This document shows positions 1 to 64,000 of a stretch of 64,000 nt of DNA, piece by piece (position 1 is the stretch's first letter; every line of letters begins with the position of its first letter). Origin of the DNA: Thauera sp. GDN1. GTDB lineage: Bacteria; Pseudomonadota; Gammaproteobacteria; Burkholderiales; Rhodocyclaceae. The DNA is taken from assembly GCF_029223545.1 (NCBI RefSeq), contig NZ_CP097870.1:2356001-2420000 (forward strand), in the 5' to 3' direction. A program made the translations under genes and the position numbers. The notes beneath the pieces are model-generated. The model saw only the letters and a program-made list of their open reading frames with translations. It searched no databases and had not been told where the DNA came from.

Positions 1-299
1 TCGACCTTGGTCAGGCCGCCGTCGCGCCCGAACACGAAGGCGTAGCGGCCGTCGCGCGAGAACACCACCGAGGCGTGCGACAGGTCGCCCAGCCCGCCGA
101 CGGTGGCGAGCACGCTGCGACCGCTGGTCTCGACGACCTTGACGTTGCCATCGGCGCGCTCGATCACCACGCCGAGATCGCCGGTGCCGCGCAGCGCCGC
201 GGGCGGCGTGGTCGAACAGGCGGACAGCAGGGCGACCATGGCGGACAGGACCACCCCCCACAAGGCGGGCGGCGCAAGACGGACTTTCAGGGAAGACAT
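1..299 (-). CDS. nirF: NirF, heme d1 biosynthesis lipoprotein (N-terminal part)
   Basis: This is the first ~99 codons of a gene that runs off the left edge. The ATG at 299 is preceded by GGAG. The product opens with a lipoprotein signal ending in a lipobox (LLSAC, Cys at about residue 28). After it comes the start of a beta-propeller-like region with the motif VVFSRDGRYAFVFGRDGGL, which I recognise as NirF. NirF is a periplasmic, membrane-anchored protein needed for heme d1, the active-site cofactor of cytochrome cd1 nitrite reductase. It follows nirC by 72 bp on the same strand, as in other nir clusters. The catalytic portion is outside the window. Confidence 0.85.
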   Translation of the reverse strand, partial: MSSLKVRLAPPALWGVVLSAMVALLSACSTTPPAALRGTGDLGVVIERADGNVKVVETSGRSVLATVGGLGDLSHASVVFSRDGRYAFVFGRDGGLTKV

Positions 300-371
300 G
301 AGGGCTCCGGCTTCAGGGCGGGGCATGCGCCCCGGGGTATTGGAGCTCCGCGCGCGGCAGCGGCGGAGAGA

Positions 372-755
372 TCAGTTCATGCTGCGCGCTTGGGGCAGCC
401 CCGCGTCGGGGGGAAAGCCGCGCATCAACTGATCGACGATCCATTCGGCCTCGGACTCGGTGACGATGGAGCCGAAGGGCGGCATCGGCGTCCCCGGACG
501 GCCGCCGATGATGGTAGCGACCAGGCTCTCCGCCGGCTTGCCCTCAAGTGCCTCTGCGGTAAGCGCAGGACCGAGCCCGCCCTTGAAGGTGAGCCCGTGA
601 CAGGACCCGCAGTCCTGGCGGACGATATGCACCAGCTCGCGCGCGCGCTGCGCATCGGGCGATGCAGGAAGGGTGTCGGCAGCGGATGCGAGCGCCGAGA
701 CGACGGCCGCACCGATCAGGACGACCACGTGAGCGACGAGGGGCGGGAGTTTCAT
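372..755 (-). CDS. nirC: NirC-like monoheme cytochrome c (c55X)
   Basis: A 127-residue periplasmic c-type cytochrome. A signal peptide (about residues 1-26, ending ALASA-AD) is followed by one heme site, CGSCH at 49-53, and a later TPMPPFG segment whose Met is the likely distal ligand. NirC proteins pass electrons to cytochrome cd1 and have a role in its maturation. Position between nirS and nirF supports the name. A TTG start at 767 is possible, but ATG 755 puts the charged residue and hydrophobic core of the signal peptide in the right place. No strong Shine-Dalgarno is visible. The sequence alone cannot separate NirC from other small nir-linked cytochromes. Confidence 0.8.
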   Translation of the reverse strand: MKLPPLVAHVVVLIGAAVVSALASAADTLPASPDAQRARELVHIVRQDCGSCHGLTFKGGLGPALTAEALEGKPAESLVATIIGGRPGTPMPPFGSIVTESEAEWIVDQLMRGFPPDAGLPQARSMN

Positions 756-883
756 GCTGGAATCCAACGGCGATGCAGTCGCGGACAGAATGGCCTTTCG
801 GCCGGCATGAAACCTTGACTCGAATCAACCATGCCCGGCGTGGGGTTGTGCCGGCGCCCTGCCCGCCGGCCACGCGCCGCACC

Positions 884-1210
884 TCACTCGACGATCACCA
901 CGCCGAGCATCTCTGGATGGGGGCCGCATCGATACTCGAAGCGCCCGGCCTCGGGGAAGGTGCGCGACCACTTCTCGCCCGGAAAGAAGCGCTCCGATTC
1001 CTCGCTGCGTTCGATGAACAGCACCGAGTGGCTCACCCGCTTCTCGTTGTTGCTCCAGGTCACGGTGTCGCCCTTGCCGATGCGCAGCTCGGCCGGACTG
1101 AAGCTGTATTTCTCGATCACCACGACGTGCTCGGCCGCGGCGACCGCAGCCGGGAAACCCAGCGCGAGCATTGCGCCCGCCAGACCCACCACCATCGCTA
1201 CGGATTTCAT
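884..1210 (-). CDS. Small periplasmic cupredoxin (plastocyanin/azurin-like)
   Basis: A 108-residue blue-copper protein. A signal peptide (about 1-26, AVAAA-EH) precedes a single cupredoxin domain. All four type-1 copper ligands can be placed: His61 (VSHSVLF), then Cys95, His98 and Met101 in CGPHPEM near the C-terminus. Such proteins are soluble one-electron carriers. The ATG at 1210 has a strong GGAGG seven bases upstream. It lies inside the nir cluster, between the EB_dh-type heme protein and nirC, so an electron donor role to NirS is likely, but that is inferred from context only. It has its own terminator-like hairpin just upstream. Confidence 0.8.
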   Translation of the reverse strand: MKSVAMVVGLAGAMLALGFPAAVAAAEHVVVIEKYSFSPAELRIGKGDTVTWSNNEKRVSHSVLFIERSEESERFFPGEKWSRTFPEAGRFEYRCGPHPEMLGVVIVE

Positions 1211-1247
1211 GCTGACCTCCTTGCTGTGACGCCTTCAGGATAGCAAA

Positions 1248-1289
1248 CGAAAAAGCGGAAGCCCCGGCCGCAGGGCCCGGACTTCCGCT
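1248..1289 (-). terminator. Rho-independent terminator after the EB_dh-type cytochrome gene
   Basis: On the minus strand the arms AGCGGAAG-type (1282-1289 and 1254-1261) form an 8-bp stem around a GC-rich loop region that can itself pair. A run of T follows (plus-strand A 1248-1254). It lies 43 bp below the stop of the gene ending at 1333 and 38 bp before the cupredoxin start. It should therefore end or attenuate the transcript coming from nirS. Confidence 0.7.
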
Positions 1290-1332
1290 CGGGGGCAGGC
1301 CGCTCGCAAGTGCGAACGGATGGCCCGTGCGC

Positions 1333-2205
1333 TTACTGCTTGGCAGCCTTCACGTGGCCGTCGGCGTCGATACCCAGCTTGTAGCCGAGCGAGACGTGGT
1401 GGAAGCGGCCCGCGGCGCTGTCGTCGTGGATTGCGAAGCCGAAGTTGTAGGCCTTGCCCGATTCGAGCGCCACGTCACCTTCGCCGCCCGCCAGCTTGCG
1501 GGTGAACACGACCGTCCAGTTGTCGCCGTCCTTCTTGCCTTCGGCGCTGACCAGGGCCTTGCCGCCTTCCATCACGCGCTTGTCGGCGACGTAGCCGTCG
1601 AAGCCCTTGTTCTCGCCGCTACGCCACTGGTAGAGGTCGTAGAACTTGCCCTCGGCCAGCGAGGCGCCCTTCACGTACTTGGTCTTGGCTTCGTCGGCGC
1701 CGGGCATGGTGCGCGAATCGGTGTGACAGGTGGCCCAGCAGCCGGCCTGGTCGGCAAGCTCGACCTTGCCGCCGGACTCGAGCATGAACGCGATCTTGAC
1801 CGGGTTCTTGTCGTCCATCTTCGCCGCGCCGGAGGCAGCCGGCTGCTTCCAGGAGAAGCGCAGGTAGAGGTTCTCGCCGTCATGCGCGGCCTGCACCTTG
1901 ACCGGGATCGACGCCGCCTTGCCGGCGATCGGCGTCGGCTCGATCTTCTGCCCGCTGGCCATCTTCTTGCCCATGTCGGCGGTTTCTTCGCTGTGGCAGT
2001 CGGCGCAGGTCTCGCCCTTCTTCAGCGCGCGCGCGCCACCGTGCTCGGTGCCCTTCTGGATCCACTCCAGCGGCGACACGCCCGGATAGAACAGGGTGAA
2101 GTCCTTGGCCTCGACCTTGCCCCAGTCGGGCGCAGCGGCCATCGCGCTACCGGCACCGAACGCCAGGAATGCGCCCACGGCGCCAGCAATCATGGTTTTC
2201 TTCAT
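1333..2205 (-). CDS. Periplasmic c-type heme protein with EB_dh-like domain
   Basis: A 290-residue exported protein. The signal peptide spans about residues 1-24 (SAMA-AAPD). One canonical heme-c site, CADCH, lies at about 67-71. A second cysteine pair has one extra spacer residue: CWATCH at about 156-161. The middle and C-terminal parts (LYLRFSWKQP, YDLYQWRSG, NYNFGFAIHD-like stretches) resemble the heme-binding fold of the ethylbenzene dehydrogenase gamma subunit family. That family binds heme and carries electrons in the periplasm. ATG 2205 has GAGG eight bases upstream; an ATG at 2211 is too close to it. It sits 48 bp after nirT, so it is probably co-transcribed and works in the electron path to NirS. 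Its partner is unknown. Confidence 0.7.
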   Translation of the reverse strand: MKKTMIAGAVGAFLAFGAGSAMAAAPDWGKVEAKDFTLFYPGVSPLEWIQKGTEHGGARALKKGETCADCHSEETADMGKKMASGQKIEPTPIAGKAASIPVKVQAAHDGENLYLRFSWKQPAASGAAKMDDKNPVKIAFMLESGGKVELADQAGCWATCHTDSRTMPGADEAKTKYVKGASLAEGKFYDLYQWRSGENKGFDGYVADKRVMEGGKALVSAEGKKDGDNWTVVFTRKLAGGEGDVALESGKAYNFGFAIHDDSAAGRFHHVSLGYKLGIDADGHVKAAKQ

Positions 2206-2253
2206 CGTCATTTCCTCACTGTGCTTGGGTTGGGCCTCGATGCAGGGCGAACC

Positions 2254-2865
2254 TTACATCTCGTCTTCCTCGGTCATGCCTGCCGGCTTGTTGTGGGAGA
2301 TACCCTTGTGGCAGTCGATGCAGGTCATCTTGTCAGCGATGGCCATCTCGTGCTGCTTGCGTGCGCGCTGCTTTTGAACCTCGGGGTTCATGCTCTCCAG
2401 GCTATGGCAGTTACGGCATTCGCGCGAGTCGACCGACTTCATGCGCGCCCATTCACGCCGGGCGAGGGTCAGGCGCTTGGCCTCGAACTTCTCGCGGGTG
2501 TCGATGGTACCGGTAATCTTGCCCCAGACCTCGCGGGACGCCTGGATCTTGCGCATCATCTTGTACGTCCAGTCCTTCGGAACGTGACAATCCGAGCACA
2601 CCGCACGCACGCCCGTGCGGTTGCGGTAGTGAATCGTTTCCTTGTATTCCTGATACACGTTGTCATACATCTCGTGGCAGGAAATGCAGAATTTCTCGGT
2701 GTTCGTGGCTTCCATCGCGGTGTTGAAACCGCCCCAGAGCAGCACACCCAGCACGACTCCAACAGCCAACAGACCGCCCAGCGATCTCTTCGACGGGCGG
2801 CGCAGGCGTGCCCAGAAGCCGCCCGAATCTTCTTGTTTGAGGTTGTCGCTGTTTCGATCTGACAT
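2254..2865 (-). CDS. nirT: NapC/NirT-family tetraheme cytochrome c
   Basis: A 203-residue membrane-anchored quinol dehydrogenase. One N-terminal transmembrane helix (about 29-47) is followed by a periplasmic domain with four heme-c sites: CISCH 60-64, CSDCH 90-94, CRNCH 150-154 and CIDCH 182-186. This is the family's usual size and heme count. NapC/NirT proteins oxidise quinol and feed electrons to periplasmic reductases. Position directly after nirS argues for NirT serving nitrite reductase. It is separated from nirS by a strong GC hairpin. The name NirT rather than NapC rests on context. Confidence 0.88.
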   Translation of the reverse strand: MSDRNSDNLKQEDSGGFWARLRRPSKRSLGGLLAVGVVLGVLLWGGFNTAMEATNTEKFCISCHEMYDNVYQEYKETIHYRNRTGVRAVCSDCHVPKDWTYKMMRKIQASREVWGKITGTIDTREKFEAKRLTLARREWARMKSVDSRECRNCHSLESMNPEVQKQRARKQHEMAIADKMTCIDCHKGISHNKPAGMTEEDEM

Positions 2866-2883
2866 GGAATTCTTCCCTCGTGT

Positions 2884-2907
2884 CCCCCCGCGCCGGAGCG
2901 CGGGGGG
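2884..2907 (-). terminator. Perfect GC hairpin between nirS and nirT
   Basis: A 10-bp perfect stem (2884-2893 with 2898-2907) closes a four-base loop. There is no T-run on either side, so it is not a classical terminator. Set 27 bp after the nirS stop, it fits a 3'-end stabiliser or partial attenuator that would give nirS a higher message level than nirT and the genes behind it. Confidence 0.55.
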
Positions 2908-2933
2908 TGTTCAGCTACGGTCGTACAGGCCGA

Positions 2934-4616
2934 TCAATAGACGTCGTGCATCGTGTTATACACGTTGAACTTGCCGGTCGGCGTGACGATGGCCGGGTCG
3001 GTGATCACCTTCTTCACCTTCAGGGTCTTGTCGTCGTAGATCACGATCGCGGACTGGTCGGTCTTGCCACCCCACAGCGAGATCCAGACTTCGTCGCCGG
3101 CCTCGTTGTACTCGGGCTGCACCGCACGACGGATCGCCTTGCTTTCGGGCAGGCCCGAGTCCTTGGCGACGTCGAGGCGGACCGGCTCCTTCTTCAGATC
3201 GGCCTTGTCGAACACGAACACGGCTTCAGCGATCTCACGCTCGGGGTTCATCGGCGCGTCGGCCCAGAAGTTCTTCGACTTCGGGTGCGTCTTGACGAAC
3301 AGGTTGCCAGCGCCCGGCATCTTCAGCTGCTGCACCACCTTCCAGTTGTGCTCCTTGTACTTCGCGAACTTCGGATCGTCGGAAGCGGTGGAGATCAGCG
3401 AGACGACGGCGTCACCGAGGTGGCCGGTCGACCAGACCGGGCCGAACTCCGGATGGACGAAGTTGGCGCCACGACCCGGGTGCGGGATCTTCGCGGTGTC
3501 GACCAGCGCGGCGAGCTTGCCCGTCTTGGTGTCGACCGCGGCGACCTTGTTCGAGGCGTTGGCAGCGACCATGAAGTAGCGGCCCGACGCGTCCCAGCCG
3601 CCGTCGTGCAGGAACTTGGCGGATTCGATCGTGGTGGTCTTCAGGTTCTTGATGTCGCTGTAGTCCACCAGCTGGATCATGCCGGTTTCCTTGACGTTGA
3701 CCACCCACTCCGGCTTGGTCAGCGAGGCCACGATGGAGGCCACGCGCGGCTCGGGGTGATAGTCGCCATCGACGGTATTGCCGCGGGTCGACACGATCTT
3801 CATCGGCTCGAGGGTCTCGCCGTCCATGATCGAGTACTGGGGCGGCCAGTAGGTGCCGCCGATCAGGTACTTGTCCTCGTAGCCCTTGAACTTCGAGGTG
3901 TCGACCGAACGCGCGTCCGAACCCAGGCGCACGGTGGCGACCGTGGTGGGCTCTTCGTAGAACATGTCGATGATGGTGGTCAGGCCGTCACGACCGACGG
4001 TGTAGACATAGCGGCCTGAAGCCGACAGGCGCGAGATGTGCACCGCGTAGCCGGTGTCGAGGATCTTCCAGATCTTGTGGGTGTCGCCATCGACCAGGGC
4101 CAGCTTGCCCGCGTCGCGCAGCGTGATCGCGAACACGTTCTTCAGGTTGACCTTGTTCATCTGCTTGGTCGGACGGTCCTTGACCGGAACGATCAGCTTC
4201 CAGCTGTCCTTCATGTCCTTCAGCGAGAACTCGGGCGGGATCGGCGGCTCATTCTGGATGTAGCGCGCCATCAGGTTGATCTCTTCCTTGGTCAGGATGT
4301 CGTCGTAGTTGACCATGCCGCCTTCGGTGCCGTAGGAGATGATCTTCTCCAGGCGATCGGTACCGAGCTTGAGCGTGCCGCCCTCGAGCTTGGTGCCATC
4401 AGGCGCGGTCTTGGTCCAGTGCGGCTCGAGGTTCTTGCCGGTGGCGCCCTTGCGCAGCACACCGTGGCAACCGGCGCAGCGCTCGAAGTAGATGAGCTTG
4501 CCCTTTTCCATCTCCTCGGCAGTCAGCTTCGGCGCTTCCTGCGCCCATGCACTGCTCATGGCCATCGGCAGGATCGCCATCGCGAGCGCCGAACCGATCA
4601 AACGAGTTTTTTGCAT
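2934..4616 (-). CDS. nirS: Cytochrome cd1 nitrite reductase NirS
   Basis: A 560-residue periplasmic enzyme that reduces nitrite to nitric oxide, the key step of denitrification. Signal peptide about 1-26 (SSAWA-QE). The N-terminal cytochrome c domain has one heme site, CAGCH at 47-51. The rest is the eight-bladed propeller that holds heme d1, with the typical His-rich stretch HPGRGANFVHPEFGPVWSTG near residues 388-407. Length and order match the family and all landmarks are intact. The start is taken at ATG 4616 (MQKTRLIG), which has GGAGAGG upstream and begins a clean signal peptide; an in-frame ATG at 4637 would spoil it. Expression is probably driven by the FNR/DNR box at 4693-4706. Confidence 0.96.
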   Translation of the reverse strand: MQKTRLIGSALAMAILPMAMSSAWAQEAPKLTAEEMEKGKLIYFERCAGCHGVLRKGATGKNLEPHWTKTAPDGTKLEGGTLKLGTDRLEKIISYGTEGGMVNYDDILTKEEINLMARYIQNEPPIPPEFSLKDMKDSWKLIVPVKDRPTKQMNKVNLKNVFAITLRDAGKLALVDGDTHKIWKILDTGYAVHISRLSASGRYVYTVGRDGLTTIIDMFYEEPTTVATVRLGSDARSVDTSKFKGYEDKYLIGGTYWPPQYSIMDGETLEPMKIVSTRGNTVDGDYHPEPRVASIVASLTKPEWVVNVKETGMIQLVDYSDIKNLKTTTIESAKFLHDGGWDASGRYFMVAANASNKVAAVDTKTGKLAALVDTAKIPHPGRGANFVHPEFGPVWSTGHLGDAVVSLISTASDDPKFAKYKEHNWKVVQQLKMPGAGNLFVKTHPKSKNFWADAPMNPEREIAEAVFVFDKADLKKEPVRLDVAKDSGLPESKAIRRAVQPEYNEAGDEVWISLWGGKTDQSAIVIYDDKTLKVKKVITDPAIVTPTGKFNVYNTMHDVY

Positions 4617-4663
4617 TGCCCTCTCCTTACACGACACGGGATATGAAACGACGTTGTGACGGC

Positions 4664-4706
4664 AGTATGGTTTTTCTCAGGAGCCCCCATCCTTGATGTG
4701 AATTAA
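4664..4706 (-). promoter_or_regulatory. FNR/DNR-type promoter of nirS
   Basis: On the plus strand 4693-4706 reads TTGATGTGAATTAA, nine of ten matches to TTGAT-N4-ATCAA. A -10-like CATACT lies on the minus strand at 4669-4664. Its centre is 33 bp from the centre of the box, the geometry of a class II FNR-dependent promoter. The predicted start of transcription is near 4657, about 40 nt before the nirS ATG. The box could also influence nirE, 175 bp away on the other strand. Confidence 0.75.
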
Positions 4707-4880
4707 TTTTCCCCACGAAGCCTGAGGATAAAGTTCAGTGGCACCGAAATGCAGTCCGGGACGGGCGAATACAGCTTCGACCGGGGTTCCGGATGTGTTA
4801 GCCGGAAACCTCGCAGCGAACCCGTCGCCATGGATCGCCCCATAATTTCAAGCCTTGCGCGCCAGGGTGGGAGCTTCTAA

Positions 4881-5777
4881 ATGTACGCAGGACATCAGGT
4901 ATCAGACGCTTCGCCCTTCGGCAGCGGCGCGACGCGCGCTTTCCGTGCGCCCTCCCGCTCCCCCGCTCGCCTGGGCGCATCGGGGAGCCGCAGCGCGGGC
5001 GCTCGCCAGGGCGCGAGCCGCGGCGCAGGCAAGGTGTTCCTGGTCGGTGCGGGCCCGGGCGATCCGGACCTGCTGACGGTGAAGGCCCAGCGCCTGATCA
5101 CCCAGGCCCAGGTGGTGGTCTTCGACCATCTGGTCGGGGAAGCGATCGTCGACCTGATCCCCGCCGCCGCACGGCGGGTGTATGCCGGCAAGGAAGCCGG
5201 CAATCACGCCCTGCCCCAGCACGCGATCAACCGTCTGCTCGTGGAGCTGGCGAGCGAGGGCCTGGACGTGGTCCGCCTCAAGGGCGGCGACCCCTTCATC
5301 TTCGGCCGCGGCGGCGAGGAGATGCAGGCGGTGCTCGACGCCGGCCTCGAATGCGAGATCGTCCCCGGCATCACCGCGGCCGCGGGCGCAGCATCCTGTA
5401 CCGGCATTCCGCTGACCCACCGCGAGCATGCCCAGACCCTGGTCTTCGCCACCGGACACCTGAAGGACGATACCGTCGACCTAGACTGGACCGCCCTCGC
5501 CCGCCCCCGCCAGACCGTGGTGATCTACATGGGCCTGGGCGCGCTCGACATCATCTGCACGCAGCTGATCGCCCACGGCCTGCCCGCGCACACCCCGGCC
5601 GCCGTCATCCATGCGGCGACCACCCCGGGCCAGTGCGGCGTGCACAGCAACATCGCGCACCTGCCCGCGGCGGTTCGCGAAGCCGGGATCCGCACCCCGG
5701 CGCTGATCATGATCGGCGAAGTCGTGGCCCTGGACCCCGGCCTGCTGCTCGAACACGCGCTGCAGTCCGCCGCCTGA
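4881..5777 (+). CDS. nirE: Uroporphyrinogen-III C-methyltransferase (NirE/CobA type)
   Basis: A 298-residue SAM-dependent methyltransferase that makes precorrin-2 from uroporphyrinogen III, the entry to siroheme and heme d1. The SUMT landmarks are present: VFLVGAGPGDPDLLTVKA near residue 52, RLKGGDPFIFGRGGEE near 135, VPGITAAAG, GIPLTHRE and YMGLG. Divergent placement next to nirS points to the heme d1 pathway (NirE); a role in siroheme or cobalamin synthesis is not excluded. ATG 4881 has GGGAG seven bases upstream. The first ~50 residues are a Ser/Ala/Arg/Gly-rich extension before the catalytic fold. Confidence 0.88.
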   Translation: MYAGHQVSDASPFGSGATRAFRAPSRSPARLGASGSRSAGARQGASRGAGKVFLVGAGPGDPDLLTVKAQRLITQAQVVVFDHLVGEAIVDLIPAAARRVYAGKEAGNHALPQHAINRLLVELASEGLDVVRLKGGDPFIFGRGGEEMQAVLDAGLECEIVPGITAAAGAASCTGIPLTHREHAQTLVFATGHLKDDTVDLDWTALARPRQTVVIYMGLGALDIICTQLIAHGLPAHTPAAVIHAATTPGQCGVHSNIAHLPAAVREAGIRTPALIMIGEVVALDPGLLLEHALQSAA

Positions 5778-5833
5778 GCCGGCAGCGCCCAGCCTGCGCA
5801 AGCCTGACCGACCCGCCACGGGTAGAATGAGGC

Positions 5834-7306
5834 ATGTCCGCAGCATCCGAGGCACCGAGAGGCATGGCCGACGAGAATCAGTTCTTTCGTCCAATCCGCG
5901 ATTTCTACCAGCGTGGCGTCGTCAGCTGCACGGCCGACGACGCCCTGGTCGACATCGTCGCGCAGATGCGCGCGCGCAGCATCTCGTGTGTCGTCGTGCT
6001 CGCCGACGGCAAGCCGTTCGCGATCGTCACCGACCGCGACCTGCGCAACAAGGTCGTCGCCACCGGCAAGGATCCGGCAAGCCTGTGCGTGGCGGACGTC
6101 ATGAGCAGCCCGCTGGTGACGATCGCCGAGGACGACGTCCTCTACGAGGCGCTCTACCGCATGTCGCGCCACAACATCCATCGCCTCGTGGTGGTGGATC
6201 AGGCGGGCGTGCTCGCCGGCATCATCACCGTCACCGACATCCTCCGCCTGCAGGCCCACTCGCCGCATCAGCTCGTGCTGGACATCGAGAAGGCGGACTC
6301 GATCGACGCGCTGCGCGAACTCCACCAGCGCATCCAGAAACTGATCATCCACCTCGCCGGCACCGGGATCGCGATCCGCGAGATGGTGAAGCTGATCGCC
6401 AACCTCAACGACCAGGTGCTGATCCGGCTGATCCATCTGCTGCGGGCGGAGAAGTACCCCGACCTGACCGGGGATTTCGCCTTCGTGGTGATGGGCAGCG
6501 AAGGACGCGGCGAGCAGACCCTGTCCACCGACCAGGACAACGCGATCATCTACGACGACAGCGTGAGCGGCGAGGCCCTCGCCCGCCTGGAGGCGTTCTC
6601 AGGCGACCTGATCGATGCGCTGATATCGATCGGCGTGCCGCCCTGCCCCGGCGGCATCATGGCCAAGAATCCGCAGTGGCGGCGCAGCCTGTCCGAGTGG
6701 CGCCAGGAGCTGACGCGCTGGCTGTCCACGCCGACGCCGGACAACGTGATGACCGGCAGCATGTTCATGGACCTGCGTCCGCTCTACGGCCGCGCCGACC
6801 TGGTGGACACGCTGCGCACCCATGCCTTCCATTACATGGCCAACGAACAGGGCTTCCTGGTGCGCATGGCCCAGAACATGACGCAGTTCGCGCCGCCGCT
6901 GGGCTGGTTCGGACGCATCAAGGTGGACAAATCCGGCCCTCACCGCGGTCAGCTCGATCTCAAGAAGGCCGGCATCTTCGCGATCACCGACGGCATCAAG
7001 GCCCTCGCGATCGAAGCCGGAAGGCTGCACGGCAGCACGCACGACCGCATGGAGGCGCTGGTGGAAGCCGGCGTCATGAAGGCCGAACAGGTCGCCGACC
7101 TGCGCGCCGCCTTCGACTTCCTCGTGCTGATGCGCCTGCAGGGCCAGGTCGCCGCCCTGCGCACCGACACGACGCCGAGCAACTACATCGCGCTCGAACA
7201 CCTCAACGCCATGGAACAGGGCGAACTGCGCCTCGCACTCGAGGGCGTGGCCAAGTTCCAGTCCTTCATCGAGCACCACTTCAAGCTGCAGCTGCTGCGC
7301 AACTGA
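5834..7306 (+). CDS. CBS-domain/DUF294 putative nucleotidyltransferase
   Basis: A 490-residue cytosolic protein. Two CBS domains (about 15-75 and 85-145) are followed by a DUF294 nucleotidyltransferase-like core with GSEGRGEQTLSTDQDN near residue 218, which carries the GS and DxD metal-binding signature. A helical DUF294_C region completes it. CBS pairs usually sense adenine nucleotides, and the enzymatic target of this family is not established. Homologues often sit with acetate symporters and DnaQ-like exonucleases; here those lie 25 kb away. An ATG at 5864 (MADENQFF) is an alternative start. A TAGAAT -10-like box at 5823-5828 would place transcription start close to 5835, which favours 5864 or a leaderless message. 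It ends 13 bp from a convergent gene. Confidence 0.82.
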   Translation: MSAASEAPRGMADENQFFRPIRDFYQRGVVSCTADDALVDIVAQMRARSISCVVVLADGKPFAIVTDRDLRNKVVATGKDPASLCVADVMSSPLVTIAEDDVLYEALYRMSRHNIHRLVVVDQAGVLAGIITVTDILRLQAHSPHQLVLDIEKADSIDALRELHQRIQKLIIHLAGTGIAIREMVKLIANLNDQVLIRLIHLLRAEKYPDLTGDFAFVVMGSEGRGEQTLSTDQDNAIIYDDSVSGEALARLEAFSGDLIDALISIGVPPCPGGIMAKNPQWRRSLSEWRQELTRWLSTPTPDNVMTGSMFMDLRPLYGRADLVDTLRTHAFHYMANEQGFLVRMAQNMTQFAPPLGWFGRIKVDKSGPHRGQLDLKKAGIFAITDGIKALAIEAGRLHGSTHDRMEALVEAGVMKAEQVADLRAAFDFLVLMRLQGQVAALRTDTTPSNYIALEHLNAMEQGELRLALEGVAKFQSFIEHHFKLQLLRN

Positions 7307-7319
7307 ATCCGTGCGCGTC

Positions 7320-8234
7320 TCAGTCCTCGATCAGCTGCCGGTGCACGCAGATCGCCGTCGCGCGCGGCCGCACCGCACGCCCTCGCGCCTGCAGGTGCGC
7401 ACGGGTGAAGGCCGCACCGAACAGCAGGATCAGCGAGGAATAATTCACCCATAGCAGCAGCAGCACGAGCGAGCCGGCCGCACCGTAGGTGGACGCGGTC
7501 GCCGTGGTGGACAGGTAGATCGCGATCAGCGCCCGCCCGAAGGCGAACAGCAGCGCGGTCACGAAGGCGCCCAGCACCACGTCGCGCCAGCGCAGCACCA
7601 CGTCGGGCAGGACACGGAAGATCGTCCCGAACAGCAGCGTGATCACCACCAGCGACACCACCCAGTCCACCCCGAGCACCACCGGCACCGGCACCGGCAG
7701 CCAGTCCTGCGCGAACGCGACCACGCCGCGCACGAACACGCTCAGCATCAAGGACACCAGCAGCACGAAGCCGATTCCCAGCACCACGGCCAGCGACAGC
7801 AGGCGCGTCTTCATGTAGATGAACACGCTGCTACGGGTGGGCCGCGGCGCGACCCCCCAGATCGCGTTCAACGAAGTCTGCATCTGGGTGAACACGGTGG
7901 TGGCACCGAACAGCATGGCGGCGACGCCCGCCAGCGTCGGCAGCAGGCCGCTGTGCTGGATGCGACTGTTCTCCACCGCCGTCTGCACCGCCGCCGCCGC
8001 CTCGTCGCCGATCGCCGCGCGCAGCTGCTCGACGATCTGGCCCTGCGCCGCGCTCTCGCCGAGCACGAAGCCGACCAGCGTGACCGCCACGATCATCACC
8101 GGCGCCACCGAGAACACGGTGAAGAAGGCCAGCGCCGCCGCATGCACGAAGACCTGCGCGTCGAGCCACAGCTTGACCGTGGTCTTGAACACCGAATACC
8201 AGAACGTCAGGACGGGAAGGTTTCGAGCGGACAT
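7320..8234 (-). CDS. YihY/BrkB-family inner-membrane protein
   Basis: A 304-residue integral membrane protein with about six hydrophobic segments. The typical YihY pattern is visible: an N-terminal amphipathic start, FFTVFSVAPVMIVAVTLVGFVLG, a conserved loop with FGATTVFTQMQTSLNAIWGV, and GAAGSLVLLLLWVNYSSLILLFGAAFTRAH near the C-terminus. The family was once called ribonuclease BN, which is no longer accepted; its true role is unknown, with transport or envelope roles proposed. It stands alone downstream of the guaA terminator and is probably transcribed separately. Confidence 0.85.
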   Translation of the reverse strand: MSARNLPVLTFWYSVFKTTVKLWLDAQVFVHAAALAFFTVFSVAPVMIVAVTLVGFVLGESAAQGQIVEQLRAAIGDEAAAAVQTAVENSRIQHSGLLPTLAGVAAMLFGATTVFTQMQTSLNAIWGVAPRPTRSSVFIYMKTRLLSLAVVLGIGFVLLVSLMLSVFVRGVVAFAQDWLPVPVPVVLGVDWVVSLVVITLLFGTIFRVLPDVVLRWRDVVLGAFVTALLFAFGRALIAIYLSTTATASTYGAAGSLVLLLLWVNYSSLILLFGAAFTRAHLQARGRAVRPRATAICVHRQLIED

Positions 8235-8287
8235 GCCGCGATGTTACCGCCATCGGCAGGGATCCGACGCGCGCGTGGCACGGGCGC

Positions 8288-8313
8288 AAAAAAGCCCGCA
8301 CGAGGGCGGGCTT
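8288..8313 (-). terminator. Terminator of the guaB-guaA unit
   Basis: On the minus strand an 8-bp stem (8306-8313 with 8292-8299) closes a six-base loop and is followed by six T (plus-strand A 8288-8293). It is 45 bp below the guaA stop. Confidence 0.85.
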
Positions 8314-8357
8314 CCCGAGGCGACGATGCTGCCGCGCGGTTCATATGGAACGGGTGA

Positions 8358-9923
<1,566 letters not shown>

Positions 9924-9944
9924 GGCGCGAATGTCTCGTGCGTC

Positions 9945-9973
9945 AAAAAAGGAAAGGCGGCTTCGCAGCCGCC
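9945..9973 (-). terminator. Hairpin between guaB and guaA
   Basis: A 7-bp GC stem (9967-9973 with 9956-9962) with a four-base loop, followed on the minus strand by a T-rich stretch. It lies between the guaB stop and the guaA start, so it can act as an attenuator that lets part of the transcription through. Confidence 0.6.
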
Positions 9974-9995
9974 TGGGAAGGTGAGCCCCGTCCGA

Positions 9996-12040
<2,045 letters not shown>

Positions 12041-12143
12041 GCGGGCAGCTCGGGGCCGGCCGACACCCCCGCTGCCGACGCCGAGGACGACTCGGACAGG
12101 CGGTTTCCGGAAAGGCTGGCAGCATCCGAGCCAGCCATCTCCG

Positions 12144-12470
12144 TCACGCCTCCTCGTCTGCCGATCCGCCGCCCTTCTTCATGACCTTGCCCTCGTCCGC
12201 GCGCTTCTTGCGCACCGCCTTCGGGTCTGCGATCAGCGGACGATAGATCTCGACCCGGTCGCGGTCGCGCAGCTCGGTATCGGCCTTGACCAGCTTGGCA
12301 TAGATGCCGAGCTTGTTGCGGCGGTCGAGCTCGATGTCCGGATACTTCTCGAGCAGGCCCGAGGCCTCGACGGCCTGGCGGACGGTCGCCCCCTCGGCCA
12401 CCCTGACCTCGACCAGCTCCTGACGCTGCGGCAAGGCATAGACGACTTCGACGCGAATCATCGCACTCAT
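12144..12470 (-). CDS. rnfH: RnfH-family ubiquitin-like protein
   Basis: A 108-residue protein of the RnfH (YfjF, RatB) family with a beta-grasp fold. Typical landmarks are [15 protein letters not shown] near the start, [19 protein letters not shown] and [21 protein letters not shown]. The charged tail ([11 protein letters not shown]) is common in the family. Its cellular role is not settled. It starts at ATG 12470, two bases after the ratA stop, so the pair is translationally linked as in E. coli and many other bacteria. Confidence 0.9.
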
Positions 12471-12472
12471 GT

Positions 12473-12922
12473 TCAGGCTCCCCGCCCCGGCGGCTGGTAG
12501 ATCTGTCCGGCGCGTTTCACGAAGGAATCGACGAAGGTGTTGGCGATGTGGTTGAACACCGGCCCCAGCACCTTCTCGAGCAGCTTGCTCGCAAACTGGT
12601 AGCGCAGCTGGAATTCGACCTTGCAGGCGGTATCGCCGAGCGGGGTGAACTGCCAGTGCCCGTCCAGGTGGGTGAACGGCCCGTCGGTCAGGCGCAGGTT
12701 CATCTCGTACGGATGGCGCTTGTCGTTTTCCGTGCTGAACTGCGCCTTGATGCCGTGGTAGTTGATGTGCAGCGTCGCCGCGGTGACGGTGTCGGTGCGC
12801 TTGAGCACGTCGGCGCCGCCGCACCAGGGCAGGAACTGCGGATAGTCCTCGCAGCGGTCGACGAGCTCGAACATCTGCGCGGGGGTGAATTCGATCAGGA
12901 CGAGCTTCTTGACTTCGGCCAT
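12473..12922 (-). CDS. ratA: RatA-family START/polyketide-cyclase-like protein
   Basis: A 149-residue single-domain protein of the SRPBCC fold. RatA/COQ10-type landmarks are [24 protein letters not shown] near the N-terminus and [16 protein letters not shown] near the C-terminus. In E. coli RatA was described as a toxin blocking 70S ribosome assembly; relatives of COQ10 bind ubiquinone, so either activity may apply. It is immediately upstream of rnfH and divergent from smpB, a conserved arrangement. Confidence 0.9.
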
Positions 12923-12977
12923 GGGCGGGCAAGGGGGTCGGAACTGCGCAGCGGCCGGAACGGGCTCGCAGCCGAAC

Positions 12978-12986
12978 TGTTAAAAT
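12978..12986 (+). promoter_or_regulatory. Extended -10 promoter of smpB
   Basis: TG at 12978-12979, one base, then TAAAAT at 12981-12986 form an extended -10 element. A start of transcription near 12993 would leave a leader of about 60 nt before smpB. No convincing -35 is visible, as is normal for extended -10 promoters. Confidence 0.45.
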
Positions 12987-13053
12987 GCGCGATTCTACCG
13001 CATGCGGGCCCTGCCTTCGTGGCCCGAAGCGCGCCCTCAGGAACCATCGCACC

Positions 13054-13500
13054 ATGAGCATCATCGAGAACCGCAAGGCTGTCCACGACTACTTCATCGA
13101 AGAGCGGCACGAGGCCGGCATGGTCCTCGAGGGCTGGGAAGTGAAGGCCATCCGCGCCGGGCGCGCCAACATCAAGGAATCCTACGTGGTGATCCGCGGC
13201 GAGGAGATCTTCCTGTTCGGCATGCACATCACGCCGCTGACCACGGCCTCCAGCCATGTCCGCCACGATCCCACCCGCACCCGCAAGCTGCTGCTGCACA
13301 AGAAGGAAATCGCCCGCCTGATCGGCAAGGTCGAGCGCGCCGGCTACACCCTGGTGCCGCTCGACATGCACTACAAGAAGGGCCTGATCAAGCTCGAGAT
13401 CGGGCTGGCCAAGGGCAAGAAGCTGCACGACAAGCGCGAGGACGAGAAGAAGAAGGACTGGGAGCGCGAGAAGCAGCGCCTGATGCGGGTCAAGGCGTGA
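13054..13500 (+). CDS. smpB: SsrA-binding protein SmpB
   Basis: A 148-residue RNA-binding protein that, with tmRNA, rescues stalled ribosomes. Landmarks are [38 protein letters not shown], the central PLTTASSH, and the basic C-terminal tail [18 protein letters not shown] that inserts into the mRNA channel. Length is normal. ATG 13054 (MSIIENRK) is chosen; the frame stays open upstream to 12985 but that part is not SmpB-like. The ssrA RNA gene was not recognised in the window. Confidence 0.97.
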
Positions 13501-13559
13501 GCGCCCCGGCCAGACCCGCCGGAACCGCAGAGCCTGCCATCGGATTAGAATCGGCCCCC

Positions 13560-13997
13560 ATGAGCAAAACCACCGCCCCGACCGCTACCGAAGGATCAGC
13601 CCTCGAGAAATCCGAGTTCGAGGCGCTGGCCGACTTCCGCTACCAGTTGCGTCGCTTCTTGCGCTTTTCCGAACTGCTGACCCGCCGCCATGGCATCACC
13701 AACCTGCAGTACCTGTTGCTGCTGCAGGTCAAGGGCTTCCCCGGACGTGAATGGGCGAACATCGGCGAACTGGCCGAGCGCCTGCAGGCCCACCCGCATG
13801 GCGTCGTTTCCCTGGTATCACGCTGCGAAAAGCTCGGCCTCGTCGAACGCCGCCCGGGGCGCGAGGACCGGCGCGCTGTCGAGGTCCATCTCACCGACTC
13901 CGGCGAACGCCTGGTCAGCCGCATCGCCGAACGTCACCGGCAGGAGCTCAAGGGCCTGGAGCACGTCTTCCCGCAGGTGGCGGGACGGCTGAACTAG
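13560..13997 (+). CDS. MarR-family transcriptional regulator
   Basis: A 145-residue winged-helix protein. A helical dimerisation segment (about 20-50) is followed by the wHTH region: IGELAERLQAHPHGVVSLVSRCEKLGLVERRPGREDRRAVEVHLTDSG in pattern, with the wing at PGREDRRAV. MarR proteins are usually small-molecule-responsive repressors of neighbouring genes. No ligand can be inferred. A TAGAAT box at 13546-13551 places the predicted transcription start within two bases of the ATG, and there is no Shine-Dalgarno, so the message may be leaderless. It converges on the DNR-like gene with a 27-bp gap. Confidence 0.82.
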   Translation: MSKTTAPTATEGSALEKSEFEALADFRYQLRRFLRFSELLTRRHGITNLQYLLLLQVKGFPGREWANIGELAERLQAHPHGVVSLVSRCEKLGLVERRPGREDRRAVEVHLTDSGERLVSRIAERHRQELKGLEHVFPQVAGRLN

Positions 13998-14024
13998 GCA
14001 CGCACGCCGCAGCAGTCCGGCGAC

Positions 14025-14825
14025 TCAGCCTGCGGACGCGGCGATCGACCGGGCGGCGGACGACGCGGCGGCGGTGACGACGGACACGGCAGGCCCGGCC
14101 TCGGCGCTGACCATGCCGGCGAGTCGTGCCCGGTCACGCACGTGGATGCGCCGGCCGCCGACCACGAGGGTGCCCTCCTCCATCAGGCCGCGCAGCACGC
14201 GCGAGAAGGTCTCCGGCGTGAGATTGAGCAGGGAGGCGATCGCCTTCTTCGGCGCCGGCAGCACGATGCAGGCATCGCCACGCGGCGTGCGCGCGAGCTG
14301 GTCGAGCAGATAGTTCGCCACCCGCACCGAAGCCGTCCCCGCAGCGGTACTGCTGATCGCGTCGATCAGGCGCTGGATGCGCGCGCACACCGCGGCGAGC
14401 ATGCGATTGGAGAGCGCGGCATCCATCGCGACCGCCTCCAGGATGCGCTCGCGCGACACCTGGATCAGCACCGCCGCGCCGATGGCCTGCGTCCAGGTCC
14501 GGTAGGGCTGCCCGGTGAATACGCCGATCTCGCCGAACATGCCGCCCGGCTCGAAGATCTCCACGACTTTGGGGCGCCCTTCCGGGCACAGCGACATCAG
14601 CCTGACCGCGCCGCTGCGCACGAAAAACAGCCCGCTCGGCATCGAGCCACGCTCGAACACCGAGGCGCCGGAACTCAGGCGCACGAACTGCGCACCCTTT
14701 TCGAGCACGTCCAGCACCGGGTCGGCGCAGCCACGCAACATGGGCATGGCGGCAAGCGCTTCCCGGACGGACGCAGTTTGGACGATCGCACGCACGCGCA
14801 AGGCAGCCCCCTCAGACTGGCGCAA
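14025..14825 (-). CDS. Crp/Fnr-family regulator, DNR-like
   Basis: Up to 266 residues. A cyclic-nucleotide-binding-type sensor domain (about 30-145) is followed by a long dimer helix and a C-terminal HTH with LNLTPETFSRVLRGL. The recognition helix has the E-x-x-S-R pattern that in FNR/DNR proteins reads TTGAT half-sites. The FNR cysteine cluster for a 4Fe-4S centre is missing, which points to a DNR/NnrR-type sensor of nitric oxide rather than an oxygen sensor. It is a good candidate to act on the nirS box at 4693-4706. The start is uncertain: TTG 14825 has no Shine-Dalgarno, while TTG 14801 has GAGGGGG five bases upstream. Confidence 0.78.
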   Translation of the reverse strand: MRQSEGAALRVRAIVQTASVREALAAMPMLRGCADPVLDVLEKGAQFVRLSSGASVFERGSMPSGLFFVRSGAVRLMSLCPEGRPKVVEIFEPGGMFGEIGVFTGQPYRTWTQAIGAAVLIQVSRERILEAVAMDAALSNRMLAAVCARIQRLIDAISSTAAGTASVRVANYLLDQLARTPRGDACIVLPAPKKAIASLLNLTPETFSRVLRGLMEEGTLVVGGRRIHVRDRARLAGMVSAEAGPAVSVVTAAASSAARSIAASAG

Positions 14826-14972
14826 GGCGATTCAGGACAGGCTCTTGTCACCCGGAGCGGGATCTCGCCGCCGGCGGATCCTCTGGTTCGAACTCAGGCC
14901 GGGCAATGTGTCATGAACATTCGCCGTACGACGGAGAAGATACACCCAAAGAACCGCTCGCGAACATGCAGC

Positions 14973-16550
14973 TCAGGAACTGCAGGACAGCATCGAGCAT
15001 CCGGCCCGGTTGCGCGCCCAGTCCGGGCGCCGGGCGGCGAAGCGCTCGCGGCCCGGCTGCTCCACGTAGGGCTGGCGCAGCACCTCGAACAGAGTCTCCA
15101 GCTCCCCGAGCTCGCCCGCCTCGGCAGCGTCGATGGCCTGCTGGGCAAGGTAATTGCGCGGCACGTAGAGCGGATTGACGCCGTCCATGCCCGCCCGCCG
15201 CAACGCCGCCGGCATCCCCTCGCTGCGCGCACGCGCAGCGTAGTCGTGCAGCCAGCCGAGCAGCTCGGGCTCGACCGCGGCACGGCGCGTCGGGTCGTAG
15301 AAGGCCTCCTCGAACAGCCCCAGCGCCGGCGCATCGAGATCCAGGTCGGCCAGGCGGCGGAAGAAGATCGTCATGTCCACCTCGCCGCGCTCGAGCAGGC
15401 GGTGCAAGGTGTCGAGCAGGCCGTCGTCCCCCGCCTCGCCCGCCTGCCAGGTCGCCAGGCCCAGCTTGCCCTGCATCATGCGCCGGTACTCGGTCTCGTG
15501 GAGCTCGGCATAGGCGACGAGCGCGCGCTCGAGCGGCTCGACCTCGCGGATCACCGGGTACACGGCATTGGCCAGCTGCCACAGGTTCCAGTGCGCGATG
15601 CGCGGCTGGTGGCCGAAACGGTAGCGCCGCCCGCCGGCGTCGGTGGTATTCGGCGTCCATTCGGGGTCGAAGTTATCGATCCAGCCATAGGGGCCGTAGT
15701 CGATGGTGAGCCCGAGGATGGACATGTTGTCGGTGTTCATGACCCCATGCACGAAGCCCACCCGCATCCAGTGCGCCATCAGCACCGCGGTGCGCCGGCA
15801 CACCTCCTCGAACCAGCGCACGCGCCGCCGCGCCCGATCGGGCTCGGTCTCGACCAGCTCGGGAAAATCGCGCTCGATGGTGAAGTCGATCAGGCGCTCG
15901 AGCAGCGGCTCCTCGCCGCGCGCGGCGAAGATCTCGAAGTTGCCGAAGCGGATGAAGGACGGCGCCACCCGGCACACCACCGCCCCCGGCTCGGGGCGCG
16001 CACGACCGTCGTAGAACATGTCGCGGACCACCTCTTCCCCGGTCGCGACCAGGCTCAGCGCACGCGTCGTCGGCACGCCGAGGTGATGCATCGCCTCGCT
16101 GCAGAGGAATTCGCGCAGCGAGGAGCGCAGCACCGCCCGCCCGTCGGCGCGGCGCGAATAGGGCGTCGGGCCGGCGCCCTTCAGCTGCAGCTCCCAGCGC
16201 TGGCCCTGCGGATCGATCGTCTCGCCGAGCGTGATCGCCCGCCCGTCGCCGAGCTGTCCCGCCCAGTTGCCGAACTGATGGCCGCCGTAGCACGCGGCGT
16301 AGGGCTCCATGCCCGGGAGCAGCGCATTGCCGCCGAAGACATCCGCGAACTGCTGGCCATGCACGTCGGCCGCATCGAAGCCGAGCAGATCGGCGACCTC
16401 GCGCGACCACGCCAGCAGTCTGGGCGCGCGCACCGGGGTGGGCTCGACCCGCGAGTAGCACGCCCCATGCACCTGGCGCACATGCCGCCCTTGCTCGGGG
16501 TCGCCGGGCAGCTCGCGTACGAAGCGGTTGTCGAATCGAAGGTCTTTCAT
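14973..16550 (-). CDS. selO: SelO-family protein adenylyltransferase
   Basis: A 525-residue pseudokinase-fold protein of the SelO/YdiU (UPF0061) family. These enzymes bind ATP in a flipped pose and transfer AMP to Ser/Thr/Tyr of target proteins. Landmarks are [57 protein letters not shown] (catalytic loop) and [10 protein letters not shown]. It ends in SCSS, the bacterial Cys form of the tail that carries selenocysteine in animals. ATG 16550 follows the permease stop by 15 bp; GTG 16556 is an alternative. Transcription from the peptide-importer operon is likely. Confidence 0.92.
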
Positions 16551-16565
16551 GGGCACTCGGCGGAT

Positions 16566-18074
16566 TCATCCGCGGCGGGGGTCGAAGGCATCGCGCACAA
16601 TGTCGGCGAACAGGTTCGCGGCCAGCACCAGCACGAACATGAACACGAAGGCCGCTGCCAATGACCACCAGACCATGGGTTCGCGCGCGAGTTCGGCGCG
16701 CGCCATGTTGATCATGGTGCCGAAGCTGATCGTGGTCGGATCGACGCCGATGCCGACGTAGGACAGCACCGCCTCGGCCAGCACCAGGCCGGAGAAGTCC
16801 ATCACCAGCGCGATCATCACGATGTGCATCACGTTGGGCAGGATGTGCCGGCGCAGGATGGCCGGCGTCTTCACCCCGAAGGCGCGCGCCGCCTGCACGT
16901 ATTCGAGCTCGCGCAGCTTCAGGGTCTCGCCGCGCAGCAGGCGTGCGAGTCCGGTCCAGCTGGTGATGCCGAGGATGAAGCACAAGGCCAGCAGGCGCGC
17001 GTCGGAGCGCTCGGCGGCGGTGTCGAACCACTGCGGGTTGGTGTCGATGACCACCTGCATCATCAGTACCGCGGCGGCGATCAGCAGCACGCCCGGTATG
17101 GCGTTGAGCACGGTGTAGACATACTGCACAGCGTCATCCACCCAGCCGCCCAGGTAGCCCGCGGCGATGCCGAGCGCGACCGCGAAGGGCATCATCACCA
17201 GCGTGGTGATGGTGCCGATCACCAGCGCGGTGCGCACGCTCTTGAGCGCCAGGTAGAGCACGTCCTGCCCCACCTTGTCGGTGCCGAGCACGTGGTAGTA
17301 GGGCACCAGCTCGATGCAGGCGGACACGATCAGCACCAGCACGCCCAGCGTCACCAGCGCGGCGCGCCAGGCCAGCACGGTGTGGCCGCTCAGCATCGCC
17401 CACGCGACCTCGCCCCAGCCCAGGCCGCTGCCGCGCCAGACCAGGGTCGCCAGCAGCAGGAAGGCACCCGCCCACCACAGCGCGGCCTGCCCCGCCGCGC
17501 GCAGCAGGCGTGCGCCGACGTCGCCCGAGCGTGCCTCGGCAGGCGTCTGCAGGTGTGCGGCGCCGTGCGTCAGCCGCGGGTAGTCGCGCACCTGGCGGCC
17601 GTCGGGCAGTTCCATGGTCTCGCGCTGGTAGAGGGTCCAGGCGAATGGCGCCGAATAGGTCTTCTCGGTCTGCGCGCGCAGCGGCGAGAGCAGCGCATCG
17701 AGCACGGACAGCACTTCGGTGGAATACACCGCGCCCGGCGCGGCGTTCTCGGCCGCGGACGCCCTGCTCCCCGCCTGCCCCCCCTCGGCCGCCCCGGACG
17801 CCGCCGGCATGCCCCCGCCTGTGGGCTCCACTGCGTCCACCGGCGGCAGCAGCGGACGGTAATGCAGGCTGTCGAGCATTCCGATCATCAGGAACGCGCC
17901 CAGCACGGTTGCCGCCGCCATGCCGGTCGGGCGCTTGCCGACCTTGCGCCAGGCCTCGCGCAGCGGCGCCTGGCCGCGCACATGCAGTGCAGCCAGCAGG
18001 CCGAGGCCGACGAGCAGGAACAGCAGCGCATCGGTCCACAGCAGCACGGGCTGGAAACTCATCGGCGCGCTCAT
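16566..18074 (-). CDS. Peptide ABC transporter permease, YejE/OppC type
   Basis: A 502-residue inner-membrane permease, longer than the usual 300-350. Two N-terminal hydrophobic segments (about 8-28 and 50-70) flank a cytosolic loop. Then comes a periplasmic insert with an Ala/Gly/Ser-rich stretch (about 85-110), followed by the permease core with the coupling motif VQAARAFGVKTPAILRRHILPN near 400. YejE proteins have this extended layout and import peptides such as microcin C. The gene starts with an ATGA overlap (18071-18074) on the upstream permease. No ATPase gene follows; selO comes next. Confidence 0.85.
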   Translation of the reverse strand: MSAPMSFQPVLLWTDALLFLLVGLGLLAALHVRGQAPLREAWRKVGKRPTGMAAATVLGAFLMIGMLDSLHYRPLLPPVDAVEPTGGGMPAASGAAEGGQAGSRASAAENAAPGAVYSTEVLSVLDALLSPLRAQTEKTYSAPFAWTLYQRETMELPDGRQVRDYPRLTHGAAHLQTPAEARSGDVGARLLRAAGQAALWWAGAFLLLATLVWRGSGLGWGEVAWAMLSGHTVLAWRAALVTLGVLVLIVSACIELVPYYHVLGTDKVGQDVLYLALKSVRTALVIGTITTLVMMPFAVALGIAAGYLGGWVDDAVQYVYTVLNAIPGVLLIAAAVLMMQVVIDTNPQWFDTAAERSDARLLALCFILGITSWTGLARLLRGETLKLRELEYVQAARAFGVKTPAILRRHILPNVMHIVMIALVMDFSGLVLAEAVLSYVGIGVDPTTISFGTMINMARAELAREPMVWWSLAAAFVFMFVLVLAANLFADIVRDAFDPRRG

Positions 18075-19048
18075 TCCAGCCTCACCCTCGGGTCTACCAG
18101 CGTGTACGAGATGTCGGTGAGGATCAGGCCGATGATGTACAGCACCGAACCGATGAACACCATCGCCCGCACCACCGCGAAGTCCTGCGCGTTGATCGCG
18201 TCGATGGTGTAGCTACCCAGGCCGGGAATCGCGAAGAAGGACTCCACCAGCAGGCTGCCCATGAACAGCAGCGGAATCACCACCACCACCCCGGTCAGGA
18301 TCGGGATCAGCGCGTTGCGCAGCACGTGGCGGAACAGCACCGCGAGCTCGGACAGGCCCTTCGCGCGTGCGGTGCGCACGTAGTCCTTGGAGATCTCCTC
18401 CAGGAAGATCGTGCGGTACCAGCGCGCGGAGGAGCCGATGCCGGCGAGCACGCTGATCAGCACCGGCAGCACCAGGAAGCGCGCGGCGTCCAGCCCCGGC
18501 GCGTAGCCCGAGATCGGCACCAGCGCCCACAGCTTGGACACCAGCCACTGCCCGCCGATGATGTAGAACAGGCTGGAGATCGACATCATCGCCACGCACA
18601 GCACCACGCCCCAGAAGTCGAGGTAGGAGGCGCGGAAGAACACCAGCAGCAGCGCGAAGCTGATCGATGCGAACAGGCTGAGCACGAAGGTCGGCAGCGC
18701 GATCGCCAGCGACGGCCCCATGCGATCGCGGATCTCCTGGCCAATGTCGCGGCCGTCGTCCGCGCGGCCGAACTCGAGCGCGAACATGCGCAGCGACTTG
18801 TCGAAGAAGATGGTGTCGGTGAAGCGCGCACTGCCCCGGGCCTCGGCATTGACGAACATCGGCTTGTCGTAGCCGCGCTCGACCTTCCAGCGCTCGATCG
18901 CCTCGGGGGTGGCGCGCTTGACGCCGATGTGCATGCGCGCCATGTCGTCGGGCGAATTCACGACGAAGAACAGCACGAAGGTGAGCAGGTTCACGCCGAT
19001 CAGGATCGGGATCGCGTACAGGACGCGGCGGACGAGATAGGCCAGCAT
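18071..19048 (-). CDS. Peptide ABC transporter permease, YejB/OppB type
   Basis: A 325-residue inner-membrane permease. It opens with the classical OppB/DppB start MLAYLVRRVLYAIPILIGV, has a periplasmic loop with PDDMARMHIG and ERGYDKPMF, several transmembrane helices, and the ATPase-coupling motif VRTARAKGLSELAVLFRHVL near 235. ATG 19048 overlaps the stop of the binding-protein gene by ATGA and its own stop overlaps the next permease in the same way, so the three genes are translationally coupled. Confidence 0.9.
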   Translation of the reverse strand: MLAYLVRRVLYAIPILIGVNLLTFVLFFVVNSPDDMARMHIGVKRATPEAIERWKVERGYDKPMFVNAEARGSARFTDTIFFDKSLRMFALEFGRADDGRDIGQEIRDRMGPSLAIALPTFVLSLFASISFALLLVFFRASYLDFWGVVLCVAMMSISSLFYIIGGQWLVSKLWALVPISGYAPGLDAARFLVLPVLISVLAGIGSSARWYRTIFLEEISKDYVRTARAKGLSELAVLFRHVLRNALIPILTGVVVVIPLLFMGSLLVESFFAIPGLGSYTIDAINAQDFAVVRAMVFIGSVLYIIGLILTDISYTLVDPRVRLE

Positions 19049-21366
19049 CAGCGCCCGCCTCCCGCTGCCGTCGCCGTCTCGCGCCGCCGCCAGTGGATCA
19101 CCGCCGGCGCCACCAGCCCCGCGAGCAGCAGCGCCACCACCGCGAGCGGCCACAGCACCGGCCTGTTCCACTCGGCACGCGCGGCCTCACGGCGCGCGAG
19201 GTCGATGCGCTGGTACTTCATCGTGTTGCGCACCATCGCCCCGGTCTTGCGGTTGAGCACCCAGCCGTGCTGCAGCGAATACGACATGGGATGAAAGGCG
19301 AAGACCCACGGCGCATCCTGCTGCAGGATGGCCACCATGCGGTCGATGATCTGCTGGCGCGCGGGACCGTCGGGCATCGCCTTCATGCGCTCGAAGAGCG
19401 CGTCGTATTCCGGATTCTCGTAGTTGGCGGCGTTCTGGCCGTTGAACCTCACCTTCCCCTGCGGGCCGTGGAGCAGGAAGAGCAGGTTCTCGGGGTCGGG
19501 GTAGTCGGCGTTCCAGCCGAAGAAGAAGAGCTGCGCATTGCCCTGGCGGACCTTGTCCTGGAAGCGGTTGAAGTCGGTCGGCCGCACCACGAACTGCACC
19601 CCCAGGTCGCGGAACTTCTTCGCCAGCCAGTCCGAACGCGCCTTGTCGCCCAGCCCGCCCGGGGTGGTGTCGAGGTTGATCACCAGCGGCTCGCCGGTCT
19701 GCGCGTTGCGCCCGTTGGGCCAGCCGGCCTCGGCGAGCAGCCTGCGCGCCTCGTCGACGCCGCGGCGCACGGGGCGGCCGTCCTCGTCACCGCCCTGCCA
19801 TTCATAGACCACCGGATTCATCCCCGCCTTGCCCTCGCGCGCGCCGAAGATGCCCGGCGGCAGCGGGCTCATGCCCGGCAGGCCGCGGCCATTGAGGAAG
19901 ATCGACACGAACTCCTCCATGTCGAGCGCGACCGAGATCGCCTGGCGCAGCTTGCGCGCGCGCTCCTTCTCGGCCTTCGACGGCCCGCCCCCGAGCAGCG
20001 GGTCGAGCATGTTGAAGCCGAGGTAGAAGATCGAAGGCGACACCGAGGTCAGCAGGCGGATGCCCTTGGCCTCCATGTCCTCGGACAGCGACACCTCGCC
20101 CTGGCTGGTCAGGGTCACCGCCTGGTCGAAGTTGTCCGAGGACACCCCCGAGGCGTCGTAGTAGCCCTGCAGGAACTTGTTCCAGTACGGGATGCCCTCG
20201 CGCTCGCGGGAGAACACCACCTTGTCGATGAAGGGCATGGTCTTGCCGCAGTCGGCGAGCAGGCCGGCCTCGGCGTCGCTCACCTCGCCCTCGCAGGGGT
20301 AGGGGTCGGCGCGGTAGTTCGGGTTGCGCGCCAGCACCATGCGCGCGTTCGGGTTGTTCTCGACCAGCATGTAGGGCCCGGTGCCCACCGGCCACCAGTC
20401 CAGCGTCAGGTTGCGCTCGGCCATGCCGGGCTGGGCGAAGAAGCGGTCCACCTCGCGCGGCACCGGGCTGAAGAAGGGCATCGACAGCCAGTACAGGAAC
20501 TGCGGATAGGCGCCCTTCAGCGTGATGCGCCAGGTGTGGCGATCGACCACCTCGACGCCCGGCAGCGCGAAACGGTCCAGGTCCAGCCACCCGGGCGGAT
20601 CGCCCGCGGCTCCGGTCTCGTCGCCCCCCCCCTCCTTCGCACGCTCGGGCTGCGCGCGCGCCGCCGCGTCCAGCGCCGCCTGCAGCTGCTTCAGCCCGGG
20701 CAGGTACTCGGCCATCAGCTCGAAGATCGGCGAATGCAGGCGCGGATGGGCCAGGCGCTTGATCTGGTAAACGTAGTCGGCCGCGATCAGCTCGCGTGTG
20801 CCCGTCTCGGCAAAGTCGGCGAGCCCGCGCACCGCGTGCAGCTCGGCAGCGCTCAGGCCCTGGTAGCGCGGCTCGCCGGTCGAGGTGGTGGCGAACGCGG
20901 GATGCGGCTGGTACAGGATGCCGGGGCGGATGCGGACCTCGACCACAGTCTGCGCCACCTTCGCCGGATCGGCCGTGGCCGGCAGTTCGCGCCCGCTCGC
21001 ATCCAGCCGGCGCAGCTTCGGCATGCCGTCGGCGGTCGCCGGCTCCAGCGCGTAGGGACGCTTGAGATAGTGGTACTGCAGCGGCGGCTCGACGATCTGG
21101 TACAGGAAGGTCGCCTCGTCCTCGCTGTAGGACTGCACCGGGTCGAGATGCTTGGGGCGCTCGGTGAAGGCCGTGTACAGGACGTTGGCACCACGCTCGC
21201 CGGCCGGATACGGATCGTTCAGCGCCGCGCCGCAGCCCGCCACCAGCGCGGCCGCGAGCATGCACGCGAGCGCGGCACGGCCGCGTGCGAATCGCCTCGA
21301 CAGAAGGCCGGGCGGACACTGCGATGCACAGCGGAGGGCGCGAAGGAGACGTTGGGACCAGCGCAC
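19048..21366 (-). CDS. Peptide-binding lipoprotein of the ABC importer (YejA/OppA type)
   Basis: A 772-residue solute-binding protein. The N-terminal signal has a lipobox ALVAGC (Cys about 45). The body is the large class C binding fold (NVLYTAFTERPKHLDPVQSY, PVGTGPYMLVENNPNARMVLARNPNY, GWPNGRNAQTG, FFGWNADYPDPENLLFLL). The C-terminus adds a predicted transmembrane helix (about 742-763) followed by RRRE, which is unusual for this family. It probably captures oligopeptides for the two permeases behind it. The true start may be one of several downstream codons, since the first 30 residues are Arg-rich. Confidence 0.85.
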   Translation of the reverse strand: MRWSQRLLRALRCASQCPPGLLSRRFARGRAALACMLAAALVAGCGAALNDPYPAGERGANVLYTAFTERPKHLDPVQSYSEDEATFLYQIVEPPLQYHYLKRPYALEPATADGMPKLRRLDASGRELPATADPAKVAQTVVEVRIRPGILYQPHPAFATTSTGEPRYQGLSAAELHAVRGLADFAETGTRELIAADYVYQIKRLAHPRLHSPIFELMAEYLPGLKQLQAALDAAARAQPERAKEGGGDETGAAGDPPGWLDLDRFALPGVEVVDRHTWRITLKGAYPQFLYWLSMPFFSPVPREVDRFFAQPGMAERNLTLDWWPVGTGPYMLVENNPNARMVLARNPNYRADPYPCEGEVSDAEAGLLADCGKTMPFIDKVVFSREREGIPYWNKFLQGYYDASGVSSDNFDQAVTLTSQGEVSLSEDMEAKGIRLLTSVSPSIFYLGFNMLDPLLGGGPSKAEKERARKLRQAISVALDMEEFVSIFLNGRGLPGMSPLPPGIFGAREGKAGMNPVVYEWQGGDEDGRPVRRGVDEARRLLAEAGWPNGRNAQTGEPLVINLDTTPGGLGDKARSDWLAKKFRDLGVQFVVRPTDFNRFQDKVRQGNAQLFFFGWNADYPDPENLLFLLHGPQGKVRFNGQNAANYENPEYDALFERMKAMPDGPARQQIIDRMVAILQQDAPWVFAFHPMSYSLQHGWVLNRKTGAMVRNTMKYQRIDLARREAARAEWNRPVLWPLAVVALLLAGLVAPAVIHWRRRETATAAGGGR

Positions 21367-21457
21367 GTGCGGGCGGGGAGATCTTGGGAAGCCCGGATTC
21401 TGGCAGGTTTTACCGCGCGATGCGATCGGAAGAGCATGTCGCGGCCAGGGTTTTCGC

Positions 21458-21463
21458 TATAAT
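21458..21463 (+). promoter_or_regulatory. -10 element of fabI
   Basis: A perfect TATAAT, with a predicted transcription start near 21470 and a 23-nt leader carrying GGAG before the fabI ATG. The -35 region is weak. Confidence 0.5.
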
Positions 21464-21492
21464 CCGCGTCTTGTCATTCGGAGTCTCGATCC

Positions 21493-22290
21493 ATGGGCTT
21501 TCTAGCCGGCAAACGAATCCTGATCACCGGTCTGCTCAGCAACCGCTCGATCGCTTACGGCATTGCCAAGGCCATGCACCGCGAGGGCGCGCAGCTCGCC
21601 TTCACCTATCAGAACGACCGCTTCAAGGACCGTGTCGCCAAGATGGCGGCCGACTTCGACAGCACGCTGATGTTCCCGCTCGACGTCCAGGACGACGAGC
21701 AGATCACCGGCCTGTTCGAACAGCTCGGCCAGCACTGGGACGGTCTCGACGGTCTGGTGCACTCCATCGCCTTCGCCCCCGGCGACGCCCTCGAGGGCGA
21801 CTTCCTCGACGGCCTGTCGCGCGAGGCTTTCCGCATCTCGCAGGAAGTCAGCGCCTACAGCTTCCCGGCCCTGGCCAAGGCCGCGCGTCCGATGATGAAG
21901 GGCCGCAACGGCTGCGTGCTGACCCTGTCCTACCTGGGCGCGGTGCGCACCATGCCCAACTACAACATCATGGGCCTGGCCAAGGCCAGCCTCGAGGCTT
22001 CGGTGCGCTACCTCGCCGTCACCCTCGGCCCGGAAGGCACCCGCGCCAACGCGATCTCCGCCGGCCCGATCAAGACGCTCGCGGCCTCGGGCATCGGCAG
22101 CTTCGGCAAGCTGCTCGCCTTCAACGAACACAACGCGCCGCTGCGCCGCAACGTGACGATCGAGGAGGTCGGCAACGCCGCCGCCTTCATGTGTTCGGAT
22201 CTGGCCAGTGGCATCACCGGCGAGATCATGTACGTGGATGGTGGCTTCAACACCACCGCGCTCGGTAACGCCGCACCGCTGCCGCAGTAA
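21493..22290 (+). CDS. fabI: Enoyl-[acyl-carrier-protein] reductase (NADH)
   Basis: A 265-residue short-chain dehydrogenase-type enzyme that reduces trans-2-enoyl-ACP in the last step of each fatty acid elongation cycle. The family's non-canonical nucleotide motif [21 protein letters not shown] is at the start. The Tyr-x6-Lys catalytic pair is in [19 protein letters not shown] (Tyr about 157, Lys about 164). The end of the fold has MYVDGGFN. All key residues are present. It is a single-gene unit closed by a strong bidirectional terminator. Confidence 0.97.
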
Positions 22291-22354
22291 GCGCACCGGG
22301 CTCCGGGGGAGAGTCCCCCCGAAGCCCGGCGCCCGCGTTCCGGGCGCACCAATG

Positions 22355-22393
22355 AAAAGCGGAACGCCCGAATGATTCGGGCGTTCCGCTTTT
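22355..22393. terminator. Bidirectional terminator between fabI and ppiD
   Basis: An 18-bp perfect inverted repeat (22355-22372 with 22376-22393) with a three-base loop. It is bounded by A-runs on the left and T-runs on the right, so it works for both convergent genes. Confidence 0.93.
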
Positions 22394-22452
22394 TTCTTGC
22401 TGCCCTGCGCGCGCTCGCGGCCCCGGCGTGCGGGACCGCGAGCGCGCGGCGC

Positions 22453-24348
22453 TCACTGCTGCTGCACCTGCAGCGCCGAAGCGTTGATCTGCACCTCGTA
22501 GCGCTGACGCAGCTCGGTGAGGAAGGCGCCGAAGTCGCGCCCGGCGAGCAGTTGCCCATATTGCGCGGCGACCGCGGCGATGCGCGGATCCTCGGCGGCG
22601 ATCTCCGGACGCTGCACCGCCTCGATCCGATAGATCACGTAGTCGCCTTCCGCCAGCGCCACGCCCACGTGCGCGGGCAGCGGCTCGGCAGACGCCGAGA
22701 ACACCGCCTGCATCGCGGCCGCGGGCAGGCCGGGTGCGCCGCGCTGCAGCGTGCGCTCCTCGCCCCACTGGGCCTTGGCCGAGTCGCCCTTGCCCAGCGC
22801 GGCCAGCGTCGCTTCGCCCTGCTCGCGTGCCTGCTTGCGACCCGCCTCGCGGCGCAGTTCGTCCACGATGCGGCTGCGCACCTGTTCCAGCGGCAGGCGC
22901 TGGGCTGCTTCGAAGGTCTTCACGCGCGCCGACACCAGGGTGCCGTTGCCGATCTCGATCGCCTCGGTGTTGCGCCCCTTCTGCGTCGCTTCCTCGCCGA
23001 ACAGGGCGTTGAGCAGGCGTTCGTTGTTGAACGGCTCCGGAGCCGATTCGCGGCTGATCCAGTCGCTGGTACGCACTTCGAGCCCGATCGCTTCCGCGGC
23101 CGGCGCAAGGCTGTCGGGCTGCTCATAGACCGTGTTGGCGAACTGCTCGGCCAGCTCGGCGAAGCGGCGGCCCGCCTCCTGGGCGCGCAGTTCGGCGACG
23201 ATCTCGCTGCGCACCTCGTCGAGCGCCCTGGTCGAGGACGGCTTGATGTCGGTGACCTGGATGATGTGCACGCCGAACTCGCTGCGCACCGGATCGCCGA
23301 TCTTGCCCTTGTCGAGCGCGAACACCGCATCCTCGAAGGCGCCCACCATCATGCCGCGGCCGAAGAAGCCGAGATCGCCGCCATTGCCCGCCGAGCCCGG
23401 ATCCTGCGACTTCTCGCGCGCCAGGTCGGCGAACTTGCCCGGATCCTGGCGCAGCGCGTCGACGATCGCCTTCGCCTCGTTCATGACCTTGTCCACCTCG
23501 GCCTGCGCCGCGTCCGCGGGCAGCGACAGCAGGATGTGGCGCGCCTGACGTTCCTCGGGAACGCCGAAGCGCTGCGGATTGCCGTCGTAGAAGGCACGCA
23601 CCGCCTCGTCGGCGATCTCCACCTTCTGCTCGATCGCGGCGCGGTCGAACACGACGTATTCCGCCTGCAGCCGCGCAGGACGCTCGAAGCGCGCAGGATT
23701 GGCCTCGTAGTAGGCGACGATCTGCTCCTCGCCGACCGTCGCGTCGGCACCCAGGCGCTCGGCGGCGAAACGCAGTTCGCGGACGCGACGCTCCTCAAGC
23801 TGGGCGTCGAGGAAGCGCCGGGCCGACGCCTGGGGCACGAAACCGCCGTCGCCCACCGCAGCCACGATCTGCTGCACCCGCACGTCCTGCGCCAGGCGGG
23901 CCTCGAAGGTGGCCGGGGTCATGCCCTGGGCGCGCACTAGGTTCTCGTAGCGCTGCAGCGAGAAGCGGCCTTCCTCCTGGAAGGCCGGCACCGCGGCGAT
24001 CGTCTCCTGCAGCTGCTGCGGCGTGACCACCAGGCGGTTCTCGGCGGCGTAGAGCGCGAGCACGCGCTGGTTGATGAGGTTGTCGAGCACCACGCGGCGC
24101 AGCTCGGCGGATTCGAGCAGCGCGCGGTCGACCTGACCGCCGGCGTTGGTGCGCAGACGGTCCTGCTGCTCGCGCAGGGCCTGGTCGAAGTCGTAGGCGC
24201 TGATCGCGCTGCCCCCGACCTTGGCCACCTCGTTGCCGGTGGCGGAGTCGCTGAAATACGCGTCCATGCCGAAGAACGCGAAGGGAACGATCAGGATCGC
24301 CAGAATGATCTGCGCAATGCGCTTGTTGTTGCGGACAGCCTCGAACAT
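22453..24348 (-). CDS. ppiD: PpiD-like membrane-anchored peptidyl-prolyl isomerase
   Basis: A 631-residue periplasmic chaperone. A short cytosolic start is followed by one transmembrane helix (about 12-34, IAQIILAILIVPFAFFGMD). Then comes a SurA_N-like helical chaperone region (about 35-240) and one parvulin-type PPIase domain (about 262-365; ARHILLSLP, SQDPGSAGNGGDLGFFGRG, FGVHIIQVTDI). A second, degenerate C-terminal region follows. PpiD helps newly secreted outer-membrane and periplasmic proteins fold at the Sec translocon exit. It is a single gene converging on fabI. Confidence 0.9.
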   Translation of the reverse strand: MFEAVRNNKRIAQIILAILIVPFAFFGMDAYFSDSATGNEVAKVGGSAISAYDFDQALREQQDRLRTNAGGQVDRALLESAELRRVVLDNLINQRVLALYAAENRLVVTPQQLQETIAAVPAFQEEGRFSLQRYENLVRAQGMTPATFEARLAQDVRVQQIVAAVGDGGFVPQASARRFLDAQLEERRVRELRFAAERLGADATVGEEQIVAYYEANPARFERPARLQAEYVVFDRAAIEQKVEIADEAVRAFYDGNPQRFGVPEERQARHILLSLPADAAQAEVDKVMNEAKAIVDALRQDPGKFADLAREKSQDPGSAGNGGDLGFFGRGMMVGAFEDAVFALDKGKIGDPVRSEFGVHIIQVTDIKPSSTRALDEVRSEIVAELRAQEAGRRFAELAEQFANTVYEQPDSLAPAAEAIGLEVRTSDWISRESAPEPFNNERLLNALFGEEATQKGRNTEAIEIGNGTLVSARVKTFEAAQRLPLEQVRSRIVDELRREAGRKQAREQGEATLAALGKGDSAKAQWGEERTLQRGAPGLPAAAMQAVFSASAEPLPAHVGVALAEGDYVIYRIEAVQRPEIAAEDPRIAAVAAQYGQLLAGRDFGAFLTELRQRYEVQINASALQVQQQ

Positions 24349-24486
24349 CGTGAATTCCGTGAAAGCCTCAGGGGAGCGCCGGCGGCTTCGCTACGGCCCG
24401 CGCGGCAGCCCGGCAGTTTAGCGCATTGCACCGCAGTTCTGCCCCCTCCATGCGATACGTCACAAAATGCCGGATGAGCTCGAATT

Positions 24487-24498
24487 TATAATTTTCTA
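24487..24498 (+). promoter_or_regulatory. -10 element giving a possibly leaderless message
   Basis: A perfect TATAAT at 24487-24492 ends six bases before the ATG at 24499. The expected transcription start falls on the ATG itself. No Shine-Dalgarno exists in the six bases between, and no clear -35 is seen. Confidence 0.5.
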
Positions 24499-27400
24499 AT
24501 GCGCGTACCGAGTTCACCGTGGATCACGATCACCCTTGCCTACTGGCTGGCGGGCCAGTTCGCACTCGGGCTCGCCATCCCGCCGGGCTATACCGCGCCC
24601 TTCTTTCCCTCCGCCGGCATCGCACTGTCGGCCCTGATCATCTGCGGCCTGCGTTACTGGCCGGCGGTGCTCGCCGGCTCCGCGCTCGTGCAACTGGCCG
24701 CCACCTGGCCGCTGATCGGCACGCCGGGCTGGAACCCGCTCGGGCCGATGGTCGTGCCGCTTGGCGCCACCCTGCAGGCGGTCGCCGGCGCCGTGCTGGC
24801 GCGAAGACTGATCGGCTTTCCGAGCACCCTCGACACCCCGGCGGCGGTGGTGCGACTGCTCGCGATCGTGGTCCCGGCGAGCGCGCTGGTGAGCTGCACG
24901 ATCGCGGTATCGGCGCTGATGTGGGCAGGGGTGATTCCCCCCGCCGTCGCACTGTTCAACTGGTGGTCGTGGTGGGCCGGTGACACCCTCGGCGCGCTGG
25001 TGGCCGTACCGCTGATGTTCGTGTTCTTCGGCCGCCCGGCGAACGAATGGCGCCCACGCCGCCTCGCCGTCGCGCTGCCGCTGGCGGTGGCCCTCGTGCT
25101 GCTGAGCCTGGCCTACCGCCAGGTCGAGCAGTGGGAGGAGACGCGGATGCGGGGGCAGTTCGAGCGCGACGCCACCCATCTCGCCCACCTGCTGCAGATG
25201 CGGCTGGACCGTCACATCGAGATGATGCGCTCGATCGAGCGCCTGTTCGCGGTCAGCGAGAACGTCACCGCGACCGATTTCTCGGCCTTCGTCACGCCCT
25301 GGATGGAACGCAACGCAGGCACCCAGAGCTTCACCTGGAATCCGCTGGTCCGCGACGCCGACCGCGATGCCTTCGAGGGCGCCGCGCGCGCGGGCGGACT
25401 CGCAGGCTTCGCCATCCTCGACCGCGACACCGCGGGCCGGACCGCGCCGGCCATGCGCCGCACCGAGTACTTGCCGATCCTGTACATCGCACCGGCGGGC
25501 ATCAACGACAGCGCGCTCGGCCTCGATCCGCTTTCGTTCGCCATCTCCGCCGAGGCGATCGCACGCGCACGCGCAAACGGACAGCCCGTCGCCTCCGCCC
25601 GCATGCGCCTGATCCAGGAAACCGGTAAGCAGCACGGCGTGGCGGTGTACCTCCCCGTCTTCCGCCCCGTTGCCGCGACCGGCTCCGCGGCCGGCACCGA
25701 ACCCTTGCTCGGCGTCGTCACCGCCGCCTTCCGCCTCGGCGATGTCGTCGCCGCCGCCCTCGAGGGCTCGCGGTCGGCGAACATCGAACGCTGCCTCGTC
25801 GACCTCGATGCCGCCGATCCCGGGACCTGCCTCGCCGGCGAGCACGACAGCGCGCATCCGGGCTGGGACGAGGACACGCTCGCGCATGCGGCGCCGATCT
25901 CCTTCGCCGGCCGGGATTGGGAATTGCGTCTGCGCGCCACGCCGGAATACATGCGCCAGCTGCAGAGCTGGGCGGCATGGGCCACCGTCGCCGTCGGCCT
26001 GCTCGCCACCGCGATGCTCGGGGCGCTGCTGCTGATCACCACCGGCGCCAACCGCCGCATCAACGCCCTGGTGGAGCAACGCACCGCCGAGCTCGAAGCC
26101 GCGACCGCCGATCTCAACGAGAAGCAGGCGGCGCTGATCGAGGCCCAGCGCATCGCCCGCATGGGCAGTTGGGAAACGGTGGCAGGCGCCTCGGGCCTGC
26201 ATGCCTCGGCCGAACTGCATCTGCTGCTGGGCGTCGATGGCAGCCAGCTGCGCAGCCTGACCGACCTGGTCGACACCGTGTCGCCGAGCTGCCGCCCCGC
26301 GCTGGCCAACGCCTTCGCCGGCGCCGCCCAGGGCCCCGGCCGCATCATGCTCGACTGCAGGACCGACACCCTGCCCGTGCGCACGCTCCAGTTCCGCATC
26401 GAGAGCGAATGGGAGGGCGCGGTGCTGACCCGGATCCGCGGCACCGCGCAGGACGTCAGCAGCGCCCGCGACGCCGAGGCGAAGATCCGCTATCTCGCGC
26501 GCTACGACACGCTGACCGGGCTGTACAACCGCAGCGCCTGGCAGGAGCAGGCCCGCATCGCCCTGTCCTCGGCCACCCGCCACCAGGACAAGTTGGCCAT
26601 CCTCTTCCTCGACCTCGACAACTTCAAGACCGTGAACGACTCCCTCGGCCACGCCGCCGGCGACCGCCTGCTCGCGACGGTGGCGAGCCGGCTGGCGCGC
26701 TGCTTGCGGGACGAGGACCTGCTCTCCCGTCTCGGCGGCGACGAGTTCGTGGCGCTGCTGTCGCGCCTGTCGAATGTCGAGGAGGCGGCGCGCGTCGCCG
26801 ACCGCATCATGAGCGCGCTGAACGAACCGATGGACATCGAGGGCCACGAACTCCATCTGTCGGCCAGCATCGGCATCGCGCTCTACCCGAACGACGGCGC
26901 CGAAGTCGAGACCCTGCTCAAGCATGCCGACACCGCGATGTATTCCGCCAAGGAGGCCGGGCGCAACACCTTCCGCTTCTTCGTCCCGGAGATGAATGCA
27001 CGCGCCACCGAGCGCCTGGTGATGGAAACGGAGCTGCGGCGCGCAATCGAGCGCGACGAACTGCTGCTGCACTACCAGCCGCAGATCGAGGCCGCCAGCG
27101 GCAAGCCCTACGGCTGCGAGGCGCTCGTGCGCTGGAACCACCCGCAGCGCGGCCTGCTCGCGCCCGACCAGTTCGTCGGCCTCGCCGAGGAGACGGGGCT
27201 GATCGTCCCGCTGGGCGAATGGGTGCTGCGCGAAGCCTGCCGCCAGCAGGTGCGGTGGACGGCCGCGGGACTCCCCGAACTGGTGATGGCGATCAACATC
27301 TCGGCGCTGCAGTTCCGCAAGCGCGACTTCGTGCCGATGCTGGCGCGGATACTCGCCGAAACCGGCGCGGATCCACGACGCATCGAGCTGGAGATCACCG

Positions 27401-27786
27401 AAAGCGCGCTGATGACGAGCTCCGACGACCTCTCCGCGCGCCTGCAGGAGCTGGTCGACCTCGGCCTGACGCTCGCCCTCGACGACTTCGGCACCGGCTT
27501 CTCGGGCCTGTCCTACCTGAAACGCCTGCCGATCGCCCGTTTGAAGATCGACCGTTCCTTCGTCGATGAGCTGCCCGGCAATGCCGAGGACGCGGCGATC
27601 ACCGCGGCGGCGCTGTCGCTCGGGCGCGACCTGGGCATGGCGGTGGTCGCCGAAGGGGTGGAGACTGCCGAACAGCGCAGCTATCTCGCCGCTCGCGGCT
27701 GCCAGGCGATGCAGGGTTACCTGTTCTCGCGGCCACTGAGGGCGGAGGCGTTCGCCGACTGGCTCCAGACCGCGGTGGCGCTGTAA
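24499..27786 (+). CDS. MASE1-CHASE-PAS-GGDEF-EAL c-di-GMP enzyme
   Basis: A 1095-residue membrane protein that can both make and break cyclic di-GMP. A MASE1-like block of about seven or eight helices (1-205) is followed by a periplasmic CHASE-type domain (about 215-485), another helix (about 492-515), a coiled coil and a PAS-like segment (about 545-655). The GGDEF domain has the intact signature RLGGDEFVALL and an RDED inhibitory site five residues before it. The EAL domain keeps CEALVRW, NISALQF, LEITESAL, LDDFGTGFSGL, KIDRSFV and AEGVETAEQ, so both halves look active. ATG 24499 is the only early Met, and the message may be leaderless. Confidence 0.93.
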   Translation: MRVPSSPWITITLAYWLAGQFALGLAIPPGYTAPFFPSAGIALSALIICGLRYWPAVLAGSALVQLAATWPLIGTPGWNPLGPMVVPLGATLQAVAGAVLARRLIGFPSTLDTPAAVVRLLAIVVPASALVSCTIAVSALMWAGVIPPAVALFNWWSWWAGDTLGALVAVPLMFVFFGRPANEWRPRRLAVALPLAVALVLLSLAYRQVEQWEETRMRGQFERDATHLAHLLQMRLDRHIEMMRSIERLFAVSENVTATDFSAFVTPWMERNAGTQSFTWNPLVRDADRDAFEGAARAGGLAGFAILDRDTAGRTAPAMRRTEYLPILYIAPAGINDSALGLDPLSFAISAEAIARARANGQPVASARMRLIQETGKQHGVAVYLPVFRPVAATGSAAGTEPLLGVVTAAFRLGDVVAAALEGSRSANIERCLVDLDAADPGTCLAGEHDSAHPGWDEDTLAHAAPISFAGRDWELRLRATPEYMRQLQSWAAWATVAVGLLATAMLGALLLITTGANRRINALVEQRTAELEAATADLNEKQAALIEAQRIARMGSWETVAGASGLHASAELHLLLGVDGSQLRSLTDLVDTVSPSCRPALANAFAGAAQGPGRIMLDCRTDTLPVRTLQFRIESEWEGAVLTRIRGTAQDVSSARDAEAKIRYLARYDTLTGLYNRSAWQEQARIALSSATRHQDKLAILFLDLDNFKTVNDSLGHAAGDRLLATVASRLARCLRDEDLLSRLGGDEFVALLSRLSNVEEAARVADRIMSALNEPMDIEGHELHLSASIGIALYPNDGAEVETLLKHADTAMYSAKEAGRNTFRFFVPEMNARATERLVMETELRRAIERDELLLHYQPQIEAASGKPYGCEALVRWNHPQRGLLAPDQFVGLAEETGLIVPLGEWVLREACRQQVRWTAAGLPELVMAINISALQFRKRDFVPMLARILAETGADPRRIELEITESALMTSSDDLSARLQELVDLGLTLALDDFGTGFSGLSYLKRLPIARLKIDRSFVDELPGNAEDAAITAAALSLGRDLGMAVVAEGVETAEQRSYLAARGCQAMQGYLFSRPLRAEAFADWLQTAVAL

Positions 27787-27791
27787 ACGCC

Positions 27792-27817
27792 GCAGGGCAG
27801 CCTTTCGGCTGCCCTGC
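27792..27817. terminator. Hairpin between convergent genes
   Basis: An 11-bp perfect stem (27792-27802 with 27807-27817) with loop TTTC, between the stop of the GGDEF-EAL gene and the stop of clpB. There is no T-run, but its strength and place fit a bidirectional terminator. Confidence 0.65.
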
Positions 27818-27853
27818 CCGAGACCTGCGGACGGCGCCCGCGCAGCCTCAGCC

Positions 27854-30436
<2,583 letters not shown>

Positions 30437-30471
30437 CGTGGGCATCCTCGGGATTCGTTGAACTGAACCCT

Positions 30472-30499
30472 ATGTGGGGCGCAACGGCCGGGCTTCAAG
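30472..30499 (-). promoter_or_regulatory. Sigma-32-type heat-shock promoter of clpB
   Basis: On the minus strand CTTGAAG (30499-30493) is followed after 13 bases by CCCCACAT (30479-30472). This is close to the sigma-32 pattern CTTGAA / CCCCATnT. Transcription would start near 30465, about 29 nt before clpB. Confidence 0.72.
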
Positions 30500-30506
30500 T
30501 ACCCGC

Positions 30507-32552
30507 TCAGAGATCGGGGCGCGCCTGGCCCGGCAGATCCGGATAGCGTACGTAATCGACCAGATCCTGGATCTCCCGCGGCGGCGGTTTAGTCACCAGG
30601 CTGACCACGACGATGGTGAGAAAGCCGAGCGGCACGCCGAACACGCCGGCCGAGATCGGATTGATGTCGAACCAGGCGTTCGCCATCGAACCGCCGAAGA
30701 ACGGATGAGTGTGCACCACGTAGAAGATGGTGACCGCGAGCCCGGCGATCATGCCGGTGACCGCACCGGGGCGGTTGGCGCGCTTCCAGAAGATGCCCAG
30801 CACCAGCGCCGGGAAGAAGGCCGAGCCGCCGATCGAAAACGCCAGGCCGACCATGAACAGGATGTTGTCCGGCCGCATCGAGGCCACCCACGCCGCCACC
30901 ACCGCCACCACCAGCAGCTGCGACTTCGAGATCACCAGCCTGCGGTGGGTCGTGGCCTGGGGATTGATCACCTTGTAGTACAGGTCGTGGGAGAGCGCGT
31001 TCGAGATCGTCAGCAGCAGGCCGTCGGCGGTCGACAGCGCTGCCGCCAGACCGCCGGCCGCGACCAGGCCCGAGACCACGTAGGGCAGCCCGGCGATCTC
31101 CGGGGTGGCGAGCACGATCACGTCGGTGTTCAGGCTGAGCTCGGCGAGCTGGAGGATGCCGTCGCCGTTCAGATCCTCGATGCGGACGAGCCCCACCCTG
31201 CCCCAGGAGGCCACCCAGTCGGGCAGGATGCCCAGGCTCGAGCCGACCACGTTGTGATAGACCTCCCACTTGGCGAACACCGCATAGGCCGGCGCGGTCA
31301 CGTAGAGCAGGAAGATGAAGAACAGCGACCACATGACCGAGCGCCGCGCCTCCATGACCCCCGGCGTCGTGTAGTAGCGCATCAGGATGTGAGGCAGCGC
31401 CGCGGTGCCGACCATCAGCACGAACATCAGCGCGAGGAAGTTGTTGCGCGCCACCGCCGACTGCTGATCGGTCGCCCCCGGATGGGCCTCGGCGTGCCGT
31501 GGAGGCGGCTTCGAACGCTCCAGGGCCTCGAGCCGTGCGCGTTCCCAGATCTGCTGCGCCTCGGCCGGGGTGCGCGGCAGGTCGCGCAGCGCGCGCTCGG
31601 TCAGCGCGATGTCGCGCGCCGGGGCGCTGTCCAGGCGCATCCGGTTGAGCGCCTCGATCATCCTCCGGCGCTCCGCTTCCAGCGAGTCGGGCAGCGCCGC
31701 GATCTTGGCGGCGAAATCCTGCGCCCGCGCGGCGTAGAGGCCGCGCACCTCGATCTCGGTGGGCGCCTCGAGCAGCACGTCCTCGCGGGCGGTGATTTCC
31801 TGCAGCACCTTGCCGTACACCGCCTGCGGAATCGGGATCCCGGTGAGCTTGTAGGAGAGGATCACCACCGGCACCAGGTAGGCGATGATCAGGATCACGT
31901 ACTGCGCGACCTGGGTCCAGGTGACCGCGCGCATGCCGCCGAGGAAGGAGCACACCAGGATGCCGGCCAGGCCGATGAACAACCCGATCTCGAACTCGAC
32001 GCTGACGAAGCGGCTGGTCACCAGGCCGACGCCGTAGATCTGTGCCACCAGATAGACGAAGCTCGCCAGCACCGCGGCGGCAAGGCCGACCAGGCGCGCG
32101 ACGTTGCCCTGGTAGCGCGCGCCGAGGAAGTCGGGAATCGTGTACTGGCCGAACTTGCGCAGGTAGGGTGCGAGCAGCAGCGCCACCAGCACGAAGCCCC
32201 CGGTCCACCCGGTCACGAAGGCCAGTCCCTCGAAACCGCTGAAGTACAGCGTGCCGGCGAGGCCGATGAAGGACGCGGCGCTCATCCAGTCGGCGGCGGT
32301 AGCCATGCCGTTGAACAGCGCCGGCACCCGCCGGCCCGCGACGTAGTACTCCGACACGTCGGAGGTGCGGCTCATGACCCCGATCGTGGCGTAGATCGCG
32401 ATGGTCACGAACAGGAAGGTGTGGCCGATCAGCTGCTGCGACAGGCCCATCGACTCGCCGACCGCGAGCAGTACCACGAACAGCGCGAAGGTCAGCGTAT
32501 AGACGCCGTAGTAACGCCGCAGCTGGCGCGCGAAGCCGACGTTGCGTTTCAA
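30507..32552 (-). CDS. Sodium:solute symporter (acetate/monocarboxylate type)
   Basis: A 681-residue membrane transporter of the SSS family, about 13 helices (YTLTFALFVVLLAVGESMGL at the start, MSAASFIGLAGTLYFSGFEGLA as the substrate/sodium core). It carries a long charged loop (about residues 255-355 of the frame) before NNFLALMFVLMVGTAALPHILMRYYT, typical of the VC_2705-like subfamily that often accompanies acs. TTG 32552 is preferred because it lies after the upstream stop with a GGGCGGGG stretch before it; an in-frame ATG at 32639 would overlap the upstream gene by 50 bp. Its place behind the sensor genes suggests uptake of acetate or a similar acid. Confidence 0.85.
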   Translation of the reverse strand: MKRNVGFARQLRRYYGVYTLTFALFVVLLAVGESMGLSQQLIGHTFLFVTIAIYATIGVMSRTSDVSEYYVAGRRVPALFNGMATAADWMSAASFIGLAGTLYFSGFEGLAFVTGWTGGFVLVALLLAPYLRKFGQYTIPDFLGARYQGNVARLVGLAAAVLASFVYLVAQIYGVGLVTSRFVSVEFEIGLFIGLAGILVCSFLGGMRAVTWTQVAQYVILIIAYLVPVVILSYKLTGIPIPQAVYGKVLQEITAREDVLLEAPTEIEVRGLYAARAQDFAAKIAALPDSLEAERRRMIEALNRMRLDSAPARDIALTERALRDLPRTPAEAQQIWERARLEALERSKPPPRHAEAHPGATDQQSAVARNNFLALMFVLMVGTAALPHILMRYYTTPGVMEARRSVMWSLFFIFLLYVTAPAYAVFAKWEVYHNVVGSSLGILPDWVASWGRVGLVRIEDLNGDGILQLAELSLNTDVIVLATPEIAGLPYVVSGLVAAGGLAAALSTADGLLLTISNALSHDLYYKVINPQATTHRRLVISKSQLLVVAVVAAWVASMRPDNILFMVGLAFSIGGSAFFPALVLGIFWKRANRPGAVTGMIAGLAVTIFYVVHTHPFFGGSMANAWFDINPISAGVFGVPLGFLTIVVVSLVTKPPPREIQDLVDYVRYPDLPGQARPDL

Positions 32553-32589
32553 GGGCGGCCCCGCCCGGCGTCGCTGCGTGGATGCGTCA

Positions 32590-34815
32590 TCAGTACTTGA
32601 TCCGCGCGTAGTAGGACTTCTCGGCCGCCTCGCGCGCATCGCGCAGCGTGCGGATGCCCTTCTCGGCCAGCAGCGGCACCAGCTTCAGGAACACCTCGGC
32701 GGTCACGATGGCATCACCGAGCGCGGTGTGGCGACCGACGATGGTCAGCCCCAGGCGCTCGGCGATCGCCTCCAGGCGGTGCGACTCCTGGTTGGGGTGG
32801 ATGACCGCCGACAGCAGCAGGGTGTCGATCACCGGCTGGTCGAAGCGCAGCCCGGTCTCCTCCTCCTTGAGCTGCAGGAAGCGCATGTCGAAGGCGGCGT
32901 TGTGCGCGATCAGCACGGTGTCGGCGGCGAAGGCGTGGAAGGCCGGCAGCACCTTGTCGATCGTGGGCTGGCCGCGCAGCATCTCGCAGCTGATGCCGTG
33001 GATCTTCGCCGACTCCGGCGCCAGCGGACGCTGCGGATCGACCAGCTGCTCGAAGGATTCGCTGCGCAGCAGCTTGCCGTTGAGGATGCGGGTGGCGCCG
33101 ATCTGGATGATCTCGTCGCCCTGCGAGGGGTTGAGCCCGGTGGTCTCGGTGTCGAACACGGTGTAGGTGAGCTCGGACAGCAGCCTGTCCTCCAGCCCGT
33201 GCGACTTCTCGGACCAGGCGAAGAGGTCGAAGTCGTAGTATTCCGGGCGGCTCTCGCCGCGCAGGTAGGTGTCGGGCTCGGCCTGCTCCTGGGGCGTGGC
33301 CGCCGGCAGCAGGATGCGGAAGAAGGCGCGGTGGCGGACCTTCTCGCGCTCCAGCCACATCTCGCCATCGTGGCGGTCGATGACGTCGCGCACGGTGAGC
33401 GGGCTGCTCTCGTCCTCGATCTTCATCGCCTCGAGTTCCCAGCTCATCACCGTCTCGGTGCTCATCGCCTGTCCGGACCAGATCAGGTCGAGGTGCACCA
33501 GGCGCCCGGCCGCGGTGAGGCGGAAGCGCACCTCGCGCACCTCGAACTCGTCCGACAGCCGGCTCGCCAGATAGGTGATGGCCTGCATCAGCGAGAAGCT
33601 GTCCACCTTCACCCACAGCGACTCGTCGACCTCCTCGAGCTTGGTCGGCAGGCCGATGCGCGCCTCGATGCGGCGCTGCACCGCGGCGATGAGGTCGGCG
33701 CCGAGCATCTCCTCCAGCGGCCAGCGCGCCTTCAGCGAATCGGCGAACTCGTTGGCGGTCTGGTTCAGGCGCTGGCTCATCGCCTGAACCTCGTCGCGCA
33801 CCACCTTGCGGAAGCGCGTGCGCATGTCGTCGGTGAGGTCCTCGAACTCGAGCATGTCGGCCGCCGCGCGCACGTTGGCGAGCGAGGCGCGGTTGCCCTC
33901 GGTGAGGTTGTGCAGCATCTGGTCGCGGCGCGATTCGGTCTCGAAGTTGCGCGTGATGTTGTCCAGCATCAGGATGAAGCCGGTCACCGTGCGCTCGGGC
34001 GGCGCCGCCGGCACCGCCTCGGCGGCACCGGCCGTGTCCTCGCCCCCGGCGCCTCCTTCGTCCTTCGCCGCGACCATCAGCACCGGCGCCATCTGCACGC
34101 GCAGCAGCTGTCCGGCGCGGGTCGTGGTGACGAAGTTGGCCTGGGGCTGCGCCACCCCGCGGCGCAGGCGCTGCTGGATGGTGTCGAGCGCGTGGGCGAT
34201 CAGGTTGCGCTCGAAGACGCCGTAGATCGAACGGCCGAGGCCGATCAGCTCGCCCCCGCCCGCCACCCCGGGCGCCTCCGACAGCGCGCGGAACTGCATG
34301 CGCGCACGGTTGTTGTAGAGCAGCACGCGACCGTCGAGATTGCACACGACCACGCTCTGCGTCAGCTCCGACATCAGCGTGGCGAGGCGATTCTTCTCGA
34401 GTTCGACCGATTCCTTGGCACGCGCGATCTGCGCCTCGACGTCGCACATGAGCTCGTCGCGCTGGCAGGCGAGCTGGTTCGCAGCCGTCGCAAGCGCCTG
34501 CACCTCGGGCGGCCCTTCAAGCTGGACGCGGAAGCCGCGGTTGGCGCCCAGCATCAGGCGCAGGTGTTCGGACATGCGCAGCAGGCCCTGCACGTACTGC
34601 CGGAACAGCGTGCGCACCACGCCGACCCCGGCCACGAAGCCGAGCGCGGTGAGCATCGTGCCCAGTCCGAGATGCGGCGCCAGCACGCTCACCAGCAGCG
34701 CCCTGCCCTCGCCCTCGGTCTCGACCCACACGATCAGCGCCGTCAGCAGGAAGGGGCCGGTCATCAAGAGGAACAGCACGATGACCGCGAGAATGAAGCG
34801 CGCGCGTGCCGACAT
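32590..34815 (-). CDS. Membrane sensor with degenerate kinase core fused to DEDDh exonuclease
   Basis: A 741-residue fusion. Two N-terminal helices (about 7-29 and 48-70) and a HAMP-like segment lead to a PAS-like domain (about 135-300). Next is a region built like a histidine kinase (about 300-500) that lacks the H-box histidine (RASLANVRAAADML) and a recognisable N-box, so it probably does not phosphorylate. The C-terminal ~190 residues are a DnaQ-type 3'-5' exonuclease with all motifs: FDTETTGLN (Exo I), AHNAAFDMRFL (Exo II) and RHTALGDAIVTAEVF (Exo III, His and Asp). It follows the receiver gene by 3 bp. Function is not established; nuclease activity controlled from the membrane is an inference. 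Confidence 0.82.
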   Translation of the reverse strand: MSARARFILAVIVLFLLMTGPFLLTALIVWVETEGEGRALLVSVLAPHLGLGTMLTALGFVAGVGVVRTLFRQYVQGLLRMSEHLRLMLGANRGFRVQLEGPPEVQALATAANQLACQRDELMCDVEAQIARAKESVELEKNRLATLMSELTQSVVVCNLDGRVLLYNNRARMQFRALSEAPGVAGGGELIGLGRSIYGVFERNLIAHALDTIQQRLRRGVAQPQANFVTTTRAGQLLRVQMAPVLMVAAKDEGGAGGEDTAGAAEAVPAAPPERTVTGFILMLDNITRNFETESRRDQMLHNLTEGNRASLANVRAAADMLEFEDLTDDMRTRFRKVVRDEVQAMSQRLNQTANEFADSLKARWPLEEMLGADLIAAVQRRIEARIGLPTKLEEVDESLWVKVDSFSLMQAITYLASRLSDEFEVREVRFRLTAAGRLVHLDLIWSGQAMSTETVMSWELEAMKIEDESSPLTVRDVIDRHDGEMWLEREKVRHRAFFRILLPAATPQEQAEPDTYLRGESRPEYYDFDLFAWSEKSHGLEDRLLSELTYTVFDTETTGLNPSQGDEIIQIGATRILNGKLLRSESFEQLVDPQRPLAPESAKIHGISCEMLRGQPTIDKVLPAFHAFAADTVLIAHNAAFDMRFLQLKEEETGLRFDQPVIDTLLLSAVIHPNQESHRLEAIAERLGLTIVGRHTALGDAIVTAEVFLKLVPLLAEKGIRTLRDAREAAEKSYYARIKY

Positions 34816-34818
34816 GGC

Positions 34819-35187
34819 TCACTGCTCCAGCAGGCTGCGGACCTTGTCCACCAGCTCGCGGGTGGAGAAAGGCTTGGTCATGTAGGCATCGGCGCCGAGC
34901 GCCAGCCCCTTGGCCACTTCGGTGTCGCGCCCCTTGGCGGTCAGCATCAGGATCCGCACCGCGGCGAGCGCCGGGTCGGCCTTGACCTCCTGGCAGACCT
35001 CGAAGCCGCTCTTCTTCGGCATCATCACGTCGAGCAGCACCAGGTCTGGCTGGTCGGCACGGATGCGCTGGATCGCCTCGTCGCCGTCATTGGCGAGCAG
35101 CACCTCGTAGCCCTCGCGCTTCATGAGGAACTCCAGCGAGATGACGATGTTCTGCTCATCGTCCGCGATCAACACTTTCTTGTTCAT
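34819..35187 (-). CDS. Single-domain response regulator (receiver only)
   Basis: A 122-residue CheY-like receiver domain without an output domain. The acidic pair is in VLIADDEQN, the phospho-acceptor Asp in LVLLDVMMPKKSGFE (Asp about 54), the Thr in LMLTAKGRD and the Lys in YMTKPFSTRE. ATG 35187 has GGGGAGGAG upstream. It lies 30 bp after the SSS-STAC kinase gene and 3 bp before the sensor-exonuclease fusion. It probably receives phosphate from that kinase and passes the signal by protein contact, possibly to the fusion protein. Confidence 0.93.
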   Translation of the reverse strand: MNKKVLIADDEQNIVISLEFLMKREGYEVLLANDGDEAIQRIRADQPDLVLLDVMMPKKSGFEVCQEVKADPALAAVRILMLTAKGRDTEVAKGLALGADAYMTKPFSTRELVDKVRSLLEQ

Positions 35188-35217
35188 CTATGACTCCTCC
35201 CCGGCGCATATTCTAAG

Positions 35218-37959
35218 TCATTGCACGGCAGCCGCCGACGCCAGGGGCAATTCGAAGGAAAAGGTCGCGCCCTGGCCCGGCACCGACTCCAGCCACAGGC
35301 GGCCACCGAAGTGTTCGACGATCTGGCGGCTGATCGGCAGCCCCAGGCCGGTACCCTGCGGGCGCGAGCGCTCGTCGCCGCCCTGGCGGAATTTCTGGAA
35401 CACCACCGGCTGCTGCTCGGGCGGGATGCCCGGTCCGTTGTCCCTCACGTCCACCCGCACGCGCGCATCGTCGCAGCTCAAGGTGACCTCCACCCGCCCC
35501 GCCCCGATGGGGACGAACTTGGCTGCGTTCGACAGCAGGTTGAGCATGACCTGCAGCAGGCGGTCGTGGTCCGCGCGCAGCATCGGCACCGACACCGGCA
35601 TGTGCACGGCGACCTCGGCGCCGCGATCGCGGAACAGCTGCATGGTCGCGTCCACCGAGTGCTGGACGAGCTCGCGCATGTCGATGTCGGTGTTGTGCCA
35701 TTCGGCATGGCCGGACTCGATCTTCGCCATGTCCAGCACCTGGTTCACCAGCCGGGTCAGGCGCACGGTCTCGGAGACGATGATGCCGAGGAAGCGCTGG
35801 CGGTCCTCGACGTCGATGTCGGGGTCCTCGGCCATCATCTCGGAGAAGGCCCGGATCGAGGTCAGCGGGGTGCGCAGCTCGTGGGTCACCGAGGACATGA
35901 AGTCGTCCTTGAGGCGATCGAGCTCCTTGAGCTGCTCGTTGGCCGCGCGCAGCTCGGCGGTCGCAGCCTCGAGCGCGCGCGACTTCTCCTCGAGCTTGTG
36001 CGAGTAGGCGCGCACCTGCGAGGCCTCGTCGAGGATGTCCATCACCTCGCCCAGGCCCAGCGGTTCCTCCTGCACCACGGTCGACACCATGACGCGCGCC
36101 GACGCGCTGCCGATCGCGCCGGCGAGCAGGGATTCGGCGAAATGCACCAGTTCGGGATCGGACTTGAGTTCGGAGACGTCCCGCAGGCCGTGCGTGCGCG
36201 CGTAGGCGCCGAAGGCGTCCTCGGTGCGGCGCTGGCCGAGGAAGCGCGCGACCACCGGCACCAGGTCGCGCACCTCGGCGCCGCTGCGCCAGAAGCTCGC
36301 CGGGGGCGACTCGCCGCGGCGGAATACATCGACGAAGAGCGCGCCCTGGGTGGCCTCCGCCCCGGTCGGCACGCGCGCCAGCGACACCAGCACGTAGGCG
36401 CCGATATTGGCGAGCAGGCTCCAGAACAGCGCATGGGTGATGTTGTCCCAGCCGGCGAGACCGAAGAGCTGCTCGGGCTTCAACCACGCCAGGCCGAACA
36501 GCCCCTGTTCCAGGAAGCCGGGATCGAGCCAGCCCGATTTGGCGAACGAGGGCAGCATCAGGGTGTAGCCCCACACCACGAAGCCCGACAGCAGCCCGGC
36601 GAGCGCACCCTCGCGCGTGCCGCCGCGCCAGTACATGCCGCCGATCACCACCGGCGCGAACTGCGCCACCGCGGCGAAGCTGATGAGGCCGATGCTGACC
36701 AGCGCATAGGCCTCGCCCGCCAGGCGGAAATACAGATAGCCGAGCAGCAGCAGGCCGACGATGGCGCCGCGACGGATGCCGAGCAGCAAACCGGTGAGGT
36801 CGCGCTCGCCGGCCAGGTTCAGGCGCCGGCTGTGCAGCAGCATCGGCATCACCAGGTCGTTGCACACCATCGTCGACAGCGCGATCGCCTCGACGATGAC
36901 CATGCCGGTCGCCGCCGACAGGCCGCCGATGAACACGAACAGCGCCAGCGCGGCGTTGTCGTGCGCCATCGGCAGCGTCAGCACGAAGGTGTCCGGATCG
37001 ACCGTGCCGCGGCCGAAGTGCAGCAGGCCGCCGATCGCGATCGGGATCACGAAGATGTTGATCAGCAGCAGGTAGGCCGGAAACGCCCAGGTGGCGCGGC
37101 GCAGGTGCTGCTCGTTGACGTTCTCGACCACCGCGATCTGGAACTGGCGCGGCAGGAAGATGATCGACAGCATCGCCAGCAGCACATGGGCGAACCAGCC
37201 GCCATAGCCGAGGCGGCCGACGCCGTCGAAGGCGAGCACGTTGGCGAGCTCGGGTGCCGCCAGCGCGCGTGCGTAGAGGTCGCCGAAACCGTCGTACAGC
37301 CAGTAGGTGACGTACACGCCGACGGCGAGGAAGGCGGCGAGCTTGACCACCGACTCGAAGGCGATCGCCGCCACCATGCCTTCGTGGCGTTCGGTGGTGT
37401 CGAGGTGGCGGGTGCCGAACAGCACGGTGAACGCGGCCAGCGTGAGCGCGATGTAGAGCGTGCCGTCCTGCCACCAGCCGGCCCGGCTCTCGATCCGGAA
37501 CAGGCTGTCGTGCTCGCCGATCAGCAGCGCGTAGCCGCTTGAGATGGCCTTCAGCTGCAGCGCGATGTAGGGCACGATGCCGACCACCGCGATCACGGTG
37601 ACCAGGCCGCCGAGCAGATGGCTCTTGCCGTAGCGCGAGGCCACGAAGTCGGCGATCGAGGTGATGCGGTGGCTGCGCGCGATGCGGATCATCTTCAGCA
37701 CCACCAGCCAGGCCAGCGCCAGGCCGAGGGTGGGGCCGAGATAGGTGGGCAGGAACCAGGTGCCGCCCGATGCGGCGCGGCCGACGCTGCCGAAATAGGT
37801 CCACGCGGTGCAATACACCGCCAGCGACAGGCTGAACACCCAGGGGTTGGCGATGATCGAGCGCCCCTCGTCGGCGCGGCGGTCGCCGAAGTAGGCCACC
37901 GCGAACAGCAGCAGCAGATAGGCGAAGGACGCCCCGATGATCAGCCAGCCCGGCAGCAT
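35218..37959 (-). CDS. SSS-transporter-linked sensor histidine kinase (CrbS/CbrA type)
   Basis: A 913-residue membrane kinase. The N-terminal ~500 residues are a full SSS symporter fold of about 13 helices. A STAC-like linker domain (about 510-600, with ARFLGQRRTEDAFGAYA) and a coiled coil (about 630-670) follow. The kinase core has the H-box VTHELRTPLTSIRAFSEMM, N-box MLNLLSNAAKF, G1 VRDNGPGIPPEQQ and G2 GTGLGLPISRQIVEHFGG; all are intact. In Vibrio and Pseudomonas CrbS-type kinases sense acetate or carbon status and switch on acs. GGAGG precedes ATG 37959. No receiver is attached; the partner is likely the receiver encoded next. Confidence 0.9.
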   Translation of the reverse strand: MLPGWLIIGASFAYLLLLFAVAYFGDRRADEGRSIIANPWVFSLSLAVYCTAWTYFGSVGRAASGGTWFLPTYLGPTLGLALAWLVVLKMIRIARSHRITSIADFVASRYGKSHLLGGLVTVIAVVGIVPYIALQLKAISSGYALLIGEHDSLFRIESRAGWWQDGTLYIALTLAAFTVLFGTRHLDTTERHEGMVAAIAFESVVKLAAFLAVGVYVTYWLYDGFGDLYARALAAPELANVLAFDGVGRLGYGGWFAHVLLAMLSIIFLPRQFQIAVVENVNEQHLRRATWAFPAYLLLINIFVIPIAIGGLLHFGRGTVDPDTFVLTLPMAHDNAALALFVFIGGLSAATGMVIVEAIALSTMVCNDLVMPMLLHSRRLNLAGERDLTGLLLGIRRGAIVGLLLLGYLYFRLAGEAYALVSIGLISFAAVAQFAPVVIGGMYWRGGTREGALAGLLSGFVVWGYTLMLPSFAKSGWLDPGFLEQGLFGLAWLKPEQLFGLAGWDNITHALFWSLLANIGAYVLVSLARVPTGAEATQGALFVDVFRRGESPPASFWRSGAEVRDLVPVVARFLGQRRTEDAFGAYARTHGLRDVSELKSDPELVHFAESLLAGAIGSASARVMVSTVVQEEPLGLGEVMDILDEASQVRAYSHKLEEKSRALEAATAELRAANEQLKELDRLKDDFMSSVTHELRTPLTSIRAFSEMMAEDPDIDVEDRQRFLGIIVSETVRLTRLVNQVLDMAKIESGHAEWHNTDIDMRELVQHSVDATMQLFRDRGAEVAVHMPVSVPMLRADHDRLLQVMLNLLSNAAKFVPIGAGRVEVTLSCDDARVRVDVRDNGPGIPPEQQPVVFQKFRQGGDERSRPQGTGLGLPISRQIVEHFGGRLWLESVPGQGATFSFELPLASAAAVQ

Positions 37960-37972
37960 CGGCGCCTCCGCA

Positions 37973-38173
37973 TCATCGCGCGCCCCGCTCGGCGATCCAG
38001 GCCACCACCACGATCAGTCCGAGCCAGACGGAAAACAGATAGACGTGCAGCAACGGCAGTCCGAACAGGCGCTCGGGCCCGTCGAACAGGGAAAGAATCG
38101 GATAGTTCAGCAACAGCATGCCGGCGAGAAACACTGCCACCAGACGCTGTCCGGCCAGTCCCTTGCGCATCAT
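37973..38173 (-). CDS. Small two-helix membrane protein of the acs cluster
   Basis: A 66-residue protein with two hydrophobic segments (about 9-28 and 41-59) joined by a short loop FDGPERLFGLP, ending in RGAR. ATG 38173 has GGGAG upstream. It ends 13 bp before the transporter-linked kinase gene, so it is probably translated from the same message. I do not recognise a named family. Size and place suggest a small subunit or modulator of the transporter-like kinase, as small partner proteins accompany many SSS symporters, but this is inference. Confidence 0.7.
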   Translation of the reverse strand: MMRKGLAGQRLVAVFLAGMLLLNYPILSLFDGPERLFGLPLLHVYLFSVWLGLIVVVAWIAERGAR

Positions 38174-38335
38174 GCCACTCCCATGATGTCCGCCACGGCA
38201 AAACAAAATGACGAGGCGCCGCCCTGCTCTTCGGGGCAGGTTCGGCGCTTCGTACGAACAGGATCACGCATTGCGCGTGACCGGTCTCCCCCCGTGTCCG
38301 GCTTTGTGCCGGCTCTCCTCCTGTCGTTCTTGGCC

Positions 38336-38361
38336 GGGCCGGACCGCGAGCGATCCGGCCC
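38336..38361 (-). terminator. Hairpin after acs
   Basis: An 8-bp GC stem (38336-38343 with 38354-38361) with a ten-base loop, 11 bp below the acs stop. It lacks a T-run, so it may only partly end transcription into the sensor genes. The ~200 bp between acs and the small membrane protein gene hold nothing else I can support. Confidence 0.5.
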
Positions 38362-38371
38362 GAAGCCCGGA

Positions 38372-40333
<1,962 letters not shown>

Positions 40334-40429
40334 GCTCACCTCTCCTCAACTGTTCAAATGGTTGAAGCTGACCCTTGCGGGTGGGCTGGTTGAACCCAGC
40401 CTATAAACCGCCAAGCCTGCAACGGGGCC

Positions 40430-40444
40430 GCAAGACCTTCGCCA
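40430..40444 (-). promoter_or_regulatory. Possible sigma-54 promoter of acs
   Basis: On the minus strand TGGCGAAGGTCTTGC has the GG-N10-GC frame of -24/-12 promoters and matches TGGC and TTGC. It lies about 97 bp before the acs ATG. The match is partial and chance occurrence in GC-rich DNA is possible. Confidence 0.3.
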
Positions 40445-40493
40445 CGCCTGACGCTCGAATGCCTCTGAAACGCCGGCATTTAAGAATATCTAT

Positions 40494-40512
40494 CTTACAC
40501 AGGACTTACACA
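40494..40512. promoter_or_regulatory. Tandem CTTACACA repeats between acs and fumarase
   Basis: Two identical octamers, CTTACACA at 40494-40501 and 40505-40512, are spaced 11 bp start to start, about one helical turn. They lie upstream of the possible acs promoter on one side and about 35 bp before the TAGAAT (40546-40551) that may serve fumarase on the other. This fits a pair of sites for one activator. Confidence 0.4.
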
Positions 40513-40622
40513 AGCCACCCAGACACGGCTGCCCTGCCCGGGTGCTAGAATTTAGGGCTTTCCCGGACCATCAGGTCCGATTGCGTCATTCTGCCCCCAC
40601 GTCATTCCGGAGACCAAGCGCC

Positions 40623-42155
40623 ATGACGATCATTCGCCAAGAAGACCTCATCCAGTCGATCGCGGATGCCTTCCAGTACATCAGCTACTACCACCCGCTC
40701 GACTACATCAAGGCGCTCGGCGAAGCCTACGAGCGCGAGGAAAGCCCGGCCGCGAAGGACGCGATCGCGCAGATCCTGACCAACTCGCGCATGGCCGCCG
40801 AAGGCCACCGCCCGATCTGCCAGGATACCGGGATCGCGGTGGTCTTCCTGAAGGTGGGCATGAACGTGCAGTGGGACGCGAAGATGAGCGTCCAGGAAAT
40901 GATCAACGAAGGCGTGCGCCGCGCCTACAACAGCCCGGACAACAAGCTGCGCGCCTCGGTGCTGCTCGACCCCGCCGGCGCCCGCAAGAACAGCAAGGAC
41001 AACACCCCGGCCGTGGTGCACTACGAGATCGTCGAGGGCGACGACGTCGAGGTGATCTGCGCGGCCAAGGGCGGCGGCTCCGAGAACAAGACCAAGATGG
41101 TCATGCTGAACCCCTCCGACTCGATCGTCGACTGGGTCATCAAGACCGTGCCGACCATGGGCGCCGGCTGGTGTCCGCCGGGCATCCTCGGCATCGGCAT
41201 CGGCGGCACGCCCGAGAAGGCGATGCTGCTGGCCAAGGAATCGCTGATGGAGCCGGTCAACATCCACGAGCTGCGCGAGAAGGCGGCCTCGGGCGCCGAG
41301 CTCAGCCGCGTGGAAGCGCTGCGCCTGGAACTCATGGACAAGGTCAACGCGCTCGGCATCGGCGCCCAGGGCCTGGGCGGCCTGACCACCGTGCTCGACG
41401 TCAAGATCATGGACTACCCGACCCACGCCGCCTCGCTGCCGGTGGCGATGATCCCGAACTGCGCCGCCACCCGCCACGTTCACTTCCACCTCGACGGCTC
41501 GGGCCCGGCCCAGCTGCCGACCCCGAAGCTCGAAGACTGGCCGCAGGTCACCTGGAAGGCCGACACCAACGTCGCCACCCGCGTCAATCTGGACACCCTG
41601 ACCAAGGAGGAAGTCGCCTCCTGGAAGCCGGGCCAGATCCTGCTGCTCAACGGCAAGATGCTGACTGGCCGCGACGCCGCGCACAAGCGCATCGCCGACA
41701 TGCTCGAAAAGGGCGAGAAGCTGCCGGTCGACTTCACCAACCGCGTCATCTACTACGTCGGCCCGGTCGACCCGGTGCGCGACGAGGTCGTCGGCCCCGC
41801 CGGCCCCACCACCGCCACCCGCATGGACAAGTTCACCCGCATGATGCTGGAGAAGACCGGCCTCATCTCGATGATCGGCAAGTCCGAGCGCGGCCCGGTC
41901 GCCATTGAGGCGATCAAGGACAACAAGTCGGCCTACCTGATGGCGGTCGGCGGTGCGGCCTACCTGGTGTCGAAGGCGATCAAGGAAGCGAAAGTCGTCG
42001 GCTTCGAGGACCTCGGCATGGAAGCGATCTACGAGTTCACCGTGCAGGACATGCCGGTGACGGTCGCGGTCGACGCCAACGGCACCAGCGTGCACAACAC
42101 CGGTCCCAAGGAGTGGCAGGCGAAGATCGGCAAGATCCCGGTCACCGTCGCCTGA
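40623..42155 (+). CDS. fumA: Fumarate hydratase, class I
   Basis: A 510-residue iron-sulfur enzyme that interconverts fumarate and malate in the TCA cycle. Class I landmarks: GHRPICQDTGIAVVFLKVG near residue 63, GGGSENKTKM, GAGWCPPGILGIGIGGTPEKAM, MIPNCAATRHVHFHLDGSG, and the C-terminal domain with GPTTATRMDKF and MAVGGAAYLVSKAI. The cysteines in PIC, PNC and GWCPP include the likely 4Fe-4S ligands. ATG 40623 gives the normal N-terminus (MTIIRQEDLIQSIADAFQYIS). It is divergent from acs, so acetate activation and the TCA cycle may be co-regulated. It ends 6 bp from a convergent gene. Confidence 0.94.
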   Translation: MTIIRQEDLIQSIADAFQYISYYHPLDYIKALGEAYEREESPAAKDAIAQILTNSRMAAEGHRPICQDTGIAVVFLKVGMNVQWDAKMSVQEMINEGVRRAYNSPDNKLRASVLLDPAGARKNSKDNTPAVVHYEIVEGDDVEVICAAKGGGSENKTKMVMLNPSDSIVDWVIKTVPTMGAGWCPPGILGIGIGGTPEKAMLLAKESLMEPVNIHELREKAASGAELSRVEALRLELMDKVNALGIGAQGLGGLTTVLDVKIMDYPTHAASLPVAMIPNCAATRHVHFHLDGSGPAQLPTPKLEDWPQVTWKADTNVATRVNLDTLTKEEVASWKPGQILLLNGKMLTGRDAAHKRIADMLEKGEKLPVDFTNRVIYYVGPVDPVRDEVVGPAGPTTATRMDKFTRMMLEKTGLISMIGKSERGPVAIEAIKDNKSAYLMAVGGAAYLVSKAIKEAKVVGFEDLGMEAIYEFTVQDMPVTVAVDANGTSVHNTGPKEWQAKIGKIPVTVA

Positions 42156-42161
42156 GCGCGC

Positions 42162-45041
42162 TCAAGCCGGCGCCAGCGTCCATGACGCGGGCGGCGACCA
42201 GCTCGCCGCCCACTCGGCAATCCGCTCGGCCGGCATCGGCCGGGCGATGCCGTACCCCTGTCCCACGTCGCAGCCGAGCCGCAGCAGCCGCTCGCCGTGC
42301 TCGACCGACTCCACGCCCTCGGCGATCACCTCGCAACGGAAGGCATTGGCCAGCCCGAGGATCGCCTTCAGGATCGCCATGTCCTCGGCGTCCTGCAGCA
42401 TGCCGCGCACGAACACCTGGTCGATCTTGAGCCGCGCCGCGGGCAGGCGCTTCAGGTAGGCGAGCGAGGAATACCCCGTCCCGAAGTCGTCGAGCGCGAA
42501 CGACACCCCGATCGCAGCACAGGCCTCCACCACGCGCGAGGTCTGGGTGATGCTCTCCAGCGCGCTCGTCTCCAGCACCTCCAGCTCCAGGCTGCCCGGC
42601 CACACCTCCGGATGGCGTGCCAGCGCCGACTGCAGCCGCATCATGAAGTCCGGCACCTGCAGATGGCGGGCGCTGATGTTGACGCTGACCGGCAGTTCCA
42701 GCCCGGCCCGTTTCCACGCCGTGATCTGCGCCAGCGCCTGCTCCACCACCCAGTCGCCGAGCTCGACCGCCAGCGGATGCCCCTCCACCGTCGGCAGGAA
42801 GCGCGCCGGCTCGACCTCGCCGTGCTCGGGATGCGCCCAGCGGATCAGGGCCTCGACCCCGATCACCCTGCCGGTGCGCATGTTCACCTTGGGCTGGTAG
42901 ACCATGCGGAACTCGCCCGCGCTCAGGCCCTCTCGGATGCGCGCGAGGTCCTCGTGGCGGCCGCGCAGGCAGCGGTCGTGGGCGCTGTCGAAGACGTGAT
43001 AGCGGTTCTTGCCCGCGAGCTTGGCCTGGTACATGGCGAGGTCGGCCTGGCGCAGCAGCTGATCCGCGTCGACGTCGTCCGGCTGCGGGAACAGGGTCAG
43101 GCCGATGCTCGCCGACACCTTCACCTCGTGCCCCGCCAGCGGCACCGGCAGCGCCAGCGCGGCGAGCAGGCGCTGGGTGAGCAGCAGGCAGGACTCGGTA
43201 TCGGGCAGGTCGATCAGCACCGCGACGAATTCGTCCCCGCCCAGCCGCGACACCGTGTCGCCCTCGCGCAGCGTGGTCTTCATGCGCGCGGCGAGCGTCT
43301 TCAGCAGCTGATCGCCGACCTGGTGGCCGTGGGTGTCATTGACCGCCTTGAAGCCGTCGAGATCGATATAGGCCAGCGCGAGCTGCTGCCCGCGCCGCAC
43401 CACCTGGGCCATGCCGCGCTGCAGGCGGTCGTTGAGCAGCACGCGGTTGGGCAGGCCGGTGAGCGGATCGTAGTGGGCGATGAACTCGAGCCGCGCCTCG
43501 TGCTCCTTCTGGTTGGTGATGTCGTTCAGCGTGCCCGACACGCCCACTACGCAGCCCGCGTCATCGACCACCGGCCGCGCGTTCATCTCCAGCCAGCGGA
43601 AACCGCCACCGGTGCACCGGTAACGCACCGCCTCCGCGCGCGCGTCGCGCGCACCGCTCAGCACCTCCTCCATTAGCTCGAGATGAAGCTCGCGGTCCTC
43701 GGTGTGCACATAGTCGATGAAGTGCGTCCCCAGCGAGCGCTCGAGCGGATAGCCGGTGAGATCGGCCCACGCCCGGTTCAGGAACACCCAGCGGCCCGCC
43801 ACATCGACCTGGAAGATCACCTCCTTGACGCTCTCGACCACCGAGCGGTAGCGCGCCTCGCTCGCGCGCACGCTGTCGTAGGCGTGCTTGCGCTCGAGCA
43901 CGCCGGTGAAGGCGTTGCCCACCAGCTGCATCAGCGTCTTTTCCTCGTCGAGCCAGATGCGCGGCTTGCGCACCGAGTCGAGCCCGATGAAGCCCAGCAG
44001 GTGCCCGTTCGCCACCATCGGCACCGCGAGCAGGGACTGGATGGACTGCGCCTCGAGCAGCGCGCGGTCGATCGCGGCCTCCTCCGGTAGTGACTGCACG
44101 CTCGGATAATCGACGATGCCGAAACGCTTGATAGTGCGGGAGAACAGCATGCCGTCGTCGAAGGGCTCGTTCTGCAGCCGGTCGAGCTGGGGCTCGATCC
44201 CCTCGGCGCACCATTCGTAGGCATTGCTGACGAAGAGCCCGTCGGCACTCACCAGGAAGACGTAGGCGCGATCCGCCTCGGCGAAGCTCCCGATCTCCTG
44301 CAGCGCGCGGGAGAGATGGAGGTCCAGTTCCTGCGGACGGGCCAGGATCAGCTCGGACGAGATGCGCGCGACCAGGCGCTCGAAGCCGATCCTGCGGTTC
44401 AGCATGGCCTCGACGCGCTTGCGTTCCTGCTCGACCCTCAGCGCGACGATCATGCTCGCGCAGGTCGCGGTCATCGGCTCGAGCTCGGTCAGCAGCGCTT
44501 CGTCGTAGCCGCCCACCGCGTTGGCGAGTCCGACCATGCCGATCAGCTCCCCGCCATGGAACAGCGGCAGCCCGAGGAATGCCTTCAGCGCCGGATGGCC
44601 GCAGGGCACGCCGCCGCGGCGCGGGTCCGTGTCCGGACAGTTCGCGATCACCGGCGCCTGGGTGCGCACCACCGCCCCGAACAGCGAGTCCAGATTGTGG
44701 AACTCGAAGCCGCCGCTACGCATGCGCTCGAACACCGTGCGCGACTCCTCGCTCCACGAGATGTCGCTCAGGCCGTGCATGCGCAGGAAGGACTCGCCCG
44801 CGTCGTCCTGCAACACCTCGCTGATGAAGCCGTACTCGCTGCCGGTCAGGGCGATGAGCTGGTCGAGCATCTGGCCGAAGGTCTCGCTCGACGGATTGCC
44901 CACCAGAAATCCGCGCTGCAGTGCGGTGAGCACCGACAGCATCTGCGTCTGCCGCCGCAGCCGGTACTCGACGCTGTTGTCAGCGGGCGCGGGCGCAGCA
45001 GCGCCCGGCTCCTCCGGTGAAGCGGATGGAAAGCTCGACAT
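42162..45041 (-). CDS. GAF-GAF-PAS-GGDEF-EAL c-di-GMP enzyme
   Basis: A 959-residue cytosolic protein. Two GAF domains (about 40-200 and 220-385; the first has NCPDTDPRRGGVPCGHPALKAF-like, Cys-containing lobes) are followed by a PAS domain with its PAC tail (about 398-520). The GGDEF domain has RLGGDEFVAVL and an REGD inhibitory site. The EAL domain (about 700-950) keeps VEALIRWAHP, VNISARHL, LEVLETSAL, LDDFGTGYSSL, KIDQVFV and AEGVES. Both catalytic halves look intact, so the net direction must be set by the sensor domains. It is a stand-alone gene below the ppsA terminator. Confidence 0.93.
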   Translation of the reverse strand: MSSFPSASPEEPGAAAPAPADNSVEYRLRRQTQMLSVLTALQRGFLVGNPSSETFGQMLDQLIALTGSEYGFISEVLQDDAGESFLRMHGLSDISWSEESRTVFERMRSGGFEFHNLDSLFGAVVRTQAPVIANCPDTDPRRGGVPCGHPALKAFLGLPLFHGGELIGMVGLANAVGGYDEALLTELEPMTATCASMIVALRVEQERKRVEAMLNRRIGFERLVARISSELILARPQELDLHLSRALQEIGSFAEADRAYVFLVSADGLFVSNAYEWCAEGIEPQLDRLQNEPFDDGMLFSRTIKRFGIVDYPSVQSLPEEAAIDRALLEAQSIQSLLAVPMVANGHLLGFIGLDSVRKPRIWLDEEKTLMQLVGNAFTGVLERKHAYDSVRASEARYRSVVESVKEVIFQVDVAGRWVFLNRAWADLTGYPLERSLGTHFIDYVHTEDRELHLELMEEVLSGARDARAEAVRYRCTGGGFRWLEMNARPVVDDAGCVVGVSGTLNDITNQKEHEARLEFIAHYDPLTGLPNRVLLNDRLQRGMAQVVRRGQQLALAYIDLDGFKAVNDTHGHQVGDQLLKTLAARMKTTLREGDTVSRLGGDEFVAVLIDLPDTESCLLLTQRLLAALALPVPLAGHEVKVSASIGLTLFPQPDDVDADQLLRQADLAMYQAKLAGKNRYHVFDSAHDRCLRGRHEDLARIREGLSAGEFRMVYQPKVNMRTGRVIGVEALIRWAHPEHGEVEPARFLPTVEGHPLAVELGDWVVEQALAQITAWKRAGLELPVSVNISARHLQVPDFMMRLQSALARHPEVWPGSLELEVLETSALESITQTSRVVEACAAIGVSFALDDFGTGYSSLAYLKRLPAARLKIDQVFVRGMLQDAEDMAILKAILGLANAFRCEVIAEGVESVEHGERLLRLGCDVGQGYGIARPMPAERIAEWAASWSPPASWTLAPA

Positions 45042-45129
45042 GATTGGCCTCCCTGTGCGGGAAATGCGTCAAGCGCACGATACTACCGTTTGTCCCCGTC
45101 GCGATCACCCGTTCGGCATGACGGCGCAC

Positions 45130-45168
45130 AAAAAAACGGGGCGAAGACCCTTACGGCCCCAGCCCCGT
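45130..45168 (-). terminator. Terminator of ppsA
   Basis: On the minus strand a 7-bp stem (45162-45168 with 45136-45142) with a long GC-containing loop is followed by seven T. It is about 50 bp below the ppsA stop. Confidence 0.8.
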
Positions 45169-45216
45169 TTCTTTGCGAATCCGGCACTTAGCGCCCGCGG
45201 GCGCTACCTTGCCCGA

Positions 45217-47583
45217 TCACTGCGCGCGATGCGCGGCCAGCTTCAGCCAGGTGTCGACCACCGTATCCGGGTTCAGCGAGATGGTCTGGATGCCTTCGTC
45301 CATCAGCCACTCGGCGAGATCCGGGTGATCGGACGGCCCCTGGCCGCAGATCCCCACGTACTTGCCGAGCTTGTTGGCCGCACGGATCGACATCGACAGC
45401 AGCTGCTTCACCGCCGGATCGCGCTCGTCGAAGGCGTGCGCCACCAGGCCGGAGTCGCGGTCCAGGCCTAGGGTGAGCTGGGTCAGGTCGTTCGAGCCGA
45501 TCGAGTAACCGTCGAAGTGCTCGAGGAACTGCTCGGCGAGGATCGCGTTGGACGGGATCTCGCACATCATGATCAGCTTGAGGTCGTTCACGCCGCGCTT
45601 GAGGCCGTGCTCGGCGAGCAGGTCGACCACGCCCTTGGCCTCTTCGACGTTGCGCACGAAGGGGATCATGATCTGCACGTTGGTCAGGCCGAGCTCGTTG
45701 CGCACCTTCTTCATCGCCGCCACTTCCATCTCGAAGCAGTCGCGGAAGCTGTGGGCGATGTAGCGCGAGGCGCCACGGAAGCCGAGCATCGGGTTTTCTT
45801 CTTCCGGCTCGTAGATCTCGCCGCCGAGCAGCTTGCGGTACTCGTTCGACTTGAAGTCGGACATGCGCACGATCACCGGCTTCGGATAGAAGGCCGCGGC
45901 GATGGTGGCGACGCCCTCGACCAGCTTCTCGATGAAGAACTGCTTGGGCGTGGCGTAGCCGCGCGAGCGACGGTTGATCTCGTCGCGCAGGCTGGCCGGC
46001 ACCTGACCGATGTCGAGGATCGCCTTGGGGTGGATGCCGATCATGTTGTTGATGACGAACTCCAGGCGCGCCAGGCCGACGCCGCCGTTGGGGATCTGCG
46101 CGAACTCGAAGGCGAGTTCCGGATTGCCCACGTTCATCATGATCTTCACCGGGATCTCGGGCAGGTTGCCCATGTCGGTGGTGATGACCTCGAAGTCCAG
46201 CTTGCCGCGATACACGTAACCGGTGTCGCCTTCGGCGCAGGACACGGTGACCGATTCGCCTTCCTGCAGCACCTCGGTGGCGTTGCCGCAACCGACGATG
46301 GCGGGGATGCCCAGCTCGCGGGCGATGATCGCCGCGTGGCAGGTGCGGCCGCCGCGGTTGGTGACGATGGCGCTGGCGCGCTTCATCACCGGCTCCCAGT
46401 TGGGGTCGGTCATGTCGGTGACGAGGATGTCGCCGGCCTGCACGCGGTTCATCTCGGAGGCGTCGCCGACGATGCGCACCGTGCCGGCGCCGATCTTCTG
46501 GCCGATCGCGCGGCCGTGGGTCAGGGCCTTGCCGTACTGCTTGAGGCGGTACTTCTCCATCACCAGACCGGAGTCCTGGCTCTTAACGGTCTCGGGACGC
46601 GCCTGCAGGATGTAGAGCTTGCCGTCGACGCCGTCCTTGCCCCATTCGATGTCCATCGGGCGGCCGTAGTGCTTCTCGATGATCACCGCGTAGCGGGCGA
46701 GCTCGAGCACGTCCTCGTCGGTCAGCGAGAAGCGGTTGCGGTCGGCCTCGGGCACGTCCACCGTGCGCACCGACTTGCCGGCCACGGCCTTGTCGGTGAA
46801 CACCATCTTGATCAGCTTGGAGCCCAGGTTGCGGCGGATCACCGCCGGCTTGCCCAGCGCCAGGGTGGGCTTGTGCACGTAGAACTCGTCGGGGTTAACC
46901 GCGCCCTGCACCACCGTCTCGCCCAGGCCGTAGGAGGCGGTGATGAACACCACCTGGTCGAAGCCGGATTCGGTGTCGATCGAGAACATCACGCCCGAGG
47001 CGCCCGAGTCCGAGCGCACCATGCGCTGCACGCCGGCCGACAGCGCGACATCGGCGTGGGCGAAGTTCTTGTGCACGCGGTAGGCGATGGCGCGGTCGTT
47101 GTACAGCGACGCGAACACTTCCTTCATCGCGTGCAGGATGTTCTCGTAGCCGTGGATGTTGAGGAAGGTTTCCTGCTGGCCGGCGAAGGAGGCGTCCGGC
47201 AGGTCTTCGGCGGTGGCCGACGAGCGCACCGCGAAGCTGCCCTCGCCTTCGGCGGTGATCGCCTCGTAGGCGGTCTTGATCTCGGCTTCGAGCTTGGCCG
47301 GGAACGGGATGTCGATGATCCACTGGCGGATCTGCGCGCCGGTCCGAGCCAGCGCATCGACGTCATCGACGTCGAGCGCGTCGAGCGCGGCGTTGATACG
47401 GTCGGCGAGGCCGTCGTGGGCGAGGAATTCGCGGTAGGCTTCGGCCGTAGTCGCGAAACCACCCGGAACGCGGACACTGGAAGGAAGCTGGCTGATCATC
47501 TCGCCGAGCGAGGCGTTCTTGCCGCCGACCTTCTCGACATCAGTCATGCGCAGTTCGTTGAAGGGAATCACGTATCGTGTCAT
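45217..47583 (-). CDS. ppsA: Phosphoenolpyruvate synthase (pyruvate, water dikinase)
   Basis: A 788-residue enzyme that makes PEP from pyruvate and ATP for gluconeogenesis. The N-terminal ATP-binding domain begins [12 protein letters not shown] and has [23 protein letters not shown]. The central phosphohistidine domain has [21 protein letters not shown] with the catalytic His. The C-terminal PEP-binding barrel has [21 protein letters not shown] and [11 protein letters not shown] with the catalytic Cys. Length is normal. ATG 47583 ([10 protein letters not shown]) is chosen over an in-frame ATG at 47616. It is divergent from its regulator, ppsR. Confidence 0.96.
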
Positions 47584-47722
47584 GGGTGGCTTCCGCAAAT
47601 GTTGGAGAGAAAGCAAAATATCGAAGGCCGCAGTTTACGATTTTTTGTGCTGTGCCGCATCACAGGGTTTGCCCCAATACGCGCCACCTCCCCCTGCCAG
47701 GGGCGCAACAAGGTTCCACATC

Positions 47723-48556
47723 ATGAACGACACTCGCCGCCGCACCGTCTTCTTCGTCTCCGACGGTACCGGCATCACCGCAGAAACGCTGGGACACAGC
47801 CTGCTCGCGCAGTTTCCGGACGCCAGGTTTCGCCAGGTCCGCGCGCCTTTCGTCGACGACATCGACAAGGCGATCGACTGCGCGGCGCAGATCCGCGAGG
47901 CCGCGATCGAGGACGGCGTGCGTCCGATCGTGTTCAGCACGCTGGTCAATCAGGCCACGGTTGATGCACTGCACAAAGCCGACGCGCTGTTCCTCGACCT
48001 CTTCGACCGCTTCATCGGACCGCTCGAGGCCGAGATCGGCCAGCGCTCCACGCACGCGGTCGGGCGCTTCCACGGCATCGCCGACAGCCTCAACTACAAG
48101 CACCGCATCGAGGCCATCAACTTCGCCATGGCGCACGACGACGGCGTCTCCAGCGACGGCGAACTGGCCGAGGCCGACGTGATCCTGGTCGGCGTGTCGC
48201 GCTCGGGCAAGACGCCGACCAGCCTCTACCTGGCGATGCAGTTCGGCGTGAAAGCCGCCAACTACCCGCTCATCCCGGAGGATTTCGAGCGCAACAAGCT
48301 GCCCGGCGAACTGCACAAGTACCGCAGCAAGCTCTTCGGCCTCACCATCGCGCCCGAGCGCCTGTCGCAGATCCGCCAGGAGCGCCGGCCCAACAGCCGC
48401 TACGCCTCGCTGGAGAACTGCCGCTACGAGATCGACGCCGCGCACAAGCTGATGCGCCGCGAGAACATCCGCTGGCTGGAATCGACCACCAAGTCCATCG
48501 AAGAGATCTCCGCCACCATCCTGCAGACCGTGCGCGTCGAGCGCCCCGGCTTCTGA
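47723..48556 (+). CDS. ppsR: PEP synthase regulatory kinase/pyrophosphorylase
   Basis: A 277-residue DUF299-family protein that inactivates PEP synthase by ADP-dependent phosphorylation of a Thr next to its catalytic His and reverses this with phosphate. Landmarks are [20 protein letters not shown] at the start and the P-loop [15 protein letters not shown] near residue 155. ATG 47723 ([11 protein letters not shown]) is chosen; the frame is open further upstream but that part is not family-like. Divergence from ppsA over 139 bp is the standard arrangement. Confidence 0.95.
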
Positions 48557-48586
48557 GCTCCACCCCGACAAGAACAGGAATCCCCG

Positions 48587-49756
48587 ATGAAAAGAACGCG
48601 TCTCAAGCGCCGCGGCGGCCTCGGCCGCACCGCCGAACAACTCGTCCGCCTGGCCACCGGCCTGGCCGAATCGGGCAGCCGGGTCGAAGACCGCTACTGG
48701 GAGCAGCAGCTCGCCACCCTGATCGACCACACCCTCGCCGACAACGACGAGGAAGTGCTCAACGCCGCGCTCGACCACCTCTACAGCGCCGACTCGCGCG
48801 CCTACGACGAGCTCGCCGACAGCATCGAGTCGCGCGCCGAATGCGCCGCCGGCGCCTTCCCCGAGCACGACGTGGTGCTGATCGCCGCCCCGGTGCTGGC
48901 CTGGTCGCGCTACCGCATCGCCGCCACCGGCATCAGCCCGGCGGTACTCGCCAACCTGCGCGTGCACCTGCAGGCCCACGTGCTCGCCAAGGGCGCGCAC
49001 CTGTCGGTCGCCGACTTCCTGTTCAGCCCCGACCAGCTGCCGCAGGGCTACTGCTCGACCGCCGAATTCGCCAAGGTGATCTGCGGCGCCGCGCAGGACA
49101 ACCTCGACCTCCACATCGAGACCGAGGGCATGCCCGAGACCGCGCAGTTCCTATCCGACACCCGCTACCTGCTGGCCGCGGTGGCGGTGCCGCGCGGCAC
49201 CCCGCTGTTCCGCTGGCAGGAAGCCGACGGCAGCCGCGACACCGCGCTCGAGCAGTGGCGCGCCCAGGGCGGCGCCTGCCTGACGCCGCTGCTGCCGGGC
49301 TGTGCGGTCGACCTGGTGCTGCCGGAATCCTATTTCGCCGCCAGCCGCGCCGCGGACAAGGACAGCCGGCCGTACTCGGTGCGCGCCTCGGTGGCCTACC
49401 TCGGCACCACGCTCGAAACCCCGGCCGCCAACCTGCGCGCGGTCATCGCCCCGTTCTGGGAGCGCAACCTCGAGGAATACCGCATCGGCTTCACCACCCG
49501 CGGCCAGGACGCCGTCGTCCACGGCGTGGTGTGGCCGCTGCTCGGCGCCGAGGACGAGACCACCGACTGCCCGGCACAGATCGAAGCCGTGCTGCGCGAA
49601 TCGGGCGTCAACGACATCGTCGTCCTCGACCACCAGTTCCCGATGGAGTACTGCGACGACTGCGGCGCCCCGCTCTACCCCTCGCCCGAGGGCGAGATCG
49701 CGCACGCCGAGATGCCCGAGGACCACGCCGAACAGATCCCGCGCCATCTGCACTGA
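48587..49756 (+). CDS. DUF2863-family protein
   Basis: A 389-residue soluble protein. The basic start [11 protein letters not shown] is followed by a helical region with [23 protein letters not shown] Cys-containing tail has [26 protein letters not shown], where a CxxC pair is visible. I recognise it as the DUF2863 family, which is largely limited to Betaproteobacteria and has no known function. It is 30 bp after ppsR and 14 bp before msrB, so the three genes probably form one transcript. Confidence 0.78.
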
Positions 49757-49770
49757 TCCAGGAGAACGGC

Positions 49771-50172
49771 ATGAGCCGCAAGATCGACAAGCCCGACGCC
49801 GAATGGCGCCGCCAGCTCACCGACATGCAGTACCACGTCACCCGCCAGAAAGGCACCGAGCGCGCCTTCACCGGCGAGTACTGGGACGTCTGGGACAAGG
49901 GCGCCTACAACTGCGTGTGCTGCGGCGCGCCACTGTTCCGCTCCGAGCACAAGTTCGACGCCGGCTGCGGCTGGCCCAGCTTCTGGACCGCCGCCGAGCC
50001 GGACAACGTCGACACCGCGGCCGATCACAGCCACTACATGATCCGCACCGAGGTCCTCTGCCACCAGTGCGGCGCCCACCTCGGCCACGTCTTCGAGGAC
50101 GGCCCCCAGCCCACCGGCCTGCGCTACTGCATCAACTCGGCGTCGATCAAGCTGGAGAAGGACCAGGAGTAA
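49771..50172 (+). CDS. msrB: Peptide-methionine (R)-S-oxide reductase MsrB
   Basis: A 133-residue repair enzyme that reduces methionine-R-sulfoxide in proteins. Two zinc-binding pairs are visible, CVCC (about 49-52) and CHQC (about 95-98), as are the [10 protein letters not shown] core and the catalytic Cys in [13 protein letters not shown] near residue 122. ATG 49771 has AGGAGAA upstream. Length is typical. Confidence 0.95.
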
Positions 50173-50188
50173 AGATGCGGATGTGAGG

Positions 50189-50261
50189 ATCGCGGCTGCC
50201 GCCGCTCCCACAGCAATACCCGAACGCCATTCCTCTCCATGGGAGCGGCGGCAGCCGCGAT
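50189..50261. repeat. Inverted pair of REP-like palindromes
   Basis: ATCGCGGCTGCCGCCGCTCC-type sequence at 50189-50211 is repeated in reverse at 50240-50261, with 28 bp between. Each unit contains a small palindrome (GCGGC/GCCGC). The layout is that of a REP doublet, placed between the convergent msrB and thiolase genes. A single copy of the same unit is at 52562-52583. Confidence 0.75.
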
Positions 50262-50272
50262 CTAAGTAGACG

Positions 50273-50308
50273 AAAAAAACCCGCGCCAGCCTCGCGGCCG
50301 CGCGGGTT
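50273..50308 (-). terminator. Terminator of the thiolase gene
   Basis: On the minus strand an 8-bp stem (50301-50308 with 50278-50285) is followed by a run of T (plus-strand A 50273-50279). It is about 22 bp below the thiolase stop. Confidence 0.85.
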
Positions 50309-50329
50309 CTTGTCAGGCGAGGTCTGCGC

Positions 50330-51511
50330 TTACACGCGTTCCCACACCGTGGTGATGCCCTGGCCACCGCCGATGCACATGGTGGCGACGCCGTAGCGGC
50401 CATTCACGCGGATCAGCTCGTGCAGCAGCTTGGTGATGATCACGCCGCCGGTCGCGCCCACCGGGTGGCCCAGGGAGATGGCGCCGCCGTTCGGGTTGAC
50501 CTTGTTGGTGTCCAGCTCCAGACCGCGGTTCACCGCGATCGACTGCGCCGCGAAGGCTTCGTTGGACTCGATCACGTCGATCTGGTCCAGCTTCAGGCCG
50601 GCGCGCTGCAGCGCGAGCTTGGTCGCCGGGATCGGGCCTTCGCCCATGATCTCGTTCGGCACACCGGCGATCGCGTACGACACCAGGCGGGCGATCGGCT
50701 TCTGGCCGGCAGCGGCAGCCTTGGCGGCGTCGGCCAGCACCAGGAAGGCGGCGGCGTCGTTGATGCCCGAGGCGTTACCGGCGGTCACCGAACCGTCCTT
50801 CTTGAAGGCCGGCTTCATCTTGCCCAGCGCTTCCATGGTGGTCATGCGCGGATGCTCGTCGGCGTCGAACACCACGGTGCCCTTGCGGGTCTCGAAGGTG
50901 ATCGGGACGATCTGGCTCTTGAAACGGCCATCGGCGATCGCCGCGGCGGCACGCTTCTGCGACTCCAGCGCGAAGGCGTCCTGCTCCTCACGCGAGATGC
51001 CCCACTTGGTGCACAGGTTCTCGGCGGTGATGCCCATGTGGCCGACGCCGAACGGGTCGGTCAGCACGGCCACCATGGCGTCGATCGCCTTGGTGTCGCC
51101 CATGCGGGCGCCATTGCGCAGCGCGGGCAGCAGGTAGGCGCCACGCGACATCACCTCGACGCCGCCACCGATGGCGTAGTCGGCGTCACCCAGCATGATG
51201 GCCTGGGCGGCGTTGACGATGGCCTGCTGCGCCGAACCGCACAGGCGGTTGACCGCGAACGCAACCGAGTCGGTCGACATGCCGGCATTGACCGTCGCCA
51301 CGCGCGCCACGTATGCATAGCGGGAGTCGGTCGGAATGCAGTTGCCGACGGCCGCGAACTGCACCGCCTTGGGATCGACGCCGGCGCGCGCGAAGGCTTC
51401 CTTCGCAACCACGGCGCCCAGCTCGGACGGCTCCATGTCCTTCAGCGAGCCACCGAAGCCGCCGACGGCGGAACGAACAGCACTCAGAACAACGACTTCA
51501 CGATTTGCCAT
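50330..51511 (-). CDS. Acetyl-CoA acetyltransferase (thiolase, BktB/PhaA-like)
   Basis: A 393-residue thiolase. The acyl-accepting Cys is in NRLCGSAQQAIVNAAQAI (about 90). The catalytic His is in NPNGGAISLGHPVGATGG (about 350), and the second Cys is in TMCIGGGQG (about 380). The family condenses two acetyl-CoA to acetoacetyl-CoA or cleaves 3-ketoacyl-CoA; it feeds polyhydroxyalkanoate synthesis or beta-oxidation. The N-terminus (MANREVVVLSAVRSAVGGFGGSL) resembles BktB. No phaB or phaC gene is adjacent, so its pathway cannot be fixed. AAGGGAG precedes the ATG. Confidence 0.9.
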   Translation of the reverse strand: MANREVVVLSAVRSAVGGFGGSLKDMEPSELGAVVAKEAFARAGVDPKAVQFAAVGNCIPTDSRYAYVARVATVNAGMSTDSVAFAVNRLCGSAQQAIVNAAQAIMLGDADYAIGGGVEVMSRGAYLLPALRNGARMGDTKAIDAMVAVLTDPFGVGHMGITAENLCTKWGISREEQDAFALESQKRAAAAIADGRFKSQIVPITFETRKGTVVFDADEHPRMTTMEALGKMKPAFKKDGSVTAGNASGINDAAAFLVLADAAKAAAAGQKPIARLVSYAIAGVPNEIMGEGPIPATKLALQRAGLKLDQIDVIESNEAFAAQSIAVNRGLELDTNKVNPNGGAISLGHPVGATGGVIITKLLHELIRVNGRYGVATMCIGGGQGITTVWERV

Positions 51512-51541
51512 AACCCACTCCCTTATTGATATCGAAACGTG

Positions 51542-52468
51542 TTACCTGCCCACCCAGCCCGCAGCCGCGAGCAGGACGAGCAGAAACAGACACACCAGCA
51601 GAGCCCGCCAGAGCAGACTCACCGTGCCTTGCATGTGATCGACGCCCGCCTCGCTTCCCAGCCCCATCTCGGGCCGATCGACGATGCCGCCGGATTCATG
51701 AACCGGCATTCCGAGCCGGACACCCAGCGCGCCCCCACCACTTGCAACCAGTATAGCCGACGACCTGTCGGGCCACAGCACTGCCTGCGACCGCCAGCAA
51801 TAAACCGCATCCTCGAAATTGCCCACCACCGAGAACACCGTCGCGGTGATGCGCCCCGGCAGCCAGTCGATCGCCTCGAAGGCGCGCCGCGCCGGCACGC
51901 CGAAGCCGCCGAACTCCGCATCGCGGCGCTCGCCCCAGGCCTCGAACAGCAGGCGCGCCACGCGATACATCACCGCCCCGCTCGGCCCTGGCAGGATCAC
52001 GAACCAGAACACCACTCCGAACAGCTTGCGATGCGCCGCCACCAGCGCCATCTCGATCGACAGGCGCGCGACCTCGCTCGCGCTCGCCTCGTGGTAGCGC
52101 CCGCCCCGCCAGTCCGCCAGCAGACTCTGCGCACGCGCCAGCTCGCCCAGACGCAAGGCGACGTGGATCTCGTTGAAGGAATGGAGGTCGTGGCGAAAGC
52201 CCATGCACAGGTACAGCACCACGACGTTGAAAATGAAGGCGAGCGCCGGCTGCAGTTCCCATAGCAACCAGTACGCCACCGCCGTACCCAGCGTCGCCAG
52301 CACCACCAGCAGCAGCCAGGCGATCCGCCCGTGGCCGACGGTGCCGTCGTTCAGGCGTTGGGCCACGCCGTCCGCGACCCCAGCCACCGGAGCCAGGCGA
52401 CGCAGCCCCCTCCCCAACGGACGAAGCTGCTCGAGCAACAGGGCAAAAATCAACGCGAAAAGGGTCAT
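51542..52468 (-). CDS. CobD/CbiB-like membrane protein
   Basis: A 308-residue membrane protein with about four hydrophobic segments (near 1-12, 58-95, 160-175 and 285-305). It resembles the betaproteobacterial CobD/CbiB family, which also relates to AmpE: LHSFNEIHVALRLGELARAQSLLADWRG and the PGPSGAVMYRVA region with a Pro-Gly-rich loop. CbiB makes adenosylcobinamide phosphate, but no other cobalamin gene is nearby and the family may have another role. ATG 52468 (MTLFALIFALLLEQ) starts at the first helix; a start at 52498 is possible. Confidence 0.7.
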   Translation of the reverse strand: MTLFALIFALLLEQLRPLGRGLRRLAPVAGVADGVAQRLNDGTVGHGRIAWLLLVVLATLGTAVAYWLLWELQPALAFIFNVVVLYLCMGFRHDLHSFNEIHVALRLGELARAQSLLADWRGGRYHEASASEVARLSIEMALVAAHRKLFGVVFWFVILPGPSGAVMYRVARLLFEAWGERRDAEFGGFGVPARRAFEAIDWLPGRITATVFSVVGNFEDAVYCWRSQAVLWPDRSSAILVASGGGALGVRLGMPVHESGGIVDRPEMGLGSEAGVDHMQGTVSLLWRALLVCLFLLVLLAAAGWVGR

Positions 52469-52561
52469 GCCGGACGAATCGATGTGCGTTGGAAACACGG
52501 CCCGTTCAAGGCCGCGCGATCAGCCCCGACGATAACACAAGCCCCGCCCTCTCCTCGCCCC

Positions 52562-52583
52562 GTGGGAGCGGCGGCAGCCGCGA
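52562..52583 (+). repeat. Single REP-like palindrome
   Basis: GTGGGAGCGGCGGCAGCCGC followed by GA, the same unit as the pair at 50189-50261. It lies between the CobD/CbiB-like gene and the end of the Nudix gene, outside both reading frames. Confidence 0.7.
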
Positions 52584-52604
52584 AAAACCCGTCCACCCAC
52601 CCGC

Positions 52605-53234
52605 TCACCCCTCCCGCCCCTCCGACGCCCCGTTCAACATCCGATACAGCGACATGATGATCCCCGCCGTCGCTCCCCAGATGAAGTAGCCCTGGTAAGG
52701 CATCGCGTGGAAGCGTCGCAGCCGCCCCTCGTGCATGATGCTGTGCTCCTCGTGGTTGGCCGGATCGAGGAAGTGCGCCAGCGGCACCTCGAAAGCCTCG
52801 GCCACCTCGAAGGCGTCGAGGGTGAGCTTGAACGGCGGATGGACCAAGCCGACCACCGGGGTCACGCGGAAGCCCGTGCCGGTGAAGTAGTCCGGCAGCG
52901 CGCCGAGCAGTTCGACGTTGCTGCGCTGGAGGCCGATCTCCTCTTCGGTCTCGCGCAGGGCGGTGTCGACGGGAGACGTGTCGACTTCCTCGACCCGACC
53001 GCCGGGGAAGCTGATCTGGCCGGGGTGGTGGTGGAGGTGCTCGGTGCGCTTGGTGAACAGGAGGGACAGAACGGACGCGCGCTCGACCACCGGCACCAAA
53101 ACAGCAGCCGGTTGGGCTCCGACCACATCCATCGTCGTTTCGGGAGTAGTGATCCCGCGATACCCCCTGGCGAAAGTCGTTCTGAACCAGCCAGAATCTT
53201 TCAAATGACTATTTGTAGCCACCAACCAATCCAA
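52605..53234 (-). CDS. Nudix hydrolase, CoA pyrophosphatase-like, with unusual N-terminus
   Basis: Up to 209 residues. The core is a CoA-pyrophosphatase-type Nudix domain: AAVLVPVVERASVLSLLFTKR, then RTEHLHHHPGQISFPGGRVE, then the Nudix helix with TALRETEEEIGL. Such enzymes split CoA or its esters. The first ~40 residues (TTG start at 53234, MDWLVATNSHLKDSG) do not look like the family and are AT-richer than the rest; they lie at the edge of the pilin island. ATG 53129 is an alternative start but has no Shine-Dalgarno. The native 5' end may have been replaced. Confidence 0.8.
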   Translation of the reverse strand: MDWLVATNSHLKDSGWFRTTFARGYRGITTPETTMDVVGAQPAAVLVPVVERASVLSLLFTKRTEHLHHHPGQISFPGGRVEEVDTSPVDTALRETEEEIGLQRSNVELLGALPDYFTGTGFRVTPVVGLVHPPFKLTLDAFEVAEAFEVPLAHFLDPANHEEHSIMHEGRLRRFHAMPYQGYFIWGATAGIIMSLYRMLNGASEGREG

Positions 53235-53282
53235 AATCTTCGTCCGCTATCCCAGCGCTCTTTCTAGAGCAATCTCTACAGA

Positions 53283-53309
53283 CTATAAATATCGATATCC
53301 AACCGGCGC
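53283..53309 (-). pseudogene. Cut-off 3' tail of the pilX-like gene
   Basis: Reading across the insertion with one copy of the target repeat, the pilX-like frame continues into these 27 bases as APVGYRYL and a TAG stop at 53285-53283. This is the original C-terminus, now separated from its gene by the insertion sequence. Confidence 0.8.
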
Positions 53310-53317
53310 AATTTTGT
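53310..53317. repeat. Target site duplication, left copy
   Basis: AATTTTGT, directly outside the left terminal repeat of the insertion sequence. The identical octamer lies outside the right end at 54766-54773. Eight bases is the usual duplication for ISL3-family elements. Confidence 0.9.
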
Positions 53318-53363
53318 GGCTCTAAGCCGTTTCCAGTGGAAATTGACTTCTCAACATACATGA
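53318..53363 (+). repeat. Left terminal inverted repeat of the ISL3 element
   Basis: 46 bp, identical to the reverse complement of 54720-54765. The transposase stop codon (53351-53353) lies inside it. Confidence 0.93.
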
Positions 53364-54673
53364 TGGTAGTGCCCGTAGTCGCGGGCGATTGCCGGCACCA
53401 AGGGGCTTTGCGGTAGATGCTCGAGCTTGGACATTCGCAGGTAGGCGATCGCGATGAAGTTTTCCGGGTCACGGAAACCTCGGGCGGCGGCTTTCGCCTT
53501 CTGCAACAGGCTGTTCATCGCCTCGACGTAGGCGTTGCTGCGCCCGTCGAGCATGCCGCGCACGACACCGCCGAGATGTTCTTTCAAGGTGACCGCCAGG
53601 CGCTTGAACGGCTCGAGCCGCGAGCGTCGCGCCCAACTCATCCACTTCGTCAATGCGCCGAGGGCGATTGCTTCGCTGTTACTGTCCCGCGCCTCGCGGT
53701 AGACCAGCCGCAGGGCCTGCTTGAGTCGCCAGGCCCGCGCGCTCTTCAGATTCGAGCGCTGCAGCCAGTGCATCGCCTCGAACTGCGCGCGAGTCCAGCT
53801 CGCCGAGTCCTTGCGCATGCCCCACAGCAGTTGGCGAAGGGTCTTCTTGCCGTGCACGCCCACCGCCTCGCGGGCCGCTTCTGCCGAGTTGCGCATCTCT
53901 TCGCGTCGCACCTCATCCATCGCCGCGTTGGCAAGCGCCACGACGTGAAAGCGGTCATAGCTGATCTGGGCGTTCGGCAGCGACTGCTCGATCCCCTTGG
54001 CGTACGCCGCGCTCATGTCGATGCAGGCGTGTTCGATGGTGGCCGGATCGCCGCCATGCACGCGCATATCCTCGGCGAAGGCCCCCAGGGTTTGATGGTC
54101 ACGACCGGGGCAGGCGAACAGCAAACGCTTGGCCGCCAGGTCATGCACCACGGTGATGTACTGGTGCCCGCGCTTGACGCTGGTCTCGTCAATGCCCACG
54201 TGGCGCACGCCCGACATGTCGTCCTTGGCACGGGCCACCTCGACATAGTGGCGCACCCGCCGCCACAGCCGCTTTGGCGCAACCCGCATCTGATTGGCGG
54301 CCTGGCGCACCGGCAATTCCCGGCACAGCGACAGGCCCAGTGCCTCGAACAGCAAGGTGAAGCCACTGCCCTCTCGTGCCCACGGCACCGGCAACTGCGT
54401 GGTCTTGCCGCAGCCCGAGCACTGCACGCGCGGCACCTCGGCATGCAACCACGCTTCGAACTGGAAGAAATCCAGGTGTCGCCAACTGCGGCGCACGCGG
54501 TCATGGATCAACTGATGCTCGAACCCGCATGCCGGACAGGCCGCACGACGGCCGGTGTGCTCAACCTCGAAGTCGATCCGCCGCTTGGCTGTGTTGAGCT
54601 CGACCTTGGCGACGTGCCAAGGCGGCTGCAGGCCAAGCGCGGTGGTGAAGAGGGCTTCGATCTGGTTGTTCAT
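53351..54673 (-). CDS. ISL3-family transposase
   Basis: A 440-residue DDE transposase. An N-terminal zinc-binding region has two Cys pairs (CPAC about 46-49 and CSGC about 81-84), followed by a helix-turn-helix (about 110-145). The catalytic triad residues are in HVGIDETSVKRGHQYITVV (first Asp), ACIDMSAAYAKGI (second Asp) and NAYVEAMNSLLQKAKAAARGF (Glu). Length matches the family and the frame is uninterrupted, so the element should be able to move. The last codons and stop are inside the left terminal repeat. Confidence 0.95.
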   Translation of the reverse strand: MNNQIEALFTTALGLQPPWHVAKVELNTAKRRIDFEVEHTGRRAACPACGFEHQLIHDRVRRSWRHLDFFQFEAWLHAEVPRVQCSGCGKTTQLPVPWAREGSGFTLLFEALGLSLCRELPVRQAANQMRVAPKRLWRRVRHYVEVARAKDDMSGVRHVGIDETSVKRGHQYITVVHDLAAKRLLFACPGRDHQTLGAFAEDMRVHGGDPATIEHACIDMSAAYAKGIEQSLPNAQISYDRFHVVALANAAMDEVRREEMRNSAEAAREAVGVHGKKTLRQLLWGMRKDSASWTRAQFEAMHWLQRSNLKSARAWRLKQALRLVYREARDSNSEAIALGALTKWMSWARRSRLEPFKRLAVTLKEHLGGVVRGMLDGRSNAYVEAMNSLLQKAKAAARGFRDPENFIAIAYLRMSKLEHLPQSPLVPAIARDYGHYHHVC

Positions 54674-54690
54674 CAGGTGCGAGGTCGGCG

Positions 54691-56202
54691 TCAGTGTCGG
54701 GCGGTTGTACCGCCGCAGGTCATGTATGTTGAGAAGTCAATTTCCACTGGAAACGGCTTAGAGCCAATTTTGTATGTAGGCATCGGAATAACGTTCCCAC
54801 TGCCTGTTGTTTTTGAAAGGCTGATATCAATATTCCCAAGCATCTCCGTCACATCCGTCTCTCCTGAAATAACGATATTCCCCTCTACCTTAATGGTTCC
54901 AGTTCCCGTAAATTTACCAGACGCCATCCCTGTTCCCCCTGCGCCAGTTGAAGCGATTAGGTTGCCGTGAACTGAAACAGTCGCATTATTTCCGGAACCT
55001 ACTGACAGTTCTCCACCAGAGAAAAACACAATGTTTGCGACTGTCGCTTCTTTTTTTAAATTCGGATCATACAAACCACTATTGTGGCAATATTGCGTAG
55101 GCAATTGCGACGCGACCGTCCCGCACGCCTCTGAATAGGCGATCAACTCTGACACTGAAAACTCGCCTACCGGAACCTCGCCAGGACGAGGTTGATTATA
55201 AAACTCGGCGGGAGCATAGAAATCGTAACTTAGGCTACTAGAGGTGGCCACCGCAAGTTCAAGATTTCCCTTTGCAATAAAGGAGTTTACGTATCGCAAA
55301 TCCTGCCCCACTGGAATATCTCTTGTTCGCGCCGGCGGCCTAATTATCACATTCCCATCGAACCACAAGACACCCGGTGGCAGAACGGCAACTGAGAGAT
55401 CGATCGTCCACAGATTATTTATCGCACTGTAAGTGATCCCAGCAGTAGAAATCGAAGCGTCGCCGCCCAAATTCCGCTTTTCAATCGAATAACCAATCCC
55501 AACGACGGCGGGATCCGCTTTAAAAATATAATTAGAAAAAGACATCAAATCGTTAGCAGAAACAAAATCGGTCGGCACATAAAGCTCGACATTAATCCCA
55601 TTCAATACAACTTCCGTACCCGCTGTGTTGGTGACAATATCATCCTTTACGTAAATGGTTGAATTATTATCTCCTGTAAAAGACGCACTTCCACCAACCA
55701 CCAGGCCGCCCGCAAAAACGGATCCACTTTGCGTACCCGTCTTTATACTTCGAGTTGACTTAAAAATAGCCCTAGCGATCGCCGCCGCCTCGCCACTCTC
55801 AGCAACGATATCAAAGCAAATATTCGGAGTGACCGGATCAGTACTTGTCGGACAAGTATCAGGCAAGCTAGGACTAAGAGGCGAGCCGCTATTAGTATAG
55901 ACAGCGCTGTTAGAGCCAGCTGTAATTTCACCCCTCTCAATCAAATTGATATCGCTAACTGAATCAAAGTCCTTAGTACTCATGAACGCAGCCAGAGCCT
56001 GATAGGCTGCTGCGGCCCTCACTTGAGCCTCTGTCTGTGCATGAACGGCGACGACAGAACTTTGGGAGCTATTTATCGAGTAAACTAAACCCATCGTCAT
56101 TCCAGCAACCGAAATACCAGTAAGCAAGGTGAGCAAAAGAGCCGAAAAACCCTTTTGCTTTTCTCGGATATTCTTTTTGCCACCATAGCCTTTGCTCTTC
56201 AT
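54691..56202 (-). CDS. pilX: Oversized PilX-like minor pilin, C-terminus altered by IS insertion
   Basis: A 503-residue exported protein. The prepilin-type start KQKGFSALLLTLLTGISVAG has the Gly-Phe cleavage site but no Glu at +5, as in PilX/GspK-type tip pilins. The rest (about 60-479) is beta-rich, with Gly/Ser/Thr/Asn repeats (SVFAGGLVVGGSASFTGD, SGGELSVGSGNNATVSVHGN) that look like a stacked beta domain. Ordinary PilX is about 170-200 residues. From residue 480 on, 24 codons come from the insertion sequence and replace the original 8-residue tail. AT-rich codon use sets it apart from the core genes. Function is probably in pilus tip assembly or adhesion; the partner PilY1 is not encoded here. 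Confidence 0.72.
   Translation of the reverse strand: MKSKGYGGKKNIREKQKGFSALLLTLLTGISVAGMTMGLVYSINSSQSSVVAVHAQTEAQVRAAAAYQALAAFMSTKDFDSVSDINLIERGEITAGSNSAVYTNSGSPLSPSLPDTCPTSTDPVTPNICFDIVAESGEAAAIARAIFKSTRSIKTGTQSGSVFAGGLVVGGSASFTGDNNSTIYVKDDIVTNTAGTEVVLNGINVELYVPTDFVSANDLMSFSNYIFKADPAVVGIGYSIEKRNLGGDASISTAGITYSAINNLWTIDLSVAVLPPGVLWFDGNVIIRPPARTRDIPVGQDLRYVNSFIAKGNLELAVATSSSLSYDFYAPAEFYNQPRPGEVPVGEFSVSELIAYSEACGTVASQLPTQYCHNSGLYDPNLKKEATVANIVFFSGGELSVGSGNNATVSVHGNLIASTGAGGTGMASGKFTGTGTIKVEGNIVISGETDVTEMLGNIDISLSKTTGSGNVIPMPTYKIGSKPFPVEIDFSTYMTCGGTTARH
54720..54765 (-). repeat. Right terminal inverted repeat of the ISL3 element
   Basis: 46 bp, perfect inverted match to 53318-53363. It provides the first new codons of the altered pilX-like C-terminus. 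Confidence 0.93.
54766..54773. repeat. Target site duplication, right copy
   Basis: AATTTTGT, identical to 53310-53317, directly outside the right end of the insertion sequence. Confidence 0.9.
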
Positions 56203-56214
56203 GGCATCGCTACC

Positions 56215-56889
56215 CTACTTATAGTTAATCAAGCAAACTTGGTTTCTTACCACGTTTCCTGCAGCGCGATCACCACCAAAAACAGTCGCTAAAATCTCTA
56301 TGATGTACGAACCTTCCACTACAGTTGGTGCATCAATCGCGAATGGACTGCAGGGCTCATTTCGGACTCTAAATTCGAATACACCAACATTCTCGAATCC
56401 AACGGCAGACAATCTCTGAACGAGTGAGGTCGACGGAACCCCAACCCCAGGCATCGACAAGTTTGAGCACGAATATCCATCAGGTCCAAAATACCGCAGG
56501 CCCGACGCATCGCTTACTAATGCATTGCAGCCACCACCGACTGCTGACCACACAATTGACCTTGCAGCAGCAGTTGAACCCAGTACGTACTCAGACAGAT
56601 CCTCCGTGTACGCAACAAAAACCGCTCCGTACGCATTCGGAAAATCCGGCGGTCCGTTTAGCACACCAAAACCGGCGCCCTGCAGAATTCTATCTACAGT
56701 CAGCATTCCTGAAAAAATTTGACTGTCAATTTTTGTCCCAAGCGACACCTCCGATGCGTTTCTTGATACGGTTTGGTAAACGCCGACCATCCCGAGAACG
56801 ACGACCATCGAAACAACCATTCCAACCATCAACTCTACAAGAGTGAAGCCCTTCCCATATTGTCCAGAAGCATTCTTTTTTTTATTCAT
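56215..56889 (-). CDS. pilW: PilW-like minor pilin
   Basis: A 224-residue type IV minor pilin. A charged leader ends at YGKG and is followed by the class III signal FTLVELMVGMVVSMVVVLGM, with Glu at +5 of the mature chain. A C-terminal globular region has several Cys (GGGCNALV, YSCSNLS, NEPCSPF, NQVCLINYK) that can form disulfides. PilW proteins help prime pilus assembly with PilV and PilX. ATG 56889 overlaps the pilV stop by ATGA. Confidence 0.83.
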   Translation of the reverse strand: MNKKKNASGQYGKGFTLVELMVGMVVSMVVVLGMVGVYQTVSRNASEVSLGTKIDSQIFSGMLTVDRILQGAGFGVLNGPPDFPNAYGAVFVAYTEDLSEYVLGSTAAARSIVWSAVGGGCNALVSDASGLRYFGPDGYSCSNLSMPGVGVPSTSLVQRLSAVGFENVGVFEFRVRNEPCSPFAIDAPTVVEGSYIIEILATVFGGDRAAGNVVRNQVCLINYK

Positions 56890-57275
56890 GGCGTCACCTG
56901 GATTGCCGCACCTTTTAGGACGTCATTTGTCAATGTAGACGCGGACTTGTGAGTCACGGCAAAATTTTCCGCAGCAAAAACCTCTGCACCATCGGCTTTT
57001 AATGCTGTAACAGTGTAAGTTTCATCCACTTGAGCACAAGACATCGGTAGCGATACAGCGTCAGCAATTTGCCTAGTTGAATTCGAAGTGCATTGAGCAA
57101 CATCTTGTTCCTGCAACCAAGATCGCAAATCGAAAGTGACTAGACTTTGGACATTACTGTCGCGATTAGCCTGCATAGCCTTGGCAGCAATCACGGCCGT
57201 GCCCAGACCCAGGACGCTACCCAACAGCAAAGCCACTAGCCCCTCAATCAAACTCATTCCAGATTGTTTTTTCAT
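56886..57275 (-). CDS. pilV: PilV-like minor pilin
   Basis: A 129-residue type IV minor pilin. The leader MKKQSG is followed by MSLIEGLVALLLGSVLGLGT, with Glu at +5. Two Cys in the globular part (QCTSNS, MSCAQ) probably pair. ATG 57275 has GAGG six bases upstream; a start at 57305 would overlap fimT by 14 bp and lengthen the leader. Its place between fimT and pilW is the standard minor-pilin order. Confidence 0.8.
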   Translation of the reverse strand: MKKQSGMSLIEGLVALLLGSVLGLGTAVIAAKAMQANRDSNVQSLVTFDLRSWLQEQDVAQCTSNSTRQIADAVSLPMSCAQVDETYTVTALKADGAEVFAAENFAVTHKSASTLTNDVLKGAAIQVTP

Positions 57276-57291
57276 TGCAGCCTCGCTAATT

Positions 57292-57750
57292 TTACCCACC
57301 GGCAAGATTCGACGTTATAGAAGTGCCGCCATTAGCTGAGATTGTATAGCTACGACAAATCGGCTGATCAATTAATCCATCAGTATTTATTGAGATTACC
57401 CCGCCGCAACTTTCATCAAAGGTGATCGTTGTATCAGGATATATGTCTGCCGCCCACACGGGATTGGGGTTTATACCATCAAAGACCTCGATTCGATTGT
57501 TGACATATCGAACGGAGGCGACCCCTCCACCCGCCTGTTTAGCCTTGTTAAGGAAAGCCTCGGTGCGAGCACGACTGAAGGCTTGATTTAGTTTGTCATT
57601 GACCTCTGCAATATGTGAGTTGGCTATCCAGGAGCGCCCCAAAGGTACCGTAGCGAGCGCTAACATCATCAATATTGCGATGGTGACCATTAGTTCAACA
57701 AGGGTCACTCCATTTTGAAATCTGAGACCTAGCTCTAAAGGCCGCCACAT
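57292..57750 (-). CDS. fimT: FimT/GspH-like minor pilin
   Basis: A 152-residue minor pseudopilin. A leader of 14 residues ends at QNG, followed by VTLVELMVTIAILMMLALAT with Glu at +5. The C-terminal part has the GspH/FimT features: ARTEAFLNKAKQ helix, then beta strands with SCGG and PICRSYTIS Cys residues. FimT/GspH proteins prime pilus assembly, and some bind DNA during uptake. ATG 57750 has GGAGATAAGGG upstream and overlaps the 3' end of the pilE-like gene by 16 bp. Confidence 0.82.
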   Translation of the reverse strand: MWRPLELGLRFQNGVTLVELMVTIAILMMLALATVPLGRSWIANSHIAEVNDKLNQAFSRARTEAFLNKAKQAGGGVASVRYVNNRIEVFDGINPNPVWAADIYPDTTITFDESCGGVISINTDGLIDQPICRSYTISANGGTSITSNLAGG

Positions 57751-58190
57751 CCCTTATCTCCATTAAAGTTGGGGGTACTATTGACACTCGACAGATTGAT
57801 CACACAACCTGCATTCATTCCCGTTGAAACGCCGGTCGCTTTTAGATCATAAGACGTAGCATCAACCTTTACCGTATAAGTAAAGTGCTGACTTTGAGAA
57901 CCACTCCAACTAGGCCCGGCGTTGTCTGAAATATAATCCGCAGCTTTGGTGCCCTCTGTAGCCGTGGGGTACGACAGATTTCTTTGGTAAAGATTTTCGA
58001 CCACTAAGCTCAATGAAGCCAAATCACTTGCTGCCGTTCGTGCTCGAGAGCGCCGGATATAATCGTCATACGCGGGCAATGCTATAGACGCAAGAATTGC
58101 AATAACTGCCACAACGACCATCAGCTCAATTAAAGTAAAACCCGTGGGCCGATGGCCCGTTCTTCTCTGTCGTGCGAGGAGAAAAATCAT
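57735..58190 (-). CDS. pilE: PilE-like type IV pilin
   Basis: A 151-residue pilin. A leader of 17 residues ends in RPTG, followed by FTLIELMVVVAVIAILASIA with Glu at +5. The N-terminal helix runs on to AYDDYIRRSRARTAASDL. The C-terminal disulfide loop is framed by Cys in AGCVINLSS and DKGCGGL. The leading position in the minor-pilin cluster and the small size suit a PilE-type minor pilin; a role as major pilin cannot be excluded. ATG 58190 has GAGG seven bases upstream. No clear promoter was seen before it. Confidence 0.82.
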   Translation of the reverse strand: MIFLLARQRRTGHRPTGFTLIELMVVVAVIAILASIALPAYDDYIRRSRARTAASDLASLSLVVENLYQRNLSYPTATEGTKAADYISDNAGPSWSGSQSQHFTYTVKVDATSYDLKATGVSTGMNAGCVINLSSVNSTPNFNGDKGCGGL

Positions 58191-58229
58191 CTCAAACCTC
58201 GATCTTCCATTAAAAACCGTCGTAATCAG

Positions 58230-58529
58230 TCACCGATCTCGCTCAAGGCGCTCTCTCCCACGTTCCAACACTCCACCGCTCCAATCGTAGTTGAGCTTCG
58301 GCTCGAACTCCGGAAACTTCGTGTCGTGTTCCATCAACAGGCTGAACACTGTCTTGGCGTGATCCGGAGGGAACCCTTTGCGCGTGCCGTTACGCGTATC
58401 CAGAATGAGGCTGGCAATCTTGTCCCGTCCCGCTTGAGTCCCCCAGTCGCTGAGGATGAAGCTCAGGTGAGGGAACGCCTCGAAAAGGTCCGAAACAGCG
58501 GTTTGTGGTGTGGGTGTCTGGCTACTCAT
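58230..58529 (-). CDS. Hypothetical protein upstream of the pilin operon
   Basis: A 99-residue soluble protein that I do not recognise. ATG 58529 (MSSQTPTPQTAVSDLFEAFPHLSF) has GAGG seven bases upstream; an open frame continues up to 58640 but its codons look random. The protein is mixed charged with no signal or transmembrane segment, and a likely helix-rich core (DKIASLILDTRNG, HAKTVFSLLMEHD). It ends 39 bp before the pilE-like gene on the same strand. The 218 bp upstream of it hold no other gene. Confidence 0.55.
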   Translation of the reverse strand: MSSQTPTPQTAVSDLFEAFPHLSFILSDWGTQAGRDKIASLILDTRNGTRKGFPPDHAKTVFSLLMEHDTKFPEFEPKLNYDWSGGVLERGRERLERDR

Positions 58530-58747
58530 GGCCAACCTCGCTTCGTTCTGTGAAGAGTTCTTATTATGTCGCCAGCCGCTTCGGCTGCCTGAGCTCGTGG
58601 GCAACACCCGGGCAAAGCCCGAGGGCGTCCGCATCTGCACTCATCCATCTCCCGTATAGCAGAGGCCAACCGGCTTGCCGCGTGAATATGTCACGTACGC
58701 GCACAGGGGCCCATTTTGCTGGATCGCAGGACACACGGGTGATGAAT

Positions 58748-59692
58748 CTAGCGCATGCTCGCATGCCGCCTCGCCCGATAGAACCCCAGGATCCGCTGCA
58801 CGTACTCCTCCGTCTCCGCGAACGGCGGCACGCCGCCGTAGCGGTCCACCGCGCCCTCCCCCGCATTGTATGCACCGGCCACGCGCGCGATGTCGCCGTC
58901 GTAGCGGGCGATGAGCCAACGCAGGTAGGCCAGGCCGCCGCGGACGTTCTGTTCGGGGTCGAAGGGGTCGCGCACGCCGAAGCGTTCGGCGGTGTCGGGG
59001 ATGAGCTGCATCAGGCCCATGGCGTTGCGCGGCGAGCGCGCGGAGGGATCGAAGTTGGATTCGGCGCGCACGATGGCGAGCGCGAGGCGGGCATCGACCT
59101 TGAAGCGCGGCGCCAGGCGCTGCACCAGGCGGGCGTGGGCGCGATCGGCGCGCGGCAGGCCGGCGATGTAGTGCTCGACGACGGCGTGCGGGACGACGGC
59201 ATCGGCGTCGGCGGGCGGAAGCGGCGCGGAGGCGTACAGGCAGGGCGGCAGGTGGTTGTCGAAGGTCGCGGGCAGCGGCTTGCGGATGGAGGTCAGCAGT
59301 TTCTCCGCGCGCGCGTGCCCGCGCTGCGCGGCCAGCGCGAGCAGCACATGCCCGGTGTCGCCGCCGCGGCGTGCGCGCAGCGGGCCGAGATAGAGGCGGG
59401 CGAGCTGGAACTGGGCTTCGAGGCTGCCATGCGCGGCGGCCGTGCAATACAGCCGCGCGGCGACGAGGTCGTTGCCGGCGCGGTGCGCACGGTTGGCGCG
59501 TTCGATGAGGCTGACGAGTCCGGCCGGTTCGTCGGTCCAGGCCGGCACCTCGGCGTGCAGCGTGGGCGTCGATGCGACCAGGGCGACAAGCGCAAGCCGT
59601 CGGATCAGCGCAAGGAGCCAGGAGCGCGTTTCGCCGCACGCGACGCCGGTAAAGGCAGCCCGGGAATCGACCGTAGCGACCGCCTGGCCCAT
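58748..59692 (-). CDS. Lytic transglycosylase (SLT domain) with Sel1-like repeats
   Basis: About 314 residues. A hydrophobic signal (about 24-45, LLALIRRLALVALVAS) is followed by helical Sel1-type repeats (about 60-130; ARLYCTAAAHGSLEAQFQLARLYLG). The C-terminal SLT domain (about 185-305) has the catalytic Glu in AIVRAESNFDPSARS, then NAMGLMQLIPDTAERFGV and VAGAYNAGEGAVDRYGG. It cleaves peptidoglycan between MurNAc and GlcNAc. The frame stays open to 59821; ATG 59692 is chosen because it puts the signal near the N-terminus, but no clear Shine-Dalgarno supports it. Confidence 0.85.
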   Translation of the reverse strand: MGQAVATVDSRAAFTGVACGETRSWLLALIRRLALVALVASTPTLHAEVPAWTDEPAGLVSLIERANRAHRAGNDLVAARLYCTAAAHGSLEAQFQLARLYLGPLRARRGGDTGHVLLALAAQRGHARAEKLLTSIRKPLPATFDNHLPPCLYASAPLPPADADAVVPHAVVEHYIAGLPRADRAHARLVQRLAPRFKVDARLALAIVRAESNFDPSARSPRNAMGLMQLIPDTAERFGVRDPFDPEQNVRGGLAYLRWLIARYDGDIARVAGAYNAGEGAVDRYGGVPPFAETEEYVQRILGFYRARRHASMR

Positions 59693-59862
59693 GCGGTGGA
59701 AATGCCTTCGTTCTGTCTGCACCTCGTGTTCCTGCGAAGGTGAGGGGCCTTCACAGTACCGGAACGTCGGCGGCCCGTCGTCGCAATACTTAACACTCGG
59801 CCACGTTGCATCGCCGCACATCGCTGCCGCAGCAGTCCGCGATTTGCGCCCCGCAGACGCAC

Positions 59863-59895
59863 GAAGGCCGAAGGGTGGTGAGCCCTTCGGCCTTC
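59863..59895 (-). terminator. Hairpin below yajQ
   Basis: A 13-bp perfect stem (59863-59875 with 59883-59895) with a seven-base loop, 56 bp after the yajQ stop. There is no T-run. It separates yajQ from the transglycosylase gene. Confidence 0.65.
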
Positions 59896-59950
59896 CGTGT
59901 TACGTCCGGATCCTAGTGGCGCTAACGGTGCGCTACGGCTCCGCGATCGC

Positions 59951-60436
59951 TCAGTCGCGGAAATTCCCGTACTGCAGCGGGAAATCCGTGATCTGCTTCT
60001 TGACCAGCGCGATCGCCTCCTGCAGCACGTCGCGCTTGGCGCCGGAGACGCGTACGGCGTCGCCCTGGATGGCGGCCTGGACCTTCATCTTGCTGTCCTT
60101 CAACAGCTTGACGATCTTCTTGGCCAGGTCCTGATCGACGCCGACGCGGACCTTCACTTCCTGCTTGACCTTGTTGCCGGAGATCTTCTGCACGTCGCCG
60201 TAGTCCAGGCAGCGGACGTCGACGTTCTTCTTGGTCATCTCGGGCAGCAGGATGGTCTTGATCTGGTCGAGCTGGAAGTCGCTGTCGCCGTAGAGGGTCA
60301 GCAGCTTTTCGGCATGCTCGATCTTGGCGCTGGTGCCCTTGAAGTCGTGACGGCCTTCGACCTTGCGGTTGGCCTGCTCGACGGCGTTGCGCAGCGAGGG
60401 CTGATCGACCTCGGACATGATGTCGAAAGACGGCAT
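59951..60436 (-). CDS. yajQ: YajQ-family nucleotide/c-di-GMP-binding protein
   Basis: A 161-residue protein with two ferredoxin-like lobes. Landmarks are [11 protein letters not shown] at the start, the central ITLPEM-like [14 protein letters not shown], and [11 protein letters not shown] at the end. YajQ proteins bind nucleotides; some Xanthomonas and Pseudomonas members bind cyclic di-GMP and modulate transcription. Two c-di-GMP enzymes are encoded in this window. ATG 60436 lies 16 bp below the ppnP stop, so the two are probably co-transcribed. Confidence 0.93.
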
Positions 60437-60452
60437 CGCTCCCCTCCCCCGC

Positions 60453-60776
60453 TCAGGCGTAGTGGCAGATGTAGTGGTACGGCTCGCAGGCGACTTCGAT
60501 GTCGAAGCTGGCGTTGCCCGGGACGTTGAAGGATTCGCCGGCGCCGTAGGTCTTCCACTCGGCTTCGCCCTTGAGGCGGACGCGGCAGCTGCCGGCCACG
60601 CCTTCCATGATCTCGGGCGCACCGGTGTTGAAGGTGAGCGTGGCGGGCAGGATGACGCCGACCGACTTCTTCGTGCCGTCGGCGAACTGGACGCCGTGGC
60701 TGACGCACTTGCCGTCGAAATAGACGCTGGCCTGGGTGGTGACGGCGACGCCGTCGAGCTTGGCGGTGATGGCCAT
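60453..60776 (-). CDS. ppnP: Pyrimidine/purine nucleoside phosphorylase PpnP
   Basis: A 107-residue single cupin of the DUF1255 (YaiE) family, which phosphorolyses diverse nucleosides to base and ribose-1-phosphate. Landmarks are [26 protein letters not shown] in pattern, [21 protein letters not shown] and [17 protein letters not shown] 60776 (MAITAKLDG) gives the usual start. It lies 14 bp after the small membrane protein gene and 16 bp before yajQ. Confidence 0.93.
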
Positions 60777-60790
60777 GAGGTAGGGATTCC

Positions 60791-61021
60791 TTATTCGATG
60801 CCGAGCAACTTCTGGATGATGCCCTTGGCGACAAAGCCGACGAAACCGATGCCCAGGCCGAGGAACATCCACATCATGCCGTAGCGGCCGGCCTTGGATT
60901 CCTTGCCCAGGTTCCAGATGATGAACAGCATGAAGAGGATCAGGCCGGTGAGGCCGATCTGAAGGGCAAGGTCTTCGAACTCGGTGAAGCTGAGTCCGAA
61001 GATGTAGTCGTCGTCGTTCAT
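60791..61021 (-). CDS. Small DUF2788-like membrane protein
   Basis: A 76-residue protein with two transmembrane helices (about 22-38 and 49-67) and an acidic start [20 protein letters not shown]. The pattern [19 protein letters not shown], then ESKAGRYG, then [21 protein letters not shown] matches my recollection of the DUF2788 family, whose function is unknown. It is followed closely by ppnP and yajQ on the same strand, so it may be the first gene of a three-gene unit. Confidence 0.75.
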
Positions 61022-61055
61022 CGCGTTGAATTGGCTGGGTGGGCTTCGTGTCGCT

Positions 61056-61081
61056 GTGGGAGCGGGCTTGCCCGCCCCCAC
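61056..61081. repeat. REP-like palindrome, second type
   Basis: GTGGGAGCGGGCTTGCCCGC followed by CCCCAC. The two arms pair with a single A/C mismatch around a TT loop. It resembles the REP elements of Pseudomonas and shares the GTGGGAGCGG start with the units at 50240 and 52562. It lies between argG and the small membrane protein gene. Confidence 0.75.
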
Positions 61082-61086
61082 GAAGA

Positions 61087-62316
<1,230 letters not shown>

Positions 62317-62395
62317 GCTGTTTTCCTGTTTCCTGCTGTGTTGCCGGCGCGCACGCCCGTGCGTGCCGTGATTGTCGGGTGCAAGTCCTGGCGGA

Positions 62396-63319
62396 TCAGT
62401 TCTCGATGCGGCCGAGCACCAGGTATTCCATCAGCGCCTTCTGCGCGTGCAGGCGGTTCTCGGCCTCGTCCCACACCACCGACTGCGGGCCGTCGATGAC
62501 CTCGGCGGTGACTTCCTCGCCACGGTGCGCCGGCAGGCAGTGCATGAAGACGGCGTCCTTGTTGGCCACCGACATCATGTCGGCATCCACGCACCAGTCG
62601 GCGAAGGCCTTCATGCGCTCCTCGTTCTCGGCTTCGAAGCCCATCGAGGTCCACACGTCGGTGGTCACCAGGTCGGCGCCGCGGCAGGCGTCCATCGGGT
62701 CGGCGAACTGTTCGAAGTTGTCGGTGCCGTAGAGGCCGGCGCGCTCGGGCTCGACCTCGTAGCCCGGCGGGGTCGACACGTGGACGTTGAAGTCCAGCAC
62801 CTCGGCGGCCTGCAGCCAGGTGTTGCACATGTTGTTGCTGTCGCCGATCCACGCCACCGTCTTGCCCTGGATCGAGCCGCGATGCTCGATGAAGGTGAAG
62901 ATGTCGGCCAGGATCTGGCAGGGGTGGTATTCGTTGGTCAGGCCGTTGATGACCGGCACGCGCGAGTTGGCGGCGAAGCGCTCGACGATGTCTTGCTCGA
63001 AGGTGCGGATCATCACGATGTCGCTCATGCGCGAGATCACCTGCCCGGCGTCCTCGACCGGTTCGCCGCGGCCGAGCTGCGAGTCGCGGGTGTTGAGGTA
63101 GATCGCCGAGCCGCCGAGCTGCTGCATGCCGGCCTCGAAGGACAGGCGGGTACGGGTGCTGGCCTTCTCGAAGATCATCACCAGGGTGCGGTCGAACAGC
63201 GGATGGTAGGGCTCGTAGCGCTTGAACTTGTCCTTGATCCACTTCGCGCGCGCGAACAGGTAGTCGTATTCCTCGCGCGAGAAATCCTTGAACTGCAGGT
63301 AGTGCTTGAGTGAAGTCAT
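62396..63319 (-). CDS. argF: Ornithine carbamoyltransferase
   Basis: A 307-residue enzyme that makes citrulline from ornithine and carbamoyl phosphate. The carbamoyl-phosphate motif [17 protein letters not shown] is near residue 48. The NEYHPCQ segment and the ornithine loop [13 protein letters not shown] follow, all intact. It begins 9 bp after the argD stop, so argD-argF form one transcript, with argG close behind. Confidence 0.96.
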
Positions 63320-63328
63320 GGGCGGTCC

Positions 63329-64000
63329 TCAGCCGTTCGCGAGGAAGTCGCGGATCATCGGCGCCAGCATCGACACCAGGGTCTGCGCGTCGGCGGCGGT
63401 GAAGGTCAGCGCCGGCAGCAGGCGCACCACGCGCTCGGAGGTGACGCTGAGCAGCAGGCCCTGCTCGGCCGCGCGGTTCATCAGCACGCCGCAGGGGCGA
63501 TCGAGCTCGATGCCGATCATCAGGCCGCGGCCGCGGATGTCGACGATGCCGTGCACGCCCTGGAGCGCTTCGGCCATGCCCTTGCGGATCGCTTCGCCGA
63601 CGGCGACGGCGTTGTCCATCAGCCCTTCGTCGACGATGGTGTCGAAGGTGGCCAGGCCGGCCGCGCAGGCGAGCGGGTTGCCGCCGAAGGTGGAGCCGTG
63701 GTTGCCCGGCCCGAACAGGCCCTTGGCCTTGCCCGCGGTGACGCAGGCGCCGATCGGCACGCCGGAGGCGAGGCCCTTGGCCAGCGTCATGATGTCGGGC
63801 TGGGTGCCGGCGTGCTGCCAGCCGAACCACTTGCCGGTACGACCCATGCCGCACTGGACCTCGTCGCAGATCATCAGCCAGCCCATTTCGTCGCACAAGG
63901 CGCGCAGCTCGCGCTGGAAGGCCTCGTCGGCGACGTTGACGCCGCCCTCGCCCTGAATCATCTCGAGCATCACGGCGACGACCGTGTGGTTGTGCTCACC
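63329..64000 (-). CDS. argD: Acetylornithine aminotransferase (C-terminal part)
   Basis: The gene runs off the right edge; the visible 223 codons are the C-terminal part. It is a PLP-dependent class III aminotransferase that acts at the N-acetylornithine step of arginine synthesis. Visible landmarks are MIQGEGGVNVADEAF, LMICDEVQCGMGRTGKWFG (PLP-ring Asp), the PLP Lys in MTLAKGLASGVPIGA, and HGSTFGGNPLACAAGLA. The adjoining argF and argG support ArgD over other class III enzymes. The start lies outside the window; the frame is open to position 64000. Confidence 0.92.
   Translation of the reverse strand, partial: GEHNHTVVAVMLEMIQGEGGVNVADEAFQRELRALCDEMGWLMICDEVQCGMGRTGKWFGWQHAGTQPDIMTLAKGLASGVPIGACVTAGKAKGLFGPGNHGSTFGGNPLACAAGLATFDTIVDEGLMDNAVAVGEAIRKGMAEALQGVHGIVDIRGRGLMIGIELDRPCGVLMNRAAEQGLLLSVTSERVVRLLPALTFTAADAQTLVSMLAPMIRDFLANG

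Follow-up and report, generated by a model that had tools for sequence, protein, structure and literature searches.

A membrane protein joining a degenerate histidine kinase core to a predicted DEDDh exonuclease, with conserved kinase and receiver neighbours

The window analysed here, a stretch of 64,000 nt from Thauera sp. GDN1 (NZ_CP097870.1, positions 2,356,001 to 2,420,000; assembly GCF_029223545.1), carries on its minus strand, in this order, acs, a gene for an SSS-type histidine kinase, one for a stand-alone receiver, the fusion gene that is the subject of this study, a VC_2705-type symporter gene and clpB (Table 1). The true start of the symporter may be downstream of the listed ATG. 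Translation confirmed the fusion gene as a real open reading frame and supplied its strand, which an earlier interpretation made from the letters only (hereafter the sequence-only reading) had not given.

Table 1. Features of the fusion gene and its neighbours, in window positions
Feature	Position	Strand	Basis
Acetyl-CoA synthetase acs, upstream of the kinase	38372..40339	-	TIGR02188 968.5 bits, cut-off 724.95; Pfam
Histidine kinase, 913 aa, symporter (SSS)-like N-terminal half, intact HisKA and HATPase_c	35218..37959	-	Pfam, hhalign; SSF in relative L115
Stand-alone receiver, 122 aa, 3 bp upstream of the fusion; Asp53, Thr83, Lys105	34819..35187	-	Response_reg E 5.2e-28
Whole gene, membrane pseudo-histidine-kinase/DEDDh exonuclease fusion, 741 aa	32590..34815	-	Translation, Pfam, alignments A1/A2
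TM helix 1, residues 11-29	34729..34785	-	Hydropathy; AF2 helix 3-32
TM helix 2, residues 49-67	34615..34671	-	Hydropathy; AF2 helix 36-89
PAS-like domain, about residues 154-286	33958..34356	-	PAS_4 in 20/25 A2 members; AF2 strands
Pseudo-DHp helix pair, residues 288-361; acceptor His replaced by Glu306, Arg309 (+3) kept	33733..33954	-	hhalign, site counts, AF2, Foldseek
Degenerate CA domain, residues 366-505; N-box Asn replaced by Arg419, G1 Asp by Trp446, G2 glycines missing	33301..33720	-	hhalign, counts, AF2
Conserved linker RPEYYDFDLF, residues 523-532	33220..33249	-	Invariant and near-invariant columns, A1 and A2
Predicted DEDDh exonuclease domain, residues 550-715; D555, E557, D643, H696, D701	32671..33168	-	Pfam, A1/A2, site counts, PDB matches
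Sodium/solute symporter, VC_2705 family	30507..32639	-	TIGR03648 780.7 bits, cut-off 320.75

The two transmembrane helices that the sequence-only reading had described were recovered by hydropathy, and at least two are present in 42 of the 45 rows of alignment A1, which consists of the window protein and 44 relatives (at least 690 aa, less than 85% identity). The loop joining them counts about 20 residues (A1 median 22, range 15-26), which leaves no room for a periplasmic sensor domain, and such a domain is therefore ruled out. The PAS-like segment holds as well, since PAS_4 matches 20 of the 25 members of alignment A2 (E <= 0.05, the window protein included; best 7.8e-10) and the sheet predicted by AF2 is PAS-like; in the window protein itself the match is weak, its E of 0.0048 falling below the Pfam cut-off. 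The HAMP-like label must be called unproven, because HAMP matches just one of the 25 A2 members (E 0.0022). In the AF2 model of the full-length protein (45 aligned homologues; mean pLDDT 77.8), where the placement of the domains is unsure because of a pTM of 0.36, two N-terminal helices, a long helix and the PAS-like sheet are followed by DHp helices (288-322 and 329-361), an alpha/beta CA domain (368-505) and an RNase H-like domain (551-718). Foldseek matched the middle of this model to WalK, VicK, ThkA, HK853 and DivL, and its end to PolC, DinG and DnaQ.

Full-length homologues were found in 41 of the 397 genomes sampled from the phylum, the window's own included (37 genomes with one match and 4 with a match in two pieces), and owing to this recurrence the architecture cannot be put down to chance. 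Within the class sample, 27 of 370 genomes (again including its own) gave a match at E <= 1e-40, some of these less than full length. In Paracoccus and Marivivens genomes the protein is annotated as an exonuclease domain-containing protein or 3'-5' exonuclease, and among the 25 of 33 NCBIfam matches listed for the window protein no equivalog cut-off was reached, but only that of the domain model TIGR00573. The literature that we searched, from a library largely without subscription journals, yielded no description of the fusion.

The C-terminus of the fusion is an intact-looking, predicted DEDDh exonuclease of RNase H-like fold, as indicated by both its sequence and the structural models. RNase_T is matched over residues 553-709 with an E of 7.7e-37 and in all 25 A2 members, the five catalytic residues are invariant throughout A1 (45/45) and A2 (25/25), and 231 of 234 homologues possess all five (the exceptions being L125-L127), which bears out the complete DnaQ-type nuclease of the sequence-only reading. 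Domain and catalytic residues are held in common with the exonucleases of PolC, DinG and DnaQ, the best PDB sequence match being the Thermotoga maritima PolC exonuclease 2p1j (E 1.9e-35), but these reside in polymerase or helicase proteins, unlike the fusion. With PolC and DnaQ-type exonucleases as the closest solved structures of this part, one could argue for a housekeeping DNA exonuclease of the ordinary sort, engaged in proofreading or repair, whose membrane location is incidental. We consider this very unlikely, as the gene is set in acs/symporter/kinase operons across classes, and the query matches the genome 5 more times, with all three of the matches listed falling in the nuclease domain. 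A defence system was also considered and set aside: PADLOC hit the nuclease domain with a DEDDh model and two PDC-S48 models and the receiver domain with three models, and none of its models matched the kinase or the DUF294 protein.

The region preceding the linker shares descent and the DHp/CA fold with HisKA/HATPase kinases. With hhalign it was aligned to the cores of the operon-type kinases at a probability of 98.08% (E 1.1e-13, 207 columns), while six control pairs of profiles that were expected not to match all stayed below 0.4%. HATPase_c nevertheless matches none of the 25 A2 members and HisKA only two (best E 0.011), in agreement with the claim that a kinase-shaped region here lacks its H-box and N-box. 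Modelling of the isolated core (residues 286-510, 61 rows; pLDDT 84.3, pTM 0.67), a structure prediction that the sequence-only reading had proposed for this region, returned a kinase-like fold; with the H, N, G1 and G2 motifs gone this is no functional core, the outcome by which that reading would have been refuted. The Foldseek matches of this model include HK853-RR468 complexes (best E 8.6e-11) and DivL (4q20, E 5.3e-9). Alignment A3 holds 61 of the 66 possible segments, with L015, L123, L133, L135 and L136 left out. NifL and phytochrome A, which as far as is known work without kinase activity, are likewise among the fold matches of the fusion (9qq6, 8isk and others; Foldseek), but their outputs are other than a nuclease.

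None of the 181 long fusions has His at the acceptor site, where 123 have Glu and 39 Asp; the ATP-binding G1 Asp has become Trp in 180, and the Arg three residues past the acceptor is retained in 179. An acidic side chain in the acceptor position might mimic phosphohistidine. Since the fold is that of HisKA/HATPase kinases, the core may be imagined to have remained a kinase or a receiver phosphatase that binds ATP, or dephosphorylates the phosphorylated receiver, in some unusual manner. Given these site counts and the missing HATPase_c matches we regard this as extremely improbable: loss of the H, N, G1 and G2 motifs led us to reject a residual kinase, and the A2 fusions no longer have E at +1 and T at +4 as their prevailing residues, whereas every one of the 69 operon kinases does; both positions have a role in phosphatase activity.

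The neighbours of the fusion have kept what its core has lost. Operon kinases retain H, N, the G1 Asp and the G2 Gly in 69 of 69 rows (kept by length and uniqueness from 76, i.e. 75 hits and the window). Their N-terminus is SSS-like by profile (hhalign 95.73%, E 8.8e-9), and the relative at L115 has an SSF match (E 5.2e-6); for the window kinase Pfam gave no SSF hit at E 0.01, so that its SSS likeness rests on the profile comparison. The receiver has Response_reg as its only domain, with no output domain in its 122 aa, and its sites are conserved almost without exception (Asp53 in 136 of 137, Lys105 and Thr/Ser83 in 137 of 137). The co-occurrence with an SSS-type kinase that the sequence-only reading had suggested checking is indeed widespread, in that 74 of 88 long loci, the window's own among them, have one. 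Kinase, receiver and fusion lie on one strand and in the same order in 70 of 80 named loci, nearly all of Rhodocyclales or Burkholderiales by title; the other ten comprise seven from Accumulibacter, two cut by a contig end (L032, L064) and one that depends on the choice of start codon (L095). Elsewhere in the class the order can differ, the kinase following the fusion at L115-L117, L119, L120 and L124. The joining of a decayed kinase core to a DEDDh nuclease that looks intact, within an operon that includes an SSS-type kinase and a receiver, is a real and conserved arrangement.

More distant gene orders vary around this theme. In Paracoccus denitrificans PD1222 a nucleotidyltransferase-substrate-domain protein and a small protein are followed by kinase, receiver and fusion, in Marivivens the order is acs, DUF4212, symporter, DUF294, small protein, receiver and fusion, and in Paracoccus yeei it is acs, DUF485, acetate symporter, DUF294, receiver and fusion, acs being annotated in both of the latter. 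Among 81 long loci acs occurs in at least 36 and an SSS symporter in at least 49; like those for DUF294 below, these counts are lower bounds because the loci differ in length. With acs in just 36 of 81, acetate is perhaps not the general signal. A separate exonuclease-like gene is also present in ten of the 81 (L042 and nine others).

In the loci counted, the presence of the receiver follows that of the DHp helices. Of the 179 loci with an intact DHp, 162 have a receiver next to the fusion, versus 0 of 11 in which the DHp is deleted and the CA kept, and 0 of 42 in which the core is absent altogether. This count covers the 232 of 234 loci with at least 900 bp upstream (L032 and L126 have less), and the window's own copy, L001, stands outside it, as it does outside the site and DUF294 counts over the 234 and outside the 80 named loci. 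Some genomes are represented among the 232 loci by near-identical copies (L112 and L114, for instance, are a single gene). Counts of representatives avoid these: below 80% identity the receiver is adjacent in 87 of 96 DHp-intact versus 0 of 50 DHp-less loci, and below 70% identity, in an earlier and smaller set of loci with L001 included, in 51 of 59 versus 0 of 12. Of the 53 DHp-less loci, 51 belong to a single family, f225, the other two being L123 (f120) and L128 (f164). Some fusions of f225 are short, keeping the transmembrane helices, PAS, linker and nuclease without the kinase core, and others keep the CA having lost much of the DHp helix pair. This family is probably alphaproteobacterial, as its neighbours in the tree include the Paracoccus yeei and Marivivens copies; four of its matches (G937, G866, G823 and G851) stand outside the set analysed. 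Even a lax search (E up to 10) of 32 loci, among them L123, L128 and L166-L185, brought up no receiver where the DHp was missing.

To allow for shared ancestry among the relatives, the association was counted on trees of the nuclease domain, on which gain and loss are indistinguishable. The careful tree of 144 rows contains 5 supported, independent contrasts, of which 4.9 agree on average and none oppose; the median p of 0.0625 is the best value attainable with 5 contrasts and misses p < 0.05. Quick trees gave 3 supported contrasts each, with 1.9 agreeing for 71 rows (p 0.5) and 2.9 for 144 rows (p 0.25), and no opposing contrast appeared in any of the three trees. The 144 rows are those of the 146 representatives that remain without L125 and L127.

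An adjacent receiver is missing from 17 DHp-intact loci, several of which can be accounted for. Seven are from Accumulibacter, and all seven genomes have an SSS-type kinase with an adjoining receiver elsewhere. As for the ten non-Accumulibacter loci that lack a normal adjacent receiver, L125 and L127 have a degenerate one next door, the genomes of L107-L109 have a second fusion, which in two of the three (L115, L117) does have a receiver, and for L112/L114 a kinase and receiver match lies nearby on the other strand. L132, L141 and L204 are unexplained; at E <= 1e-80 no kinase of the operon type was found in the genome of L141, and that of L132 has a weaker one only.

What, then, provides the input to the nuclease? 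In the sequence-only reading a signal crossing the membrane would directly control it. Here a membrane-crossing signal becomes less favoured and the receiver more so, given the short loop and a receiver presence that tracks the DHp helices (162/179 versus 0/53). Since the short forms (42 loci), made up of transmembrane helices, PAS and nuclease, lack both the core and an adjacent receiver, receiver and pseudokinase look, as far as gene content can tell, like an optional means of control added to a nuclease that is tethered at the membrane.

The dead core could instead be a passive scaffold, which dimerises and spaces the PAS domain from the nuclease, a PAS ligand being the input and the receiver working elsewhere, as a phosphate sink or on another partner. 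The frequency of PAS among the A2 members would fit, as would the short forms L166-L176, which have neither core nor receiver but still match the N-terminal half, PAS region included. Nor does covariation point to the DHp: 62 of the 260 columns belong to it, yet just 5 of the 100 receiver-fusion pairs of columns with the strongest signal involve it. These sequences thus give no support to the DHp as docking site, although the test is a weak one because the DHp varies little. A scaffold, however, leaves unaccounted for both the absence of the receiver from all 53 DHp-less loci against its presence in 162 of 179 others, and the near-invariance of Arg309 and Trp446, and we therefore think it unlikely.

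Our preferred reading, which by sequence and analogy we hold to be slightly on the probable side, is a two-component branch that ends in a nuclease and in which the phosphorylated receiver docks on the dead DHp and thereby controls a membrane-tethered, predicted nuclease in acetate metabolism. The SSS-type kinase would sense acetate, a related small acid or its uptake, and phosphorylate the lone receiver. This receiver, having no output domain, would not bind DNA and would instead dock on the dead DHp pair, as phosphorylated DivK does on DivL. Docking may then shift the dead DHp/CA core and, via the RPEYYDFDLF linker, alter the activity of the exonuclease or access to it, with the PAS domain possibly adding a second, cytoplasmic input. 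What the nuclease would finally trim is RNA, or else a nucleotide mark with a tie to acetate metabolism.

The DivL-DivK pair of Caulobacter is the closest parallel for docking, with a dead histidine kinase that contains PAS, a lone receiver, an Arg at acceptor +3 and a similar core fold. DivL reads phosphorylated DivK, and its authors propose that the kinase core was repurposed as a sensor of the receiver; R553, three residues past Tyr550, is needed for full binding of phosphorylated DivK, which R553A, T557N, Y562A and H579E weaken (PMC4211667). The fusion combines the same two features, a lost acceptor His and a retained docking-type Arg. The differences are that DivL has Tyr at its acceptor site and acts on the CckA pathway, whereas the fusion mostly has Glu or Asp and a nuclease attached, and its docking is a prediction. 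Docking is supported by the company that an adjacent receiver keeps with an intact DHp; by the Arg kept in 179 of 181 fusions, like R553 of DivL; by kinase motifs that the operon kinases preserve and the fusion does not; by the matches of the isolated core to HK853-RR468 complexes and DivL; and by the preserved phospho-sites of the receiver together with the recurring order of kinase, receiver and fusion. It is weakened by the clustering of the DHp/receiver association in f225, by a tree-aware p that misses 0.05, by the ten non-Accumulibacter loci whose DHp is intact but which have no normal receiver next door, and by the lack of support from covariation.

A link to acetate would recall the CrbS/CrbR system of Vibrio and Pseudomonas, also known as MxtR/ErdR, which shares an SSS-type kinase and the association with acs and an acetate symporter (PMC9927547, PMC8402216, PMC5715377). 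There, however, the response regulator binds promoters, while at our locus no such DNA-binding regulator was found next to the kinase, the receiver lacking an output domain and the nuclease being fused to the pseudokinase. In the work on Pseudomonas putida, loss of PP_0353, a putative RNase_T exonuclease, was found to delay growth on pyruvate (PMC9927547), and PP_0353 shares an operon with the CBS-domain gene PP_0354, whose promoter is bound by ErdR (PMC9927547, PMC8402216). Its authors call the role of PP_0353 unclear and speculate on mRNA decay (PMC9927547), which makes RNA the plainest guess for the substrate of the fusion as well. Compared by description, the two proteins differ in that the account given of PP_0353 in that article includes no kinase part (PMC9927547).

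A different substrate is suggested by DUF294 genes, which lie within 4.5 kb of the fusion in 42 of 42 short, 11 of 11 DHp-deleted and at least 62 of 102 long loci with enough DNA, and by the grouping of DUF294_C with GlnD/GlnE-type domains (PMC3710099). Hence the idea of a writer and an eraser, where the nuclease would remove nucleotides that the adjoining DUF294-type (GlnD/GlnE-like) nucleotidyltransferases have added as a protein or RNA mark. Concerning the substrate, it is compatible with receiver docking. Still, the operon in the window contains no DUF294 gene, the three matches in the genome lying elsewhere (one around window 6326-6742), and we deem the eraser quite unlikely. Combined with docking, it would have the dead kinase read the phosphorylated receiver and switch a membrane-tethered nuclease that erases DUF294-written nucleotides from a protein or RNA of acetate metabolism. 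Such a pathway, with nucleolysis as its dedicated output, would be a novel writer-eraser circuit under two-component control, a version we would credit a little less again.

Each part of this system is of a known kind, and what the literature searched does not describe is their combination, a dead kinase that appears to relay the state of a receiver to a nuclease. Receivers are known to act for the most part through DNA binding, through cyclic-di-GMP enzymes or by contacts with proteins. If our preferred reading is true, two-component systems would gain a fast, non-transcriptional output on nucleic acids or nucleotides, and the DivL principle would extend past the Caulobacter cell cycle. The comparative pattern makes direct predictions on the DHp, Arg309 and Asp53 of the receiver. 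It may also offer a handle on why the acetate/pyruvate regulon of P. putida includes a putative exonuclease (PMC9927547). For Thauera and its relatives, docking of the receiver on the dead DHp would amount to an unusual route from a food signal such as acetate to the cutting of nucleic acid.

Some of the fusions homologous to the window's exonuclease fusion lack the kinase core altogether (L128, as well as L166-L176 and other loci of family f225), while retaining the transmembrane segment, PAS, linker and nuclease; L128 and L166-L176 measure 465-585 aa. All 42 loci of these short forms have a DUF294 (nucleotidyltransferase-type) gene nearby. Directly upstream of the fusion, a membrane-like small ORF of 172-177 aa was present in all four loci examined, two short (L166, L170) and two DHp-deleted (L177, L181), and an NCBIfam search with the L177 copy gave no match.

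Exonuclease-like genes also stand alone. The 203-aa protein of L129 closely resembles the fusion's nuclease domain (E 2e-61), and within about 6 kb the opposite strand carries acs, DUF294 and kinase matches. At L042, the D-x-E motif of the 223-aa protein reads DVA by eye, and a Pfam search returned no match at 0.001; this protein is perhaps a dead nuclease. Similar genes occur at 10 of the 81 loci with kinase-core fusions, L042 included.

Features at the loci compared and around the window's acetate cluster
Feature	Locus	Coordinates	Strand	Remark
Short fusion	L128	5687-7192		core absent
Short fusions	L166-L176; further f225 loci			core absent
f74 fusion homologue	L125	4729-7190		one family
f74 fusion homologue	L126	144-2734		one family
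f74 fusion homologue	L127	4770-7243		one family
Exonuclease-like stand-alone protein, 223 aa	L042	12214-12882		flanked by DUF294 and symporter genes
Stand-alone exonuclease, 203 aa	L129	5448-6056
GGDEF-EAL protein	window	24499-27786	+
GGDEF-EAL protein	window	42162-45041	-

The acetate cluster in the window is flanked on both sides by GGDEF-EAL proteins, one carrying MASE1-CHASE and the other GAF-PAS.

The f74 lineage has a degenerate receiver and a dead kinase core, and site counts show that all five nuclease catalytic residues are lost in each of the three fusions. A neighbour scan of L125, the one f74 locus scanned, placed lexA, imuA-like and imuB-like (IMS) genes upstream, and an M16 peptidase downstream with a DnaE-type polymerase gene beyond. 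Here, mutasome-type genes adjoin a dead DnaQ-like protein.
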